Virus record (IMG/VR): IMGVR_UViG_3300020408_000008
Span: 1-44,253 of that record
Source of the DNA: a virus
Reading direction: 5' to 3' (one strand)
DNA: 44,253 nucleotides
Made by a program: the position numbers and the translations under genes. Within the stretch, counting starts at the first letter, position 1. The number at the start of each line of letters is the position of its first letter. The notes below the pieces were generated by a model that was not told the origin of the DNA, ran no database searches, and was given only the letters and a program-made list of their open reading frames with translations. Shown here piece by piece: positions 1 through 44,253 of the stretch.

Positions 1-280
1 TTGCTGGAAAGTGCTGACTAAAAGTCAACTGATTAGTATTTGGATCTGTAAATCGGCAACCCATGAAAATACCACATAAGTCAGTTGCTGAACCATCCAT
101 AGTACCTGTCATTTTTGCAATAGTAGTTGCATTACTGGCATTTACTAGTTGAACGATATCGCCCTTAACTATAGCTGTACTCTCACCAGATTTAATAGGG
201 TATTGTCTAAAAACCTCTAATGAACCTGTGTCGAATCTACCGATAGGGTTTAATCCAAATGGTGCTGCTGTGCTGCTCAT
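1..280 (-). CDS. capsid-region virion protein, 3' end cut by window edge
   Basis: The reading frame opens with ATG at 280 (GAGGT ribosome site 8 nt upstream) and runs off the left edge after 93 codons. The N-terminus (MSSTAAPFGLNPIGRFDTG) and the following segment with a K-G-D-I-V-Q-L motif resemble a small virion protein seen beside capsid genes of marine phages; this is family recollection, not a search. Position directly after scaffold and a conserved capsid-region gene supports a head decoration or capsid-associated role. It could also be the start of the major capsid protein itself. Function is inferred from context. Confidence 0.6.
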   Translation of the reverse strand, partial: MSSTAAPFGLNPIGRFDTGSLEVFRQYPIKSGESTAIVKGDIVQLVNASNATTIAKMTGTMDGSATDLCGIFMGCRFTDPNTNQLTFSQHFPA

Positions 281-314
281 TTTTATACCTCTTCGGTTAA
301 TTTGTTAATATTAC

Positions 315-761
315 TTACGAAGTGCGTGTGCTTTTCTCTGGTTTGAGAACTGGCATACGGGGGTCGGATTCCTTCATGTAACTATTATCAACAGCCTGCA
401 TCTGTGAAGATGCTTGGTTTTGTTGAAAGTCCCTTCTGGCATCCATGTTTTCCTTGGAGTTCTTACAAAGTAGCAATCCTCCAACCTCTACATTACCTGC
501 GAATTTAGAATCTACATCAGGAAGTATTTTTAGCTCTGGATGGTCTTCCAGTTTTACTGGCTCCCAACCTTCACGAAATTTAGATGAAACATTTGTCATA
601 TCTGATTGACCGAGAGCAGATGTTCTTATCCAACGATATTCAACACCTTCTTGGGGTGCAGGGTCAGGTAAAGCTGATGGCCTTTGCCAAGTTGCTTTCC
701 TTTTTTCAGAATCTCTAGTTGTTGTTTCTCTAGATTCTCTGTCAAATACGTTCTCATCCAT
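315..761 (-). CDS. conserved capsid-region protein of unknown function
   Basis: 148 residues, hydrophilic, beginning 8 bp inside the end of the scaffold-like gene, with AAGGA about 8 nt before its ATG. The middle carries a Y-R-W-I-R segment, an R-E-G-W-E-P-V segment (about residues 64-70) and a V-G-G-L-L-L-C-K segment (about 93-100), a pattern I recognise from unnamed proteins encoded between scaffold and capsid genes in marine phages. No catalytic motif or membrane helix is visible. A structural or assembly role is inferred from the operon only. Confidence 0.7.
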   Translation of the reverse strand: MDENVFDRESRETTTRDSEKRKATWQRPSALPDPAPQEGVEYRWIRTSALGQSDMTNVSSKFREGWEPVKLEDHPELKILPDVDSKFAGNVEVGGLLLCKNSKENMDARRDFQQNQASSQMQAVDNSYMKESDPRMPVLKPEKSTRTS

Positions 762-1698
762 TTGTTGATTCCTTCAATAATTGTTGCGCATATTGTTCAG
801 GGGTAAGCCCAAGTCTATTTGCGAGAGAGATTTGGGTAGAGGTCAACTGCACTTTGCGTGGTTTTTTTGCACTTCGATTAACCGGGGCAACCACGGTACC
901 AGCAGATCGTTGAGGTGCGTCTACCTCTTCTGTCTCAACATCCTGCTTGTTAAAGTATTCTGGGAAATGTTTTCTCATTCCCTCATCAACTCTTCTATAA
1001 TATTCATCTGGCTCTAATACTGGGTTTATCTTTGCTTTTACCAGTTTAGAATGAATACCATAAACATATCCTGTCATATCTTCATAGCCGTCTTTATTAA
1101 ACCACTCTGAGTTTTGCTCCAACCATTTTTTATCAGCCGCTGTCGGCTCATACTTTTCTTTAGCCTTTGGTTGTGCAGTCTCTTTAGGGGCATCAGAAAC
1201 ATCTTGTGTTCTGACCGGAGGCTTATAAGACTCTACTTTAAATTGTTCGTTCTGCGCTCTATTTAATTTTTCTTGAGCTTCTAGTATCTTGTCAGGATCT
1301 CCTGACTCATACGCTTCTTTGTATTCTTTTTTAGCTGAGTCTATTTCTGCGCCAACTCTTTTCTTGGCCTGCTCAACTAAAACACCTTCACCATCATCTA
1401 GTGTTTTTCTTAATTTTTTATTCTCATCTAATAGTTTTTGAAGATTAGTAACCGCTTCTTCTTTTTCTCTTTCAGCGGCTTCTTTTAATCTTCTTTCTTC
1501 ATGATATTCGTACTTAATCTTGTTAAGTCTTTTTTGAACATCTTTGCTGTATTGTTTTATTTCTTCGTCATCAGGAATATTATCCTTTGGCGCATCTTCA
1601 TTCCTGACTTTGTTTTTATCTTCTTCAGGAACATCGTCAATTATTTCTACTTCTAGATCTAATTCTTCTTGCTGCTTTTCTGCTGTATTATCACTCAT
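754..1698 (-). CDS. putative capsid scaffolding protein
   Basis: 314 residues. Very acidic N-terminus (residues 1-45), then a long charged heptad-like coiled coil (about 50-155), then a compact C-terminal part with W-L-E-Q-N-S-E-W-F (about 193-201), I-H-S-K-L-V and E-Y-Y-R-R-V-D-E-G-M-R-K-H-F-P-E-Y-F segments, and a basic tail. This composition (acidic, coiled coil, basic C-terminus) is typical of phage scaffolds that template the procapsid and leave before maturation. It overlaps the GroES-like gene by ATGA (1695-1698) and precedes the capsid-region genes. The role is inferred from composition and position. Confidence 0.7.
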   Translation of the reverse strand: MSDNTAEKQQEELDLEVEIIDDVPEEDKNKVRNEDAPKDNIPDDEEIKQYSKDVQKRLNKIKYEYHEERRLKEAAEREKEEAVTNLQKLLDENKKLRKTLDDGEGVLVEQAKKRVGAEIDSAKKEYKEAYESGDPDKILEAQEKLNRAQNEQFKVESYKPPVRTQDVSDAPKETAQPKAKEKYEPTAADKKWLEQNSEWFNKDGYEDMTGYVYGIHSKLVKAKINPVLEPDEYYRRVDEGMRKHFPEYFNKQDVETEEVDAPQRSAGTVVAPVNRSAKKPRKVQLTSTQISLANRLGLTPEQYAQQLLKESTNG

Positions 1699-2066
1699 AC
1701 TCTTATAAATCCTCTTGGGTCGTCAACAACTGCTTCCACAGTGTCATCATTAATTAAACGAAACTCTTCATTCTTAACTTTAAATCTAGTTCCAGAATAA
1801 GATCTAAATATTACAAAATCACCTTTTTTGCAGTATGGACCATTAGGAAACTTAGATTTATCCAGATATGCATCTGGCCCCATTTCTACAACGAGACCTA
1901 CGATGGAAGCTGTTTGTTCCATTTTTGTTAATGAGTCTGGCATATAAACACCAGCTCCTGTTTTTTCTTCAACCTTTGGGATGGCTATGAGTAATCTATA
2001 ACCTTGTGGCTGGGGAAGTTTTAATTTTAGCTCTTCCTCATAATCTACTTTTTGTGCAGAGTACAT
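1695..2066 (-). CDS. GroES-like co-chaperonin
   Basis: 123 residues. From about residue 20 it shows the Cpn10 pattern: P-Q-G-Y-R-L-L-I-A-I-P-K opening strand, E-E-K-T-G-A-G-V-Y-M-P-D-S mobile-loop region (about 33-45), I-V-G-L-V-V-E-M-G-P-D (about 55-65), then K-K-G-D-F-V-I-F-R-S-Y-S-G-T-R-F and a final E-F-R-L-I-N-D-D strand. Bacterial GroES is about 97 residues and T4 gp31 about 111, so it is slightly long, with an N-terminal extension. By analogy with T4 gp31 it may cap host GroEL to fold a capsid protein; it sits between portal and scaffold. Start at 2066 has AAGGAA about 6 nt upstream. Confidence 0.85.
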   Translation of the reverse strand: MYSAQKVDYEEELKLKLPQPQGYRLLIAIPKVEEKTGAGVYMPDSLTKMEQTASIVGLVVEMGPDAYLDKSKFPNGPYCKKGDFVIFRSYSGTRFKVKNEEFRLINDDTVEAVVDDPRGFIRV

Positions 2067-2126
2067 CTCTGGTTCCTTGTGCGATAATTCTATGGCTTAT
2101 CGTTACCATGCGGGTTTATTCCCGTT

Positions 2127-2146
2127 ACTAGTTTCACTAGTCTAGT
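2127..2146. promoter_or_regulatory. small ACTAGT cluster upstream of GroES/scaffold genes
   Basis: Two ACTAGT palindromes (2127-2132 and 2136-2141) plus a CTAGT (2142-2146) lie in the 115-nt gap (2067-2181) before the GroES-like gene. The same hexamer is arrayed at 6746-6880 and 17994-18062. A regulatory role in the minus-strand direction is inferred from repetition and position. I see no convincing -35/-10 pair on the minus strand in this gap. Confidence 0.4.
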
Positions 2147-2181
2147 TTAAATATACACACCTATTGACATTTTGTAACCCC

Positions 2182-2376
2182 CTAATCGTCAATAAATTTC
2201 TTTTCTGTGTCTTGCAACAGTTCTCTGGCAATGGACAATCCTTCCATTTTTCCGACAAGTCTTTGATATTCCTCGAAGTTTTTAGGTCTGCCGGATGAAA
2301 TATAGTCAGTGATAGCATCCATTTCCTCCTGAACTTTTTTTATTATTGGTGTATATATGGTTTCATTTCTAGCCAT
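2182..2376 (-). CDS. conserved small portal-adjacent protein
   Basis: 64 residues, mostly helical and charged, with an E-Y-Q-R-L-V-G-K-M-E-G-L core (about residues 36-47). Small proteins with this core commonly sit next to portal genes in marine and alphaproteobacterial phages. It overlaps the portal stop by 8 bp (2369-2376), so translation is probably coupled. No function is known to me; a head-tail junction or assembly role is only suggested by the neighbourhood. Confidence 0.7.
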   Translation of the reverse strand: MARNETIYTPIIKKVQEEMDAITDYISSGRPKNFEEYQRLVGKMEGLSIARELLQDTEKKFIDD

Positions 2377-4798
2377 CTTTCAAACTTTCATTAAGTTCAA
2401 TAGCTAGTTTTGTGCCATCTTTCGTAGCCTTGTTTCTTTCTTTAGCCACTTCTACAGCAAGTCTTGCGCCTTCTCTTTTGTTTTCAGATTTAATTCTTTC
2501 CATCTGGATATCCTCGTTATTGTCAGCTTTCATCTTCTCAAGCTCTAACTTGGCGTTATCAAGGTCTATTTTATGCTGTAATTCTTTTTCTTTTATCTCT
2601 AACTCTTTTCTTTGTATTTGAGTTAAAGGATCTTTTTCTAGTTTTTGCTGCTCCATCTGTTGTGCTTCTTGTGTGTTCTTAGTGAGCAGTTTACCAGCAG
2701 CCTCTGCCGTAATTCTAGAGAGTTCCTCTTCCACATCTTCTGGTAGAGGCTTGTCTTCATCTGGCATTGGAACGCCTAGTCTTTCTTCTATTTCTTTTCT
2801 ATACTGAAACGCCACATGTTCTGTTATGTGAGCTGTCATTGCCGCTTGTATTGCTGCAGCAAATGGTGACTGTCCAACTATTTCTCTCAGTTTTGGGTCT
2901 TCAATAGCGGCTCTGTGAACTTGTATATGTGCTTCGTGATCCTGATACTTAAATGCTTTTACTGGCTCTTGTTTTAACATTGCCATATTTTCTGTTACAG
3001 GGTCTGATGGTTTTATATCGTCAGGTAACTTAATTATTTCTTTTGCCTGATCTATTCCCAATACTTCTAGCATTTGTCTGTGTAATTTACCCATATCGTA
3101 TAATTGCGGTGCCTGCTGGGATAACTGTAATGCTGATTGATATTGCATGATTCTTTGAGACATAGTTGCTGCATTTGGATCTGATACTGGTATTACATCT
3201 ACTCTCTCATCAAAATCTTTTGTTCTTGAGAACTCTCCTTCCATTTCATAAACATAATCAGGACCCATGTAATCTTTTACAATATTAGATAATAATCTAA
3301 GCTCTTTCTTTAGCGCTGCATGTAGACGGGCCTGCACTCCTGACATGACTTTCATTGATCTTTCCATCAATGCAAGTGTTGTGCCTACTGGGGCTTGTGC
3401 GTTGATGTCTCCGACTTGTATATCGGCAACGGAGCCAATCCTTCTCCCCTCGTCAACGATATTTTGGAGCAACTGGTAGAGTACGGAACTTGGTTCTTTG
3501 TAAGGTATGAAAGTAATAGCGTCACGAATCGCACCACCCGGTACATCAACGTCACGGAACTCACCCGGCATGAGAGGCGAATCATCACCTTTGATACGAA
3601 GACCCCTAGCCTTAAGACCAGCCGGTAAATTAGAGAGTGTTCCTGCATCGATGAGCTGTCTGAGGATTGAAGTTGCACTTTTTGCAAGTCCCCCGATGAG
3701 GTGTATAAGTCCTGTACCGTAAAAGCCCAACCCGGGGAGGTACCTATAGTGGACAAAGAATTGTCTTTTTCTTTTCTTTTCATCATCTTCATAATAGTTT
3801 CTCCTGATGGATAAAATGGTTCTAGATGACTTTTCTATTGTTATTACATGTGGTCTGGCTATCCCATCTTCTTCTTGAAACGGTTCTGGTAACTCAATGT
3901 CCGCATGCATTTCTAAAAGTGTGTGCCTATCATCATCCTCTAAAACGCCACTCTCACCATCTAAATCATCATATTTTTCTTGTATATCTGTATACTCTGG
4001 CTCTGGCTCAGGCAGCTCAACATCTCTGTAAAACCCATTATCTTGTAGTTTTGCGACTTCGTTTTGTGTCTTTTTCATGACATGTGTGTATCTTTCGCAT
4101 GTCATTAGATCTGTAACGCCATACGATACAACAAAGTCCTCTGCAGGGACAAACATAGCACAAGGTCTTTCTAAGAGAGGATCATAATAAACCTTTTTAA
4201 AAGCTGACCCTGCAAGAGGAAGTTTGAAGAGCATTTGCTCTGTTTCATCACGATACTCAGTCATCTCTTCTGTTAAGAGATAATTCATTTCGTTTTCAAC
4301 TCTCTTTGCCTGTTCTGTCTTTTCTCTAGATATCTTGCCTACAGTTTTTGTTCTAACTGGTCCCTGAGCAGGGAATATTTCTCCCATAGCTTGTGCCTGA
4401 AATCTAACAATAGATTCCGTAAGAACAGGATGAAATACACCAGAGGAACCTGCCCAAGGTTGTTGTCTCTCTTCTATTTTCATTCCTAGAAGATCGAGTC
4501 CTTTTACATAACTCTTTGCCCATTCACTTCTTGATTGTTTGTCTGATTCAAAACTAGATAGTAAATCATTTGCTAGTTTATCTAGCTCACTATCTTCTAT
4601 AAACTCTGCTAAATTGCTATCAAACTCAGATGTTTCGTTATCTTCTTCTTTTCCGAAGTCTATTATCATGCCACCATCTTCTGTTTCAATAGACACCGCT
4701 TCGGGATTTACTACCTCAACTTCTACCTTTTGTTCATCAGTAGGCTCTACTGGTCTAGGCCCTATGTCTATTGGTGCAAGAGGTTTTTCTATAGCCAT
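2369..4798 (-). CDS. portal (head-tail connector) protein
   Basis: 809 residues, within the range for podovirus portals. An acidic N-terminus is followed by W-A-K-S-Y-V-K-G-L-D-L-L-G (about 92-104), P-W-A-G-S-S-G-V-F-H-P-V-L (about 115-127), a beta-rich wing/stem part, a G-F-Y-G-T-G-L-I-H segment (about 360) and a Q-A-P-V-G-T-T-L-A-L-M-E-R segment (about 470). The last ~120 residues are a long charged coiled coil rich in Lys, Glu and Gln. It would form the dodecameric DNA channel and the docking site for terminase. It lies directly after terL and one small gene. Assigned from these motifs and order, not from a search. Confidence 0.85.
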   Translation of the reverse strand: MAIEKPLAPIDIGPRPVEPTDEQKVEVEVVNPEAVSIETEDGGMIIDFGKEEDNETSEFDSNLAEFIEDSELDKLANDLLSSFESDKQSRSEWAKSYVKGLDLLGMKIEERQQPWAGSSGVFHPVLTESIVRFQAQAMGEIFPAQGPVRTKTVGKISREKTEQAKRVENEMNYLLTEEMTEYRDETEQMLFKLPLAGSAFKKVYYDPLLERPCAMFVPAEDFVVSYGVTDLMTCERYTHVMKKTQNEVAKLQDNGFYRDVELPEPEPEYTDIQEKYDDLDGESGVLEDDDRHTLLEMHADIELPEPFQEEDGIARPHVITIEKSSRTILSIRRNYYEDDEKKRKRQFFVHYRYLPGLGFYGTGLIHLIGGLAKSATSILRQLIDAGTLSNLPAGLKARGLRIKGDDSPLMPGEFRDVDVPGGAIRDAITFIPYKEPSSVLYQLLQNIVDEGRRIGSVADIQVGDINAQAPVGTTLALMERSMKVMSGVQARLHAALKKELRLLSNIVKDYMGPDYVYEMEGEFSRTKDFDERVDVIPVSDPNAATMSQRIMQYQSALQLSQQAPQLYDMGKLHRQMLEVLGIDQAKEIIKLPDDIKPSDPVTENMAMLKQEPVKAFKYQDHEAHIQVHRAAIEDPKLREIVGQSPFAAAIQAAMTAHITEHVAFQYRKEIEERLGVPMPDEDKPLPEDVEEELSRITAEAAGKLLTKNTQEAQQMEQQKLEKDPLTQIQRKELEIKEKELQHKIDLDNAKLELEKMKADNNEDIQMERIKSENKREGARLAVEVAKERNKATKDGTKLAIELNESLKDG

Positions 4799-4807
4799 GA
4801 TATGCTC

Positions 4808-5017
4808 CTATTTCATTCTCTCTAAAATTCTATCAATCTTTTCTTCAAGCCTGTTTATTGCAACGGTGACATCATCACGCTTTGCGTAATCTTCTCTGGT
4901 TTTATTTAATAAAATATCTATTCTTTTAACTTCTCTTGATTGCGTTCCCAAAAACCATCCTCCACCTAGAACAATAATACCCATTAATCCGTCAATTATA
5001 TGTACCATATCCATCAA
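4808..5017 (-). CDS. small membrane protein with C-terminal coiled coil
   Basis: 69 residues. One hydrophobic segment (about residues 7-24, containing G-I-I-V-L-G-G-G-W-F-L-G) is followed by a charged helix ending E-E-K-I-D-R-I-L-E-R-M-K. Such single-helix, coiled-coil proteins near terminase/portal genes are common in phages and often labelled holin-like or unknown. It overlaps terL by ATGA (5014-5017). The lysis cassette lies elsewhere (36.9-38.4 kb), so a holin function is doubtful; membrane association is the only property read from sequence. Confidence 0.7.
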   Translation of the reverse strand: MMDMVHIIDGLMGIIVLGGGWFLGTQSREVKRIDILLNKTREDYAKRDDVTVAINRLEEKIDRILERMK

Positions 5018-6534
5018 TAATACTCCACAGGTCTTCTGTATTTAGGTTCATCGTCCCAGTCATCCATAGTTGTTCTGATCCAACCACCTTGTCTAAATCT
5101 TAACAGCGCCTGTGTTGTTGAGTCTACTAAATCGTCATGATCTCCAGCAGGAAAAGACGCACATTCCTCAATAACCTCTTCTGCCCATCTAGTCGGTGGG
5201 TACCAAACAACCCCACTTGCAAATAAATCTGTCACACTGTTAACTCTTGCTATCTTATCCTGTCCACGGCTCGGTGTAAACTCCGTAACTGGTATTCCCA
5301 TGGCTCTAAGCTCAAAAATCAAGGGCGACCCTGCTGCTTTTGCTTCAATAATCATTTGATCTGGCTCAAATTCCCAGTATTTGTCATATGCTGCCCGTTT
5401 TAAATCAGGAAATTCAAGTTTTTCTTTAAATGCATCAATTAAAATTAGATTTGGTCGTGTTTTGCCCTCGTCATCCGGCCCGTGGAAGACGCCCCATGTA
5501 GTGCAGGCGCTATAATCCGCTCTCTGTGTCTTTAAAAACGCTGTGTCCCATGACTGTATTATCGAGTCGCAAGGTGGGAGATCGTTTTTTGTCCATTCTC
5601 TCCACCATTCACGCTTAATTAGCGCTCCTTCTTCCGATGTGGGGTCTTGCTGGTACTGTGCGTTCCATTTTGATACGGGTAATTCTGATTTTAAACTGTC
5701 TAGTTCTTCTTTTTTCCAAAATTCTGGCCACAAAGCCTCACCTGATGGCATTATTGCAGGTAATTCTATGACTTCCCACTCACCTGAACCCTCTCTTTGT
5801 GTGTAATTTTTTAATATTTGTCCTGTTAAATCTCTTTTTGACCATCTTGTCATAACCAAAATAATAGAACCACCCGGCTGTAGTCTCTGTCTTGGTCCTG
5901 ATGTATACCATTCGTACACTTTGTCATAAACCTCAGGATTGTAATCACCTATTGTTGCCTCTTGTTCTGAGTGAGGATCATCAATAACAAGAACATCAGC
6001 GCCTTTTCCTGTTACGGCACCACCTACACCTATAGCAAAGTATTCTCCACCCTTATTAGTGTTCCATCTACCTGCGGCCTTTGAGTCAGAGGACAATGTA
6101 ACGCCTGCGAAAATTTTTTGAAAATCTTCAGACTGTATAAGATTCCTAACCTTTCTTCCAAATCCTACAGATAACTCGGCTGTGTGTGCAGTCTGGATAA
6201 TTTTTTTATTGGGGTACCTCCCTAAAAACCATGCAGGAAATAAATAACTTGCAAACTCTGACTTGGTATGACGGGGTGGCATATTAATAATCAGTCTTTT
6301 CAAATCACCCCGGGCTACCCTCTCAAAAGCATCTGCCATAATCTCATGATGTCTTCCATGGATAAAAGCTGCCCATTGTGATTTAACGAATGGCAGAAAA
6401 CTATCTCTGGCTTCTTCTCTTTGTTTTGCTTGTTCGTATTCTTCAAGAAGTTTCAATACCTCCATCTTCTCATCAGGAGGCAGTGAGCTTATCTGGCTCA
6501 TGTTCTTTTGAATTATCTTGGCAATATCATTCAT
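5014..6534 (-). CDS. terL: terminase large subunit
   Basis: 506 residues, usual length. The ATPase domain has a Walker A variant P-P-R-H-T-K-S (residues 86-92), Walker B V-L-V-I-D-D (181-186) and a motif III-like V-M-T-R-W (228-231). The C-terminal RNase H-like nuclease domain shows S-W-D-T (Asp330), I-I-E-A-K (Glu397) and D-H-D-D-L-V-D (465-471), the expected acidic metal ligands. It pumps DNA through the portal and cuts the concatemer. It overlaps the upstream small gene by 8 bp and the downstream membrane-protein gene by 4 bp. Confidence 0.95.
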   Translation of the reverse strand: MNDIAKIIQKNMSQISSLPPDEKMEVLKLLEEYEQAKQREEARDSFLPFVKSQWAAFIHGRHHEIMADAFERVARGDLKRLIINMPPRHTKSEFASYLFPAWFLGRYPNKKIIQTAHTAELSVGFGRKVRNLIQSEDFQKIFAGVTLSSDSKAAGRWNTNKGGEYFAIGVGGAVTGKGADVLVIDDPHSEQEATIGDYNPEVYDKVYEWYTSGPRQRLQPGGSIILVMTRWSKRDLTGQILKNYTQREGSGEWEVIELPAIMPSGEALWPEFWKKEELDSLKSELPVSKWNAQYQQDPTSEEGALIKREWWREWTKNDLPPCDSIIQSWDTAFLKTQRADYSACTTWGVFHGPDDEGKTRPNLILIDAFKEKLEFPDLKRAAYDKYWEFEPDQMIIEAKAAGSPLIFELRAMGIPVTEFTPSRGQDKIARVNSVTDLFASGVVWYPPTRWAEEVIEECASFPAGDHDDLVDSTTQALLRFRQGGWIRTTMDDWDDEPKYRRPVEYY

Positions 6535-6733
6535 TGTTTTTTATATTTGGTGGACTGCTCTCAATAATCTTTTTAGCTAAGTCTATCATCCACAAACACT
6601 TGTCTGTGTCAACAGACGAAGCAATGAAAAGACTATCATCTTCATCCCAGCCTATCACTATAGGGTCCTGTAACTCAGGCTCATCTTCAGGAATAAATTT
6701 TCTGTAGTCATCTAAGTAAATAATGTTTGACAA
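6527..6733 (-). CDS. small acidic protein upstream of terL
   Basis: 68 residues beginning M-S-N-I-I-Y-L-D-D-Y-R, acidic, with a predicted small mixed alpha/beta fold (D-S-L-F-I-A-S-S strand, then a D-L-A-K-K-I-I helix). Short proteins opening this way occur beside terminase genes in several phages, but I know no function. It overlaps terL by 8 bp and follows the ACTAGT array, so it is probably the first gene of the terL transcription unit. Confidence 0.65.
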   Translation of the reverse strand: MSNIIYLDDYRKFIPEDEPELQDPIVIGWDEDDSLFIASSVDTDKCLWMIDLAKKIIESSPPNIKNNE

Positions 6734-6756
6734 ATTTTCTACTCCACTAGTATACT
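6727..6756 (+). promoter_or_regulatory. possible sigma70-type promoter, antisense to terS
   Basis: A perfect TTGACA (6727-6732), an 18-bp spacer and TATACT (6751-6756, inside the ACTAGT array) read in the plus direction. A transcript would run through the array and antisense to terS. The -10 may be a by-product of the A/T-rich repeat, so this is a weak call. Confidence 0.3.
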
Positions 6757-6880
6757 AGTATTACTAGTTACTAGTATATACTAGTATATAGTTTAATACT
6801 AGTACTAGTTAATACTATGTATAATAATATAATACTAGTATAAGGAAGGTATACTAGTACTAGTACTAGTAAAAACTAGT
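6746..6880. repeat. ACTAGT palindrome array, 12 copies
   Basis: Twelve ACTAGT hexamers, most within TACTAGTA or ATACTAGTAT, lie in 135 bp between terS and the terL unit. The spacing is irregular (6 to about 30 bp) and the DNA between them is nearly all A/T. The hexamer is self-complementary, as expected for a dimeric binding protein, and recurs at 17994-18062 (six copies) and 2127-2146. It sits upstream of a minus-strand unit. A protein-binding array, promoter region or unwinding element are all possible. Confidence 0.75.
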
Positions 6881-7024
6881 ATGTTAGAAGTTAACCTTCA
6901 CTTTCATCAAAAATTGTAGAAATTATGTGTGAAATAAACTGTATACGGCACGGCTAGCCCTCTAGCTATGTGGGTGGTGGGGAGTAGGTGGGGTCAAAAC
7001 TAACTGAAATTTCGTGAATAGCGA
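6881..7024. other. non-coding gap with a G-rich tract and small hairpin
   Basis: No gene is visible. At 6953-6966 GCTAG and CTAGC can pair around CCCT. At 6972-6993 the plus strand has runs of 3, 2, 4, 2 and 4 guanines in 22 bases, striking in this A/T-rich window and able to form a two-tetrad quadruplex. A half-copy of the operator palindrome (GAAGTTAAC) lies near 6887. The tract lies just downstream of the terS stop. Confidence 0.5.
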
Positions 7025-7549
7025 CTACTCTTTTAAAAGTTTCGATAGTTTTTCCCTGAGTTGCTGTTCAACTTCCACAGAACTCTTATCACTTTCTTTT
7101 ATTTCAGTAACATTAGTAAACATACTTAAACTTTTGCCAATCAATTCTGCTGATCTAACCCTTGCAGTATCTGAGAACTCTTCATTATTCATAAACTCTT
7201 CTAGCTTTCTAATTATTACTTCCTCTTTTTTTATCGCCGACACTTTATTAATCTGCTTTAATTCATCATACATTCTAGCAATTGTATGGGTAATCAATGG
7301 GTTTGCTTTTAACTTACTTGCCATATCTCTTATAGTGTTGTTCTTGGTTTTAGGACTAACATTATAATTTGCTACATATGCATCAACTAAGCTCATTGGC
7401 TTTTTAGGATTACCATCTTTATCTTTACCCATTCCAACTATGTCTTTACAAAAACCCAACTGCTTTGCCGTAAGCTCAGGCTTGGAACTTTTCTTGACTT
7501 TATTACTGCTGACTAATTTTAATTTTGGTTTATCTTTTTTATCTGACAT
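7025..7549 (-). CDS. terS: terminase small subunit
   Basis: 174 residues. A Lys-rich tail (1-25) is followed by an L-T-A-K-Q-L-G-F segment (about residues 26-33) and a helix-turn-helix-like region with D-A-Y, N-T-I-R, A-S-K-L and N-P-L-I-T-H-T-I-A (about 54-91), typical of small terminases that recognise packaging-site DNA. The C-terminal half is helical and charged, for oligomerisation and contact with TerL. It is the first gene of the minus-strand packaging/head module; one small gene and a 291-nt gap separate it from terL. Confidence 0.75.
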   Translation of the reverse strand: MSDKKDKPKLKLVSSNKVKKSSKPELTAKQLGFCKDIVGMGKDKDGNPKKPMSLVDAYVANYNVSPKTKNNTIRDMASKLKANPLITHTIARMYDELKQINKVSAIKKEEVIIRKLEEFMNNEEFSDTARVRSAELIGKSLSMFTNVTEIKESDKSSVEVEQQLREKLSKLLKE

Positions 7550-7561
7550 TTTTTATCTCAC

Positions 7562-7581
7562 AAAAGTTAATAGTAACTTTT
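7562..7581. promoter_or_regulatory. operator palindrome, copy 1
   Basis: AAAAGTTAATAGTAACTTTT is a perfect inverted repeat (8-bp arms, 4-bp centre) 12 bp before the terS start codon. Its core AAGTTA-N4-TAACTT recurs exactly at 12700, 15494, 17902, 21253 and 24807 and with one mismatch at 22915. It probably binds a dimeric regulator near the late promoter. Confidence 0.6.
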
Positions 7582-7810
7582 ACAAAGTAGCACACGAATT
7601 AATAAAAGTGTAGCTTTGTAACTATCTATTTATATTCTCATTTCGTGAAATATCGATTGTCAGCGATTTAAGACGCACACAGCAACGAAAGCACTTCCAA
7701 GCTATGATATATCAAAAAAAGTTGTTTCGTCATTTTTGTTGTCCACCTTGGGTTTCAGTACATTTATGTATATTACTGTAAAATAAAGTATAAAATAGTA
7801 CATTATAAGT

Positions 7811-7839
7811 TTGACTTATTATTCCAAAAAGATTATAAA
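7811..7839 (+). promoter_or_regulatory. early promoter, sigma70-like, with overlapping palindrome
   Basis: TTGACT (7811-7816), a 17-bp spacer and TATAAA (7834-7839) form a near-consensus host promoter with start expected near 7846, just before the structured leader. An inverted repeat ATAAGT-TTG-ACTTAT (7805-7819) covers the -35 element. Its AAGT/ACTT arms resemble the half-site of the window-wide operator, but the spacing differs. It would drive the operon 8126-14932. Confidence 0.7.
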
Positions 7840-7857
7840 ATTACTTCAGGCTCAGTT

Positions 7858-8024
7858 TGCCAACCGAAGATGGGAAGACCCCTCTAGAGACAGAACCTTA
7901 TCGGATACTCTTTGATTTGGAACTGGACTAACTCTCTAGGAAACTGCCTCGAAGTATCTAACTAGTCCAACACCTTAGATACTTTCATTGGGAGGTGGCA
8001 TTTAAGTAAAGGTTTCTATTGGCA
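7858..8024 (+). ncRNA. structured 5' leader with chained pseudoknots, class unknown
   Basis: Four perfect inverted repeats interlock. The closing helix is TGCCAA (7858-7863) with TTGGCA (8019-8024). Helix A is CTAGAGA (7884-7890) with TCTCTAG (7933-7939). Helix B is TGGACTA (7924-7930) with TAGTCCA (7963-7969). Helix C is AAGTATCTAA (7952-7961) with TTAGATACTT (7975-7984). The order A5-B5-A3-C5-B3-C3 is a chain of pseudoknots. A second GATACT at 7904-7909 could compete for the C strand, giving a possible switch. The A/B order recalls P3/P7 of group I introns, but I cannot complete that core. Confidence 0.55.
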
Positions 8025-8046
8025 CGAAAGGTTATTAAATGTGGGC

Positions 8047-8105
8047 AGTTACTGTAGTGCAATGTGTGTTGTGCCTGATGATTACAAAAGTATGAAACAG
8101 TTAAT
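8047..8105 (+). ncRNA. candidate type III hammerhead ribozyme
   Basis: Stem III pairs ACTGT (8051-8055) with ACAGT (8097-8101). The cleavage triplet is GTA (8054-8056), with the cut after 8056. Stem I is GTGCAA (8057-8062) with TTGTGC (8069-8074), including two G-U pairs, closed by a 6-nt loop. Next come CTGATGA (8075-8081), stem II TAC/GTA around AAAA, and GAAA (8094-8097). All conserved core positions are present. The weak point is a U-U pair at the base of stem II (8082/8093), where G-C is usual. It ends about 20 nt before the first early gene. Confidence 0.6.
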
Positions 8106-8125
8106 TAACTTATGGAGTTACTATT

Positions 8126-8428
8126 ATGAATTTCAAAAAACTAAATAAAGACGAAATCAAATTACTTAGACTTTTATCTGATGCTTATAACTTTGGAAAC
8201 ATTGCTGACGTAGATAGTCCGACAGACAAGGAGTTTGGTGGTAAGTTTGTTGGTAACTATGAGACAATGGATTTAGTAAATGAATTAGATCACAATTTAG
8301 TTTCTCAAATATGTAATCCAATAACTAAAGTTATAGTCTCGATAATCGGTCAGGAGTTACATGACCATTGGATAAATGGTTCAAACTATGATGTAGATCA
8401 TTTAATTAAATTAACAGATAGCCAATAG
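8126..8428 (+). CDS. early protein of unknown function, first gene of ribozyme-bracketed cassette
   Basis: 100 residues, acidic and helical, no recognised motif, no membrane segment. Start at 8126 has GGAG about 9 nt upstream in a GGAGTTACTATT leader shared by several early genes. It is followed after 11 bp by a second small gene; the pair lies between the two hammerhead candidates (cuts after 8056 and 8762). Early position suggests a host-takeover or regulatory protein, but nothing in the sequence specifies one. Confidence 0.75.
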   Translation: MNFKKLNKDEIKLLRLLSDAYNFGNIADVDSPTDKEFGGKFVGNYETMDLVNELDHNLVSQICNPITKVIVSIIGQELHDHWINGSNYDVDHLIKLTDSQ

Positions 8429-8439
8429 GAGTAATTATT

Positions 8440-8709
8440 ATGAATTGGGAAATGAAATCTAAATTTACTAACGTAGTTAAAAAGACAATCAATGGTGTAA
8501 ATTACTTTGCAGTAATTAAAAATAATAACCTCAAAGTAATGTCCATCTTCTATCAAAGAGATGGAGTTCATGGCATGACCAAAGTTAGAAAGTATGACAA
8601 TCCTGATTGCTTTGGAAAGCCAACAAAAAGATTTCAAGATTTAGCTAAACATTTTGAAATAAATAGAGAGTTAAAATTAAAGCTAAGATCATTGCATGAT
8701 GTAGCCTAG
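8440..8709 (+). CDS. small basic early protein, second gene of ribozyme-bracketed cassette
   Basis: 89 residues, Lys- and Asn-rich, with a beta-type N-terminal half (V-N-Y-F-A-V-I-K-N, L-K-V-M-S-I-F-Y) and a basic helical C-terminus. No family recognised. TAGGAG precedes the ATG by 9 nt. Its last codons and the TAG stop (8707-8709) form the 5' strand of stem I of the type I hammerhead, so the translating ribosome and ribozyme folding would compete. Confidence 0.75.
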   Translation: MNWEMKSKFTNVVKKTINGVNYFAVIKNNNLKVMSIFYQRDGVHGMTKVRKYDNPDCFGKPTKRFQDLAKHFEINRELKLKLRSLHDVA

Positions 8710-8770
8710 CTGACGAGACCTAGAGAGGTCGAAACATTGAGCAGTTATTACTGCTCTTTGTCCTAGGATA
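8702..8770 (+). ncRNA. type I hammerhead ribozyme
   Basis: All core elements are present in order. Stem I 5' is CCTAG (8705-8709), then CTGACGA (8710-8716). Stem II is GACCT/AGGTC (8717-8721, 8726-8730) with loop AGAG. Next comes GAAA (8731-8734). Stem III begins A-C-A pairing with T-G-T, has a 2x2 U-U internal loop, then GAGCAGT/ACTGCTC (8739-8745, 8750-8756) with loop TATT. The cleavage triplet is GTC (8760-8762), followed by stem I 3' CTAGG (8763-8767). The predicted cut is after 8762, 32 nt before the next start codon. The G-C at the base of stem II is canonical. Confidence 0.88.
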
Positions 8771-8794
8771 ATTTAACAAATAGGAGTTGCTATT

Positions 8795-9088
8795 ATGGAC
8801 TATGAAAAATTACACAAAAAGATATGGGATTTAATGCAGAGTATGCACTCAACGGCTGACCAAATAGATGGCTTGGGCGAAGAGTTCCCTGATATGGCTA
8901 AGGAAATTGACGAGTTCTTTGAACGTCTTAAAAGAGTAGAAAGACTTTATCTTAAAGTTTCTGATAAGTTTCACACTAAGCATAGGGTAGATTGTCCTGA
9001 GGATTACCTAGCTGATGATGATGAAATTTTATCAATCGAGCTTGAAGAAATTCAAGTTGAAGATGACGGCAGAACAATAATTGCATAA
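8795..9088 (+). CDS. small acidic early protein, unknown
   Basis: 97 residues, strongly acidic (Asp/Glu-rich C-terminus), helical, with a heptad-like stretch (E-E-F-P-D-M-A-K-E-I-D-E-F-F-E-R-L). TAGGAG lies 9 nt before ATG. It is the first gene after the type I hammerhead, so its mRNA would carry a 5'-hydroxyl after cleavage. Acidic composition is compatible with a DNA-mimic or protein-binding role, but this is speculation. Confidence 0.75.
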   Translation: MDYEKLHKKIWDLMQSMHSTADQIDGLGEEFPDMAKEIDEFFERLKRVERLYLKVSDKFHTKHRVDCPEDYLADDDEILSIELEEIQVEDDGRTIIA

Positions 9089-9099
9089 GGAGTTGCTTA

Positions 9100-9285
9100 A
9101 TGAAAAATGAAATGTGGATAACCACCAAATCGGTTTATGGTCAGGAGAGATATTATCCCTCTTGCGAATTAGCTAGTAAGTTCTCAGGACTACTAGGAGT
9201 TAAGACCTTTACTCTTGATAAGCTAAAGATAATTAAGAGCATGGGAATAGAAATAAAAGTTAAACAAAACCCAATAACAATATAG
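9100..9285 (+). CDS. small early protein, unknown
   Basis: 61 residues, with AAGGAG 8 nt before its ATG and an 11-bp gap from the previous stop. The sequence contains W-I-T-T-K-S-V-Y-G followed by a helix and a short C-terminal strand (M-G-I-E-I-K-V-K), a compact alpha/beta arrangement. No family recognised; called from ribosome site, gene spacing and codon pattern like its neighbours. Confidence 0.65.
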   Translation: MKNEMWITTKSVYGQERYYPSCELASKFSGLLGVKTFTLDKLKIIKSMGIEIKVKQNPITI

Positions 9286-9296
9286 GAGTGCAGACT

Positions 9297-9989
9297 ATGA
9301 CTAAATTAAAATCTAAGAACGTATTTTTCTCTGAAGAAAATATTAAAAGATTGGTAGCTACTGAAAGCGAGTTTCAATCTTTAAAAACTAATAGAGCTGA
9401 TGATTATACTTCAATGCAAGAAAAGAAGTTAGATCAATTTGCTACAACTATTAGCCATGCCAAGCCTATTTATGATGCTGACAAAACTGATAGCGATAAC
9501 TTACCTAGACAAGTTGGAATTGATATCAGAACAGATCTTCAAAATAACGTAGGAATGTCTATCGCAAATAGTAAGGTTCTTTATGAAAAGTCTGTGCAGT
9601 TTATCGCAAAGTTTAATGACGATATACCAACTCAGGCAACACCTGAGGCAGTACTTGAGGTCTTTGCTAGTATGAATATCAAAAGTCAAAACGATATCAA
9701 AAAGGCAGTATCTAAAGAGAAAGATGTAGATCTAGCTGAAAAGATTGCGAGGCAGTTATTCGGCAAAGTCAAGAACCAAAAGACTAAGCTAGAAGATGGC
9801 ACAGTTAAAGAGGAAGAGGTTTATATTCCAACTGACCTAGATGCAGATCAGGTTCAAAAAATTTGGGAAGTATTGCAAGATAAGAAAAGAGAAAGAGAGG
9901 CTCACGACAAAGCCTCAGCAGATGCCCAAAAGAAAACCTCTGAAGATAATGATGTTATCTCTCGTATGGAGAGTGCCTTAGCATCTTGA
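9297..9989 (+). CDS. early helical protein, unknown
   Basis: 230 residues from the ATG at 9297, chosen because AGGAG sits 8 nt upstream; a GTG nine bases earlier overlaps that site. Rich in Lys, Asp and Glu, mostly helical, with an acidic Ser/Ala C-terminal tail. No enzymatic motif seen. It lies before two small genes and the MoxR/VWA pair in the same operon, so it could be an accessory factor for that machine, but there is no direct evidence. Confidence 0.7.
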   Translation: MTKLKSKNVFFSEENIKRLVATESEFQSLKTNRADDYTSMQEKKLDQFATTISHAKPIYDADKTDSDNLPRQVGIDIRTDLQNNVGMSIANSKVLYEKSVQFIAKFNDDIPTQATPEAVLEVFASMNIKSQNDIKKAVSKEKDVDLAEKIARQLFGKVKNQKTKLEDGTVKEEEVYIPTDLDADQVQKIWEVLQDKKREREAHDKASADAQKKTSEDNDVISRMESALAS

Positions 9990-10000
9990 TTGCACAAATT

Positions 10001-10043
10001 GAGGCACGATTAATTTCGTGTCTCTGCTTGTTCAATCGAGCAA
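10001..10043 (+). other. tandem hairpins in the 9989-10070 gap
   Basis: GAGGCACGA (10001-10009) pairs with TCGTGTCTC (10016-10024) over nine positions with one G-U. TTGTTC (10028-10033) pairs with GAGCAA (10038-10043) with one G-U. No U-tract follows, so this is not a standard terminator; RNA processing or stability elements are more likely. No ribozyme core is present. Confidence 0.5.
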
Positions 10044-10069
10044 TAACAATAACAACTATAGGAGTTACT

Positions 10070-10246
10070 ATGAACGAATTAGAAATTATCCAAAAGCTAG
10101 ATAGCATTATAGCTGATCTTATAGCTGATGGACTACATGAGATAGCTATGAATATTGAGATCGAGAAACAAAAGATAGCTAAACAATTTAACCAAGCTGA
10201 ACTGCATAGTCAGCAAATAGATATAGAGGAGTTACTAGATGAATAA
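10070..10246 (+). CDS. small helical early protein, unknown
   Basis: 58 residues from ATG 10070, chosen because the GGAGTTACT leader precedes it; an upstream in-frame start at 9986 would lie inside the tandem-hairpin region and lacks a ribosome site. The protein is one or two amphipathic helices with regular Ile/Leu spacing, consistent with a coiled-coil dimer. It overlaps the next gene by 8 bp. No known family. Confidence 0.65.
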   Translation: MNELEIIQKLDSIIADLIADGLHEIAMNIEIEKQKIAKQFNQAELHSQQIDIEELLDE

Positions 10247-10508
10247 AAATTTAGAAATTACAAAGCACTTTAAAGGCAAGATCTGCAAAGGTGTTTTTAA
10301 AAAATTAGACGGCTCAGAACGTCAGTTTTGGGGTGTTCTAAAGTATGAGGATAGAGATGTTCCTAACCTCGTAACTGTCTACGATTTTCGTAAGAATGAG
10401 TATCGTAGATTTAGACTAGATCAGGGAGCTATCACTTTAACAAGTGGAAAGACTTTCTACAAAACAAACCAAATCAATGGTGTAACTTTAAAAAATAGGA
10501 GTGCTTAA
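10239..10508 (+). CDS. small SH3-like beta protein, unknown
   Basis: 89 residues. The pattern C-K-G-V-F-K-K-L-D-G-S-E-R-Q-F-W-G-V-L then V-T-V-Y-D-F-R-K-N-E-Y-R-R-F-R-L suggests five short beta strands with basic surface loops, like small SH3-type phage proteins that bind nucleic acid. This fold call is by eye only. It ends one base before the MoxR gene start, so the two are probably translationally coupled. Confidence 0.65.
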   Translation: MNKNLEITKHFKGKICKGVFKKLDGSERQFWGVLKYEDRDVPNLVTVYDFRKNEYRRFRLDQGAITLTSGKTFYKTNQINGVTLKNRSA

Positions 10509-10509
10509 T

Positions 10510-11553
10510 ATGAGAATTAAACAAGCTGAAAGAATAATAATCGAGGCTATTAGAAAAACAATCAATAGACCTGAGGGTAAATTACCTATCTGTCCTTACG
10601 GCATAGGAACAATGGGGATAGGTAAAACCTACACATTTAAAAAGATAGCTAACATATGTAAGCTATGGCTTGTAACTACTAATCTAGCATCTTACGAGCC
10701 GTCAGATGTCGGTGGTATGCAAATGCCTGATGGGGATAAGATGAAGACACTTAGACCTAAATGGTTGCTTAGTGATGCTGAAAGACAAGCTAAGATAGAC
10801 GAGGGTTATAGTGGTATTATGTATTTCTTTGACGAGCTACCCCAAGCACCTATTCTAAACATGAATATTTTCGCAACCATAGCTGATGAATATCGTATTG
10901 GAGATTATCATATTCCGATAGGGGATATCGTTGTTTGTGCTGGGAATAGAATGTCGGATAGATCAGGGGTTAATCAAATGCCTATGCATCTTAAAGATAG
11001 AATAACTTCTTTTGCTATCGAGCCTAACCTAGATGATTGGACAAACTATATGTCAGCTAACAAGAAAGATCATAGGGTTGTTTCATGGGTTAGATTTCAA
11101 CCTGAGTTTCTACATAAGTTTGATCGTGATGCTGATGCATTTCCTACACCTAGATCACTTGAGAGAACTAGCGACATTCTCCAATGGGATTTAGATGAAG
11201 ACGATCTTTATACTGCCGTATGTTGTCAGATTGGCGAAACTGCATCTGCATCTTTATTTACTCATATCAGGTTGCATGACAAATGCCCTGACATTGACGA
11301 GCTTATAAAGAACCCTGAGGGTATACAATTACCTACAGAGGTAGCAATTCAGTTTGCAACTGTTTCATCTTTGGTCAGCAAGGTTACAGATAAAAACATT
11401 GGTGCAATGCTAAAGTTTTTAAATAGACTTGATGGAGAGTTTTTAGCTTACTTCATTAAGGATAGTGTAGCTAAGGATAGGGAATTGTTGCAGAACAAGG
11501 AACTAAGACTAGAGATGTCTACTAATCAGAAACTAAGAGAACTTGTATTATAG
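10510..11553 (+). CDS. MoxR-family AAA+ ATPase
   Basis: 347 residues from ATG 10510, seven nt after AGGAG (an upstream GTG at 10501 overlaps the ribosome site). Walker A is G-T-M-G-I-G-K-T (33-40), Walker B I-M-Y-F-F-D-E-L (103-110), sensor 1 A-G-N-R (144-147), and L-K-D-R-I-T-S-F (161-168) gives the arginine-finger region. V-G-G-M (67-70) and the post-Walker-B insert fit MoxR/RavA-type ATPases. These typically remodel protein complexes together with a VWA partner, which is the next gene here. N4-like phages carry an analogous ATPase/VWA pair (gp24/gp25). Confidence 0.88.
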   Translation: MRIKQAERIIIEAIRKTINRPEGKLPICPYGIGTMGIGKTYTFKKIANICKLWLVTTNLASYEPSDVGGMQMPDGDKMKTLRPKWLLSDAERQAKIDEGYSGIMYFFDELPQAPILNMNIFATIADEYRIGDYHIPIGDIVVCAGNRMSDRSGVNQMPMHLKDRITSFAIEPNLDDWTNYMSANKKDHRVVSWVRFQPEFLHKFDRDADAFPTPRSLERTSDILQWDLDEDDLYTAVCCQIGETASASLFTHIRLHDKCPDIDELIKNPEGIQLPTEVAIQFATVSSLVSKVTDKNIGAMLKFLNRLDGEFLAYFIKDSVAKDRELLQNKELRLEMSTNQKLRELVL

Positions 11554-11561
11554 GAGATAAA

Positions 11562-12686
11562 ATGGTTAAGGATTTAAAAACCAAAATATCTAGATCTAAT
11601 ATCAAGTTAATGGTCGACAAAGAGAAAAAGGGTTGGGGATTTTATTTCTCAATCCTTACTCAAATGGAGATGATAGAAAAGATAGATATTCCAACTATGG
11701 CAACTGATGGAAAAGATATCTTCTACAATCCTGAGTGGTCTGACAAATTAACTGAGGCAGAGCTAGACTTTGTAAGATGCCATGAGGCTATGCATAGAGT
11801 TTTAAGGCATCATCTTAGAATGAGTTCTAGAGACAAGGAGCTATGGAATATAGCTACTGATTATGCCATTAACTCAATCTTGATTAAGTCAGGTATGACC
11901 ATGCCGAAAGATGGCTTATATGACCCTAAGTATAATGATATGGGTGCTGAGAAAATATATAAGCTATTGGAAAGCGAGGCTGAGAAAAAACCTAACCAAT
12001 GTAATTGGGGTATGGTTATGCCTAATGATATGTCCGAAGAACAAATTAAAAAAGAAGAGGCTATCATTAAGCAACAAGTAACCATGGCAGTACAGAATAC
12101 TAAATCAATTGGTAATCTTCCAAGTGATATTAAAGATATCATAAAAGAAATGGAAAGGTCGCAAGTTGATTGGTCTTCTGTAATTAGAAGAGTTGTTGGG
12201 GGAGATCAACCTGAGAACTACACATATGCGAGACCGAATAGAAGAGCTTATCATTGTTTCAATATTTACAATCCAAGCACTTTGAAGATGTCTTGTGGAG
12301 ATGTGATTATTTGGGTGGATACCTCAGCATCTGTTTCTAGAAAAGAGCTATCCCATGCCCTCGGAGAAATTAATGCTATCTCTGAGGATATGCAACCTAA
12401 CTCGATAACTGTTTACTATGCTGATACCTCTATCCAAAAACAAGAAAGGTATGAGAGAGGAGATGTTATCGAGAACCTAAACGTAAAAGGTCGTGGGGGT
12501 ACTGACCCAATGTGTGTGTTCAAATATATTGAAGACAATAATGTAAATGTCGACAGTATGGTTTGCATTACAGACATGGGGTTTCATCAGTTCCCTGAGT
12601 ATGTCGACTACCCATTACTTTGGGTATCAACTGACCTCAGGGCAAAGACACCACCGATAGGGGAAATAACTTTCCTCAATATCTAA
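11562..12686 (+). CDS. putative metallopeptidase fused to VWA domain (DUF2201-like)
   Basis: 374 residues. The N-terminal domain has H-E-A-M-H (74-78), an HExxH zinc-protease motif, followed by W-N-I-A-T-D-Y-A-I-N (95-104) with a likely third ligand at Asp100. The C-terminal VWA domain has a complete MIDAS: D-T-S-A-S (253-257), Thr314 in G-R-G-G-T-D, and Asp338 in I-T-D-M-G. The layout matches the DUF2201 metallopeptidase + VWA-like family. With the adjacent MoxR ATPase it should form a chaperone-like complex; the substrate is unknown. TAGGAG lies 6 nt before the ATG. Confidence 0.88.
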   Translation: MVKDLKTKISRSNIKLMVDKEKKGWGFYFSILTQMEMIEKIDIPTMATDGKDIFYNPEWSDKLTEAELDFVRCHEAMHRVLRHHLRMSSRDKELWNIATDYAINSILIKSGMTMPKDGLYDPKYNDMGAEKIYKLLESEAEKKPNQCNWGMVMPNDMSEEQIKKEEAIIKQQVTMAVQNTKSIGNLPSDIKDIIKEMERSQVDWSSVIRRVVGGDQPENYTYARPNRRAYHCFNIYNPSTLKMSCGDVIIWVDTSASVSRKELSHALGEINAISEDMQPNSITVYYADTSIQKQERYERGDVIENLNVKGRGGTDPMCVFKYIEDNNVNVDSMVCITDMGFHQFPEYVDYPLLWVSTDLRAKTPPIGEITFLNI

Positions 12687-12699
12687 ACTATGCCCATGG

Positions 12700-12715
12700 A
12701 AGTTACTGTTAACTT
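12700..12715. promoter_or_regulatory. operator palindrome, copy 2
   Basis: AAGTTA-CTGT-TAACTT, extended to 18 bp by flanking G/C, sits in the 63-bp gap between the VWA gene and the next gene. TAATCT follows 9 bp later and could be a weak -10 with the palindrome over the -35 position. The same 14 bases of right flank (GTTAACTTCTGTGG) recur at copy 7 near 24815. Confidence 0.55.
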
Positions 12716-12749
12716 CTGTGGGTTTAATCTTAACTTTAAGGAGCTTTTA

Positions 12750-13802
12750 ATGAATAAGTTTAAAAAGAATATGTCCATGAGATCTATATCAGACTACATG
12801 ACGAATAAAGAATATCCCACCAAGGCAGAAACAAAAGCCAAGCATATGGAGTGCTACGATTACTTTATGAGTTGTAAAAACTCCGAGATGCTAAAAGCAT
12901 ATAAAGAGATACATGGTCTCTCAGGATTAGAGATGCGAGATATGCACCATTACTACAAGCATGGCAGACATGATTACGATTATGACGGAGATGCTAAAGA
13001 TAACGGCTTTAGACAAATGGTTCAGAAGATGAATAAGTTTACTGACTACGATAGAAGAAGATCGTTACAGTATGTCGCTGATCTATTAGGTCAGATCAGG
13101 ACTTATAGAAAGCAAGTTAAGAAAAGATCTAGATTAGATCAGGACTTTATAGAAAAGCCTGATGTAATTAAGAAATGGGCAACTGTATCATTAAAGACTT
13201 GTCAGGAGTGGTGGAGAGAAAACCACGATAGAACAAGTGTTAGCTTGGGCATTCAAGGTATGTCCGACTTAGCTATTGATAGATATGGTTCTTACAATGA
13301 AAAGAAATCTGTAATAAATGATAAGAAAGATTTCACTTGTGTGGACAATGTATACACAGTTCAAAATAGTGGAGACAAGGATAGTTGGAATAAAAGAAAT
13401 GGATTGTTGATACCACCTCTATGGTATCTGCAAGTATACCGACATGGCTTGTCCTCTGTTGTTTATAAGTCTAGACCTTGTATGGTTATCAGGGCAAAGC
13501 CTATGCCTATACAAAGATTAAAGTCTCAGGGCATAGATGTTTATAAGGCTGATATAATCAAGGCACATCATGGCTTAATTGATGTGATAAAAGATTTGTA
13601 TCTTGTATCGTATCAGAATAAGGCATACGAAAAACACCCTGAGGGTAAACAACACATTGAAGATAGCGACAGAACATTTGCACCTCAGCAGTTCGATACT
13701 ATGGGCGAATGTTTTACTGCTTGTAATGAGAACCTCAGGATAGCTGAGAATACTATATCAGGGCGATTAGTCTCAGGTATAACAAACTCACTCGCCATTT
13801 AA
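12750..13802 (+). CDS. third gene of the MoxR/VWA cluster, unknown function
   Basis: 350 residues from ATG 12750, which has AAGGAG 6 nt upstream; an earlier ATG at 12690 has no ribosome site and would read through operator copy 2. Rich in Tyr, Lys, Arg, Asp and Met, with a polar H-H-Y-Y-K-H-G-R-H-D-Y segment near residue 70 and a more hydrophobic core about 215-265 (L-L-I-P-P-L-W-Y-L-Q-V-Y). No family recognised. Its place directly after the ATPase and VWA genes suggests it is a substrate adaptor or target of that complex. Confidence 0.75.
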   Translation: MNKFKKNMSMRSISDYMTNKEYPTKAETKAKHMECYDYFMSCKNSEMLKAYKEIHGLSGLEMRDMHHYYKHGRHDYDYDGDAKDNGFRQMVQKMNKFTDYDRRRSLQYVADLLGQIRTYRKQVKKRSRLDQDFIEKPDVIKKWATVSLKTCQEWWRENHDRTSVSLGIQGMSDLAIDRYGSYNEKKSVINDKKDFTCVDNVYTVQNSGDKDSWNKRNGLLIPPLWYLQVYRHGLSSVVYKSRPCMVIRAKPMPIQRLKSQGIDVYKADIIKAHHGLIDVIKDLYLVSYQNKAYEKHPEGKQHIEDSDRTFAPQQFDTMGECFTACNENLRIAENTISGRLVSGITNSLAI

Positions 13803-13819
13803 ACTCAGGGGGGTCTAGC

Positions 13820-14044
13820 ATGAGCAGTAAAAAGCTGAACTACTATCATAGGGGTTATGTCTACAAAAGTAAGATTAAGATTACTGACAATGGGGATATC
13901 GAGTTTATTCACGATATCTCCAAAAGAGATAATCCTGACAATGTTGTTTTCTTTTATTATGGGATTAATAGCAGACCATTAAAAGAAATAGAATTTAAAA
14001 CCCATGTTGATAACATGATTAAAATAACTGAAAGGAGTTATTAA
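13820..14044 (+). CDS. small early protein, unknown
   Basis: 74 residues, basic, beta-rich at the start (Y-H-R-G-Y-V-Y-K-S-K-I-K-I) with a F-I-H-D-I-S-K segment, likely a small single-domain protein. A G-rich ribosome site (AGGGGGG) precedes the ATG at 13820. It overlaps the following gene by one base (TAATG). No family recognised. Confidence 0.65.
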   Translation: MSSKKLNYYHRGYVYKSKIKITDNGDIEFIHDISKRDNPDNVVFFYYGINSRPLKEIEFKTHVDNMIKITERSY

Positions 14045-14226
14045 TGTCTAAAATTAAATGGAAAGACTTGCCAACTGATTTCGATTACGAGATCACTTGG
14101 CATGATGCCATAAAAAATATTGAGAAGTTAGTAGATGAAAAAAGACTTGAGCTAATGAAAGATCAAGATTTTCATAATGCCCATCTATTAGATAAATACT
14201 TAAATGTAATTAAAAGGGGGTACTAA
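14044..14226 (+). CDS. small helical early protein, unknown
   Basis: 60 residues, helical and charged (I-E-K-L-V-D-E-K-R-L-E-L-M-K). AAAGGAG precedes the ATG and both ends overlap neighbours by one base (TAATG), so it is translated in a tight chain with the flanking genes. It directly precedes an Xre-type regulator, which makes a small regulatory partner possible but unproven. Confidence 0.65.
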   Translation: MSKIKWKDLPTDFDYEITWHDAIKNIEKLVDEKRLELMKDQDFHNAHLLDKYLNVIKRGY

Positions 14227-14555
14227 TGCAGATCGAAACTATAAATGTAGATGAAATTAAATCTCTGAGAAAAGAATTGGGATATAATAATGCCCAAGAA
14301 CTATCAAAATTATTAGGCTTTGGAAGTGCAACTATCCCTAGGTGGGAAAGTGGTATGTCTTCTATGAGCAAGTCTCATGGTCTAATGGTCGAGGCTTTCC
14401 TAAAAGTTCCTAGTTTTAGAGAATTTATTTTAAGCAAAAATGGTATAGATATGTTTGAAAATGGAGAGTGGGTCGAAGAGGGAGTAATTCATCTTTCTCA
14501 GGAAGATATGAAAAATTTTATGAAATATATTCATGGAGATAAAAATGCGAAATAA
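14226..14555 (+). CDS. Xre-type helix-turn-helix regulator
   Basis: 109 residues. Residues about 10-45 carry the helix-turn-helix pattern I-K-S-L-R-K-E-L-G-Y then A-Q-E-L-S-K-L-L-G-F-G-S-A-T-I-P-R-W-E-S-G, followed by a short helical dimer region and an acidic C-terminus. It would bind a palindromic operator as a dimer; the recurring AAGTTA-N4-TAACTT sites are candidate targets, though this link is inferred. One-base overlap with the previous gene and an 11-bp overlap with the next. Confidence 0.82.
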   Translation: MQIETINVDEIKSLRKELGYNNAQELSKLLGFGSATIPRWESGMSSMSKSHGLMVEAFLKVPSFREFILSKNGIDMFENGEWVEEGVIHLSQEDMKNFMKYIHGDKNAK

Positions 14556-14748
14556 CCCTGACGATTTATCTAATCAGCTTATAGCTAAAATTAAAAAAGA
14601 AATATCTTCAGAGATAAATACTTATAAAAGTCATAGCCATGAAGATGATGTTGATAGTCGAGAGCTAGGTATTCTTGATGGTCGATATGAAATGGCTATG
14701 CAAATTAAAAATTTAATTAAAGAATGGGAGAAAAAATATTATGGATAA
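14545..14748 (+). CDS. small charged helical protein, unknown
   Basis: 67 residues from ATG 14545, chosen because GGAG lies 6 nt upstream (14535-14538); an in-frame ATG at 14533 overlaps that site. Charged helices flank an E-L-G-I-L-D-G-R-Y-E-M-A segment. This pattern is common in small phage proteins of unknown role. It overlaps the regulator upstream and the membrane protein downstream. Confidence 0.6.
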   Translation: MRNNPDDLSNQLIAKIKKEISSEINTYKSHSHEDDVDSRELGILDGRYEMAMQIKNLIKEWEKKYYG

Positions 14749-14932
14749 TTTTGATCGTTTTTTATTATTCATACTAGGCATTTGTGTTTTGGTTATGTCT
14801 AGTGTTACTTTGGCTAATCCTGATGGATATTATATGCAAACTGTAGAGGGAATTATCTTTACTTTGTTTATAGGTTCTGTAGGATTAACCATGGTATTAA
14901 TAAGTTTTTTTAGTATCTTTTTTAAAGAATAG
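14741..14932 (+). CDS. small two-helix membrane protein, last gene of early operon
   Basis: 63 residues with two hydrophobic segments (about 7-25 and 37-59) joined by a short polar loop containing N-P-D-G-Y-Y. The first could also be a signal peptide, cleaved near V-T-L-A. It overlaps the previous gene by 8 bp and is followed at once by a terminator. Candidate roles are superinfection exclusion or an auxiliary holin; the main holin is at 38009-38404. Confidence 0.7.
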   Translation: MDNFDRFLLFILGICVLVMSSVTLANPDGYYMQTVEGIIFTLFIGSVGLTMVLISFFSIFFKE

Positions 14933-14935
14933 GGG

Positions 14936-14956
14936 TTGGAGTTCACTCCTTTTTTT
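14936..14956 (+). terminator. rho-independent terminator of the early operon
   Basis: GGAG (14938-14941) pairs with CTCC (14946-14949) around TTCA, followed by seven T (14950-14956). The stem is short but the U-tract is strong, and it begins only a few bases after the last early stop codon. Confidence 0.65.
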
Positions 14957-14960
14957 GGTG

Positions 14961-14989
14961 GGTATGTGCATATGCCTTGGGGTTTTTTT
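14961..14989 (+). terminator. second terminator-like hairpin
   Basis: GGTATG (14961-14966) and TATGCC (14971-14976) pair with two G-U wobbles around TGCA; after six bases comes a run of seven T (14983-14989). It is probably a back-up to the preceding terminator. Confidence 0.45.
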
Positions 14990-15028
14990 ATGAATTATTC
15001 TCCCCTACCTAAATGCTATATCTCCCTA

Positions 15029-15070
15029 TGTAGCCATAACCCCATGTAGATTATTATACATATGGCTACA
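15029..15070. repeat. 10-bp perfect inverted repeat
   Basis: TGTAGCCATA (15029-15038) and TATGGCTACA (15061-15070) are perfect complements around 22 bases, inside which ATGTA and TACAT can extend the stem. There is no U-tract, so it is not a simple terminator. It lies in a 315-bp gene-free gap (14933-15247) between the early operon and a small gene. A protein-binding or replication-associated site is possible. Confidence 0.5.
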
Positions 15071-15127
15071 ATGGGCAAAACACGAACTCCGTAAATAATA
15101 GTGATGTTAAGATATGGAAACTTGCAC

Positions 15128-15147
15128 AAAAAAGGCTCTCAGAGCCT
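15128..15147 (-). terminator. terminator for minus-strand replication operon
   Basis: On the minus strand AGGCTC-TGA-GAGCCT is followed directly by six T. It would stop transcription coming from the primase-helicase unit before it meets the early operon head-on. Confidence 0.65.
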
Positions 15148-15179
15148 CATACAGAGGGGTTTGCAGACCTCTCTGTATG
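15148..15179 (+). other. strong hairpin in leader of 15248 gene
   Basis: CATACAGAG (15148-15156) pairs with CTCTGTATG (15171-15179), continued by GGGT/ACCT with one G-U, giving a 13-bp stem with a TTGCAG loop. No U-tract follows on the plus strand. It abuts the minus-strand terminator and could be a leader element of the downstream small gene. Confidence 0.5.
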
Positions 15180-15247
15180 AAACCTAGCAAATTAACCTAG
15201 ATGCTCTGTACGAAGAGTATTCGCTTATTAAAAGGGAGATTGTAATT

Positions 15248-15493
15248 ATGGCAACAACTTACAGTAAAATTAACGGAAGATCTAAAGGTTATAGATATAG
15301 AAACTCTATTGTTGACCTACAAAGAGATCTTTATAAAAGAAATGAAAAGATGACCCCACAAGAACTCGGACTAGATGAAAAGTTTGAAGACCACCCCAAT
15401 GGCGATAGCGATAGATATATTGGTAAAGTAGTTAAACAACCTACATCTAATTTGCACCATGCTAGAAAGTCTAGCACTTTTGAGAACTTCTAA
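15248..15493 (+). CDS. isolated small basic protein, unknown
   Basis: 81 residues, basic, with S-K-I-N-G-R-S-K-G-Y-R-Y-R at the N-terminus and D-D/E-rich turns in the middle. AAAGGGAG lies about 8 nt before the ATG. It is a single plus-strand gene between a structured gap and the minus-strand replication genes, and its stop codon lies inside the extended operator element. No family recognised. Confidence 0.65.
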   Translation: MATTYSKINGRSKGYRYRNSIVDLQRDLYKRNEKMTPQELGLDEKFEDHPNGDSDRYIGKVVKQPTSNLHHARKSSTFENF

Positions 15494-15510
15494 AAGTTAA
15501 TGGTAACTTT
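15486..15510. promoter_or_regulatory. operator palindrome with third half-site, copy 3
   Basis: AACTT-N4-AAGTTA-N4-TAACTT, with the exact core at 15494-15509. The same three-half-site arrangement and nearly the same sequence recur at 21245-21268 and 22906-22930. As RNA the core would form a hairpin with ATGG in the loop. Confidence 0.6.
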
Positions 15511-15517
15511 AAGAGGA

Positions 15518-15554
15518 CTAGGGGAAATTGGAGAAAGCATGAAATCTCCCCTAG
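15518..15554. other. hairpin between convergent genes
   Basis: CTAGGGGA (15518-15525) and TCCCCTAG (15547-15554) are perfect complements separated by 21 bases. It lies between the converging 15248 and 15615 genes, where a bidirectional stop would be useful, but no U-tract follows on either side. Confidence 0.45.
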
Positions 15555-15614
15555 CCGTAACACATAGTTTGTGAGTTTTTCACAGTTTATAATTATTCCT
15601 ATAAAAGTTTCGTG

Positions 15615-16088
15615 TCAACTATTATTCCACATCAAATAAAATTTATCTATTATCGTAGATAGACTTTCCACATTTTCTTCATTCCCCAACCATTCCAAGT
15701 CCTTGGATAATAATTCCTGATTAGATAAAAGTTTATTCAAAATTATGTAATGTTGTTTATGCAATTCTTTTTTTACATACTTTAAACAACCCATAACTTT
15801 TGATCTGAGAAGATTATGCCCATCAAAATTTTTGTTATCACCAACAACACGAGGCATGTAATTCATAGCCTTAACACCAACCAATCCTGATTTATTATAA
15901 TCTCCTAAAAGTTTATCCAAAGTTTTAAAATGGCTAAGGCAAATTACGTTATTCAAAAGTAGTTTATCCAAAACATTTTGGTCTACTACTCTCATTCTGA
16001 CATTGTTAGTGTTGCCTATAAACTCAGGCTTGAGGGTTTTGTTGTCTCGTTGGTAGACGTTTTTAGAATGGTACTTCTTTTTCATCAT
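15615..16088 (-). CDS. unknown protein at end of replication operon
   Basis: 157 residues, basic, largely helical, with a V-L-D-K-L-L-L-N-N-V-I segment (about residues 39-49), a helix ending L-L-G-D-Y-N-K-S-G-L-V-G and several further Lys/Leu helices. The helical layout faintly recalls DNA-binding accessory proteins of alphaproteobacterial phages, but I cannot name a family. It overlaps the primase-helicase stop by 26 bp. Two ATG codons in tandem (16088, 16085) are equally possible starts. Confidence 0.7.
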   Translation of the reverse strand: MMKKKYHSKNVYQRDNKTLKPEFIGNTNNVRMRVVDQNVLDKLLLNNVICLSHFKTLDKLLGDYNKSGLVGVKAMNYMPRVVGDNKNFDGHNLLRSKVMGCLKYVKKELHKQHYIILNKLLSNQELLSKDLEWLGNEENVESLSTIIDKFYLMWNNS

Positions 16089-17841
16089 CTTCTACAATGT
16101 CAGGCATAAGCATTTTATTAGTTTCAAAAAATTTACCCATGCCGTTATATGATGTGGTTGCTTTATCAAACATCAGGCTACATTCGCCTATCGAGCCGAC
16201 CCATGAAAACCTACACTTCCATATCAAGACCTCACTAATATTTGAATTAGATGGATTAGGTCTATGAACAGTTAGTCCTACATCTGCCTTTGCAAACCAC
16301 GAGGCACTCCCTGATATATCGTAACCCTTTGGTGGTGGTACTGTGCCGTCATCTTTTCGCATCATCTTTGTTGGGTGGGCAACAAACCAAATATGTATGC
16401 TATGTGCCTGAGCAAAAACTCTCAGCTTTGTTAGCATATCTGAAATCCAATCTGTCTCAGAAGTATTGGGGTCTCTAGCAATATAATTATATGGGTCAAT
16501 GATAATACCCCTGACCCCATATCTCATTACTGCAACTTTCATTCTTTCAATAATACTGTCTAACGAAGACAAAGAACCATCTGCCTGATACAAAAAACTA
16601 AAATGTTCTTGAACAAATTTCTTACCTACGGCTAGATCAGCAGGTGTCATTCTCTCAGTTGCACCATCAAAAAATGGTTTTTTCAAATACTTACTAATCA
16701 GCTTTGATATGTGTATTCTAGGCTCATTTTCAAAAGAGCATATGCCAAACTTCCAACCTTTTTCCTTGGCAATATTAATCATTATCTGATCTATAAACTC
16801 AGATTTGCCACTTGAGGGGTGTCCTGTAACCACAGATAGCTGACCCTCAACAATGGTGTATAATTCGTCTACCTCAGGATAACCTGTCGAAACACCTTTG
16901 CCTATGCCTTGCTCGTAGATATCGTCAAGCTCCTCAAAAAAATGTGAGGCATCATACAATCCCGATACGGGATATGGTATTGGTGTCGTGGCTATCTTAT
17001 CTAATTTTTCTGCACCATGTTTTGTTAAAACCTCATTCGCATCTTTACAATCTTTTGGATATTCTATTTTCCAACATCTATCCTTACCAACTCTTCTAGC
17101 AATCTCTTCAGACATTGCCTGACCTGACTTATCGTTATCTAATGCCAATATAATTTTTGAGCATTTATCTAACTTTGCTTTTGCATTCCAAATAAATTTA
17201 AACTTTGTATCTTCCTTGGGGTCAATCTTGCCGTCAACAACTTTAGCAACTGCTCCATGTGGAATAGACACAACCTGATTAAGTCCTATCTCTTTAAAAC
17301 TCAGGCAATCAATTTCCCCCTCGCAAATTATTACCCAATCTTTTTCCTTGATACTGTCAATGTTGTAAAAGTTTAATGCTGACCCATGACTTGTAAATCC
17401 CTTTGATGGAAAACTTCTCATTTTTGCATACTCGATAATGCCATTATTGAAGTACGGAAATACAATACAATCTTCTTCTTTATTGCTCGTGGATATAAAT
17501 TTTTTAGTTAATTTAAGACCTGAGGAAATAGCAGTATCTTTTGATATTCCTCGTGTTTTTAAATAGTTTATTGCTTTGTTGTCTATGATATCCCAATTAT
17601 CCTCTATTGCCTTGCTCAAAGGTTCTCTCCTAATTAATCTAAAATTGTTGTGTTTGATTTTTATTGCACCATCTTCTGCACAATGCCAACAATTATAAAC
17701 TATTGAGTTGTCCTCAACCTTTAATGATAATGTTTTGATATGTTTCTTTTTCCTTTTACTAGAACAAAAAGGGCAGAATATTTTGTGCTGACCTAAACCC
17801 AATCTCAGGGCATCAGACTTGATGCTTTCGTTGTTTTCCAT
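16063..17841 (-). CDS. bifunctional primase-helicase (T7 gp4-like layout)
   Basis: 592 residues from ATG 17841, preceded by GGAGAAAG; an upstream in-frame start at 17868 lacks a ribosome site. The N-terminal zinc ribbon has C-P-F-C (23-26) and C-W-H-C (51-54). TOPRIM has C-E-G-E-I-D (173-178) and L-D-N-D (234-237). The RecA/DnaB-type helicase has Walker A G-H-P-S-S-G-K-S (340-347), Walker B G-I-I-I-D-P (445-450) and a V-A-H-P motif later. It unwinds and primes at the fork in one protein. No DNA polymerase is visible here, so it probably works with the host replicase. Confidence 0.93.
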   Translation of the reverse strand: MENNESIKSDALRLGLGQHKIFCPFCSSKRKKKHIKTLSLKVEDNSIVYNCWHCAEDGAIKIKHNNFRLIRREPLSKAIEDNWDIIDNKAINYLKTRGISKDTAISSGLKLTKKFISTSNKEEDCIVFPYFNNGIIEYAKMRSFPSKGFTSHGSALNFYNIDSIKEKDWVIICEGEIDCLSFKEIGLNQVVSIPHGAVAKVVDGKIDPKEDTKFKFIWNAKAKLDKCSKIILALDNDKSGQAMSEEIARRVGKDRCWKIEYPKDCKDANEVLTKHGAEKLDKIATTPIPYPVSGLYDASHFFEELDDIYEQGIGKGVSTGYPEVDELYTIVEGQLSVVTGHPSSGKSEFIDQIMINIAKEKGWKFGICSFENEPRIHISKLISKYLKKPFFDGATERMTPADLAVGKKFVQEHFSFLYQADGSLSSLDSIIERMKVAVMRYGVRGIIIDPYNYIARDPNTSETDWISDMLTKLRVFAQAHSIHIWFVAHPTKMMRKDDGTVPPPKGYDISGSASWFAKADVGLTVHRPNPSNSNISEVLIWKCRFSWVGSIGECSLMFDKATTSYNGMGKFFETNKMLMPDIVEDDEKEVPF

Positions 17842-17885
17842 AATCTTTCTCCATGTGTTACACAGCAAACATAATTAGAAAAAAA

Positions 17886-17917
17886 ATTATAATCAAGACA
17901 AAAGTTAAGTTTAACTT
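17886..17917 (-). promoter_or_regulatory. primase-helicase promoter with operator copy 4 over the -35
   Basis: On the minus strand TATAAT (17886-17891) is preceded by a poor -35 (about TTAAAC at 17 bp), and that region is occupied by the palindrome AAGTTA-N4-TAACTT (17902-17917). Further AACTT/AAGTT half-sites adjoin it on the right. The arrangement suits either a repressor covering the promoter or an activator replacing the -35. Confidence 0.6.
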
Positions 17918-17993
17918 ATAAGTTCAGGATATCGTGTCCTACTCCATTGGCTGCCAGAAAAGATTCCTAAATTATCGATAACTTTTACCCTAT

Positions 17994-18062
17994 ACTAGTA
18001 TATACTAGTAATACTAATACTAGTAATAAATAAATATACTAGTATATACTAGTTATACTAGT
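17994..18062. repeat. ACTAGT palindrome array, six copies
   Basis: Six ACTAGT hexamers in 69 bp of otherwise A/T sequence, with the last overlapping the stop codon of the gene ending at 18058. It lies about 150 bp upstream of the primase-helicase gene, on the side from which minus-strand transcription comes. Same element as 6746-6880. Confidence 0.7.
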
Positions 18063-18378
18063 TAGAATAATTTTGAATTATTTTTTTTAGTTTTTCGCCT
18101 AGATATCTTCCAACGATAGGTTTGCTCTCTAAAATTTCTTTGATTGCTTTTTTGATATTCTCGGCATTTAAATCTGCTAGGTCGCATACATGATCGCAGT
18201 CATTGCCACTAATCCAAATTCCAATAGCTAATTTTTCTTTACTCGTTCCTAGATAACTATCAGAAATCGCTTGGCATACGACTAGCCTCCATAGGCGTAA
18301 CTCTGATGTGAGTTCTTGGTTGCTCCCTATCGAGACCCCAGTATATATGTTTTTGCTTAACTTGTCTGTCGTTAGCAT
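18058..18378 (-). CDS. conserved small protein overlapping rusA, start uncertain
   Basis: The C-terminal ~78 residues (from L-W-R-L-V-V-C-Q-A-I-S-D) look like a real domain, with W-I-S-G-N-D-C-D-H-V-C-D-L-A-D-L-N resembling an unnamed phage/alphaproteobacterial family with a W-x-V-x-x-A-x-x-D helix and a cysteine near A-x-L. The domain begins just where rusA ends, but the only ATGs in frame (18417, 18378) lie well inside rusA and encode unlikely sequence. Its frame is +1 to rusA. Start at 18378 is a placeholder; a frameshift fusion or non-AUG start is possible. Confidence 0.5.
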   Translation of the reverse strand: MLTTDKLSKNIYTGVSIGSNQELTSELRLWRLVVCQAISDSYLGTSKEKLAIGIWISGNDCDHVCDLADLNAENIKKAIKEILESKPIVGRYLGEKLKKIIQNYSN

Positions 18379-18652
18379 AAATAAAACCTTGCATACAATC
18401 CAAGATAACGCTTTCATCTAAATCAGGTCTCCTAGATTGATAATATATTTTTATCTCAACAATGACATCAAGTTCAATAAGTTTTTCTAATTTAGGGCAT
18501 TGTTCTTGAAAAGACTTCACATAATTTCTAGCTTTTTCAGATTTAATTACACCAAATCTTTTTCCAAATTTTACTATTTTTCGTGAGTTCGCCTTTGATG
18601 CTGGTTCTCCCTCGACAATAAATTTTATACTTGGATATATTTTATTTGACAT
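18260..18652 (-). CDS. rusA: RusA-like Holliday junction resolvase
   Basis: 130 residues, typical for RusA (about 120). Near the N-terminus E-G-E-P-A-S-K-A-N-S-R-K matches the substrate-binding strand and basic patch. The centre has R-R-P-D-L-D-E-S-V-I-L-D-C-M-Q-G (about 69-84) and A-N-D-R-Q-V (about 88-93), which supply the conserved catalytic aspartates. It resolves recombination and replication intermediates before packaging, fitting the adjacent recombination genes. Start at 18652 has only a weak ribosome site. Confidence 0.88.
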   Translation of the reverse strand: MSNKIYPSIKFIVEGEPASKANSRKIVKFGKRFGVIKSEKARNYVKSFQEQCPKLEKLIELDVIVEIKIYYQSRRPDLDESVILDCMQGFIYANDRQVKQKHIYWGLDREQPRTHIRVTPMEASRMPSDF

Positions 18653-18673
18653 TATTATACTCTATGATATACC
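18646..18673 (+). promoter_or_regulatory. promoter for recombination operon
   Basis: TTGACA (18646-18651), 16-bp spacer and TATACC (18668-18673) read toward the exonuclease gene at 18698, which has ATAGGAG before its ATG. The -35 overlaps the rusA start codon region on the opposite strand, so the two units diverge from about 46 bp of shared control DNA. Confidence 0.5.
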
Positions 18674-18697
18674 TAAAATTACACATAGGAGTTTTAC

Positions 18698-19627
18698 ATG
18701 AAGATTACCAATAAATTTGGTTTGCCACAACCATTTGTTGATTTTATTAAAAACGATAAATACAACAAGGGTAAAGCAGACATATCAGTAACGTCTTTGA
18801 TAGATAGTCCTAAAATATCTTTAATGAGACAAAAGTATAACGATCAGATAGAAATTGATGCAGTAGATCAGATATGGTCAATCTTTGGAACTTCAGTACA
18901 TTCAATATTAGAAAGATCAGAAGATGATATTTATTCTGAAACTGAACAACGTCTTTATACTGAGGTTGATGGTTGGACTTTATCAGGTGCTATAGATAGA
19001 CAAGAGATAGATAAAAAAGACGGAAAGATTACTATCGTTGATTATAAAGTTACCTCGGTATGGTCTGTGATTTACGGAAAGATAGAATGGGAGAGGCAGT
19101 TAAATTGTTATGCCTACCTATGTGAAAACAATTACCACCCAATATTTACAGAATTTTCAAAACAAAAAAAAGAAGTTAAGCAACTCAACATATGTGCAAT
19201 CCTGAGGGATTGGAACAGAAGAGATGCCGAGAAAAAAGAAAACTATCCACAGACACCAATAGTTGTTGTGGACATACCTTTGTGGAGCAAAGAAGAAAGA
19301 GAAAGTTATATCAGGGATAGGATTAATAAACATCAAGATGCTCAGGTAAACTTTGACATAAACGAAGAAATGCCTCTTTGTTCTGACGAGGAAAGATGGA
19401 AAAAGAATGATGCATGGGCAGTAAAAAAGAAAGGTCAGAAGAGGGCATTAAGAGTTTTAGATAGTGAAGAAGAGGCTATCAAATATATGGATTGGCACAA
19501 TGAAACCGACAAAGCCTATGCCAAAAAAACAGATTTAGAAATGGAATTTCGCCAAGGCGAATATAATAGGTGCAAGGGTAATTACTGCTCTGTTGCACAG
19601 TTTTGTCAACAATATATAGGAGAATAA
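18698..19627 (+). CDS. RecB/Cas4-like PD-(D/E)XK exonuclease
   Basis: 309 residues. Ordered motifs of the RecB nuclease family: G-T-S-V-H (64-68, GxxxH), S-G-A-I-D (96-100), V-D-Y-K (114-117, the D-x-K catalytic pair) and Q-L-N-C-Y (134-138, QxxxY). The C-terminus has three cysteines (Y-N-R-C, Y-C-S-V, F-C-Q-Q) reminiscent of an iron-sulphur site, but the matching upstream cysteine is not obvious. It should resect DNA ends to give 3' tails for the annealing protein encoded 1.2 kb downstream, a phage Red-like pair. Confidence 0.88.
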   Translation: MKITNKFGLPQPFVDFIKNDKYNKGKADISVTSLIDSPKISLMRQKYNDQIEIDAVDQIWSIFGTSVHSILERSEDDIYSETEQRLYTEVDGWTLSGAIDRQEIDKKDGKITIVDYKVTSVWSVIYGKIEWERQLNCYAYLCENNYHPIFTEFSKQKKEVKQLNICAILRDWNRRDAEKKENYPQTPIVVVDIPLWSKEERESYIRDRINKHQDAQVNFDINEEMPLCSDEERWKKNDAWAVKKKGQKRALRVLDSEEEAIKYMDWHNETDKAYAKKTDLEMEFRQGEYNRCKGNYCSVAQFCQQYIGE

Positions 19628-19629
19628 AA

Positions 19630-19917
19630 ATGGCAAAAGAGAAAAAAGAAAAGAGGGTTAGAGCAAGAACTGCAAAAGGTAAGTTTGTTGCTGATGACCC
19701 AAGTACACCTGAGAACGAGGCTTACGTCAAGCCTAAGAAAGTAATTAGGAAAGTCAAAAAGAGTGGTGTTGTTAAATTAAAACCACCTACTAAAGAAGAG
19801 GCTTATAAAAAGCACATAAAAGAGGCTACAAAGAAATCACAAAAAGAATACAAAGATTTCTTTATTATAGCTTGGATCAAAAAACTTATGGGAGTATTTA
19901 ATGGCTCAAATAAATGA
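19630..19917 (+). CDS. very basic small protein, unknown
   Basis: 95 residues from ATG 19630, which follows AGGAG by about 7 nt; an earlier in-frame ATG at 19603 lies inside the exonuclease gene. Extremely Lys-rich (K-E-K-K-E-K-R-V-R-A-R at the start), with a K-K-V-I-R-K-V-K-K stretch and a short hydrophobic helix near the end. Probably binds nucleic acid. It lies between exonuclease and annealing protein and overlaps the latter by 17 bp. Confidence 0.65.
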   Translation: MAKEKKEKRVRARTAKGKFVADDPSTPENEAYVKPKKVIRKVKKSGVVKLKPPTKEEAYKKHIKEATKKSQKEYKDFFIIAWIKKLMGVFNGSNK

Positions 19918-20707
19918 GAAACTAGAAAAACTTCTTAAAGAAGTTGGAGAGGTTGTAGACCTTAAAGACAGATCTAGTGCAGTATGGTCATTACCACAAA
20001 ACCAAAGTGTTATGATTGTAAAACATAAAGCATTAGAAAAGATATCAGCACATCTTGGTATGTGGTTTGATGCACCTAAAATTATTGAAAGTGATACCGA
20101 AAAGAAAATAGTTTCACTAGTTGTTCAAGGTTACATAGATGATGGCAAAGGCAAGAATACTGCTTGGTCAATTGGAGAAGTTAGTCCTGACAATTATAAG
20201 ACATATGCTAAACAAAGCTCTTATCCCTATGCCATGGCTGAGAAAAGAGCTATTGATCGTGTCATATTAAAACTCTTGGGTGTTCATGGAGACTTTTATT
20301 CTCAGGCTGAAATAGACGAGCTTGAAGAGAGTAAGGAAATAAAAACCAAGAAACCACCTAGAGAAAACAAAACACCAAAAGAAGAACTTCAAGATTTAGC
20401 AGAGAAAGATGAAAATATTAAAGAAGTACTAAAACATTTTCCTGATGCTGAGTTGGTTAAGTATTTTGGAGAAACAAAGTATCTTGTTGCTTTAGATGAA
20501 AATGAACAAAGAATAGATACAGAAGAAGATTTAATAAGCTCAACAAAGGGTTTTATTAAAGAGATGTATAATTTTAATTATGAGAAATCTTTAGAATTAT
20601 ACAACAAAAACGAGGAACTCTTTCTTATTTACAAAGAAAAAAATGAAAACGGATATAAAGAGTTAATGAAATGGATAGGCGAAAATACTAAAAAGGAGAG
20701 TGCATAA
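19901..20707 (+). CDS. putative ssDNA-annealing protein (RAD52/ERF-like)
   Basis: 268 residues. The N-terminal ~140 residues contain V-K-H-K-A-L-E-K-I-S-A-H-L-G (about 39-52), W-S-I-G-E-V-S-P (about 87-94) and Y-P-Y-A-M-A-E-K-R-A-I-D-R-V-I-L-K-L-L-G (about 107-126). The last resembles the 'AEKRA...R' helix of RAD52-superfamily phage annealing proteins, and the partner exonuclease lies just upstream. The C-terminal half is acidic and flexible, as in many annealing proteins that contact SSB. Family-level assignment is by pattern and context only. Confidence 0.6.
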   Translation: MAQINEKLEKLLKEVGEVVDLKDRSSAVWSLPQNQSVMIVKHKALEKISAHLGMWFDAPKIIESDTEKKIVSLVVQGYIDDGKGKNTAWSIGEVSPDNYKTYAKQSSYPYAMAEKRAIDRVILKLLGVHGDFYSQAEIDELEESKEIKTKKPPRENKTPKEELQDLAEKDENIKEVLKHFPDAELVKYFGETKYLVALDENEQRIDTEEDLISSTKGFIKEMYNFNYEKSLELYNKNEELFLIYKEKNENGYKELMKWIGENTKKESA

Positions 20708-21030
20708 TGGCTATCAAAGAAAAAGATTACAAACCTAGTGGTTCTTTATTTACTAATGAACAAAGAAGAGGAGAAAATTCTCCTGACTACAATGGTTACT
20801 TGCATATTACATCTGACGTATTAGATGATTTGATTGCAAAAAGAAAAAAACAAGTTATGGAATGGGAACAACAAAAACCTGATATCGATTGGTCTAAAGT
20901 AGACAAAGACAAGATGTTTCATCTAGACATGGATTTGAGTGGTTGGAAGAAGATTGCTAAAAGTGGCAAACCATGGCTCAGGATTACTGCAAATGTTCCT
21001 AAAGAAAAAGAGAGTAATAAACCATTCTAG
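20707..21030 (+). CDS. putative ssDNA-binding protein (DUF736-like N-terminus)
   Basis: 107 residues. S-G-S-L-F-T-N-E-Q-R-R then S-P-D-Y-N-G-Y-L (about residues 11-32) matches the start of DUF736-type small phage proteins often found with recombination genes, and L-D-M-D-L-S-G-W-K-K then G-K-P-W-L-R-I-T suggests a small beta domain. A role as single-strand-binding helper for the exonuclease/annealing pair is inferred. One-base overlap with the upstream gene (TAATG). Confidence 0.6.
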   Translation: MAIKEKDYKPSGSLFTNEQRRGENSPDYNGYLHITSDVLDDLIAKRKKQVMEWEQQKPDIDWSKVDKDKMFHLDMDLSGWKKIAKSGKPWLRITANVPKEKESNKPF

Positions 21031-21040
21031 TGAGGTCAAT

Positions 21041-21259
21041 ATGTCGGACAATAACCATGATAGTAGTATAGATGATGAATGGCTGACTTCTGATGAAGTT
21101 ATGAGATATCTACATTTAAGTAGAATGTCTTTTTATTCTATTCTTAAAAAAGACGATAGTTTTCCAAAAGGATATGCAATCTTAACGAGGAAAAAACTTT
21201 GGAAAAAAGATGATGTTGAGAATTGGGTAAAAAGCAAATCATCAACTTCTGAAAGTTAA
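21041..21259 (+). CDS. AlpA/MerR-type winged-helix DNA-binding protein
   Basis: 72 residues from ATG 21041 (GAGG before it); the frame is open further upstream but overlaps the SSB-like gene. Core: W-L-T-S-D-E-V-M-R-Y-L-H-L-S-R-M-S-F-Y (helix-turn-helix), F-P-K-G-Y (wing), L-W-K-K-D-D-V-E-N-W-V, the layout of AlpA and phage excisionase-like regulators. With no integrase seen, a transcription role is more likely than excision. Its stop lies inside operator copy 5. Confidence 0.8.
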   Translation: MSDNNHDSSIDDEWLTSDEVMRYLHLSRMSFYSILKKDDSFPKGYAILTRKKLWKKDDVENWVKSKSSTSES

Positions 21260-21268
21260 TGATAACTT
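21245..21268. promoter_or_regulatory. operator palindrome with third half-site, copy 5
   Basis: AACTT-N4-AAGTTA-N4-TAACTT with core 21253-21268, spanning the stop of the AlpA-like gene and the ATG of the next (the ATG is in the 4-base centre). It may act as an operator inside the operon or as an RNA hairpin presenting the start codon in its loop. Confidence 0.55.
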
Positions 21269-21732
21269 CTATGGACTACAGTAGACCAAAATATGAGACA
21301 AGCTATGACTTGTCAAACGAGGGCAGTATTATAAAGATTGTTTCTAATAAGTGGAATGTCAATTTTTGTAAACTGCCTTTGTCATACAGATTAGATTATG
21401 CACTTTACAAATCAGATAATTTAAGAGGGTTCTGTGAAGTAAAACGGCGAAAGTATAGAAAGTCCGATTTCCAAACTTATATAATATCGCTAGACAAAGT
21501 TATAAAAGCAAGAGAACTAGCAAGTATAACGAATACAAAATCAGTTTTAATAGTATCGTGGGTAGACGTTATTGGTTGGATTGACTTCAATAACGATTTC
21601 GTTTGCCGTCAGGGTGGTCGTGTAGATAGATCAGATTGGCAAGATGTAGAACCCATGTGTCATTTTAATATACAAGAATTTAAACCAATAGTTGATTGGA
21701 GAAACAATGATAAGCAAGTGGGCGAGGAGTAG
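21259..21732 (+). CDS. putative PD-(D/E)XK nuclease
   Basis: 157 residues. Y-R-L-D-Y-A-L (Asp46) followed 13 residues later by F-C-E-V-K-R (Glu60-Val-Lys62) is the PD-(D/E)XK catalytic arrangement, with Glu21 as a possible helix ligand and a following helix and strand (S-V-L-I-V-S-W-V-D) that fit the fold. A second ATG (codon 5) is an alternative start. Next to an HNH gene, within a recombination operon, it may process branched or host DNA. Confidence 0.6.
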   Translation: MITSMDYSRPKYETSYDLSNEGSIIKIVSNKWNVNFCKLPLSYRLDYALYKSDNLRGFCEVKRRKYRKSDFQTYIISLDKVIKARELASITNTKSVLIVSWVDVIGWIDFNNDFVCRQGGRVDRSDWQDVEPMCHFNIQEFKPIVDWRNNDKQVGEE

Positions 21733-21961
21733 AGCTAGATTAAGAGAATATGTAAATCAAGTAAAAATAGAGAGAGGTTGCGAAAAGTGTGGCTACCGAG
21801 AAAATCCTAGAAATTTACAATGGCATCATGTTTTGCCAAAAACTAAATACAAAGCAGTTGCTGAAATAGTTAGTGAAGATAGATGTATAAAGAAAGTCAA
21901 TGCAGAGATAGAAAAATGCATATGTGTCTGCAAGGCTTGTCATGGAATGTTGGAGATGTAG
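21707..21961 (+). CDS. small HNH-type endonuclease
   Basis: 84 residues from ATG 21707, with GGAG about 5 nt upstream. Zinc pair C-E-K-C, then W-H-H-V-L-P carrying the catalytic HH of the beta-beta-alpha metal motif, then C-V-C-K-A-C-H-G closing the second zinc knuckle. A basic helix (W-A-R-S-R-A-R-L-R-E-Y) at the start probably contacts DNA. It overlaps the PD-(D/E)XK gene by 26 bp. It could be a packaging-helper nuclease or a free-standing homing type; no intron is seen nearby. Confidence 0.82.
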   Translation: MISKWARSRARLREYVNQVKIERGCEKCGYRENPRNLQWHHVLPKTKYKAVAEIVSEDRCIKKVNAEIEKCICVCKACHGMLEM

Positions 21962-21963
21962 TT

Positions 21964-22218
21964 ATGAGATTAGCAGATGGATACGAAGATGCTTTCATTG
22001 GTACTACTATAAGTGCATTTAGTAGAAAACAAGTTGCAGTATATGATTATGATAAGTGCTTACTAATACTTATCAACAAGTATGGCTTAGATGATGAAAC
22101 GGCAATGGAGTGGTTTAGTTTCAATGTATTAGGCTCTTGGGTGGGAGATGACACCCCAATATTTATTAATCAACATAACATCAAAAACATAGAGGAGTAT
22201 TTAGATGATGAAGATTGA
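21964..22218 (+). CDS. conserved phage protein, unknown function
   Basis: 84 residues from ATG 21964, just after the HNH stop. D-G-Y-E-D-A-F-I-G, Y-D-Y-D-K-C-L-L-I-L-I-N-K-Y-G-L, D-E-T-A-M-E-W-F-S-F-N-V-L-G-S-W-V-G-D-D-T-P-I-F form a pattern I recognise as a widespread unnamed phage protein. The role is unknown. Overlaps the DUF3310-type gene by 14 bp. Confidence 0.75.
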   Translation: MRLADGYEDAFIGTTISAFSRKQVAVYDYDKCLLILINKYGLDDETAMEWFSFNVLGSWVGDDTPIFINQHNIKNIEEYLDDED

Positions 22219-22435
22219 GGATAATGTAAACAGACCAAAGCACTACAGAAAAGGTAGGGTAGAGTGCATAGATGCAATAAAAAGTGCATTAGGAGAGGGT
22301 TACGAGTACTACCTTCAAGGAAACGTAATCAAATATGTTTGGAGATATAAACATAAAAATCTTCTTGAAGATTTAGAAAAAGCACAATGGTATCTCAGGG
22401 AGTTAATTAAGATAAAGAAAGGAAAGAATAGATGA
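22205..22435 (+). CDS. DUF3310-type protein
   Basis: 76 residues. V-N-R-P-K-H-Y near the start, then C-I-D-A-I-K, then G-N-V-I-K-Y-V-W-R-Y-K-H-K-N-L-L-E-D-L-E-K-A-Q-W-Y-L is the diagnostic DUF3310 (SaV-like) pattern, very common in phages. The family is suspected to act in nucleotide metabolism but is not established. GAGGAG lies 7 nt before the first of two tandem ATGs. Confidence 0.85.
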   Translation: MMKIEDNVNRPKHYRKGRVECIDAIKSALGEGYEYYLQGNVIKYVWRYKHKNLLEDLEKAQWYLRELIKIKKGKNR

Positions 22436-22761
22436 AGTCTATTAGTGAGGAAGAGGTACAGAAAGCCGTAGATTGGCTAAGAGATAACTCTGACAAATGT
22501 GCCAAAGCTAGGGCAACAAGAATATACTTAGAGGAATATAGGAAGTCCATAAAGGCTTTACTTATGAGCAAGTATCCTGAGCTATCTGTTTCTGCTCAAG
22601 AAAGAGAGGCTTATGCACATGAAGAATACAAGGAACATCTAAAGTTAATGAAAGATGCAATATACGAAGATGAACGTATGAGATTCTTTAGGGCATCTGC
22701 TGAGGTTAAGATAGAGGCTTGGAGAACACAACAAGCTAACATAAGGTCTATCAAATTATAA
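22432..22761 (+). CDS. conserved helical phage protein, unknown
   Basis: 109 residues, all helical. K-A-R-A-T-R-I-Y-L-E-E-Y-R-K-S-I-K-A-L-L-M (about 24-44) and E-A-W-R-T-Q-Q-A-N-I-R (about 96-106) match an unnamed family I recall from marine and alphaproteobacterial phages, often near recombination genes. Four-base overlap (ATGA) with the DUF3310 gene. Last gene of the recombination operon. Confidence 0.75.
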   Translation: MKSISEEEVQKAVDWLRDNSDKCAKARATRIYLEEYRKSIKALLMSKYPELSVSAQEREAYAHEEYKEHLKLMKDAIYEDERMRFFRASAEVKIEAWRTQQANIRSIKL

Positions 22762-22839
22762 ACACACACTTTCTCTAGTCATGACGAGTAACCAAGAAAC
22801 GTCTTTAGGCGTTTCGCCCTCGCCTTGAAAGTGGGTGTT
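22761..22839. other. large composite stem-loop between convergent operons
   Basis: AACACACACTTTC (22761-22773) pairs with 22827-22839 over 13 positions with one A-G mismatch. Inside it CGAG (22785-22788) pairs with CTCG (22819-22822), and GAAACG (22796-22801) with CGTTTC (22810-22815). An alternative inner pair GGCG/CGCC also exists. No U-tract follows. It starts at the final stop codon of the recombination operon and faces the end of the giant late gene. Confidence 0.6.
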
Positions 22840-22905
22840 GCCCATTATTGTCTCCATATTCGGACTTTGCAGTCGGCTGCGTAATATAATAACACTAAAA
22901 TCGTG

Positions 22906-22930
22906 AACTTCTAGAGGTTAATGTTAACTT
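22906..22930. promoter_or_regulatory. operator palindrome with third half-site, copy 6
   Basis: AACTT-N4-AGGTTA-N4-TAACTT (core 22915-22930, one mismatch in the left arm), immediately next to the stop codon of the 3202-residue protein, followed by another TAACTT-like half-site. Same element as 15486 and 21245. Confidence 0.55.
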
Positions 22931-25900
22931 CTAACTTGCCTCTCTAAACCCAGCCGACCTCATCAGGATAAGCCCACGCCTCATGAGGTCGTTAATCCTA
23001 TCCCTCCTTATCTTTATAAGATTCTTTATGACTTTCTCATCTAGTCTTGGGTTTCTTTCTATCTCTCTTATTTGTCTTAGTAATCTGTTTCTTGCGTTGT
23101 CTATTGCCTTGAGCCTTGGAACAATACTTAACTGCTCTCTATTATCCCTGAATATTTCTCTTGTTAATTCTACATCACCAGATCGTCTGGCTAAGTCGTA
23201 TCGTGCTAGTATCGTGAATAACGCTTTTCTATTTTCTAAATAACTTGATACATCTTCTCTTTCACTTGGAGATGCTATTACCTTTCTTGCAAAAGGTATC
23301 ACACTAGTTAGTGGTGCTTGTAAGTCCTCGTTGATAGCGTCATATATCCTGAAAGGCGATTCTAGTGATCTTTGAACAAACCTTCCAACACCACCAGTTG
23401 TATAATCAAACCAAAACTCCATAACGTCTGGTGAAAGATCAACAAAGCCACTTTCTACTGCATCTCCTCCTGATATGCTGTTTAAGAAATTAGCTATTGT
23501 TACTGCCGTTCCACTTGTGCTTGACCAATATGCCTGACTATTAGGTGTAGGTCTTGATGCAAATTGAGGTGACTCTTTAAATATAGGGTCACCTTTGTAG
23601 TCCTCGTTGATAGCCACACTGACAAATGGGTCCAGCACTGTAGGAGCTGCCAAGTTATAAAAATTATCAAAACCACCAAAAGGACTTAAACTTTCAAATG
23701 CAGTACCAAATATGGTCCGGCTAGCCTCCCCGGGTGTATACTCGCCCCTAGCAGCTCTCGAAACAGCTCTTCCTGCATTTACAGCTAAATTCATTCCATA
23801 TGCTAATGGTATTGTAATAAATTTATCTTCTGCTAAACCAAATGTTGGTAATACAAAATTATGCTCTAATATATATCTTGGAAGTTCATCGTAGTCTTTA
23901 ATGCCATCTTCATCCTCATCACCTGACAACAATGAATTAAATGCATCTTGCATAACTCCATAAACAAATAATCCAGCCCACACTTTTCTTACCCGCTTCG
24001 ACTTAACCGCAGCGTTTATCAGTGCCATTGATCCTTGCATTGATGCGTTATAAAATAAATACCATGAATTTAAAAATTGCTTCTGCTCTCCACCCTTCGC
24101 AAAGTTAACTGTTAAGTTTCTTGCTGCTTGTGCAGCCCTAGCCGTGCTAACGCCTCTTTTTACAAGCGCTGTGTATAATGAGACACGCACACCATTTTCA
24201 ACTGCTGTGTTGTAATCATCTAAGAACTTACCTAATTTACCAAAACCTTTCTTAACTAATCCTAGCTTTCCTTTTTTACTATTATCAGACACATCACTAA
24301 GTATGCTGTTTATACTATTCATCTGATCTTGAAGATCGTTCATTTGGTTAGTTGCGTTCTTACCACCTGACTCAACAAATTTTGTGTACTCTTTTGCCCA
24401 AAAGCTATCAACATCTCCATCTCTTAGATTCTTAGATATACCTTTCACCGCAGGTAGCGCACTCTTAAGAACTTCAGACATTAAACCTTTTTCATCATAC
24501 TGTTGAACATTCACACCAGCAGTTCCCAAGTCTCTAGCAAAGTTTGGTATAACAAAAGATGGATTGTATGTTGTATTAATATTAGATAAATATCTGTTCA
24601 ATTTACCTAAAGCTCTTGTAAAGCTGCCTACACTATCAGGGGTCATAAATCCTTTCATAGCCCTAGCTATTCTAGCATCGTTAAGTGTTATGTAGACATT
24701 TCTGCCATTTTCTCTAACAGTTAAATACTGTTCTTTTTCACCTAAGTCTTTTGGTATATCATCTTTGTTGAAATAAACTGCACTTATGTGTTGCATTTCT
24801 TTCTTTAAGTTATCGTTAACTTCTGTGGTCCCATCTTCTATGCCCCTAACAAGATTTAAATAACTTAAACCAACCTTGTTTCTTTCAGCATCTGCAATAG
24901 ATTTATTATTTTGTGCAAATAATGTAGCAACTATATTTTCTGCGTAGAAATCTTCTACTTCACCCTCTTTGGATCTTACCCTTCCCCGTGCTTTACGGTC
25001 CGGTCTCTTCGTGGCACCAAATAAATTTTGTATTACAAAGTTTTCGGCTCTCTCTTCTCTTTTGCTGTCGCTATCTGCTTCATCTTCAAAGTTTAAATCA
25101 CCTCTCAATGGAACATAGTTTTCATATATTCTCTCATACTGATTACCTTCTTTATCAGTAAACACCTCTGGAATAAGACCGCCTTGTTTTCTTTCTTCAT
25201 TTGTGTTCTTAACTATAGATTTTGCAAAGTTTTTAATATTTTTTATCTTTGTTTTCTCAGAGTCAGGTAATGTCAATATCCAATTATTTATTCTATCAGC
25301 CTCGTTGGTATGCATACCAGATGCGATTGGGTTTTTTAAATAATCATTCCTCTCTTTCGCATGCGCAGCATAAAGGATGGCATCTGCAAGTGCCATTTTT
25401 CTACTAGGATACCTGCCATCAATTGCTGTTTTATAAAAATTAGATATTCTAGATAATGTATTTAATGAGTCTTGATTAACATCTAATGTATTTATAGTCT
25501 TAATCATTGGGTCAAAAAACTCTTTTTGTGCTTTTTCTACTTTTGCACCTGCTATTCCATGAAATAACTCTTCTTGCATATAAGTATCCATAGCATCTGT
25601 TATTTTAGCACCATTTTCTCTTAGCTTGTCCATTAAAGCACCAATAGGCAAGAATCTATCCTGTATTTGAATCAATAAATTTTGAGCTGCTTTTCTTAAA
25701 TCGTCTTCCTCAACTCTACCTAAAGTAAATTTATGCCCAACCTTTGCTAAAACTCTAGATAAATTATCATACTGTATTTTTATTCTTGTGTTAGATATAC
25801 CTTGATCTATTTCAGCACTCATGGGTGTTTCTTGCTGATTCATAGAAGCAGTGCTTAACATACTTTGTTTAAATAGCTTTTCTTCTGGATAACCTGTTCT

Positions 25901-28900
25901 TATAACAAAAGAATCAAACTTAAATGACGGACTTGTCTCATCTAATTTTTCTCCTCGTTTAACAAATTTTAAAGGCATAACAAATTTATTTTGCTTTGCT
26001 CCTCTTTGTGGGGTCCTGTTAAACTCTAGCCTAACACCTGTGGCTGTAGTGTTAACAATCTCTACGCCATTGTTAACGTCATCCCTATTCTGCTGATAAT
26101 ATAATTTTGCAAGATTGTCATAAAACAAATCTTTTATATTTTTATATTTAAATGTTTCTAATAACTCTTGCTCATGGCTTTTACCAGTTGTCGGTCTTAC
26201 TGCTGTAATGTGATCGTTTCCAAATCCACTATACAAAAATGTATTTCCTCTAGGTATTTCTTCATGCTTACCATCTACAAAAAATACAGGAAGACTTCTG
26301 TTATCTAGATTTATAACACCATATAAATACTTACCCAGCTCTCCTGTTGCACCATATGCAGAGTTTTGTTTGCCAGTTGATATCATGGCAAACTTTTGAT
26401 CGTTTATTGTTTCTTTAATTAACTCTAAATCTTTAGGATCAACGTCTTTAGCCGGATCGTAATCAACTAACTCTTCTTCGGTGTACTCTCTTTTTTCATG
26501 CCCGATATTTGTATCAACCTGTCCAGTAGAATCGATAGATCCTTGTCCTGCACCTCGCTTATCAGCGAGTCGCTCTCGCTCTGTTGGGGGGAGTGCTTCT
26601 CCAATGGTTTGGTCATCTATGCCTTCCTTTCTTAAAAATGCTATTGCTGCGTCTACATAATCGTTATCGCTTCCTTGTCCCGGGGCTACCCCGATGCTCT
26701 TAAATAATCTTTTTTCACCGTACCAATACACGGCCTGTGAGTCAGCAACAGTTATTTGTCTATTAGTCTGTCTGTTATATCTATCAATAACCCTATTATA
26801 TAAAACCCTAAACTGTTTTCTGTTAGTCGGTGTCTTTGGTGTTTCTTGTAATCTTGTCTCTAAGTTTTCAGCTAATCTTTGCGCTCTTGATAAAAACTCT
26901 GTTTTATATGTATCTATAAATTCTTTTGTTCCAAGTTTCTTTCTTCTTATTCTCTCTATATCTTTATTAAATCTACCATTTATTAAAGTAGAAAGCTCTC
27001 CAACATTAGATATATTAATTATATCTGTGCCTAATTCATCTGTTGCAACTTTAATTCTACTAATTTCATCTTCTGTGCCTGACTCTAATGCTTTTTGGAA
27101 CTCTCTAAGCGCATCTTGTTTATTCTTTACAAGAGTTGTTTCTCCTATTGTTCTAAATGGTACGCCAAATATTCTATTTACAAAACGCATAAACCATCTA
27201 TCCATAGTAAGATATTCATAATTTCCTATTATGTTTTGATAAAATGCACCTATTTTACTGCCAAATATAAAAGACATTGGCACCATTTCATCTGCTGTCT
27301 CTTGTTTAAATGTAACCTTACCACCAGTGAGACTTGTTAAAGATTGTATTAATGGATCGTTTTCTATTTCTTTCTTTGATCTAACAACTTGTAAGAACTT
27401 CTTTATCTCCAAGTCTGTCATGCCTTTTTCTTTTTTTAATATATTATATGTTAAAAAAGACTTTTCCATAGCGGATGCTTGACTGCCTTGGTTTTCTAAT
27501 AATAGTTCACCAGTTCTTTCCCAGTTTTCCATTTGTGTTTTTAGTGCATTGCTTTGCGCAACTACTGCCTCACCGTTAGAAGATATAGCTAGTACAAATT
27601 CAAATGCAGCTTCAGCGTTCTTATCAGTTTTAATTATAGGAATTGATATTGCATATAACTCTTTTGCAAGTTTAATCTTATCATCATACCAACCAATAGC
27701 TGATTCATCTGCCTCTACCTGAGCTTTTAGCTCTTCAAACATAGCTAATTCAGCAAGCTCTCTGTCTTCTGCGTTATTTATATCAAGTGTTATATTCCCT
27801 CTTTCCGCATGCAGCTGTTTCACAGCCTCAGTCATTTTTACAGAACCAACTTTAGCTCTTTGTTCAAATTGACCATTTTCATCCATTCTATCTAATATTG
27901 TTAAATCTCTAGGCTTTATGCCTTTTATAGAATACTTCTCAGGATCTGCATCAAAATTGCTATCTGTTAATTCACCAAGACTAGCATCAACCTCAGGGTC
28001 ATTAGTAATAAGATATTTAACAGGCAGTAAATCAACCTTTTGCTCTGCAAACGGCCTATCTGACAGCTTCTCTACACCCAGAGCGCTTTCATTAAAATTG
28101 ACCCAGCTATTTTGTCCCCTTGTTTCTGATGTTAAAGCCCATCTTGCATAGGGGCTTTTAGTCATAATCATGTGATTACGCCAAGCAGCTTCTTCTCCTA
28201 ACGGACCAAAGCCAACAGTGGACATTGTATGCGCATAGTAATCATGGACAGCTCGTAATAAATCATTAACAAGCATAGGTCTTCCGTTTATATCTACTAT
28301 ATTTGTTGGCTCTAATAAGGGGTGATTATCATAGACCACACCTTCAGGTCCAAATGTATCAGCTTCTGTTCCAAAAATATAAAGATGGTTATTGGCAAGT
28401 ATATCTTTTCTCATAGCCTCTGACATTCTAGCGCCTGTATATGGCTCACCTTCGTCTTGATATATCTCTACCTTTATAGGCATAGCATTGTATTGCTCTG
28501 TAACTTCTTGTGCTAATTCAGTATATGCTCTTCTAACAGTTGGGTTGTCTAAGTTATTTATACCCATAGCATCATAGTCTTTTGCTATTTCCATCTGTAG
28601 ATTCTTCTGTTTATCTGTAAGAGTCTTGGCCTGTACAGTTGGGTCTACTAGTCTTTGCGCTAATCTATTAGCTATTCTGTTTGCTGTTTTGTCTGCTTGG
28701 TCGGTCTCTGGGAGTGGAAAGTCGCCTCTAATTTGTTCATAGGAATTTGTGGCCCCGTATCCTGAACCGTAAGCCCAGAGTCTTTCAACTCTTGTATCAA
28801 GGCTTGAAATTCTTGGTCCAAGAAGTTTTCTTGCTCCTCTAACTGATTTTCTGAAGTCTCTGATTGCTGTTCTGTCATTTGGATCTCCTAAATAATAAGC

Positions 28901-31900
28901 CTGAAGTGATTTGTCAGTGACAGTAAAACCTGCCAATCCTGTTTTATCTATTATACTTGATAACTCTTTTGTTGGTATAGACTCTGTTAATCTAAAGCTA
29001 ACCACAGGTGTATTGTAACTGCCATCACCAAACTGATAACCAACTAAATTATTAAACCTTCCAAATCTATCAGCTACTCTTTGTCTTACATGTATTTGTT
29101 CTTGATTAAAGTTTTGAGCAAATTTCTCAAGAGCAGATAAAGCTAGATCTTTTCTTCCCTCATCAAATGTTATCTTCAATCCTACAGCAGGCTCTAGATC
29201 ACTGCCGTACAAGCCGTAGGCTGGAGTTGACTCTACTTCTACATTTGGTATTGCTTGAGTTAAATAATCAACAGAGTTTATTGCAACTTCTTGTAGCGCA
29301 ACCATAGCATCTTCATCACCTTTGTTTGCTGCCTTTTGCAGTTCACTTAACCCAGTTATGCTATCAGTTGCTGCAGATATATTGGCTCTTATCTCACCTC
29401 GTAATTGACTAAACTTTTCCTGATTCTTTCTATCTATCAATGAGACTTCTGTCTCAAAAGGTACATATTTTACATCTGAGGGCAAGTTATCCACAGGCTT
29501 AGGTGCATTATCCTCTGTGTAGAAGTTAACGTTCCCTTTTACAAAAACCTTGCTACCAAGATGAACTGCTGTACCTTTTATAGATTTAACTGCATATCCA
29601 TTTTTATCTGTAAATAAATGAGTTCCATTTATACCTCTGGCTTCGCTACCCGGGTTAAAAGACAAGATGTTATCAGGGTTAGAAACAATATCTTCTATCT
29701 CTTGTCTGGATATATTCGTTATTCCTCCATAACCACCAGCCATAGGGACTTTGTCTTGCTTAACGCCAGTTCTTGTTACACCTTTGTATATGTCAGCCCT
29801 TTTTTGAGGTGACACCATAAGCTCACTATCTTTTATAGCAACAACGCTATCGTATCCCAAAGCAGTGCCGTATGATTTAGCAGGGTGTACTGTTTGCGTC
29901 ATCCCTATGCTACCGTCATCCAATTGCACAAAGCCGTTTAAATTAGGTCTAACTGTAACCATTTGGCCTTCTTCAAGCTGTCTATTCTTAAACAGCTTGT
30001 TCATTATTTTTGTTTGATCTGTAGAGTTTTGTTTATTTGCTCTTATAAACTGCGCTGTCTCTAGAACGTTATCAGGTATAATACTTGGTCCAACCAATCT
30101 ACTTTCTCTTTCTATTGAGTCTTGTAAAGCGTCTGGTGATGCACTCTTTTTCTCTGCCTCAGATACTCTTCTTTGAAAGTTTGTGCTACCGATATCTCTA
30201 AATAAATCACCAGCTTTATTAAATCCTGCTTCTTTGTGTGATTGAAATAATGTCTTAAAAAAGTTTATTATTCTACCAAATAATGTCTTAGGCTTACCAC
30301 CTAACACAATTTTGCCATCAGCAAAGTCTCTGTACAACTCAGCTATAGCTTCTTCTGCCTGCTCTTCTGCTGTGTATTTAGAGCCATCAGACTTAGTCTG
30401 ATACATTCTATTAGCTCTATCTAGATATGTGTATTTTCTTTCTACCTTTTCACCATTAATAATCTGTACATATTTTCTATTTTTGGCTGCATTTACTAAA
30501 ATATTCTGTTCTTGCTGTGTAAATACGCCTAACTCAAACAAAGCATGTATTATTTCATGATTCATTACAGAGCCTAATCTTTGCTGTAACTCTGTTTCTG
30601 TAAGGCTTGGGTCATATATTTCCATAGCTAGAGCTATAGTTTTATTAGAGTACACACCCTCCGTTACAGTCCCTTCTGCTATCGCTTCTTCTGGCCGCTG
30701 TCCTCTAGGTGTAAGTATAGGTTTAAAATCTAACTTAATATTACCTAATCCAATAGCAGCTAAAGATGCCTTCAATGATTTTTGTACTGCACTTTGTTTT
30801 GCTTTGTACTCATCTGTTTTGAAGTTTGCATTGTCAAATGCGCTCTTTGCTTCTAGTGGTGGTATTATTTGACCTAGACGAATTACATTTTTACCCAGTT
30901 TTCTGTCTGATCTACTTGCTAAATTAGTCGCTGCCTTAGATGTGTCGCTGTATTTCTTGCTTAGATCATCTATCTCTCCATTAATCTCATCTAGTCTATT
31001 AACTTGATCTATGGATAAATCACCTATAGCACCCAACTTTTTCTTTTCTTTTTGTAGTTTATCCATATCTTTCATAATGGACTTAACTCTTGCTTTTAGT
31101 TGCTCTGACTTAATCCTAATATCCTGCTCTTCAGATAAAGTGGCAACTAACTTGGCTTTGTCTTTCTTTATAACATTGTTTTGTAATAACTTATCTCTAA
31201 TGCCATTTATCTTCGATTGAGGTATCGGCTTTTTGCTTTTAGTTTTTAGCGCCTTCTTAGCTATGGCCTGTGTAAACTGCCCTTCTTTTTTAACAGCATC
31301 TTTTACTTTATTGTAGTCTAAATCTTTTGTATCAGCTTCTAAATCGTTAGTTCTATCTATAGCAACATCAAGCTCTTCTTGTGTAAGAGTCTCCTTGTTT
31401 ATCTCCAAATCGAAATCTGTTGTGCCAGAAACGACATCAGCATATGTAATTTCTTGTATCCTTTTATCTTTTATTTCATCTTGAATATGATTTGGGAGTT
31501 GTGAAAGAGTTACAAACTTGCCATCTGTGCTTTTAAAACTCTCTATATCTTTTTGTTGATTAATAAAATTAACAGCATTTGTGTTCATAGTCTGAACTTG
31601 CTGTGCCATTATTCTATCGTCACTATCTAATTGACTAATTTTGTCAGGCTGTTTGTCTTTATCACCACCTACAATATTACCAACAGAACTAACTGTACCA
31701 CCAACAAGACCTGCCGCAGCAGCGACTTCTATATATGTGTCTAATGCTTCTTGATCCCAAAGAGGTTTACCATCACGATGTCTAGCTAATATTTCTTGAC
31801 CTATTTCAGTTGGAACCTCTGCTGCAACACCTTTACCTGCTCCTTTTACAGATCTGGTAAATAACCCACCACCAGATAATAATTTACCAGCAAAACCAGC

Positions 31901-32539
31901 AGTGACTAAAAGATCCCCTAATGTGTCTAATGCGGCCATAGGAGCGGCATATGTAAGCGCTTTTAGCTGATTGACCTCGCCTGTTACTGGGTCCGTAGAT
32001 GCAGGAACACTGTCACCATAAAAATATGGCAAATTAGCAAGACCAGCACCTATCAATGTTCCTATTTTTATACCGCCTATTGTACCTGCAGGACCTAAGA
32101 AAGATCCGACAGCTCCACCTATAACCGATGGGGCTAAATTTGGTAACTGCTCACCAAACACAGATGCCGCATAATCCCCAAATGTGGAAAGATTATTAAT
32201 ACTATCTAATCTTCGTGCATCCTTTGCTTGCTCTTCTAATTGTCTAGTATTTTCTTCTGATACTTCTTGCCCATAATTTACAAGACCTTCTATACCAAAA
32301 CCTTTACCAACACCAACAAGAGCATCACCGTATGCTCTTTGTAACTGATCTATCCCTCTTGATACACCTTTTGTAAATAAATTACCATCATCAGGAACTT
32401 GCTCTGTAACTTTCTCTTGACCTCGTAAAGCTAAAAACTGCTGTATTTCAAGAGATTCTTGCTCTGTAGGAGTGTCTCCATCTATCTCAAATGTATATAA
32501 TCTGCCATCTAATGGATTGCTAACGTCAAATGTTGCCAT
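22931..32539 (-). CDS. giant polyvalent virion protein with HExxH and LPD38-like C-terminus
   Basis: 3202 residues, 22% of the window. Residues about 135-300 hold glycine-rich hydrophobic segments that may insert in membrane; 400-560 is coiled coil. N-H-E-I-I-H-A-L near residue 661 is an HExxH zinc-protease motif. Around 1430-1490 V-H-D-Y-Y-A-H, a W-R-N-H segment and S-E-T-R-G-Q-N-S-W form a conserved domain of phage polyvalent proteins. The final ~600 residues (N-L-T-V-N-F-A-K-G-G near 2800, I-N-E-D-Y-K-G-D-P-I near 2970) resemble LPD38. Such proteins are thought to be packaged and injected with DNA. It follows the transglycosylase-bearing internal protein by one base. Domain names are from memory, not a search. 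Confidence 0.8.
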   Translation of the reverse strand: MATFDVSNPLDGRLYTFEIDGDTPTEQESLEIQQFLALRGQEKVTEQVPDDGNLFTKGVSRGIDQLQRAYGDALVGVGKGFGIEGLVNYGQEVSEENTRQLEEQAKDARRLDSINNLSTFGDYAASVFGEQLPNLAPSVIGGAVGSFLGPAGTIGGIKIGTLIGAGLANLPYFYGDSVPASTDPVTGEVNQLKALTYAAPMAALDTLGDLLVTAGFAGKLLSGGGLFTRSVKGAGKGVAAEVPTEIGQEILARHRDGKPLWDQEALDTYIEVAAAAGLVGGTVSSVGNIVGGDKDKQPDKISQLDSDDRIMAQQVQTMNTNAVNFINQQKDIESFKSTDGKFVTLSQLPNHIQDEIKDKRIQEITYADVVSGTTDFDLEINKETLTQEELDVAIDRTNDLEADTKDLDYNKVKDAVKKEGQFTQAIAKKALKTKSKKPIPQSKINGIRDKLLQNNVIKKDKAKLVATLSEEQDIRIKSEQLKARVKSIMKDMDKLQKEKKKLGAIGDLSIDQVNRLDEINGEIDDLSKKYSDTSKAATNLASRSDRKLGKNVIRLGQIIPPLEAKSAFDNANFKTDEYKAKQSAVQKSLKASLAAIGLGNIKLDFKPILTPRGQRPEEAIAEGTVTEGVYSNKTIALAMEIYDPSLTETELQQRLGSVMNHEIIHALFELGVFTQQEQNILVNAAKNRKYVQIINGEKVERKYTYLDRANRMYQTKSDGSKYTAEEQAEEAIAELYRDFADGKIVLGGKPKTLFGRIINFFKTLFQSHKEAGFNKAGDLFRDIGSTNFQRRVSEAEKKSASPDALQDSIERESRLVGPSIIPDNVLETAQFIRANKQNSTDQTKIMNKLFKNRQLEEGQMVTVRPNLNGFVQLDDGSIGMTQTVHPAKSYGTALGYDSVVAIKDSELMVSPQKRADIYKGVTRTGVKQDKVPMAGGYGGITNISRQEIEDIVSNPDNILSFNPGSEARGINGTHLFTDKNGYAVKSIKGTAVHLGSKVFVKGNVNFYTEDNAPKPVDNLPSDVKYVPFETEVSLIDRKNQEKFSQLRGEIRANISAATDSITGLSELQKAANKGDEDAMVALQEVAINSVDYLTQAIPNVEVESTPAYGLYGSDLEPAVGLKITFDEGRKDLALSALEKFAQNFNQEQIHVRQRVADRFGRFNNLVGYQFGDGSYNTPVVSFRLTESIPTKELSSIIDKTGLAGFTVTDKSLQAYYLGDPNDRTAIRDFRKSVRGARKLLGPRISSLDTRVERLWAYGSGYGATNSYEQIRGDFPLPETDQADKTANRIANRLAQRLVDPTVQAKTLTDKQKNLQMEIAKDYDAMGINNLDNPTVRRAYTELAQEVTEQYNAMPIKVEIYQDEGEPYTGARMSEAMRKDILANNHLYIFGTEADTFGPEGVVYDNHPLLEPTNIVDINGRPMLVNDLLRAVHDYYAHTMSTVGFGPLGEEAAWRNHMIMTKSPYARWALTSETRGQNSWVNFNESALGVEKLSDRPFAEQKVDLLPVKYLITNDPEVDASLGELTDSNFDADPEKYSIKGIKPRDLTILDRMDENGQFEQRAKVGSVKMTEAVKQLHAERGNITLDINNAEDRELAELAMFEELKAQVEADESAIGWYDDKIKLAKELYAISIPIIKTDKNAEAAFEFVLAISSNGEAVVAQSNALKTQMENWERTGELLLENQGSQASAMEKSFLTYNILKKEKGMTDLEIKKFLQVVRSKKEIENDPLIQSLTSLTGGKVTFKQETADEMVPMSFIFGSKIGAFYQNIIGNYEYLTMDRWFMRFVNRIFGVPFRTIGETTLVKNKQDALREFQKALESGTEDEISRIKVATDELGTDIINISNVGELSTLINGRFNKDIERIRRKKLGTKEFIDTYKTEFLSRAQRLAENLETRLQETPKTPTNRKQFRVLYNRVIDRYNRQTNRQITVADSQAVYWYGEKRLFKSIGVAPGQGSDNDYVDAAIAFLRKEGIDDQTIGEALPPTERERLADKRGAGQGSIDSTGQVDTNIGHEKREYTEEELVDYDPAKDVDPKDLELIKETINDQKFAMISTGKQNSAYGATGELGKYLYGVINLDNRSLPVFFVDGKHEEIPRGNTFLYSGFGNDHITAVRPTTGKSHEQELLETFKYKNIKDLFYDNLAKLYYQQNRDDVNNGVEIVNTTATGVRLEFNRTPQRGAKQNKFVMPLKFVKRGEKLDETSPSFKFDSFVIRTGYPEEKLFKQSMLSTASMNQQETPMSAEIDQGISNTRIKIQYDNLSRVLAKVGHKFTLGRVEEDDLRKAAQNLLIQIQDRFLPIGALMDKLRENGAKITDAMDTYMQEELFHGIAGAKVEKAQKEFFDPMIKTINTLDVNQDSLNTLSRISNFYKTAIDGRYPSRKMALADAILYAAHAKERNDYLKNPIASGMHTNEADRINNWILTLPDSEKTKIKNIKNFAKSIVKNTNEERKQGGLIPEVFTDKEGNQYERIYENYVPLRGDLNFEDEADSDSKREERAENFVIQNLFGATKRPDRKARGRVRSKEGEVEDFYAENIVATLFAQNNKSIADAERNKVGLSYLNLVRGIEDGTTEVNDNLKKEMQHISAVYFNKDDIPKDLGEKEQYLTVRENGRNVYITLNDARIARAMKGFMTPDSVGSFTRALGKLNRYLSNINTTYNPSFVIPNFARDLGTAGVNVQQYDEKGLMSEVLKSALPAVKGISKNLRDGDVDSFWAKEYTKFVESGGKNATNQMNDLQDQMNSINSILSDVSDNSKKGKLGLVKKGFGKLGKFLDDYNTAVENGVRVSLYTALVKRGVSTARAAQAARNLTVNFAKGGEQKQFLNSWYLFYNASMQGSMALINAAVKSKRVRKVWAGLFVYGVMQDAFNSLLSGDEDEDGIKDYDELPRYILEHNFVLPTFGLAEDKFITIPLAYGMNLAVNAGRAVSRAARGEYTPGEASRTIFGTAFESLSPFGGFDNFYNLAAPTVLDPFVSVAINEDYKGDPIFKESPQFASRPTPNSQAYWSSTSGTAVTIANFLNSISGGDAVESGFVDLSPDVMEFWFDYTTGGVGRFVQRSLESPFRIYDAINEDLQAPLTSVIPFARKVIASPSEREDVSSYLENRKALFTILARYDLARRSGDVELTREIFRDNREQLSIVPRLKAIDNARNRLLRQIREIERNPRLDEKVIKNLIKIRRDRINDLMRRGLILMRSAGFREAS
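24807..24822. promoter_or_regulatory. operator palindrome, copy 7, inside giant gene
   Basis: AAGTTA-TCGT-TAACTT is an exact match to the operator core within the coding sequence of the giant protein, and its right flank GTTAACTTCTGTGG is identical to copy 2. It may be functional or a chance match under coding constraint. Confidence 0.35.
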
Positions 32540-32540
32540 C

Positions 32541-34553
32541 TTAATCCTGCTTCTTAATAGCTGCTTGTACCTCTGCCTTACTAAAATAGTTTGGATTTAT
32601 ACCTGTGTAAGATTTTGTAAGCTGATCCCTTAAAGCTCTTGTCTGTTTAAGCTCTTGCTTTAATCCCTCTACTGTTTTTTTAGACTCTTCTGTAGGGAAC
32701 TCTTGAGCTTCTATTATTTGCTCTTCTAACTTTGCTATAGAATTAGTTAATCCAATAACTCTATTTAAGGCATCATCCATACTAAAAACATTTTTATTTT
32801 TAGCTAACTTAGCTCTTGCATTTAATAAATCCACGACACCTTCTTGATATCTCTCTTGCGCATCTCTATAAGCCTGTAATCCTACACCAGCACCTTCTCC
32901 TATTGCCTGCCCAAGTGTAGGTTTATCTGATGCCATAATAGCTAATCCTGCCTGTGCTAAAGCTAAATACTTGTCTTGCTCTCTGCTTTTTGCAAGATCT
33001 TGTTGCATAGCAACTAACTGCTCATCTAATGTAGGCGGTTTTGCTGCATCTGCTGCTTTCTTAGCGGCCACCTTTGCCTTTTCTTTTTTATCATCTTCAG
33101 CATATAAAGAAGCCGCATCATCAACAGGATCTCCTTCACTAAATGTTTCTTCAACAAATTTACCTGTTTTATCAGTCCCAACATTTACAGGTATATTACT
33201 TGCATCTCCCATTCTTTCATCGTCTTCATCTCCGTAATATCTTAATCCTTGACCATAAGGAGGTTCAAATGTTATCTCTCCGGGTTGTGCATATTTTTTA
33301 CCACCCATTGCTCTACTAATTCTTTGAACAAAATTTAAATCAGGTCTATCTAAACCTGCAGGACCAAACTCTCCAGCCATAGATTTATCTTTTGTTGCGG
33401 CTTCTCCTGTAGATGTCATCATTTGAGTCAATAGGTTTGGTTTTATAGCTCTTTCGTCATACATAGGTATGTTACTTTTTACACCAGATACATAATCAGT
33501 ATCTAAAGGATCACCTTTAAATCCCTTTGTTCCGCCTATTCCTTGATTATAAGCCAATAAAGCTAAATTTCTATCTCCTCCTAAATTTTTCTGGGCTGTA
33601 TCTAAATAGCTTTTTACGAATGACTCTGTCTTTTCACCACTCATTAGAACGCTATCTATCTTTTCTTTGTTATCAGCATATGCTTGCTCTGCTGTTTCAT
33701 ATTTCTTGCCTTTACCTATTTGCGCTGATATCTCAGGAAACAACTGCAACATACCGTACCCCGGCATTAATGCTGTAGTTGGCATAACTTGGAAAGGACC
33801 AACCTCCCCTGAGCTGCCCATTAGATTCTTGCCAAAACCAGATTCTTGACCATATATACCATATAACTCAGGTGTTGATGGAAAGTATGTTCCTTGTTGT
33901 GCGTTTACAACGCCACCCTCTGCATATCTATCTAAAGGATTTCTATAACCAGAATCAGCTGGTTCAGTCATCATCATTGGCTCACCACCACCTTTACCAC
34001 CTATGCCTCTGCGCACGGGTATGTCGTACGGTCTATAAAAACCACCTCTATCCACACGTACAGGACCTCTATATCCCGAAGGTATAAAATTTGCAGGTCT
34101 CGTCTGCGCTTCAAATGGTCTCCTCATAATTTGATTATCTAAATTGATATTAAATTTTGATTCTGCTTCATTCTCTATTTGATCTAAATAAGGATCTATC
34201 TCTTGCCCCATACTTTCCCTTATTTCATTACCAAACTGAGCTAATCCACCTGATCTCATGTTTATTGGTGCATTTGTTCCTACACCCTCTGAGGCGGCAC
34301 TTGCAGGAGCCATAGCCTGAGCCATACCCATTATACCAGATGCAGGGACACCTGCGCTAGCCACCGCTTCCTCGGCCACTGTTGAGGGGTCCGATGCTTG
34401 TGCTGCTTGATAGTCAGACTTAACTCTTTGTCTTCTATTCATTTCAGACAATACAAGATATTGTGGCGCCGTTCCTGATGGCCTCCTCATTTCATTAACT
34501 AACTGCTCTTCTGAAAAGTTTTTTAAATCATCTTGTAATTGTAATATATTCAT
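32541..34553 (-). CDS. internal virion protein with lytic transglycosylase domain
   Basis: 670 residues. The N-terminus (E-M-R-R-P-S-G-T-A-P-Q-Y-L-V-L-S-E-M) is typical of marine phage internal proteins. Residues about 225-345 form an SLT-type domain: Y-G-Q-E-S-G-F-G with catalytic Glu237, G-E-V-G-P-F-Q-V-M-P (249-258) and A-L-L-A-Y-N-Q-G-I-G-G (331-341). The remainder is helical with coiled coil (about 490-660). It probably opens peptidoglycan during DNA ejection, like the transglycosylase part of T7 gp16. TAATG overlap with the upstream gene. Confidence 0.85.
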   Translation of the reverse strand: MNILQLQDDLKNFSEEQLVNEMRRPSGTAPQYLVLSEMNRRQRVKSDYQAAQASDPSTVAEEAVASAGVPASGIMGMAQAMAPASAASEGVGTNAPINMRSGGLAQFGNEIRESMGQEIDPYLDQIENEAESKFNINLDNQIMRRPFEAQTRPANFIPSGYRGPVRVDRGGFYRPYDIPVRRGIGGKGGGEPMMMTEPADSGYRNPLDRYAEGGVVNAQQGTYFPSTPELYGIYGQESGFGKNLMGSSGEVGPFQVMPTTALMPGYGMLQLFPEISAQIGKGKKYETAEQAYADNKEKIDSVLMSGEKTESFVKSYLDTAQKNLGGDRNLALLAYNQGIGGTKGFKGDPLDTDYVSGVKSNIPMYDERAIKPNLLTQMMTSTGEAATKDKSMAGEFGPAGLDRPDLNFVQRISRAMGGKKYAQPGEITFEPPYGQGLRYYGDEDDERMGDASNIPVNVGTDKTGKFVEETFSEGDPVDDAASLYAEDDKKEKAKVAAKKAADAAKPPTLDEQLVAMQQDLAKSREQDKYLALAQAGLAIMASDKPTLGQAIGEGAGVGLQAYRDAQERYQEGVVDLLNARAKLAKNKNVFSMDDALNRVIGLTNSIAKLEEQIIEAQEFPTEESKKTVEGLKQELKQTRALRDQLTKSYTGINPNYFSKAEVQAAIKKQD

Positions 34554-35485
34554 TATCTTGTTAACCCTCTATATAATCCAAGACCTGCTATACCTGTACC
34601 TAATGCTTCTTGGATAGGATTATACTGTTGAAATTTAACAGTCTCAGTTGATGGTTGCACAGGAACACCACGCAATATTGATGATAAGAATGTTAGGCTC
34701 TCTCTTGGGAAGTCTCTTTGTCTTACAAAGTCTTCATAGGCTAAATCTAACCCAGCTTGCTGTCTTGCTTGTTGGTCTTTACCTATCTTTTCTAATAGTT
34801 CTGCTGCTTGTATATCGCCTTTCCTAGCAAGATCACCTAACTGTGCTAATTGCGTAGACTGCTGTGTGAGACTTTCACCAGCACTAATGCCTAATCTTTC
34901 TGCTTGCTCTCTAGCTTGTCTATCTCTTTCAAACTGCTGTTGCGCAGATTCAAACGCCCTTTGTTGTCCTGTAGCCTGTATTTCACCTAATTGTCTTTGC
35001 AATGCTTCATTAGCTAAAGCTCCTTGAACTGCTGATCTACTACCACCAAAAGCTCCTGCCTGCACCGCTTGCGCATCTCTGCCTGCAGATGCTCTTTGAG
35101 CGTCTAGAATGGCCTGTGCTTTTTGCACATCTACTACGTTCTGCATATATGGTGACATATACTGCTGCGCTGCATCACTATCAAATTGTTGTGCTTGAAA
35201 ACCTAAACCTTGTGCTGCTCTTCCCATACCTGCAGCAACACCTGTTTGAGCTAGGGGTAAACCTGCAATACCAGAGTCAGCAATACTCCTAACTCTTTCT
35301 CTTGATGCGCCTAAATCTGCTGATTCATCTGCTAATCTTTGCCCCTCATATGGCGTATAAGCTCTTTTACTTTCAGACTCAGCTCTTTGAATCATATCAA
35401 CTGCATATGGTTCAAAGTATTTAGGTAAATTACTTTGTACTACAGTTTGCTCTGTTGGTTGTGGTCTTGATCTACCTTTACCCAT
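34553..35485 (-). CDS. Gln/Ala-rich internal virion or ejection protein
   Basis: 310 residues, strongly helical and rich in Ala and Gln. Y-M-S-P-Y-M-Q-N-V-V-D-V-Q (about 107-119) and G-A-F-G-G-S-R (about 142-148) are features I recall from structural proteins encoded before transglycosylase-bearing virion proteins in marine phages. Helical, low-complexity composition fits ejectosome proteins. Overlaps the GNAT-like gene by 8 bp. Confidence 0.65.
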   Translation of the reverse strand: MGKGRSRPQPTEQTVVQSNLPKYFEPYAVDMIQRAESESKRAYTPYEGQRLADESADLGASRERVRSIADSGIAGLPLAQTGVAAGMGRAAQGLGFQAQQFDSDAAQQYMSPYMQNVVDVQKAQAILDAQRASAGRDAQAVQAGAFGGSRSAVQGALANEALQRQLGEIQATGQQRAFESAQQQFERDRQAREQAERLGISAGESLTQQSTQLAQLGDLARKGDIQAAELLEKIGKDQQARQQAGLDLAYEDFVRQRDFPRESLTFLSSILRGVPVQPSTETVKFQQYNPIQEALGTGIAGLGLYRGLTR

Positions 35486-35906
35486 TGTCTATCTCCATAC
35501 GATAAGCTATATACTCTGGTTTCCAATTATATCTTTTTAATACCTTTATCCACGCTTTCCTGCCATAACCTTCTAAATGACTGCATCCACAGTCTTTTGC
35601 AAAGCTAGTTAGTTTTTCCATAGCAATAGGTAACCACTCTGCCATTCTTTTACCACCTACCCAATCCATCGCCATAGCACTTCTATTAGGATATTTTATT
35701 AATCTAGTTGTCAAAGCCGCTATTACCTTATCTTCACCTTTATCATCTATAATTAACCAAAGATTATAAAAACCTTTTGTTAAATCTTCGTAAATATCAT
35801 CTATATGATACTTACCTTTACTTGTCTCTACAGCCTTATTAAGCATATTGATTACATCAGGCCATACTATATCTATTGCCTCACGAGGCACTGCTGTGCA
35901 AATCAT
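35478..35906 (-). CDS. GNAT-like / T7 gp13-like small virion-cluster protein
   Basis: 142 residues. An alternating pattern (helix with I-V-W-P-D-V-I; L-W-L-I-I-D-D strand; V-I-A-A-L-T-T-R-L strand; C-G-C-S-H-L-E-G-Y-G-R-K-A-W then Y-N-W-K-P-E-Y-I-A-Y-R-M) fits an acetyltransferase-like fold seen in T7 gp13-type proteins. The acetyl-CoA loop is not clearly conserved, so it may be structural rather than catalytic. ATGA overlap with the upstream gene. Confidence 0.6.
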   Translation of the reverse strand: MICTAVPREAIDIVWPDVINMLNKAVETSKGKYHIDDIYEDLTKGFYNLWLIIDDKGEDKVIAALTTRLIKYPNRSAMAMDWVGGKRMAEWLPIAMEKLTSFAKDCGCSHLEGYGRKAWIKVLKRYNWKPEYIAYRMEIDNG

Positions 35907-36925
35907 GCAGGCAACATCATCTCATCAGGTATATCTGGTGGCTGCATCTTGCCTCCAGTTCTTAACTCTCTTACTCTATCCATCATATTTTCTAATTTAT
36001 CTGCTCCAGCATCTGATGATCCGTTGCCTAAGCCACTAACGACATCAGCAGGTACAACAAACTCGCCATCACTAAGTAATACATCTTGCTCTCCTTCTAA
36101 AGATGCAGGTATCATATCATCCATGCCATCACCCATGCCTTTTACCATACCGTCACCCTCACCAGTGTTTTCATCAAACTGACCAGACTGCACTTTATCA
36201 ACTAGATCTCTTAACGCATCTTCACCAAACTTTGCTAAGAACTGACCTAATATTACCTCTGGGTTCTCAGATGTGCCTTTAATGGCCTCTACAGCCGCAC
36301 TGATAAGCTCTTTGTCATTCATTTGACCTTCACCTTCCATTTCATTTCCTAAGGCTACCAAACCGCCCTCTTGGAAATTTCTTTGAAAACCAAAGTCAAA
36401 CTCTGGATCTTTGCCCGGATCATAATCATCAGGCATTTTTCTTACATCACCAGATATAGGCTTGCCTCTTGGTGCAACAAAATCATCTTCTACTTTCTTC
36501 ATAGGAGGCGGGGCGGCAAAAGATGCGCCCAAACCTGTACCAATAGCTGTTGGTGATCCTAGTTGGCTTAAAAATCCAGCTTCTGACATGGGAGCATATA
36601 TATTAGCTCCTCCAGCTTGAGCTAATTTATCAACGCTAAATGAACCCGGAGCAGCTAAACTTCCGCTACCTGCCTTAGCTGCATCAAATCCATATTTCAT
36701 ACCTTCAGTAGGAGCGGCTCCACCCATTGCTGAACTTCCACCGCCCATTTGCCCACCTATAGCTCCACCAAGGCCTCCTAAGAAAGCGGCTTCAAGGGCC
36801 TCATCTGTACCTCCGCCTTGCAACAAAGAACCTATACCACTTCCTATGGCACCTGCCATAAACGCAGGCATAATAGTTGTAGGTATTAATGCCTGTGCCG
36901 CCATTCCTAATATTGCTGGTAACAT
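35903..36925 (-). CDS. Gly/Ala-rich virion structural protein
   Basis: 340 residues. N-terminal third is glycine/alanine-rich and hydrophobic; the C-terminus contains L-L-S-D-G-E-F-V-V-P-A-D-V-V-S-G-L-G-N-G-S (about 274-294) and M-M-D-R-V-R-E-L-R-T-G, a conserved motif in marine phage virion proteins encoded in the internal-protein cluster. No enzymatic signature. Two bases separate it from the lysozyme gene. Confidence 0.7.
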   Translation of the reverse strand: MLPAILGMAAQALIPTTIMPAFMAGAIGSGIGSLLQGGGTDEALEAAFLGGLGGAIGGQMGGGSSAMGGAAPTEGMKYGFDAAKAGSGSLAAPGSFSVDKLAQAGGANIYAPMSEAGFLSQLGSPTAIGTGLGASFAAPPPMKKVEDDFVAPRGKPISGDVRKMPDDYDPGKDPEFDFGFQRNFQEGGLVALGNEMEGEGQMNDKELISAAVEAIKGTSENPEVILGQFLAKFGEDALRDLVDKVQSGQFDENTGEGDGMVKGMGDGMDDMIPASLEGEQDVLLSDGEFVVPADVVSGLGNGSSDAGADKLENMMDRVRELRTGGKMQPPDIPDEMMLPA

Positions 36926-36926
36926 A

Positions 36927-37373
36927 TTACGCTCCTAATGCTTTCATTCTGTTTATTAAACGCTCTGCTCTGTTAGGCACTTGTGTTCTCCATTTTGAGT
37001 CATACATCTGATTTGCACTCTCAGTAAAATCCATAATTGATATACTTGCTCTAAGTTTACTAAATTTACTTAGTCTTGTGTACCCCAAATTGTACATCAT
37101 ATTACATAAAATTAATTGTGCCTCTTCTGGTAAATCATCAAAGTTTCCAAATAAGTTTTTACAATCTGTTATAGTTCCTTGTATATCGCTGTCAAAACAA
37201 CTATTCACACGCTCTTCACTTACAGGCGTCCCTACATCTTGTCCATATTCTGGGTCAGTATCACGGACCAGATGACCAATCCCAAAAGTAGGCAAGCCAA
37301 GGTGATCCAAATAAATTTCATTTACGTTTCCCTCGTCTGCTTCTATTTCCTGTCGCAGTTTTTGTATGTCCAT
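36927..37373 (-). CDS. T4-type lysozyme (endolysin)
   Basis: 148 residues. Catalytic triad in T4-lysozyme spacing: Glu14 (D-E-G), Asp23 (Y-L-D-H) and Thr29 (P-T-F-G-I-G-H), nine and six residues apart as in T4 E11/D20/T26. The C-terminal R-A-E-R-L-I-N-R-M fits the family. No signal peptide, so it needs the holin at 38009-38404 to reach peptidoglycan. GGGAG precedes the ATG. Lies downstream of holin and small basic genes in the late operon. Confidence 0.93.
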   Translation of the reverse strand: MDIQKLRQEIEADEGNVNEIYLDHLGLPTFGIGHLVRDTDPEYGQDVGTPVSEERVNSCFDSDIQGTITDCKNLFGNFDDLPEEAQLILCNMMYNLGYTRLSKFSKLRASISIMDFTESANQMYDSKWRTQVPNRAERLINRMKALGA

Positions 37374-37479
37374 TTACTGACTCCCTTGTCTTTGTTTTAA
37401 CACACATAACATGTTTATGATAAAAATAGTTTCCAATTTTATTAAAAAACTTGGATAAACTTAACCAAAACCACATCAT
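37318..37479 (-). CDS. possible small membrane protein overlapping lysozyme start
   Basis: 53 residues starting M-M-W-F-W-L-S-L-S-K-F-F-N-K-I-G, a hydrophobic/aromatic N-terminus, then Lys/Arg-rich. The ATGATG start overlaps the stop of the 95-residue gene in coupled fashion. The last 56 bases overlap the lysozyme gene in another frame, which makes the C-terminus doubtful. It fills a gap otherwise without a gene and could be a lysis accessory protein. Confidence 0.45.
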   Translation of the reverse strand: MMWFWLSLSKFFNKIGNYFYHKHVMCVKTKTRESVNGHTKTATGNRSRRGKRK

Positions 37480-37763
37480 TTTTTATGTGCCTTTCTTATA
37501 CTTTCTTTGCCTCTTTTAAATATACTGGCAACTTTATTCTTACCCATCACCTTTGCTCTTTGCTCACCAACTGTAAGGATCTGTATCTTTCTCGCAAAAG
37601 GTTTACTGACTCTTTTAACTTTTGCAACCGTAGCTCTGGCGTCTGCTTCTGTGGCAAACTTGATACCAACTGTGTCTTTTGGGTTCTCATCTGTGTATAA
37701 GCGTCTGCCAGAACCTTTTGGTTTCTTTCCTGTTCCAACTTTAGGATCTCTTTTTTTTGCCAT
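37476..37763 (-). CDS. small basic conserved phage protein
   Basis: 95 residues, Lys/Arg-rich. K-K-R-D-P-K-V-G-T-G-K-K-P-K-G-S-G-R-R-L-Y-T-D-E-N-P at the start, then T-V-A-K-V-K-R-V and K-P-F-A-R-K-I-Q-I-L-T-V, form a pattern strongly conserved among marine podoviruses as I recall. Probably a DNA- or capsid-binding virion component. Overlaps the 45-residue gene upstream by 23 bp. Confidence 0.75.
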   Translation of the reverse strand: MAKKRDPKVGTGKKPKGSGRRLYTDENPKDTVGIKFATEADARATVAKVKRVSKPFARKIQILTVGEQRAKVMGKNKVASIFKRGKESIRKAHKK

Positions 37764-37878
37764 CTTTCTTAGCCTTACTAGGTAATAACCCTTTATTTAC
37801 TGCTCTTGCTCTCTCACTAAATCCCAACTTTTGTTTTTTAGCTAATTTTCTTCTAATTGTATGGAGTCTAGCAACCAT
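37741..37878 (-). CDS. 45-residue basic protein
   Basis: Reads M-V-A-R-L-H-T-I-R-R-K-L-A-K-K-Q then S-E-R-A-R-A-V-N-K-G-L-L, ending in a Lys/Arg tail and TAA at 37741. It begins two bases after the previous stop and overlaps the next start, forming a chain of three tiny basic genes (38012 to 37476). The charge suggests nucleic-acid binding; function unknown. Confidence 0.65.
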   Translation of the reverse strand: MVARLHTIRRKLAKKQKLGFSERARAVNKGLLPSKAKKDGKKKRS

Positions 37879-37880
37879 TA

Positions 37881-38012
37881 CTATTTCTTTCTTTTAGCTT
37901 GTCTAAAGTTTTTTGCACTAGGTGCGCCCTTTGCGCCCTTCTTTCTCATCTTCTCTCCACTACCAGCTTTAATTCTTTTTCTTTTTGCATGTATATTTCT
38001 ATATAAACTCAT
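37881..38012 (-). CDS. 43-residue basic conserved phage protein
   Basis: Begins M-S-L-Y-R-N-I-H-A-K-R-K-R-I then K-A-G-S-G-E-K-M-R-K-K-G-A-K-G-A-P, a recognisable tiny conserved protein of marine phage late operons. ATGA overlap with the holin gene at 38009-38012. Extreme positive charge suggests DNA compaction or virion DNA binding; this is inference. Confidence 0.7.
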   Translation of the reverse strand: MSLYRNIHAKRKRIKAGSGEKMRKKGAKGAPSAKNFRQAKRKK

Positions 38013-38404
38013 TTTGTAAGACCTTTCTGCTTTTCATATGTCCTGAGTCCTCCAATGCCAAGCATGCCGCCAAGAACAGTTAAAAGTGTACCCATATCAA
38101 ATTCAGGCAGCTCTGGTAATTCTGCACCAGCAAAACTTGCACCAAATATAATTAGATCTTTTACGATAAAGTGATAGGCAAAAGCAATCGCACAGACCCA
38201 CCCAACGGCTGGGCGCCATCCGCCTTTAAATATAGAGCCACTTGCAGCCTCTGCCTTATTAATTTCTAACTGAGCAAGTAAAGCCTCCTGAGCATGTTTC
38301 TCAGACATGGTGGCTATCTCGTGTGCCAACTTAGCCTTTTGATCTGCATCAGGTATAAACTTGTCTAATAATCCTGTAACTGGTCCTATCAACGCCTGTA
38401 ACAT
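38009..38404 (-). CDS. holin, three-helix family (GTA/phage holin_3TMs-like)
   Basis: 131 residues. An N-terminal amphipathic region and charged helix (about 20-55), then G-G-W-R-P-A-V-G-W-V-C-A-I-A-F-A-Y (about 61-77), the hallmark of the 3TM holin family, followed by two more hydrophobic segments (about 80-93 and 105-121) and a basic tail. It would form the inner-membrane lesion that releases the lysozyme encoded 0.6 kb downstream. Coupled to neighbours by overlapping ends. Confidence 0.85.
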   Translation of the reverse strand: MLQALIGPVTGLLDKFIPDADQKAKLAHEIATMSEKHAQEALLAQLEINKAEAASGSIFKGGWRPAVGWVCAIAFAYHFIVKDLIIFGASFAGAELPELPEFDMGTLLTVLGGMLGIGGLRTYEKQKGLTK

Positions 38405-38604
38405 TAATATACCCTCACTTTCTTTTCATCAATTCGTGGAACTAATTTACAAATACAATCGTATATCTGTTTTTCTCCAGATTCGTTATCAAACTCTTGT
38501 TCACTTAGAAACTTAGTATAATATGTGCAATCTGCAACCGATCTAAAATATATTTCTCCCTGTACAACTCCATTAAGATAACATGCCAATGCAAATGCTG
38601 TCAT
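38404..38604 (-). CDS. small Cys-containing conserved protein
   Basis: 66 residues with a mildly hydrophobic N-terminus, V-A-D-C-T-Y-Y-T-K-F-L-S (about 23-34) and I-Y-D-C-I-C-K-L-V-P-R-I (about 47-58). I recall similar small proteins before holin genes in marine phages. The paired cysteines could form disulphides if exported; a spanin-like or lysis accessory role is possible but not shown. Confidence 0.65.
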   Translation of the reverse strand: MTAFALACYLNGVVQGEIYFRSVADCTYYTKFLSEQEFDNESGEKQIYDCICKLVPRIDEKKVRVY

Positions 38605-38984
38605 TATAAATCTACCTGTGGTGTTCTGTGTATTGCAAACTCTTGTATGCTTGCAACTATATGTAATCTATCTGCCGTTGCTGCTGTTGCTTTTAATATT
38701 TCACCCTCTTGTAATATTAAATCTCTTGTTAATAATTCTATAGATGTATTTGCAGCAACTGCCTTTACATTAAAAAGACTAAACACATCACTGCCATTAG
38801 TGACTGTTAATGTTATTGTATCTGAGCTACCTGAGTCATTAGATACTATTATACTGTTTACTACAGAAGCATTAAAATCTGCTGTAGTTGGTGCTGTGTA
38901 TAAAATTGTAACATCTGTTGATGTTAAATCTAATTTGGCATTTGTTAGACCTTGAACATATTGTGGTATACTTGTAACTAACAT
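38604..38984 (-). CDS. small beta-rich virion protein
   Basis: 126 residues, mostly Thr/Ser/Val strands (V-V-N-S-I-I-V-S-N-D-S-G, T-I-T-L-T-V) and V-A-A-N-T-S-I-E-L-L near the middle. This resembles small phage tail or decoration proteins of jelly-roll type. Overlaps the gp10-like gene by one base and precedes the lysis genes. Confidence 0.6.
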   Translation of the reverse strand: MLVTSIPQYVQGLTNAKLDLTSTDVTILYTAPTTADFNASVVNSIIVSNDSGSSDTITLTVTNGSDVFSLFNVKAVAANTSIELLTRDLILQEGEILKATAATADRLHIVASIQEFAIHRTPQVDL

Positions 38985-41128
38985 TATCTTCTTCCATCTT
39001 GCACAATATTTACTTGGGGTGAACCTAATTTAAAAGCTGTGCCTACTTCTGTTGCCTCAACACGCAAAGCAAATGTTCTGCCTCTAACTCTTACATCTAA
39101 TTTTTCTGTATACACCTCTACAGGATTAGTAGCTGTTCTTTGTGATGTATTGCTATCATCTGTTTGCGTAAAACCAGATCCTGAGTGAGTTCTTGCCTTT
39201 ATTGTAAAATCAACCTGTGGATTAATTGATGTAGATCCTGCAAAACTAATGTCTGGCACTATTCTATTTATCGATGCAAATCTCTCTGCACCACCTAAAG
39301 CCATTGGTGCAGACTCAACAAATGCTGTCATAGCACTACCATCATCATCGAATCCAGTTTCATGATTAAACAAATGCTGACCTCCTGTGGCTATTGGCAG
39401 TGATCTTATGCCTCTATCAAGCCATGCTTGCCTTACAAGAGAACCAAAATACCATATATTTTCTAAATAATTATATATTACATACTTATCTATCTCTGTG
39501 CTACTTGCACTAGGATAAAACCACCATACTTCACTAAACTCTGTATTAGCCCCTACATGAACTTTATTTCTTTCTTCAACATTTAAATCAAGAAATACCT
39601 TGTCTTTTACAGTACATGGCAACTGCTGTGTTTGTCCTGAGTAAATATAAAATGTATCTACACCCATCCAGTAAACATTATCATCTATGGCTATAGCTGA
39701 TGATGGACTCATTATTGTTATATTCTTTGATAATTCTTTAATACCAAAAGTAAATGGTGGCCCTATAAATCTCATGGCATGTAAGGTTTTATTTGTAAAA
39801 ACTAATATTTGCTCTTTTGTTTCTACAGCTTGCACGAATGTAGACCCACCACCTAACCTAAGATCTCCTGCTGTGTTAGTAGTTGTTGGGAAGAAATCAA
39901 CAGGATTTTCTTGTGATGAGAATCTAACTAACAATGGATCTTGCACCCCGTCACCTTGTGGCGCTATAGGCGTTGCTCCCAATCCATCACAACCAAAAAC
40001 AATAACATGTCTATCCTGATCTGATACAAGAACTTGTTTAGCTATTGTTGGAACACTTGTTTGACCAGAAGGAAATGTAGTTGCTACACTTAATTCTTTT
40101 GCTCTATTTCCTAAACCATCTGTTTTGTCCCAATAAAATAATCCACCATCTCTAGGATTTATTATTAAATCTTCTCCAAAGTTATCATGTGACCATGTTC
40201 TTATTTGCGCACCGGGTGTTGTAACCGATGCGGCATTGCCCCATCCAACAAAATCATTAGCTGTATCTGTGTTGCCTTTTGCTAATCTAACTAAAGTATT
40301 ATCTGCATGTGTCGCCGCAGTTGTACCGCTGTGGCCTCTTGTAACATTTAAAGTGTTATCGTCAGTGTCTCCTGCTACAAGCATAAGCTCTTCTTCTACA
40401 AGTATAACATCTCCAGAATCTGTAATACCTGTTTCATCATCAACATCCACATCAGTTTCACTTGCATCTAATGCTTCATTTAACTGTGTTGCCAAAGCGC
40501 CAGATGTTGTTCCGCTCCACTGTCCTGCACCCCATCCTGTACCGCCAACTGTTACATCTAATCCAACATTTAATTGATATGTACCTTTTGCACTACTACC
40601 GCCATTTCCTGTATCGGAAGAGTTAGCTGCAACGCTAGATGTTATTGTATAAGCGTTAGAGCTTATCAATGATGTTATTTGAAACTCTGCATTTAATATT
40701 GTTGCTGTTATTACACCACCTAAACTAACAGCGCCAGAAAATGTAACAAAATCATTTTCATTTGCTCCATGAGCAGGGTCTGTAACAGTTATTGTAGTGG
40801 AACCATTAGTTGCTGCAAATGTTACATCACCAGCAGCTGTTATATTTCTTATAGGGGTTATGTCACTAAATGTTTGACCCTCTTCTATGTAATATTTTAA
40901 GTGTGTACCAATACCCATAAAATCAGAGCCATCCAAAGCAACCCAGTTATGTAATCTTCTAGCACTACCTAAATATGTATTAGGGCTAAACTTTTCCCAA
41001 CCACCTATCTTTTCTGGAGAACCTAATCTAAATCTTATTTTATCGCCATCAACAAAACCGCCTTCATTACTGTAAGGTGTAATGTCTGATACAATACCTG
41101 ATTTAAATACTATTTTATTTAAAGGCAT
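38984..41128 (-). CDS. P22 gp10-like packaged-DNA stabilisation / tail hub protein
   Basis: 714 residues. The N-terminus F-V-D-G-D-K-I-R-F-R-L-G-S-P-E-K-I-G-G-W (about 25-44), then H-N-W-V-A-L-D-G and G-I-G-T-H-L-K-Y-Y-I, D-I-T-P-I-R, match the phage stabilisation protein pattern. The rest alternates beta repeats with V-Y-W-M-G-V-D-T-F-Y-I-Y-S-G near residue 490, consistent with a propeller-type hub that seals the portal. Contains one low-complexity Thr/Ala/Asp stretch (about 205-285). Confidence 0.65.
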   Translation of the reverse strand: MPLNKIVFKSGIVSDITPYSNEGGFVDGDKIRFRLGSPEKIGGWEKFSPNTYLGSARRLHNWVALDGSDFMGIGTHLKYYIEEGQTFSDITPIRNITAAGDVTFAATNGSTTITVTDPAHGANENDFVTFSGAVSLGGVITATILNAEFQITSLISSNAYTITSSVAANSSDTGNGGSSAKGTYQLNVGLDVTVGGTGWGAGQWSGTTSGALATQLNEALDASETDVDVDDETGITDSGDVILVEEELMLVAGDTDDNTLNVTRGHSGTTAATHADNTLVRLAKGNTDTANDFVGWGNAASVTTPGAQIRTWSHDNFGEDLIINPRDGGLFYWDKTDGLGNRAKELSVATTFPSGQTSVPTIAKQVLVSDQDRHVIVFGCDGLGATPIAPQGDGVQDPLLVRFSSQENPVDFFPTTTNTAGDLRLGGGSTFVQAVETKEQILVFTNKTLHAMRFIGPPFTFGIKELSKNITIMSPSSAIAIDDNVYWMGVDTFYIYSGQTQQLPCTVKDKVFLDLNVEERNKVHVGANTEFSEVWWFYPSASSTEIDKYVIYNYLENIWYFGSLVRQAWLDRGIRSLPIATGGQHLFNHETGFDDDGSAMTAFVESAPMALGGAERFASINRIVPDISFAGSTSINPQVDFTIKARTHSGSGFTQTDDSNTSQRTATNPVEVYTEKLDVRVRGRTFALRVEATEVGTAFKLGSPQVNIVQDGRR

Positions 41129-42537
41129 TATGCTGTACCTCCAGTTTTAGTCCCACTACCACTTTCTGTTACATTACTAACACCTTGTATTGATTTACCA
41201 GACGCTCCACCAGAACTGCCACTTGATCCATTTGTTGGTGCAGTAGCTGGAAAACTTACTGATGACCCACTACCGTTACTACCAGTTGATCCAGATGAAC
41301 CTGATGCTCCAAATGCCCCACCAGCACCTCCTGCTCCTCCAGAACCAGCATTATTAATTCCACTATTGCCACTTGATCCTAATCCAGCAGATTGATTATA
41401 ACCTTGACCCACACCTCCAGAACCACCAGCGCCTCCGCCTTGTGTTGCTAAACATGTACCAGAAACAGTGCCAGATAAAGTATTGTAATAAAAGTTTGGA
41501 GAGGTTGTTCCTTGATGTGCAGTTGTACCAAAAACAGTAAAGTATGTAGTTGTGTTTGCAGTAATACCTGCCGTTCCACTATTTGATACTAAAGTACCAG
41601 AACTTGATGTGCTAGTGCTTACAGAAATTTGTGGCGTTCCATAACCACTTCCATATTGAGCAGAAATTTGAGCCGATACAGTATAAACTCCAGTTGTATT
41701 AGTTTGTGCAGAAAAATATATTGGACCTCTGTTTGCACAAGATCCACTTAAACCAGTTCCTGCACCACCTAAAGAATCTAAATCAAAAAATGACGGATCA
41801 ATACCTCTGTTAAATTGCGCTCCTATACCACCCCATAATCTATCTGCAACAACGCCTCTGCCGTCTAAATCACCACTATAAGTAGTGAACCAACTTGGAG
41901 TATTGCTTTGTGGTGTGGATGTTCCTCCACCACCTTGATCCACTAAACTAGAAAAAGTAGCATTGGCAGTATAAACACCCTTACCACCAGCGCCTCCTGC
42001 GCCACCGCCGCCACCACCAGCTTTTATTGTACCATTGTTAACTAATGTGACAGCAACACTGCCATCAACTTGTAGAGCATTGCCACCTGCTGCTCCTGCA
42101 GCCCCACCTGCACCTTCAATACTGCCATTGTTAGTTATAGTAATTGAACCTGCGCCATTACTTTCTATAGTTAAAGCAGCGTTAGATGTGCTAGTTGCAC
42201 CAAGAGTTTCTGATAAATTTATTACTAATTGTTTTGGATAATCTACAGCAAAATCATCTCCGAATATAGTGTTTGCGCTTTGATTTGTTTGACCGTCAAC
42301 AAATGTTTTTCTAAACGCTCTTGTTTGTCCATAAAAATCATTAATAGATAGCGGACTGCTGTTTGCACTTGTTGGCACATCTGCCGATAAATTAGTTGCT
42401 GTATTGTTAGATGCGTTTGCTCTTACTAAAGAGCCTCCTCTATAATAATCGTTTAACAAAATAGGAGCAGATGAGCCATTATTATACTCATCTCTTATAT
42501 CTGATAATGATATTGCACCACTAGATTGTAATGTCAT
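41128..42537 (-). CDS. glycine-rich tail adhesin
   Basis: 469 residues. An N-terminal G-A-I-S-L-S-D-I-R-D-E-Y (8-19) and L-N-D-Y-Y-R-G-G motif typical of tail-attached proteins is followed by beta-rich repeats with I-T-N-N-G-S-I / L-V-N-N-G-T-I units. Several blocks of Gly-Gly-Ala/Ser follow (about 142-152, 173-186, 366-425) and a Gly/Ser/Thr tail. Polyglycine-II sandwiches of this composition form receptor-binding tips in T4-like adhesins. Coupled to the next gene by one-base overlap. Confidence 0.7.
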   Translation of the reverse strand: MTLQSSGAISLSDIRDEYNNGSSAPILLNDYYRGGSLVRANASNNTATNLSADVPTSANSSPLSINDFYGQTRAFRKTFVDGQTNQSANTIFGDDFAVDYPKQLVINLSETLGATSTSNAALTIESNGAGSITITNNGSIEGAGGAAGAAGGNALQVDGSVAVTLVNNGTIKAGGGGGGAGGAGGKGVYTANATFSSLVDQGGGGTSTPQSNTPSWFTTYSGDLDGRGVVADRLWGGIGAQFNRGIDPSFFDLDSLGGAGTGLSGSCANRGPIYFSAQTNTTGVYTVSAQISAQYGSGYGTPQISVSTSTSSSGTLVSNSGTAGITANTTTYFTVFGTTAHQGTTSPNFYYNTLSGTVSGTCLATQGGGAGGSGGVGQGYNQSAGLGSSGNSGINNAGSGGAGGAGGAFGASGSSGSTGSNGSGSSVSFPATAPTNGSSGSSGGASGKSIQGVSNVTESGSGTKTGGTA

Positions 42538-43166
42538 TATAAACTTGTTCCAAACGCTGTTACATTATCTTTTGAAGTCACCGCACCAGTAGACGCTAAT
42601 TTAAAAACCACTACATTATTATATTTGAACAATAACTCGTTATCTCCAGTATCTAATGATATTGCCCATTTACTAGAACCAAACAATATAGCGTTTCCAT
42701 TCGTGTCCAAGTCTCCTCCAAGCTGGGGAGTTGGATCTGCAACTAAATCTGTTGGAGCAATAGATGTTACGTTAGCATTAGCGCCTGTACCATCTGCAAA
42801 GAGTATTGCAGTTAATCCTGTGGCAACTGCCACTGTACTACCACTGCCGCCACCTTGTTTTACTGTAGCAGTTTGTCCACTGCTGTTTTTGATAAAATAC
42901 CACTTTTGTTGATCGTTCGGAGCTATTGTTAAATCAAATGCTCCAGATGGCGATCCTGCTAATATTATAATTTTAAACTGACCATTAGATAATGTGCCAT
43001 CACTTGTTGTGAGTGTTGTATTACCTGTTATCGTCAGTGTTACAGATCCATTTAAAGCTCTATCTATTATATCAAGATTATTATTGGTGGTGTTACCCCA
43101 AGTACCTGCCTGTTCTCCAGAACCTATTTTTTCTATTCCAGTATTTGATGTATATGTACTTGCCAT
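42537..43166 (-). CDS. tail fibre-type protein
   Basis: 209 residues. I-G-S-G-E-Q-A-G-T-W-G-N-T-T-N-N-N-L-D-I-I-D (about 14-35) and P-T-P-Q-L-G-G-D-L-D-T-N-G-N (about 144-157) are standard tail-fibre segments in marine phages, the latter a recurrent trimer linker. Low-charge, beta-rich, probably trimeric. One-base overlap with the adhesin gene. Confidence 0.75.
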   Translation of the reverse strand: MASTYTSNTGIEKIGSGEQAGTWGNTTNNNLDIIDRALNGSVTLTITGNTTLTTSDGTLSNGQFKIIILAGSPSGAFDLTIAPNDQQKWYFIKNSSGQTATVKQGGGSGSTVAVATGLTAILFADGTGANANVTSIAPTDLVADPTPQLGGDLDTNGNAILFGSSKWAISLDTGDNELLFKYNNVVVFKLASTGAVTSKDNVTAFGTSL

Positions 43167-43173
43167 GTTTACC

Positions 43174-43656
43174 TCACTGTATCTCTGTCCAAGTTTCTGT
43201 GCCTGATGGCGTTATCTCTGTCCAAGTCTCTGCACCACTCGGTGTAATCTCTGTATATGTTTCAGTTGTAGCATCTGTTACAACGTCTACGAACATTATA
43301 TCCCCTGATGCTGTTTTTGTAAAATTTAAATCTGCTGATGCTGATGTAATACGAATAGCTATGCCATCTGTTGTTTGTGTAAACTCTGTTGTAAAAACTG
43401 CATCTACAAAGTTTACAATTTTTATATCTTCTGTTGTCTGTGTAAAATCAAAACTTAGATCTGCATTAGCACCACCGGTTATTAAACTTCCTGCCGTGGT
43501 CTTTGTAAAATTAGCATCTAATGATGCAACACCTACAAGCTCTCCTACACCTACAGAACTTGCAGATGAGATACCACTCATCTCTGCTGTTGCTACTTGT
43601 AATACGCCACCTACATCAGCAAGAGCAGTTTCTGCTATGGCAGCGTGACCCAACAT
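43174..43656 (-). CDS. tail-associated protein with C-terminal tandem repeats
   Basis: 160 residues. Starts M-L-G-H-A-A-I-A-E-T-A-L-A-D, followed by Phe/Thr beta repeats (F-T-Q-T-T, F-T-K-T-A). It ends with three near-identical units of about nine residues (E-I-T-P-S-G-x-E-T-W-T). The repeats are also visible as DNA repeats at 43190-43250, so unit number may vary. Likely a fibre or tail decoration protein by position. Confidence 0.65.
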   Translation of the reverse strand: MLGHAAIAETALADVGGVLQVATAEMSGISSASSVGVGELVGVASLDANFTKTTAGSLITGGANADLSFDFTQTTEDIKIVNFVDAVFTTEFTQTTDGIAIRITSASADLNFTKTASGDIMFVDVVTDATTETYTEITPSGAETWTEITPSGTETWTEIQ

Positions 43657-43829
43657 TAATCGGCATCCTCTATTGTGTTGCCTTCAGCTACCCATTCTTG
43701 GATTGCTTGGTAGTGTCTGTTTTTATCATTTATTGGCACAAATGTTACAACATCATCTATAGTAGCAAAAATGCCTATGTTACCATCTCTTAATGGGTCT
43801 TTCTCATACTTTGCTGATTTTATATTCAT
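43656..43829 (-). CDS. 57-residue conserved phage protein
   Basis: Begins M-N-I-K-S-A-K-Y-E-K-D, continues I-F-A-T-I-D-D-V-V-T-F-V-P and ends H-Y-Q-A-I-Q-E-W-V-A-E-G-N-T-I-E-D-A-D, a C-terminus I recognise from small proteins encoded among tail-fibre genes of marine phages. Stop overlaps the next ATG (TAATG at 43656). An AAGGAT-like ribosome site precedes it. Function unknown; possibly fibre assembly. Confidence 0.75.
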   Translation of the reverse strand: MNIKSAKYEKDPLRDGNIGIFATIDDVVTFVPINDKNRHYQAIQEWVAEGNTIEDAD

Positions 43830-43838
43830 GTCATATCC

Positions 43839-44252
43839 TTACAATTCTGCATCACAATTTAAAAATCCATTGTCTTGAAACCCTAGATTTACACATTGAC
43901 CATCACCAAAACCTGAACCTCCGATTCCATTCAGAGCAAGAGCTAACTGTATTACACTTCCATCGTGTAAATCAGGATTAGCATATACACCCATTGTAGT
44001 GTGTGTGGTATTCCAACTACCTCCAGTGCCATGCCACATACCAAAACAATTATTAGATGTTCCTGAAGTTGTTATAGTCGGCTGTGTTCTTAGTGCAACA
44101 GGTAGTTGCAAAGGACACCAAAGATAGTTAGTGTTATTTCTTACACCATTTACAAAAAATTCATATAAACTACCACTAATTCTGTATAGATATCTCTGAC
44201 ACAAAGCTAGTTCTTCCCCAAATGACCTATGCTCAAATGGTGTGGCTTGTGA
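43839..44252 (-). CDS. C-terminal part of a tail fibre, 5' end beyond window
   Basis: 138 codons enter from the right edge without a start. T-P-F-E-H-R-S-F-G-E-E-L then L-C-Q-R-Y-L-Y-R-I near the entry is the characteristic C-terminal domain of many phage tail fibres, followed by a beta domain with T-T-S-G-T-S and G-G-S-G-F-G-D segments. A TTG at 44204 could be mistaken for a start but lies inside the conserved motif. Confidence 0.8.
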   Translation of the reverse strand, partial: SQATPFEHRSFGEELALCQRYLYRISGSLYEFFVNGVRNNTNYLWCPLQLPVALRTQPTITTSGTSNNCFGMWHGTGGSWNTTHTTMGVYANPDLHDGSVIQLALALNGIGGSGFGDGQCVNLGFQDNGFLNCDAEL

Positions 44253-44253
44253 G

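Follow-up and report, generated by a model that had tools for sequence, protein, structure and literature searches.

A pair of hammerhead ribozymes of types III and I in the early operon of a marine phage and its putative role in splitting the early message

The early polycistronic RNA of phage T7 carries RNase III processing sites between its genes. Hammerhead ribozymes of types III and I differ in where their RNA is cut: the type III cut falls close to the 5′ side, so that the ribozyme body remains on the downstream RNA, and the type I cut falls close to the 3′ side, with the body remaining on the upstream RNA. Clustered hammerheads flanking genes were described in prophages, and the processing of mRNA to operon or gene length was proposed as their function (Perreault et al., 2011; PMC3088659). 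These arrays cleave in vitro, and the A. tumefaciens array also cleaves in E. coli; the same work noted a natural U10.1–U11.1 mismatch, which was reported to support cleavage (PMC3088659). In the haloviruses HF1 and HF2, a transcript 5′ end lies within 3 nt of the hammerhead cleavage site (PMC3088659). Given the precedents of Perreault et al. (2011), the class of ribozyme is not new, and the same holds for the general idea considered here. What hammerheads do in prokaryotes and phages has been called an open question (PMC6155905, PMC10085705).

The window analyzed here is the whole stretch of 44,253 nt that forms IMG/VR record IMGVR_UViG_3300020408_000008. It contains a type III and a type I hammerhead (Table 1), two members of a large set that is found in marine virus contigs and is for the most part unannotated. 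Type III elements of this set have the topology, the core and the NUH rule in common with known type III hammerheads, including the U10.1–U11.1 variant (PMC3088659), but they usually carry U.U at this position, a UGUGU loop in stem I and a RAAA tetraloop in stem II, and they give no match to the Rfam type III hammerhead. As in the prophage clusters of A. tumefaciens (ardA), C. scindens and A. caulinodans (PMC3088659), several ribozymes flank single genes within one transcript; the present elements differ in lying in marine virus contigs, in being often arranged as a type III head followed by type I elements between genes, and in reaching up to 16 copies with a fixed spacing of ~20 nt before start codons. 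The HHphage element of HF1/HF2 (PMC3088659), in a lytic virus, likewise directly precedes the first early gene, but its core has a two-nucleotide insertion and no array was described there. A literature search in open papers found no description of a marine phage hammerhead set. As far as these papers and Rfam go, the large marine set, the combination of a type III head with intergenic type I elements, the fixed spacing, the copy number and the Rfam-invisible type III form are new.

Table 1. Hammerhead elements, adjoining genes and predicted processing product in the window
Feature	Start	End	Strand	Evidence
Type III hammerhead, U10.1.U11.1 variant	8046	8106	+	R1 73.8 bits; R3 69.8 bits; covariation
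Type III stem III 5′ strand, last base U16.1 (8055)	8051	8055	+	
Type III H17 = A (GUA triplet); cut predicted 3′	8056	8056	+	
Type III stem I hairpin, conserved UGUGUG loop	8057	8074	+	
Type III core CUGAUGA, stem II U-UAC-AAAA-GUA-U, GAAA, stem III 3′ strand	8075	8101	+	
Predicted excised mRNA, 706 nt, two genes, hammerhead body at both ends	8057	8762	+	Inferred from predicted cut sites
First early gene, 100 aa, no family match; RBS GGAG 8114–8117 after type III ribozyme	8126	8428	+	
Second early gene, 89 aa, no family match; stop codon inside type I stem I	8440	8709	+	
Whole type I hammerhead as modelled	8700	8772	+	R2 76.3 bits; Rfam RF00163; covariation in relatives
Type I stem I 5′ strand CCTAG, includes TAG stop 8707–8709	8705	8709	+	Sequence
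Type I core CUGACGA (C3–A9)	8710	8716	+	Sequence
Type I stem II GACC/GGTC (G10.1–C11.1), loop TAGAGA	8717	8730	+	Sequence
Type I core GAAA (G12–A15.1)	8731	8734	+	Sequence
Type I stem III ACA/TGT + GAGCAG/CTGCTC, two U.U mismatches; A15.1–U16.1 closes	8734	8761	+	Sequence
Type I H17 = C, GUC triplet (8760–8762); cut predicted 3′	8762	8762	+	Alignment to hammerhead models
Type I stem I 3′ strand CTAGG; predicted 5′-OH end of downstream mRNA	8763	8767	+	Sequence
Gene downstream of type I ribozyme, 97 aa, no family match; AGGAG 8782–8786	8795	9088	+	

The type I element reads TGTAG-CCTAG-CTGACGA-GACC-TAGAGA-GGTC-GAAA-CATTGAGCAGTTATTACTGCTCTTTGT-C-CTAGG-ATAAT, and its identification as an early-operon hammerhead of type I is supported by the core, the stems, the NUH triplet, covariation in relatives and a significant Rfam score. 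A preliminary description made from the sequence alone had proposed such a hammerhead, and its structural claims were borne out: every conserved core position is present (CTGACGA, GAAA, GTC), three stems can form with stem I open and a G–C pair at the base of stem II, and stem I makes use of the stop codon of the upstream ORF. In relatives, the CUGANGA and GAAA core with the A15.1–U16.1 pair is invariant or nearly so, G10.1–C11.1 is present in 24/24, and close relatives also keep the stem II loop and the stem I flanks, the regions that a putative tertiary contact between stems I and II would involve. The term “near-perfect” used earlier describes the element fairly, but its Rfam score is below the curated cut-off: the proposed covariance check returned RF00163 (Hammerhead_1) as the best Rfam match to 8704–8768, with 29.8 bits and E = 1.3e-5 (301 nt, all families), against a gathering score of 34 bits, which is a database cut-off and not a structural feature. 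For this reason the default Rfam scan of the whole window reported no family at its gathering score. The core, three stems, topology and GUC triplet are shared with RF00163; the window element differs in its long stem III with two U.U mismatches and in the overlap of stem I with a stop codon. The RAGATH-1 hammerhead (RF03152) has a type I-like core in common with the element, which scored 20.7 bits against a gathering score of 56.3 and does not belong to that family. In a scan for all three hammerhead topologies, the motif score of the element was 47, and the whole window, shuffled 60 times with dinucleotides preserved, never scored above 32. The hammerhead fold has −24.5 kcal/mol when the core is kept unpaired and the unconstrained minimum −25.6 kcal/mol, 1.1 apart with tertiary energy excluded; unconstrained minimum-energy folds pair part of the core, and their gap to the hammerhead folds is 1.1–1.3 kcal/mol.

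The earlier reading of a single hammerhead was right for type I but incomplete, as the window holds two such elements and both are part of a multi-copy set. The type III hammerhead, overlooked at that stage, sits in the long gap that precedes the first early gene; in relatives, such an element recurs near the start of the same operons. It has the core, an NUH triplet and all three stems, of which stem III is open; the closing pair of stem II is not G10.1–C11.1, and the rare U10.1.U11.1 mismatch is found instead. The element may be slow, because U.U occupies the normally most conserved pair of stem II and A17 is less favoured. Rfam models applied to 7500–8300 gave no hammerhead match at E ≤ 10. 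The R1 (type III) and R2 (type I) models contain the window's own sequences, so their scores in the window are not independent; independent evidence there comes from Rfam for type I and, for type III, from R3, a covariance model of 21 relatives with the window left out, which found the element with 69.8 bits (E = 6.8e-18). A search of the window for further copies of either type, with filters off, revealed none that was convincing.

The 85-nt gap with the type I element had been called the only sizeable one between two early genes. It is the sole such gap between the early genes downstream, but a larger one (7550–8125) precedes the first of them. The predicted type I cut leaves a 32-nt leader before the downstream gene, with its own ribosome-binding site AGGAG. 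The genes that follow the two predicted cuts have near-identical leaders, GGAGTTACTATT-ATG (8114–8128) and GGAGTTGCTATT-ATG (8783–8797). PHROGs and Pfam assigned no function to the genes adjoining the ribozymes, and a DNA search with 8440–9088 and with each ribozyme found no relative among GenBank phages. No clear sigma-70 promoter stood out upstream. No tRNA was found in the window, which gives no tRNA-linked (theta-like) context. A candidate structured non-coding RNA at 7840–8060 was rejected, its folding energy being equal to that of shuffles (z = 0.13). The large terminase subunit (TerL) has 55% identity to that of Pelagibacter phage HTVC027P, which suggests a SAR11-like host. In the late region, one ORF of 3202 aa spans 22931–32539 (9.6 kb).

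Comparison with related contigs revealed local differences around the pair. The leader 7864–8051, upstream of the type III cut, is unalignable with contig L002, and both flanks are 96–98% identical; such a leader, if discarded, would be free to vary. In contigs L009 and L005, genes between and beside the ribozymes (region 8126–9094) have been exchanged, with identities of 46% or 73% or with the gene absent. The type I ribozyme shows no difference there and its type III partner hardly any, as if the ribozymes marked cassette borders.

In pattern scans of IMG/VR, the type III form was present in at least 119 stretches and the type I form of the window in 25. With the R1 model, 94 loci were searched and 162 type III copies recovered; with R2, 53 loci yielded 73 type I copies. 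The collections are metagenomic, and both totals depend on the search patterns used and include related contigs. The view that hammerheads are uncommon in phage genomes, expressed in the preliminary description, fails for this phage group. In the type III alignment (38 sequences), 99.8% of cells were paired, and 204 both-side changes were found, with 12 of the 14 pairs changing on both sides. The covariation score was 0.988 versus 0.246 for shuffled alignments and was destroyed when the partners were slid by one to three bases. For type I (24 sequences), the corresponding values were 93.8% of cells, 104 both-side changes and 15 of 17 pairs, with a score of 0.713 versus 0.185, and the sliding controls collapsed. 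Compensatory change was massive in all three stems of both types. Scored without constraint, position 16.1 of type III was U in 102/102 cases and position 17 was A, U or C, never G. All 65 type I sequences had U16.1, and their H17 was C in 49, A in 15 and U in one, with no G. The NUH cleavage rule had no exception where it was tested, and this pattern of U16.1 and H17 is, at the level of sequence, the signature of working hammerheads.

Two classes were found among the type III copies. A or U occupied position 17 in 111/114 of those with U10.1.U11.1, and C17 was present in 18/23 of those without it (Fisher p = 3e-15 for the association, kinship not corrected for). The U.U form made up 120 of the 146 scored type III copies, partly because the search pattern favoured it. 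Canonical G–C type III copies with the same loops are present in related contigs, an argument for seeing in the U.U form a tuned variant of one RNA and not a separate RNA. The clustering of U.U with A17 or U17, as opposed to C17, suggests two speed classes, for which a difference in cleavage rate is predicted.

The position of the elements in relatives was also regular. The distance from the type III end to the next start codon had a median of 22 nt and was ≤40 nt in 106/126 cases (10% at random); for type I, the median was 21 nt, with ≤40 nt in 47/63, and these elements overlap the upstream stop-codon region (median −5). Midpoints of type III copies fell into same-strand ORFs of ≥80 aa in 12/129 cases versus 66 expected. 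Of the copies that seemed to lie inside an ORF, one (L133) was checked, and the intragenic position was rejected: an RBS and an ATG lie 3′ of the ribozyme, so the annotated start is too early. All copies were on one strand in 58/58 multi-copy loci. The richest locus, L136, has 16 copies in an 11-kb stretch, with a type III head, type I after nearly every gene and a second type III further on; a stricter scan counted 14 copies there and none in 100 shuffles. In L094, as in L153, a single type III element precedes four of type I. The window itself contains a multi-hammerhead phage operon in the arrangement of Perreault et al. (2011), with two hammerheads that flank genes on one strand. In the first 50 kb of HTVC027P, HTVC023P, 023Pt_psg01 and DSL-LC04, no descriptor match was found and R1 scores were ≤19.2 bits. 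Over this length, the two cultured pelagiphages among them, HTVC027P and HTVC023P (TerL identity of 52–55%), had no good hammerhead, so this lifestyle does not require the elements.

The type III class was also found in ten contigs of bacterial MAGs (L224–L233; Gammaproteobacteria, Patescibacteria and uncultured bacteria), which may be phage DNA binned with its hosts. A Paceibacterota MAG contig (L234; JAGVDT010000057.1) has nine type III hammerheads at 4825–6840 in an apparently non-coding array with spacing of 150 and 300 nt, where GC-rich hairpins close the units, with a TTTGATTCATTAGCTCATTGC element in their place in every second unit. This array, for which Rfam gave no match, is not an mRNA-punctuation context. 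In addition, Mu-gpT-DE RNA matches occur in two contigs of the phage group, at 17679–17731 of L064 and 10491–10538 of L036.

The motif, the structure supported by covariation, the position, the orientation and the copy number of these elements are established. Most probably, the type III and type I pair serves as protein-free punctuation that divides the early polycistronic mRNA into gene-sized mRNAs. The pair would cut the nascent early transcript of the marine phage: a cut after A8056 would remove the 5′ leader and leave the type III body as the 5′ end of the first mRNA, and a cut after C8762 would keep the type I body on the two-gene mRNA as its 3′ end and give the next gene a fresh 5′-OH end (8763), the short leader and its own RBS. 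Each gene could then gain independent stability and translation. Catalysis, the order of the cuts and this benefit to the phage are what we infer from sequence. The T7 RNase III sites likewise cut early polycistronic RNA between genes, but there the cleavage of a hairpin depends on protein and no ribozyme is involved. Copies in relatives, up to sixteen, almost always lie just before a gene and so probably split a long message into gene-sized ones; related phages appear to punctuate between nearly every early gene.

Several other explanations were weighed against punctuation. A chance motif or a decayed relic has a negligible probability: simple CTGANGA..GAAA patterns are frequent (24 in the window versus 20 expected), and this pattern alone is useless as an identifier, but the full-structure scores exceed those of all shuffles, and the very strong covariation with constant position and strand refutes such an origin of the structure. 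The hairpin could also be an intrinsic terminator or attenuator with an incidental hammerhead likeness, and a pattern scan did flag stem III (GAGCAG...CTGCTC followed by TTTGTCC) as terminator-like. The same scan yields such sites at about the shuffled rate, however; most relatives lack a U tract after stem III while keeping the core, the NUH triplet and stems I and II, and both-side changes occur in all three stems, which makes this reading highly improbable. It is very unlikely, too, that the paired ribozymes excise and circularise the intervening RNA or mark a mobile RNA element of retrozyme- or viroid-like nature. The order of type III and type I would keep both bodies on the excised segment, its 5′-OH and cyclic-phosphate ends could be joined by RNA ligase, and the swapping of genes around identical ribozymes among relatives would fit such an element. 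Nevertheless, these segments are protein-coding and carry ribosome-binding sites, the searches of window proteins recognised no reverse transcriptase among those covered, and circular products were sought in the prophage arrays by Perreault et al. and not found (PMC3088659).

More weight is given to the possibility, still a doubtful one, that these are real hammerheads whose main role is to form stable mRNA ends or to act in regulation (as slow, ligand-, Mg2+- or helicase-responsive elements) and not to separate cistrons. The division into a U10.1.U11.1 class with A17 or U17 and a C17 class, with the two speeds that it suggests, is consistent with regulation, which was also proposed for the halovirus HF1/HF2 hammerhead located 13 nt before an early helicase gene (PMC3088659). 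Copies between nearly every gene, as in L136, and the near-constant spacing fit constitutive punctuation better.

The set comprises hundreds of copies, mostly ~20 nt before start codons, sense-oriented where several are present and numbering up to 16 per contig, and it makes the hypothesis of mRNA punctuation directly testable. It represents a hammerhead class that Rfam misses and, for synthetic biology, a source of compact natural cassettes with which operons could be split. For the marine phage group as a whole, it is tentatively proposed that hammerheads might be the standard divider of early operons into monocistronic mRNAs, with fast G10.1–C11.1/C17 elements and slow U.U/A17 type III elements at the operon heads. 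If so, each early message would owe its timing and its stability to how fast and in what order the ribozymes cut themselves, with no nuclease involved.
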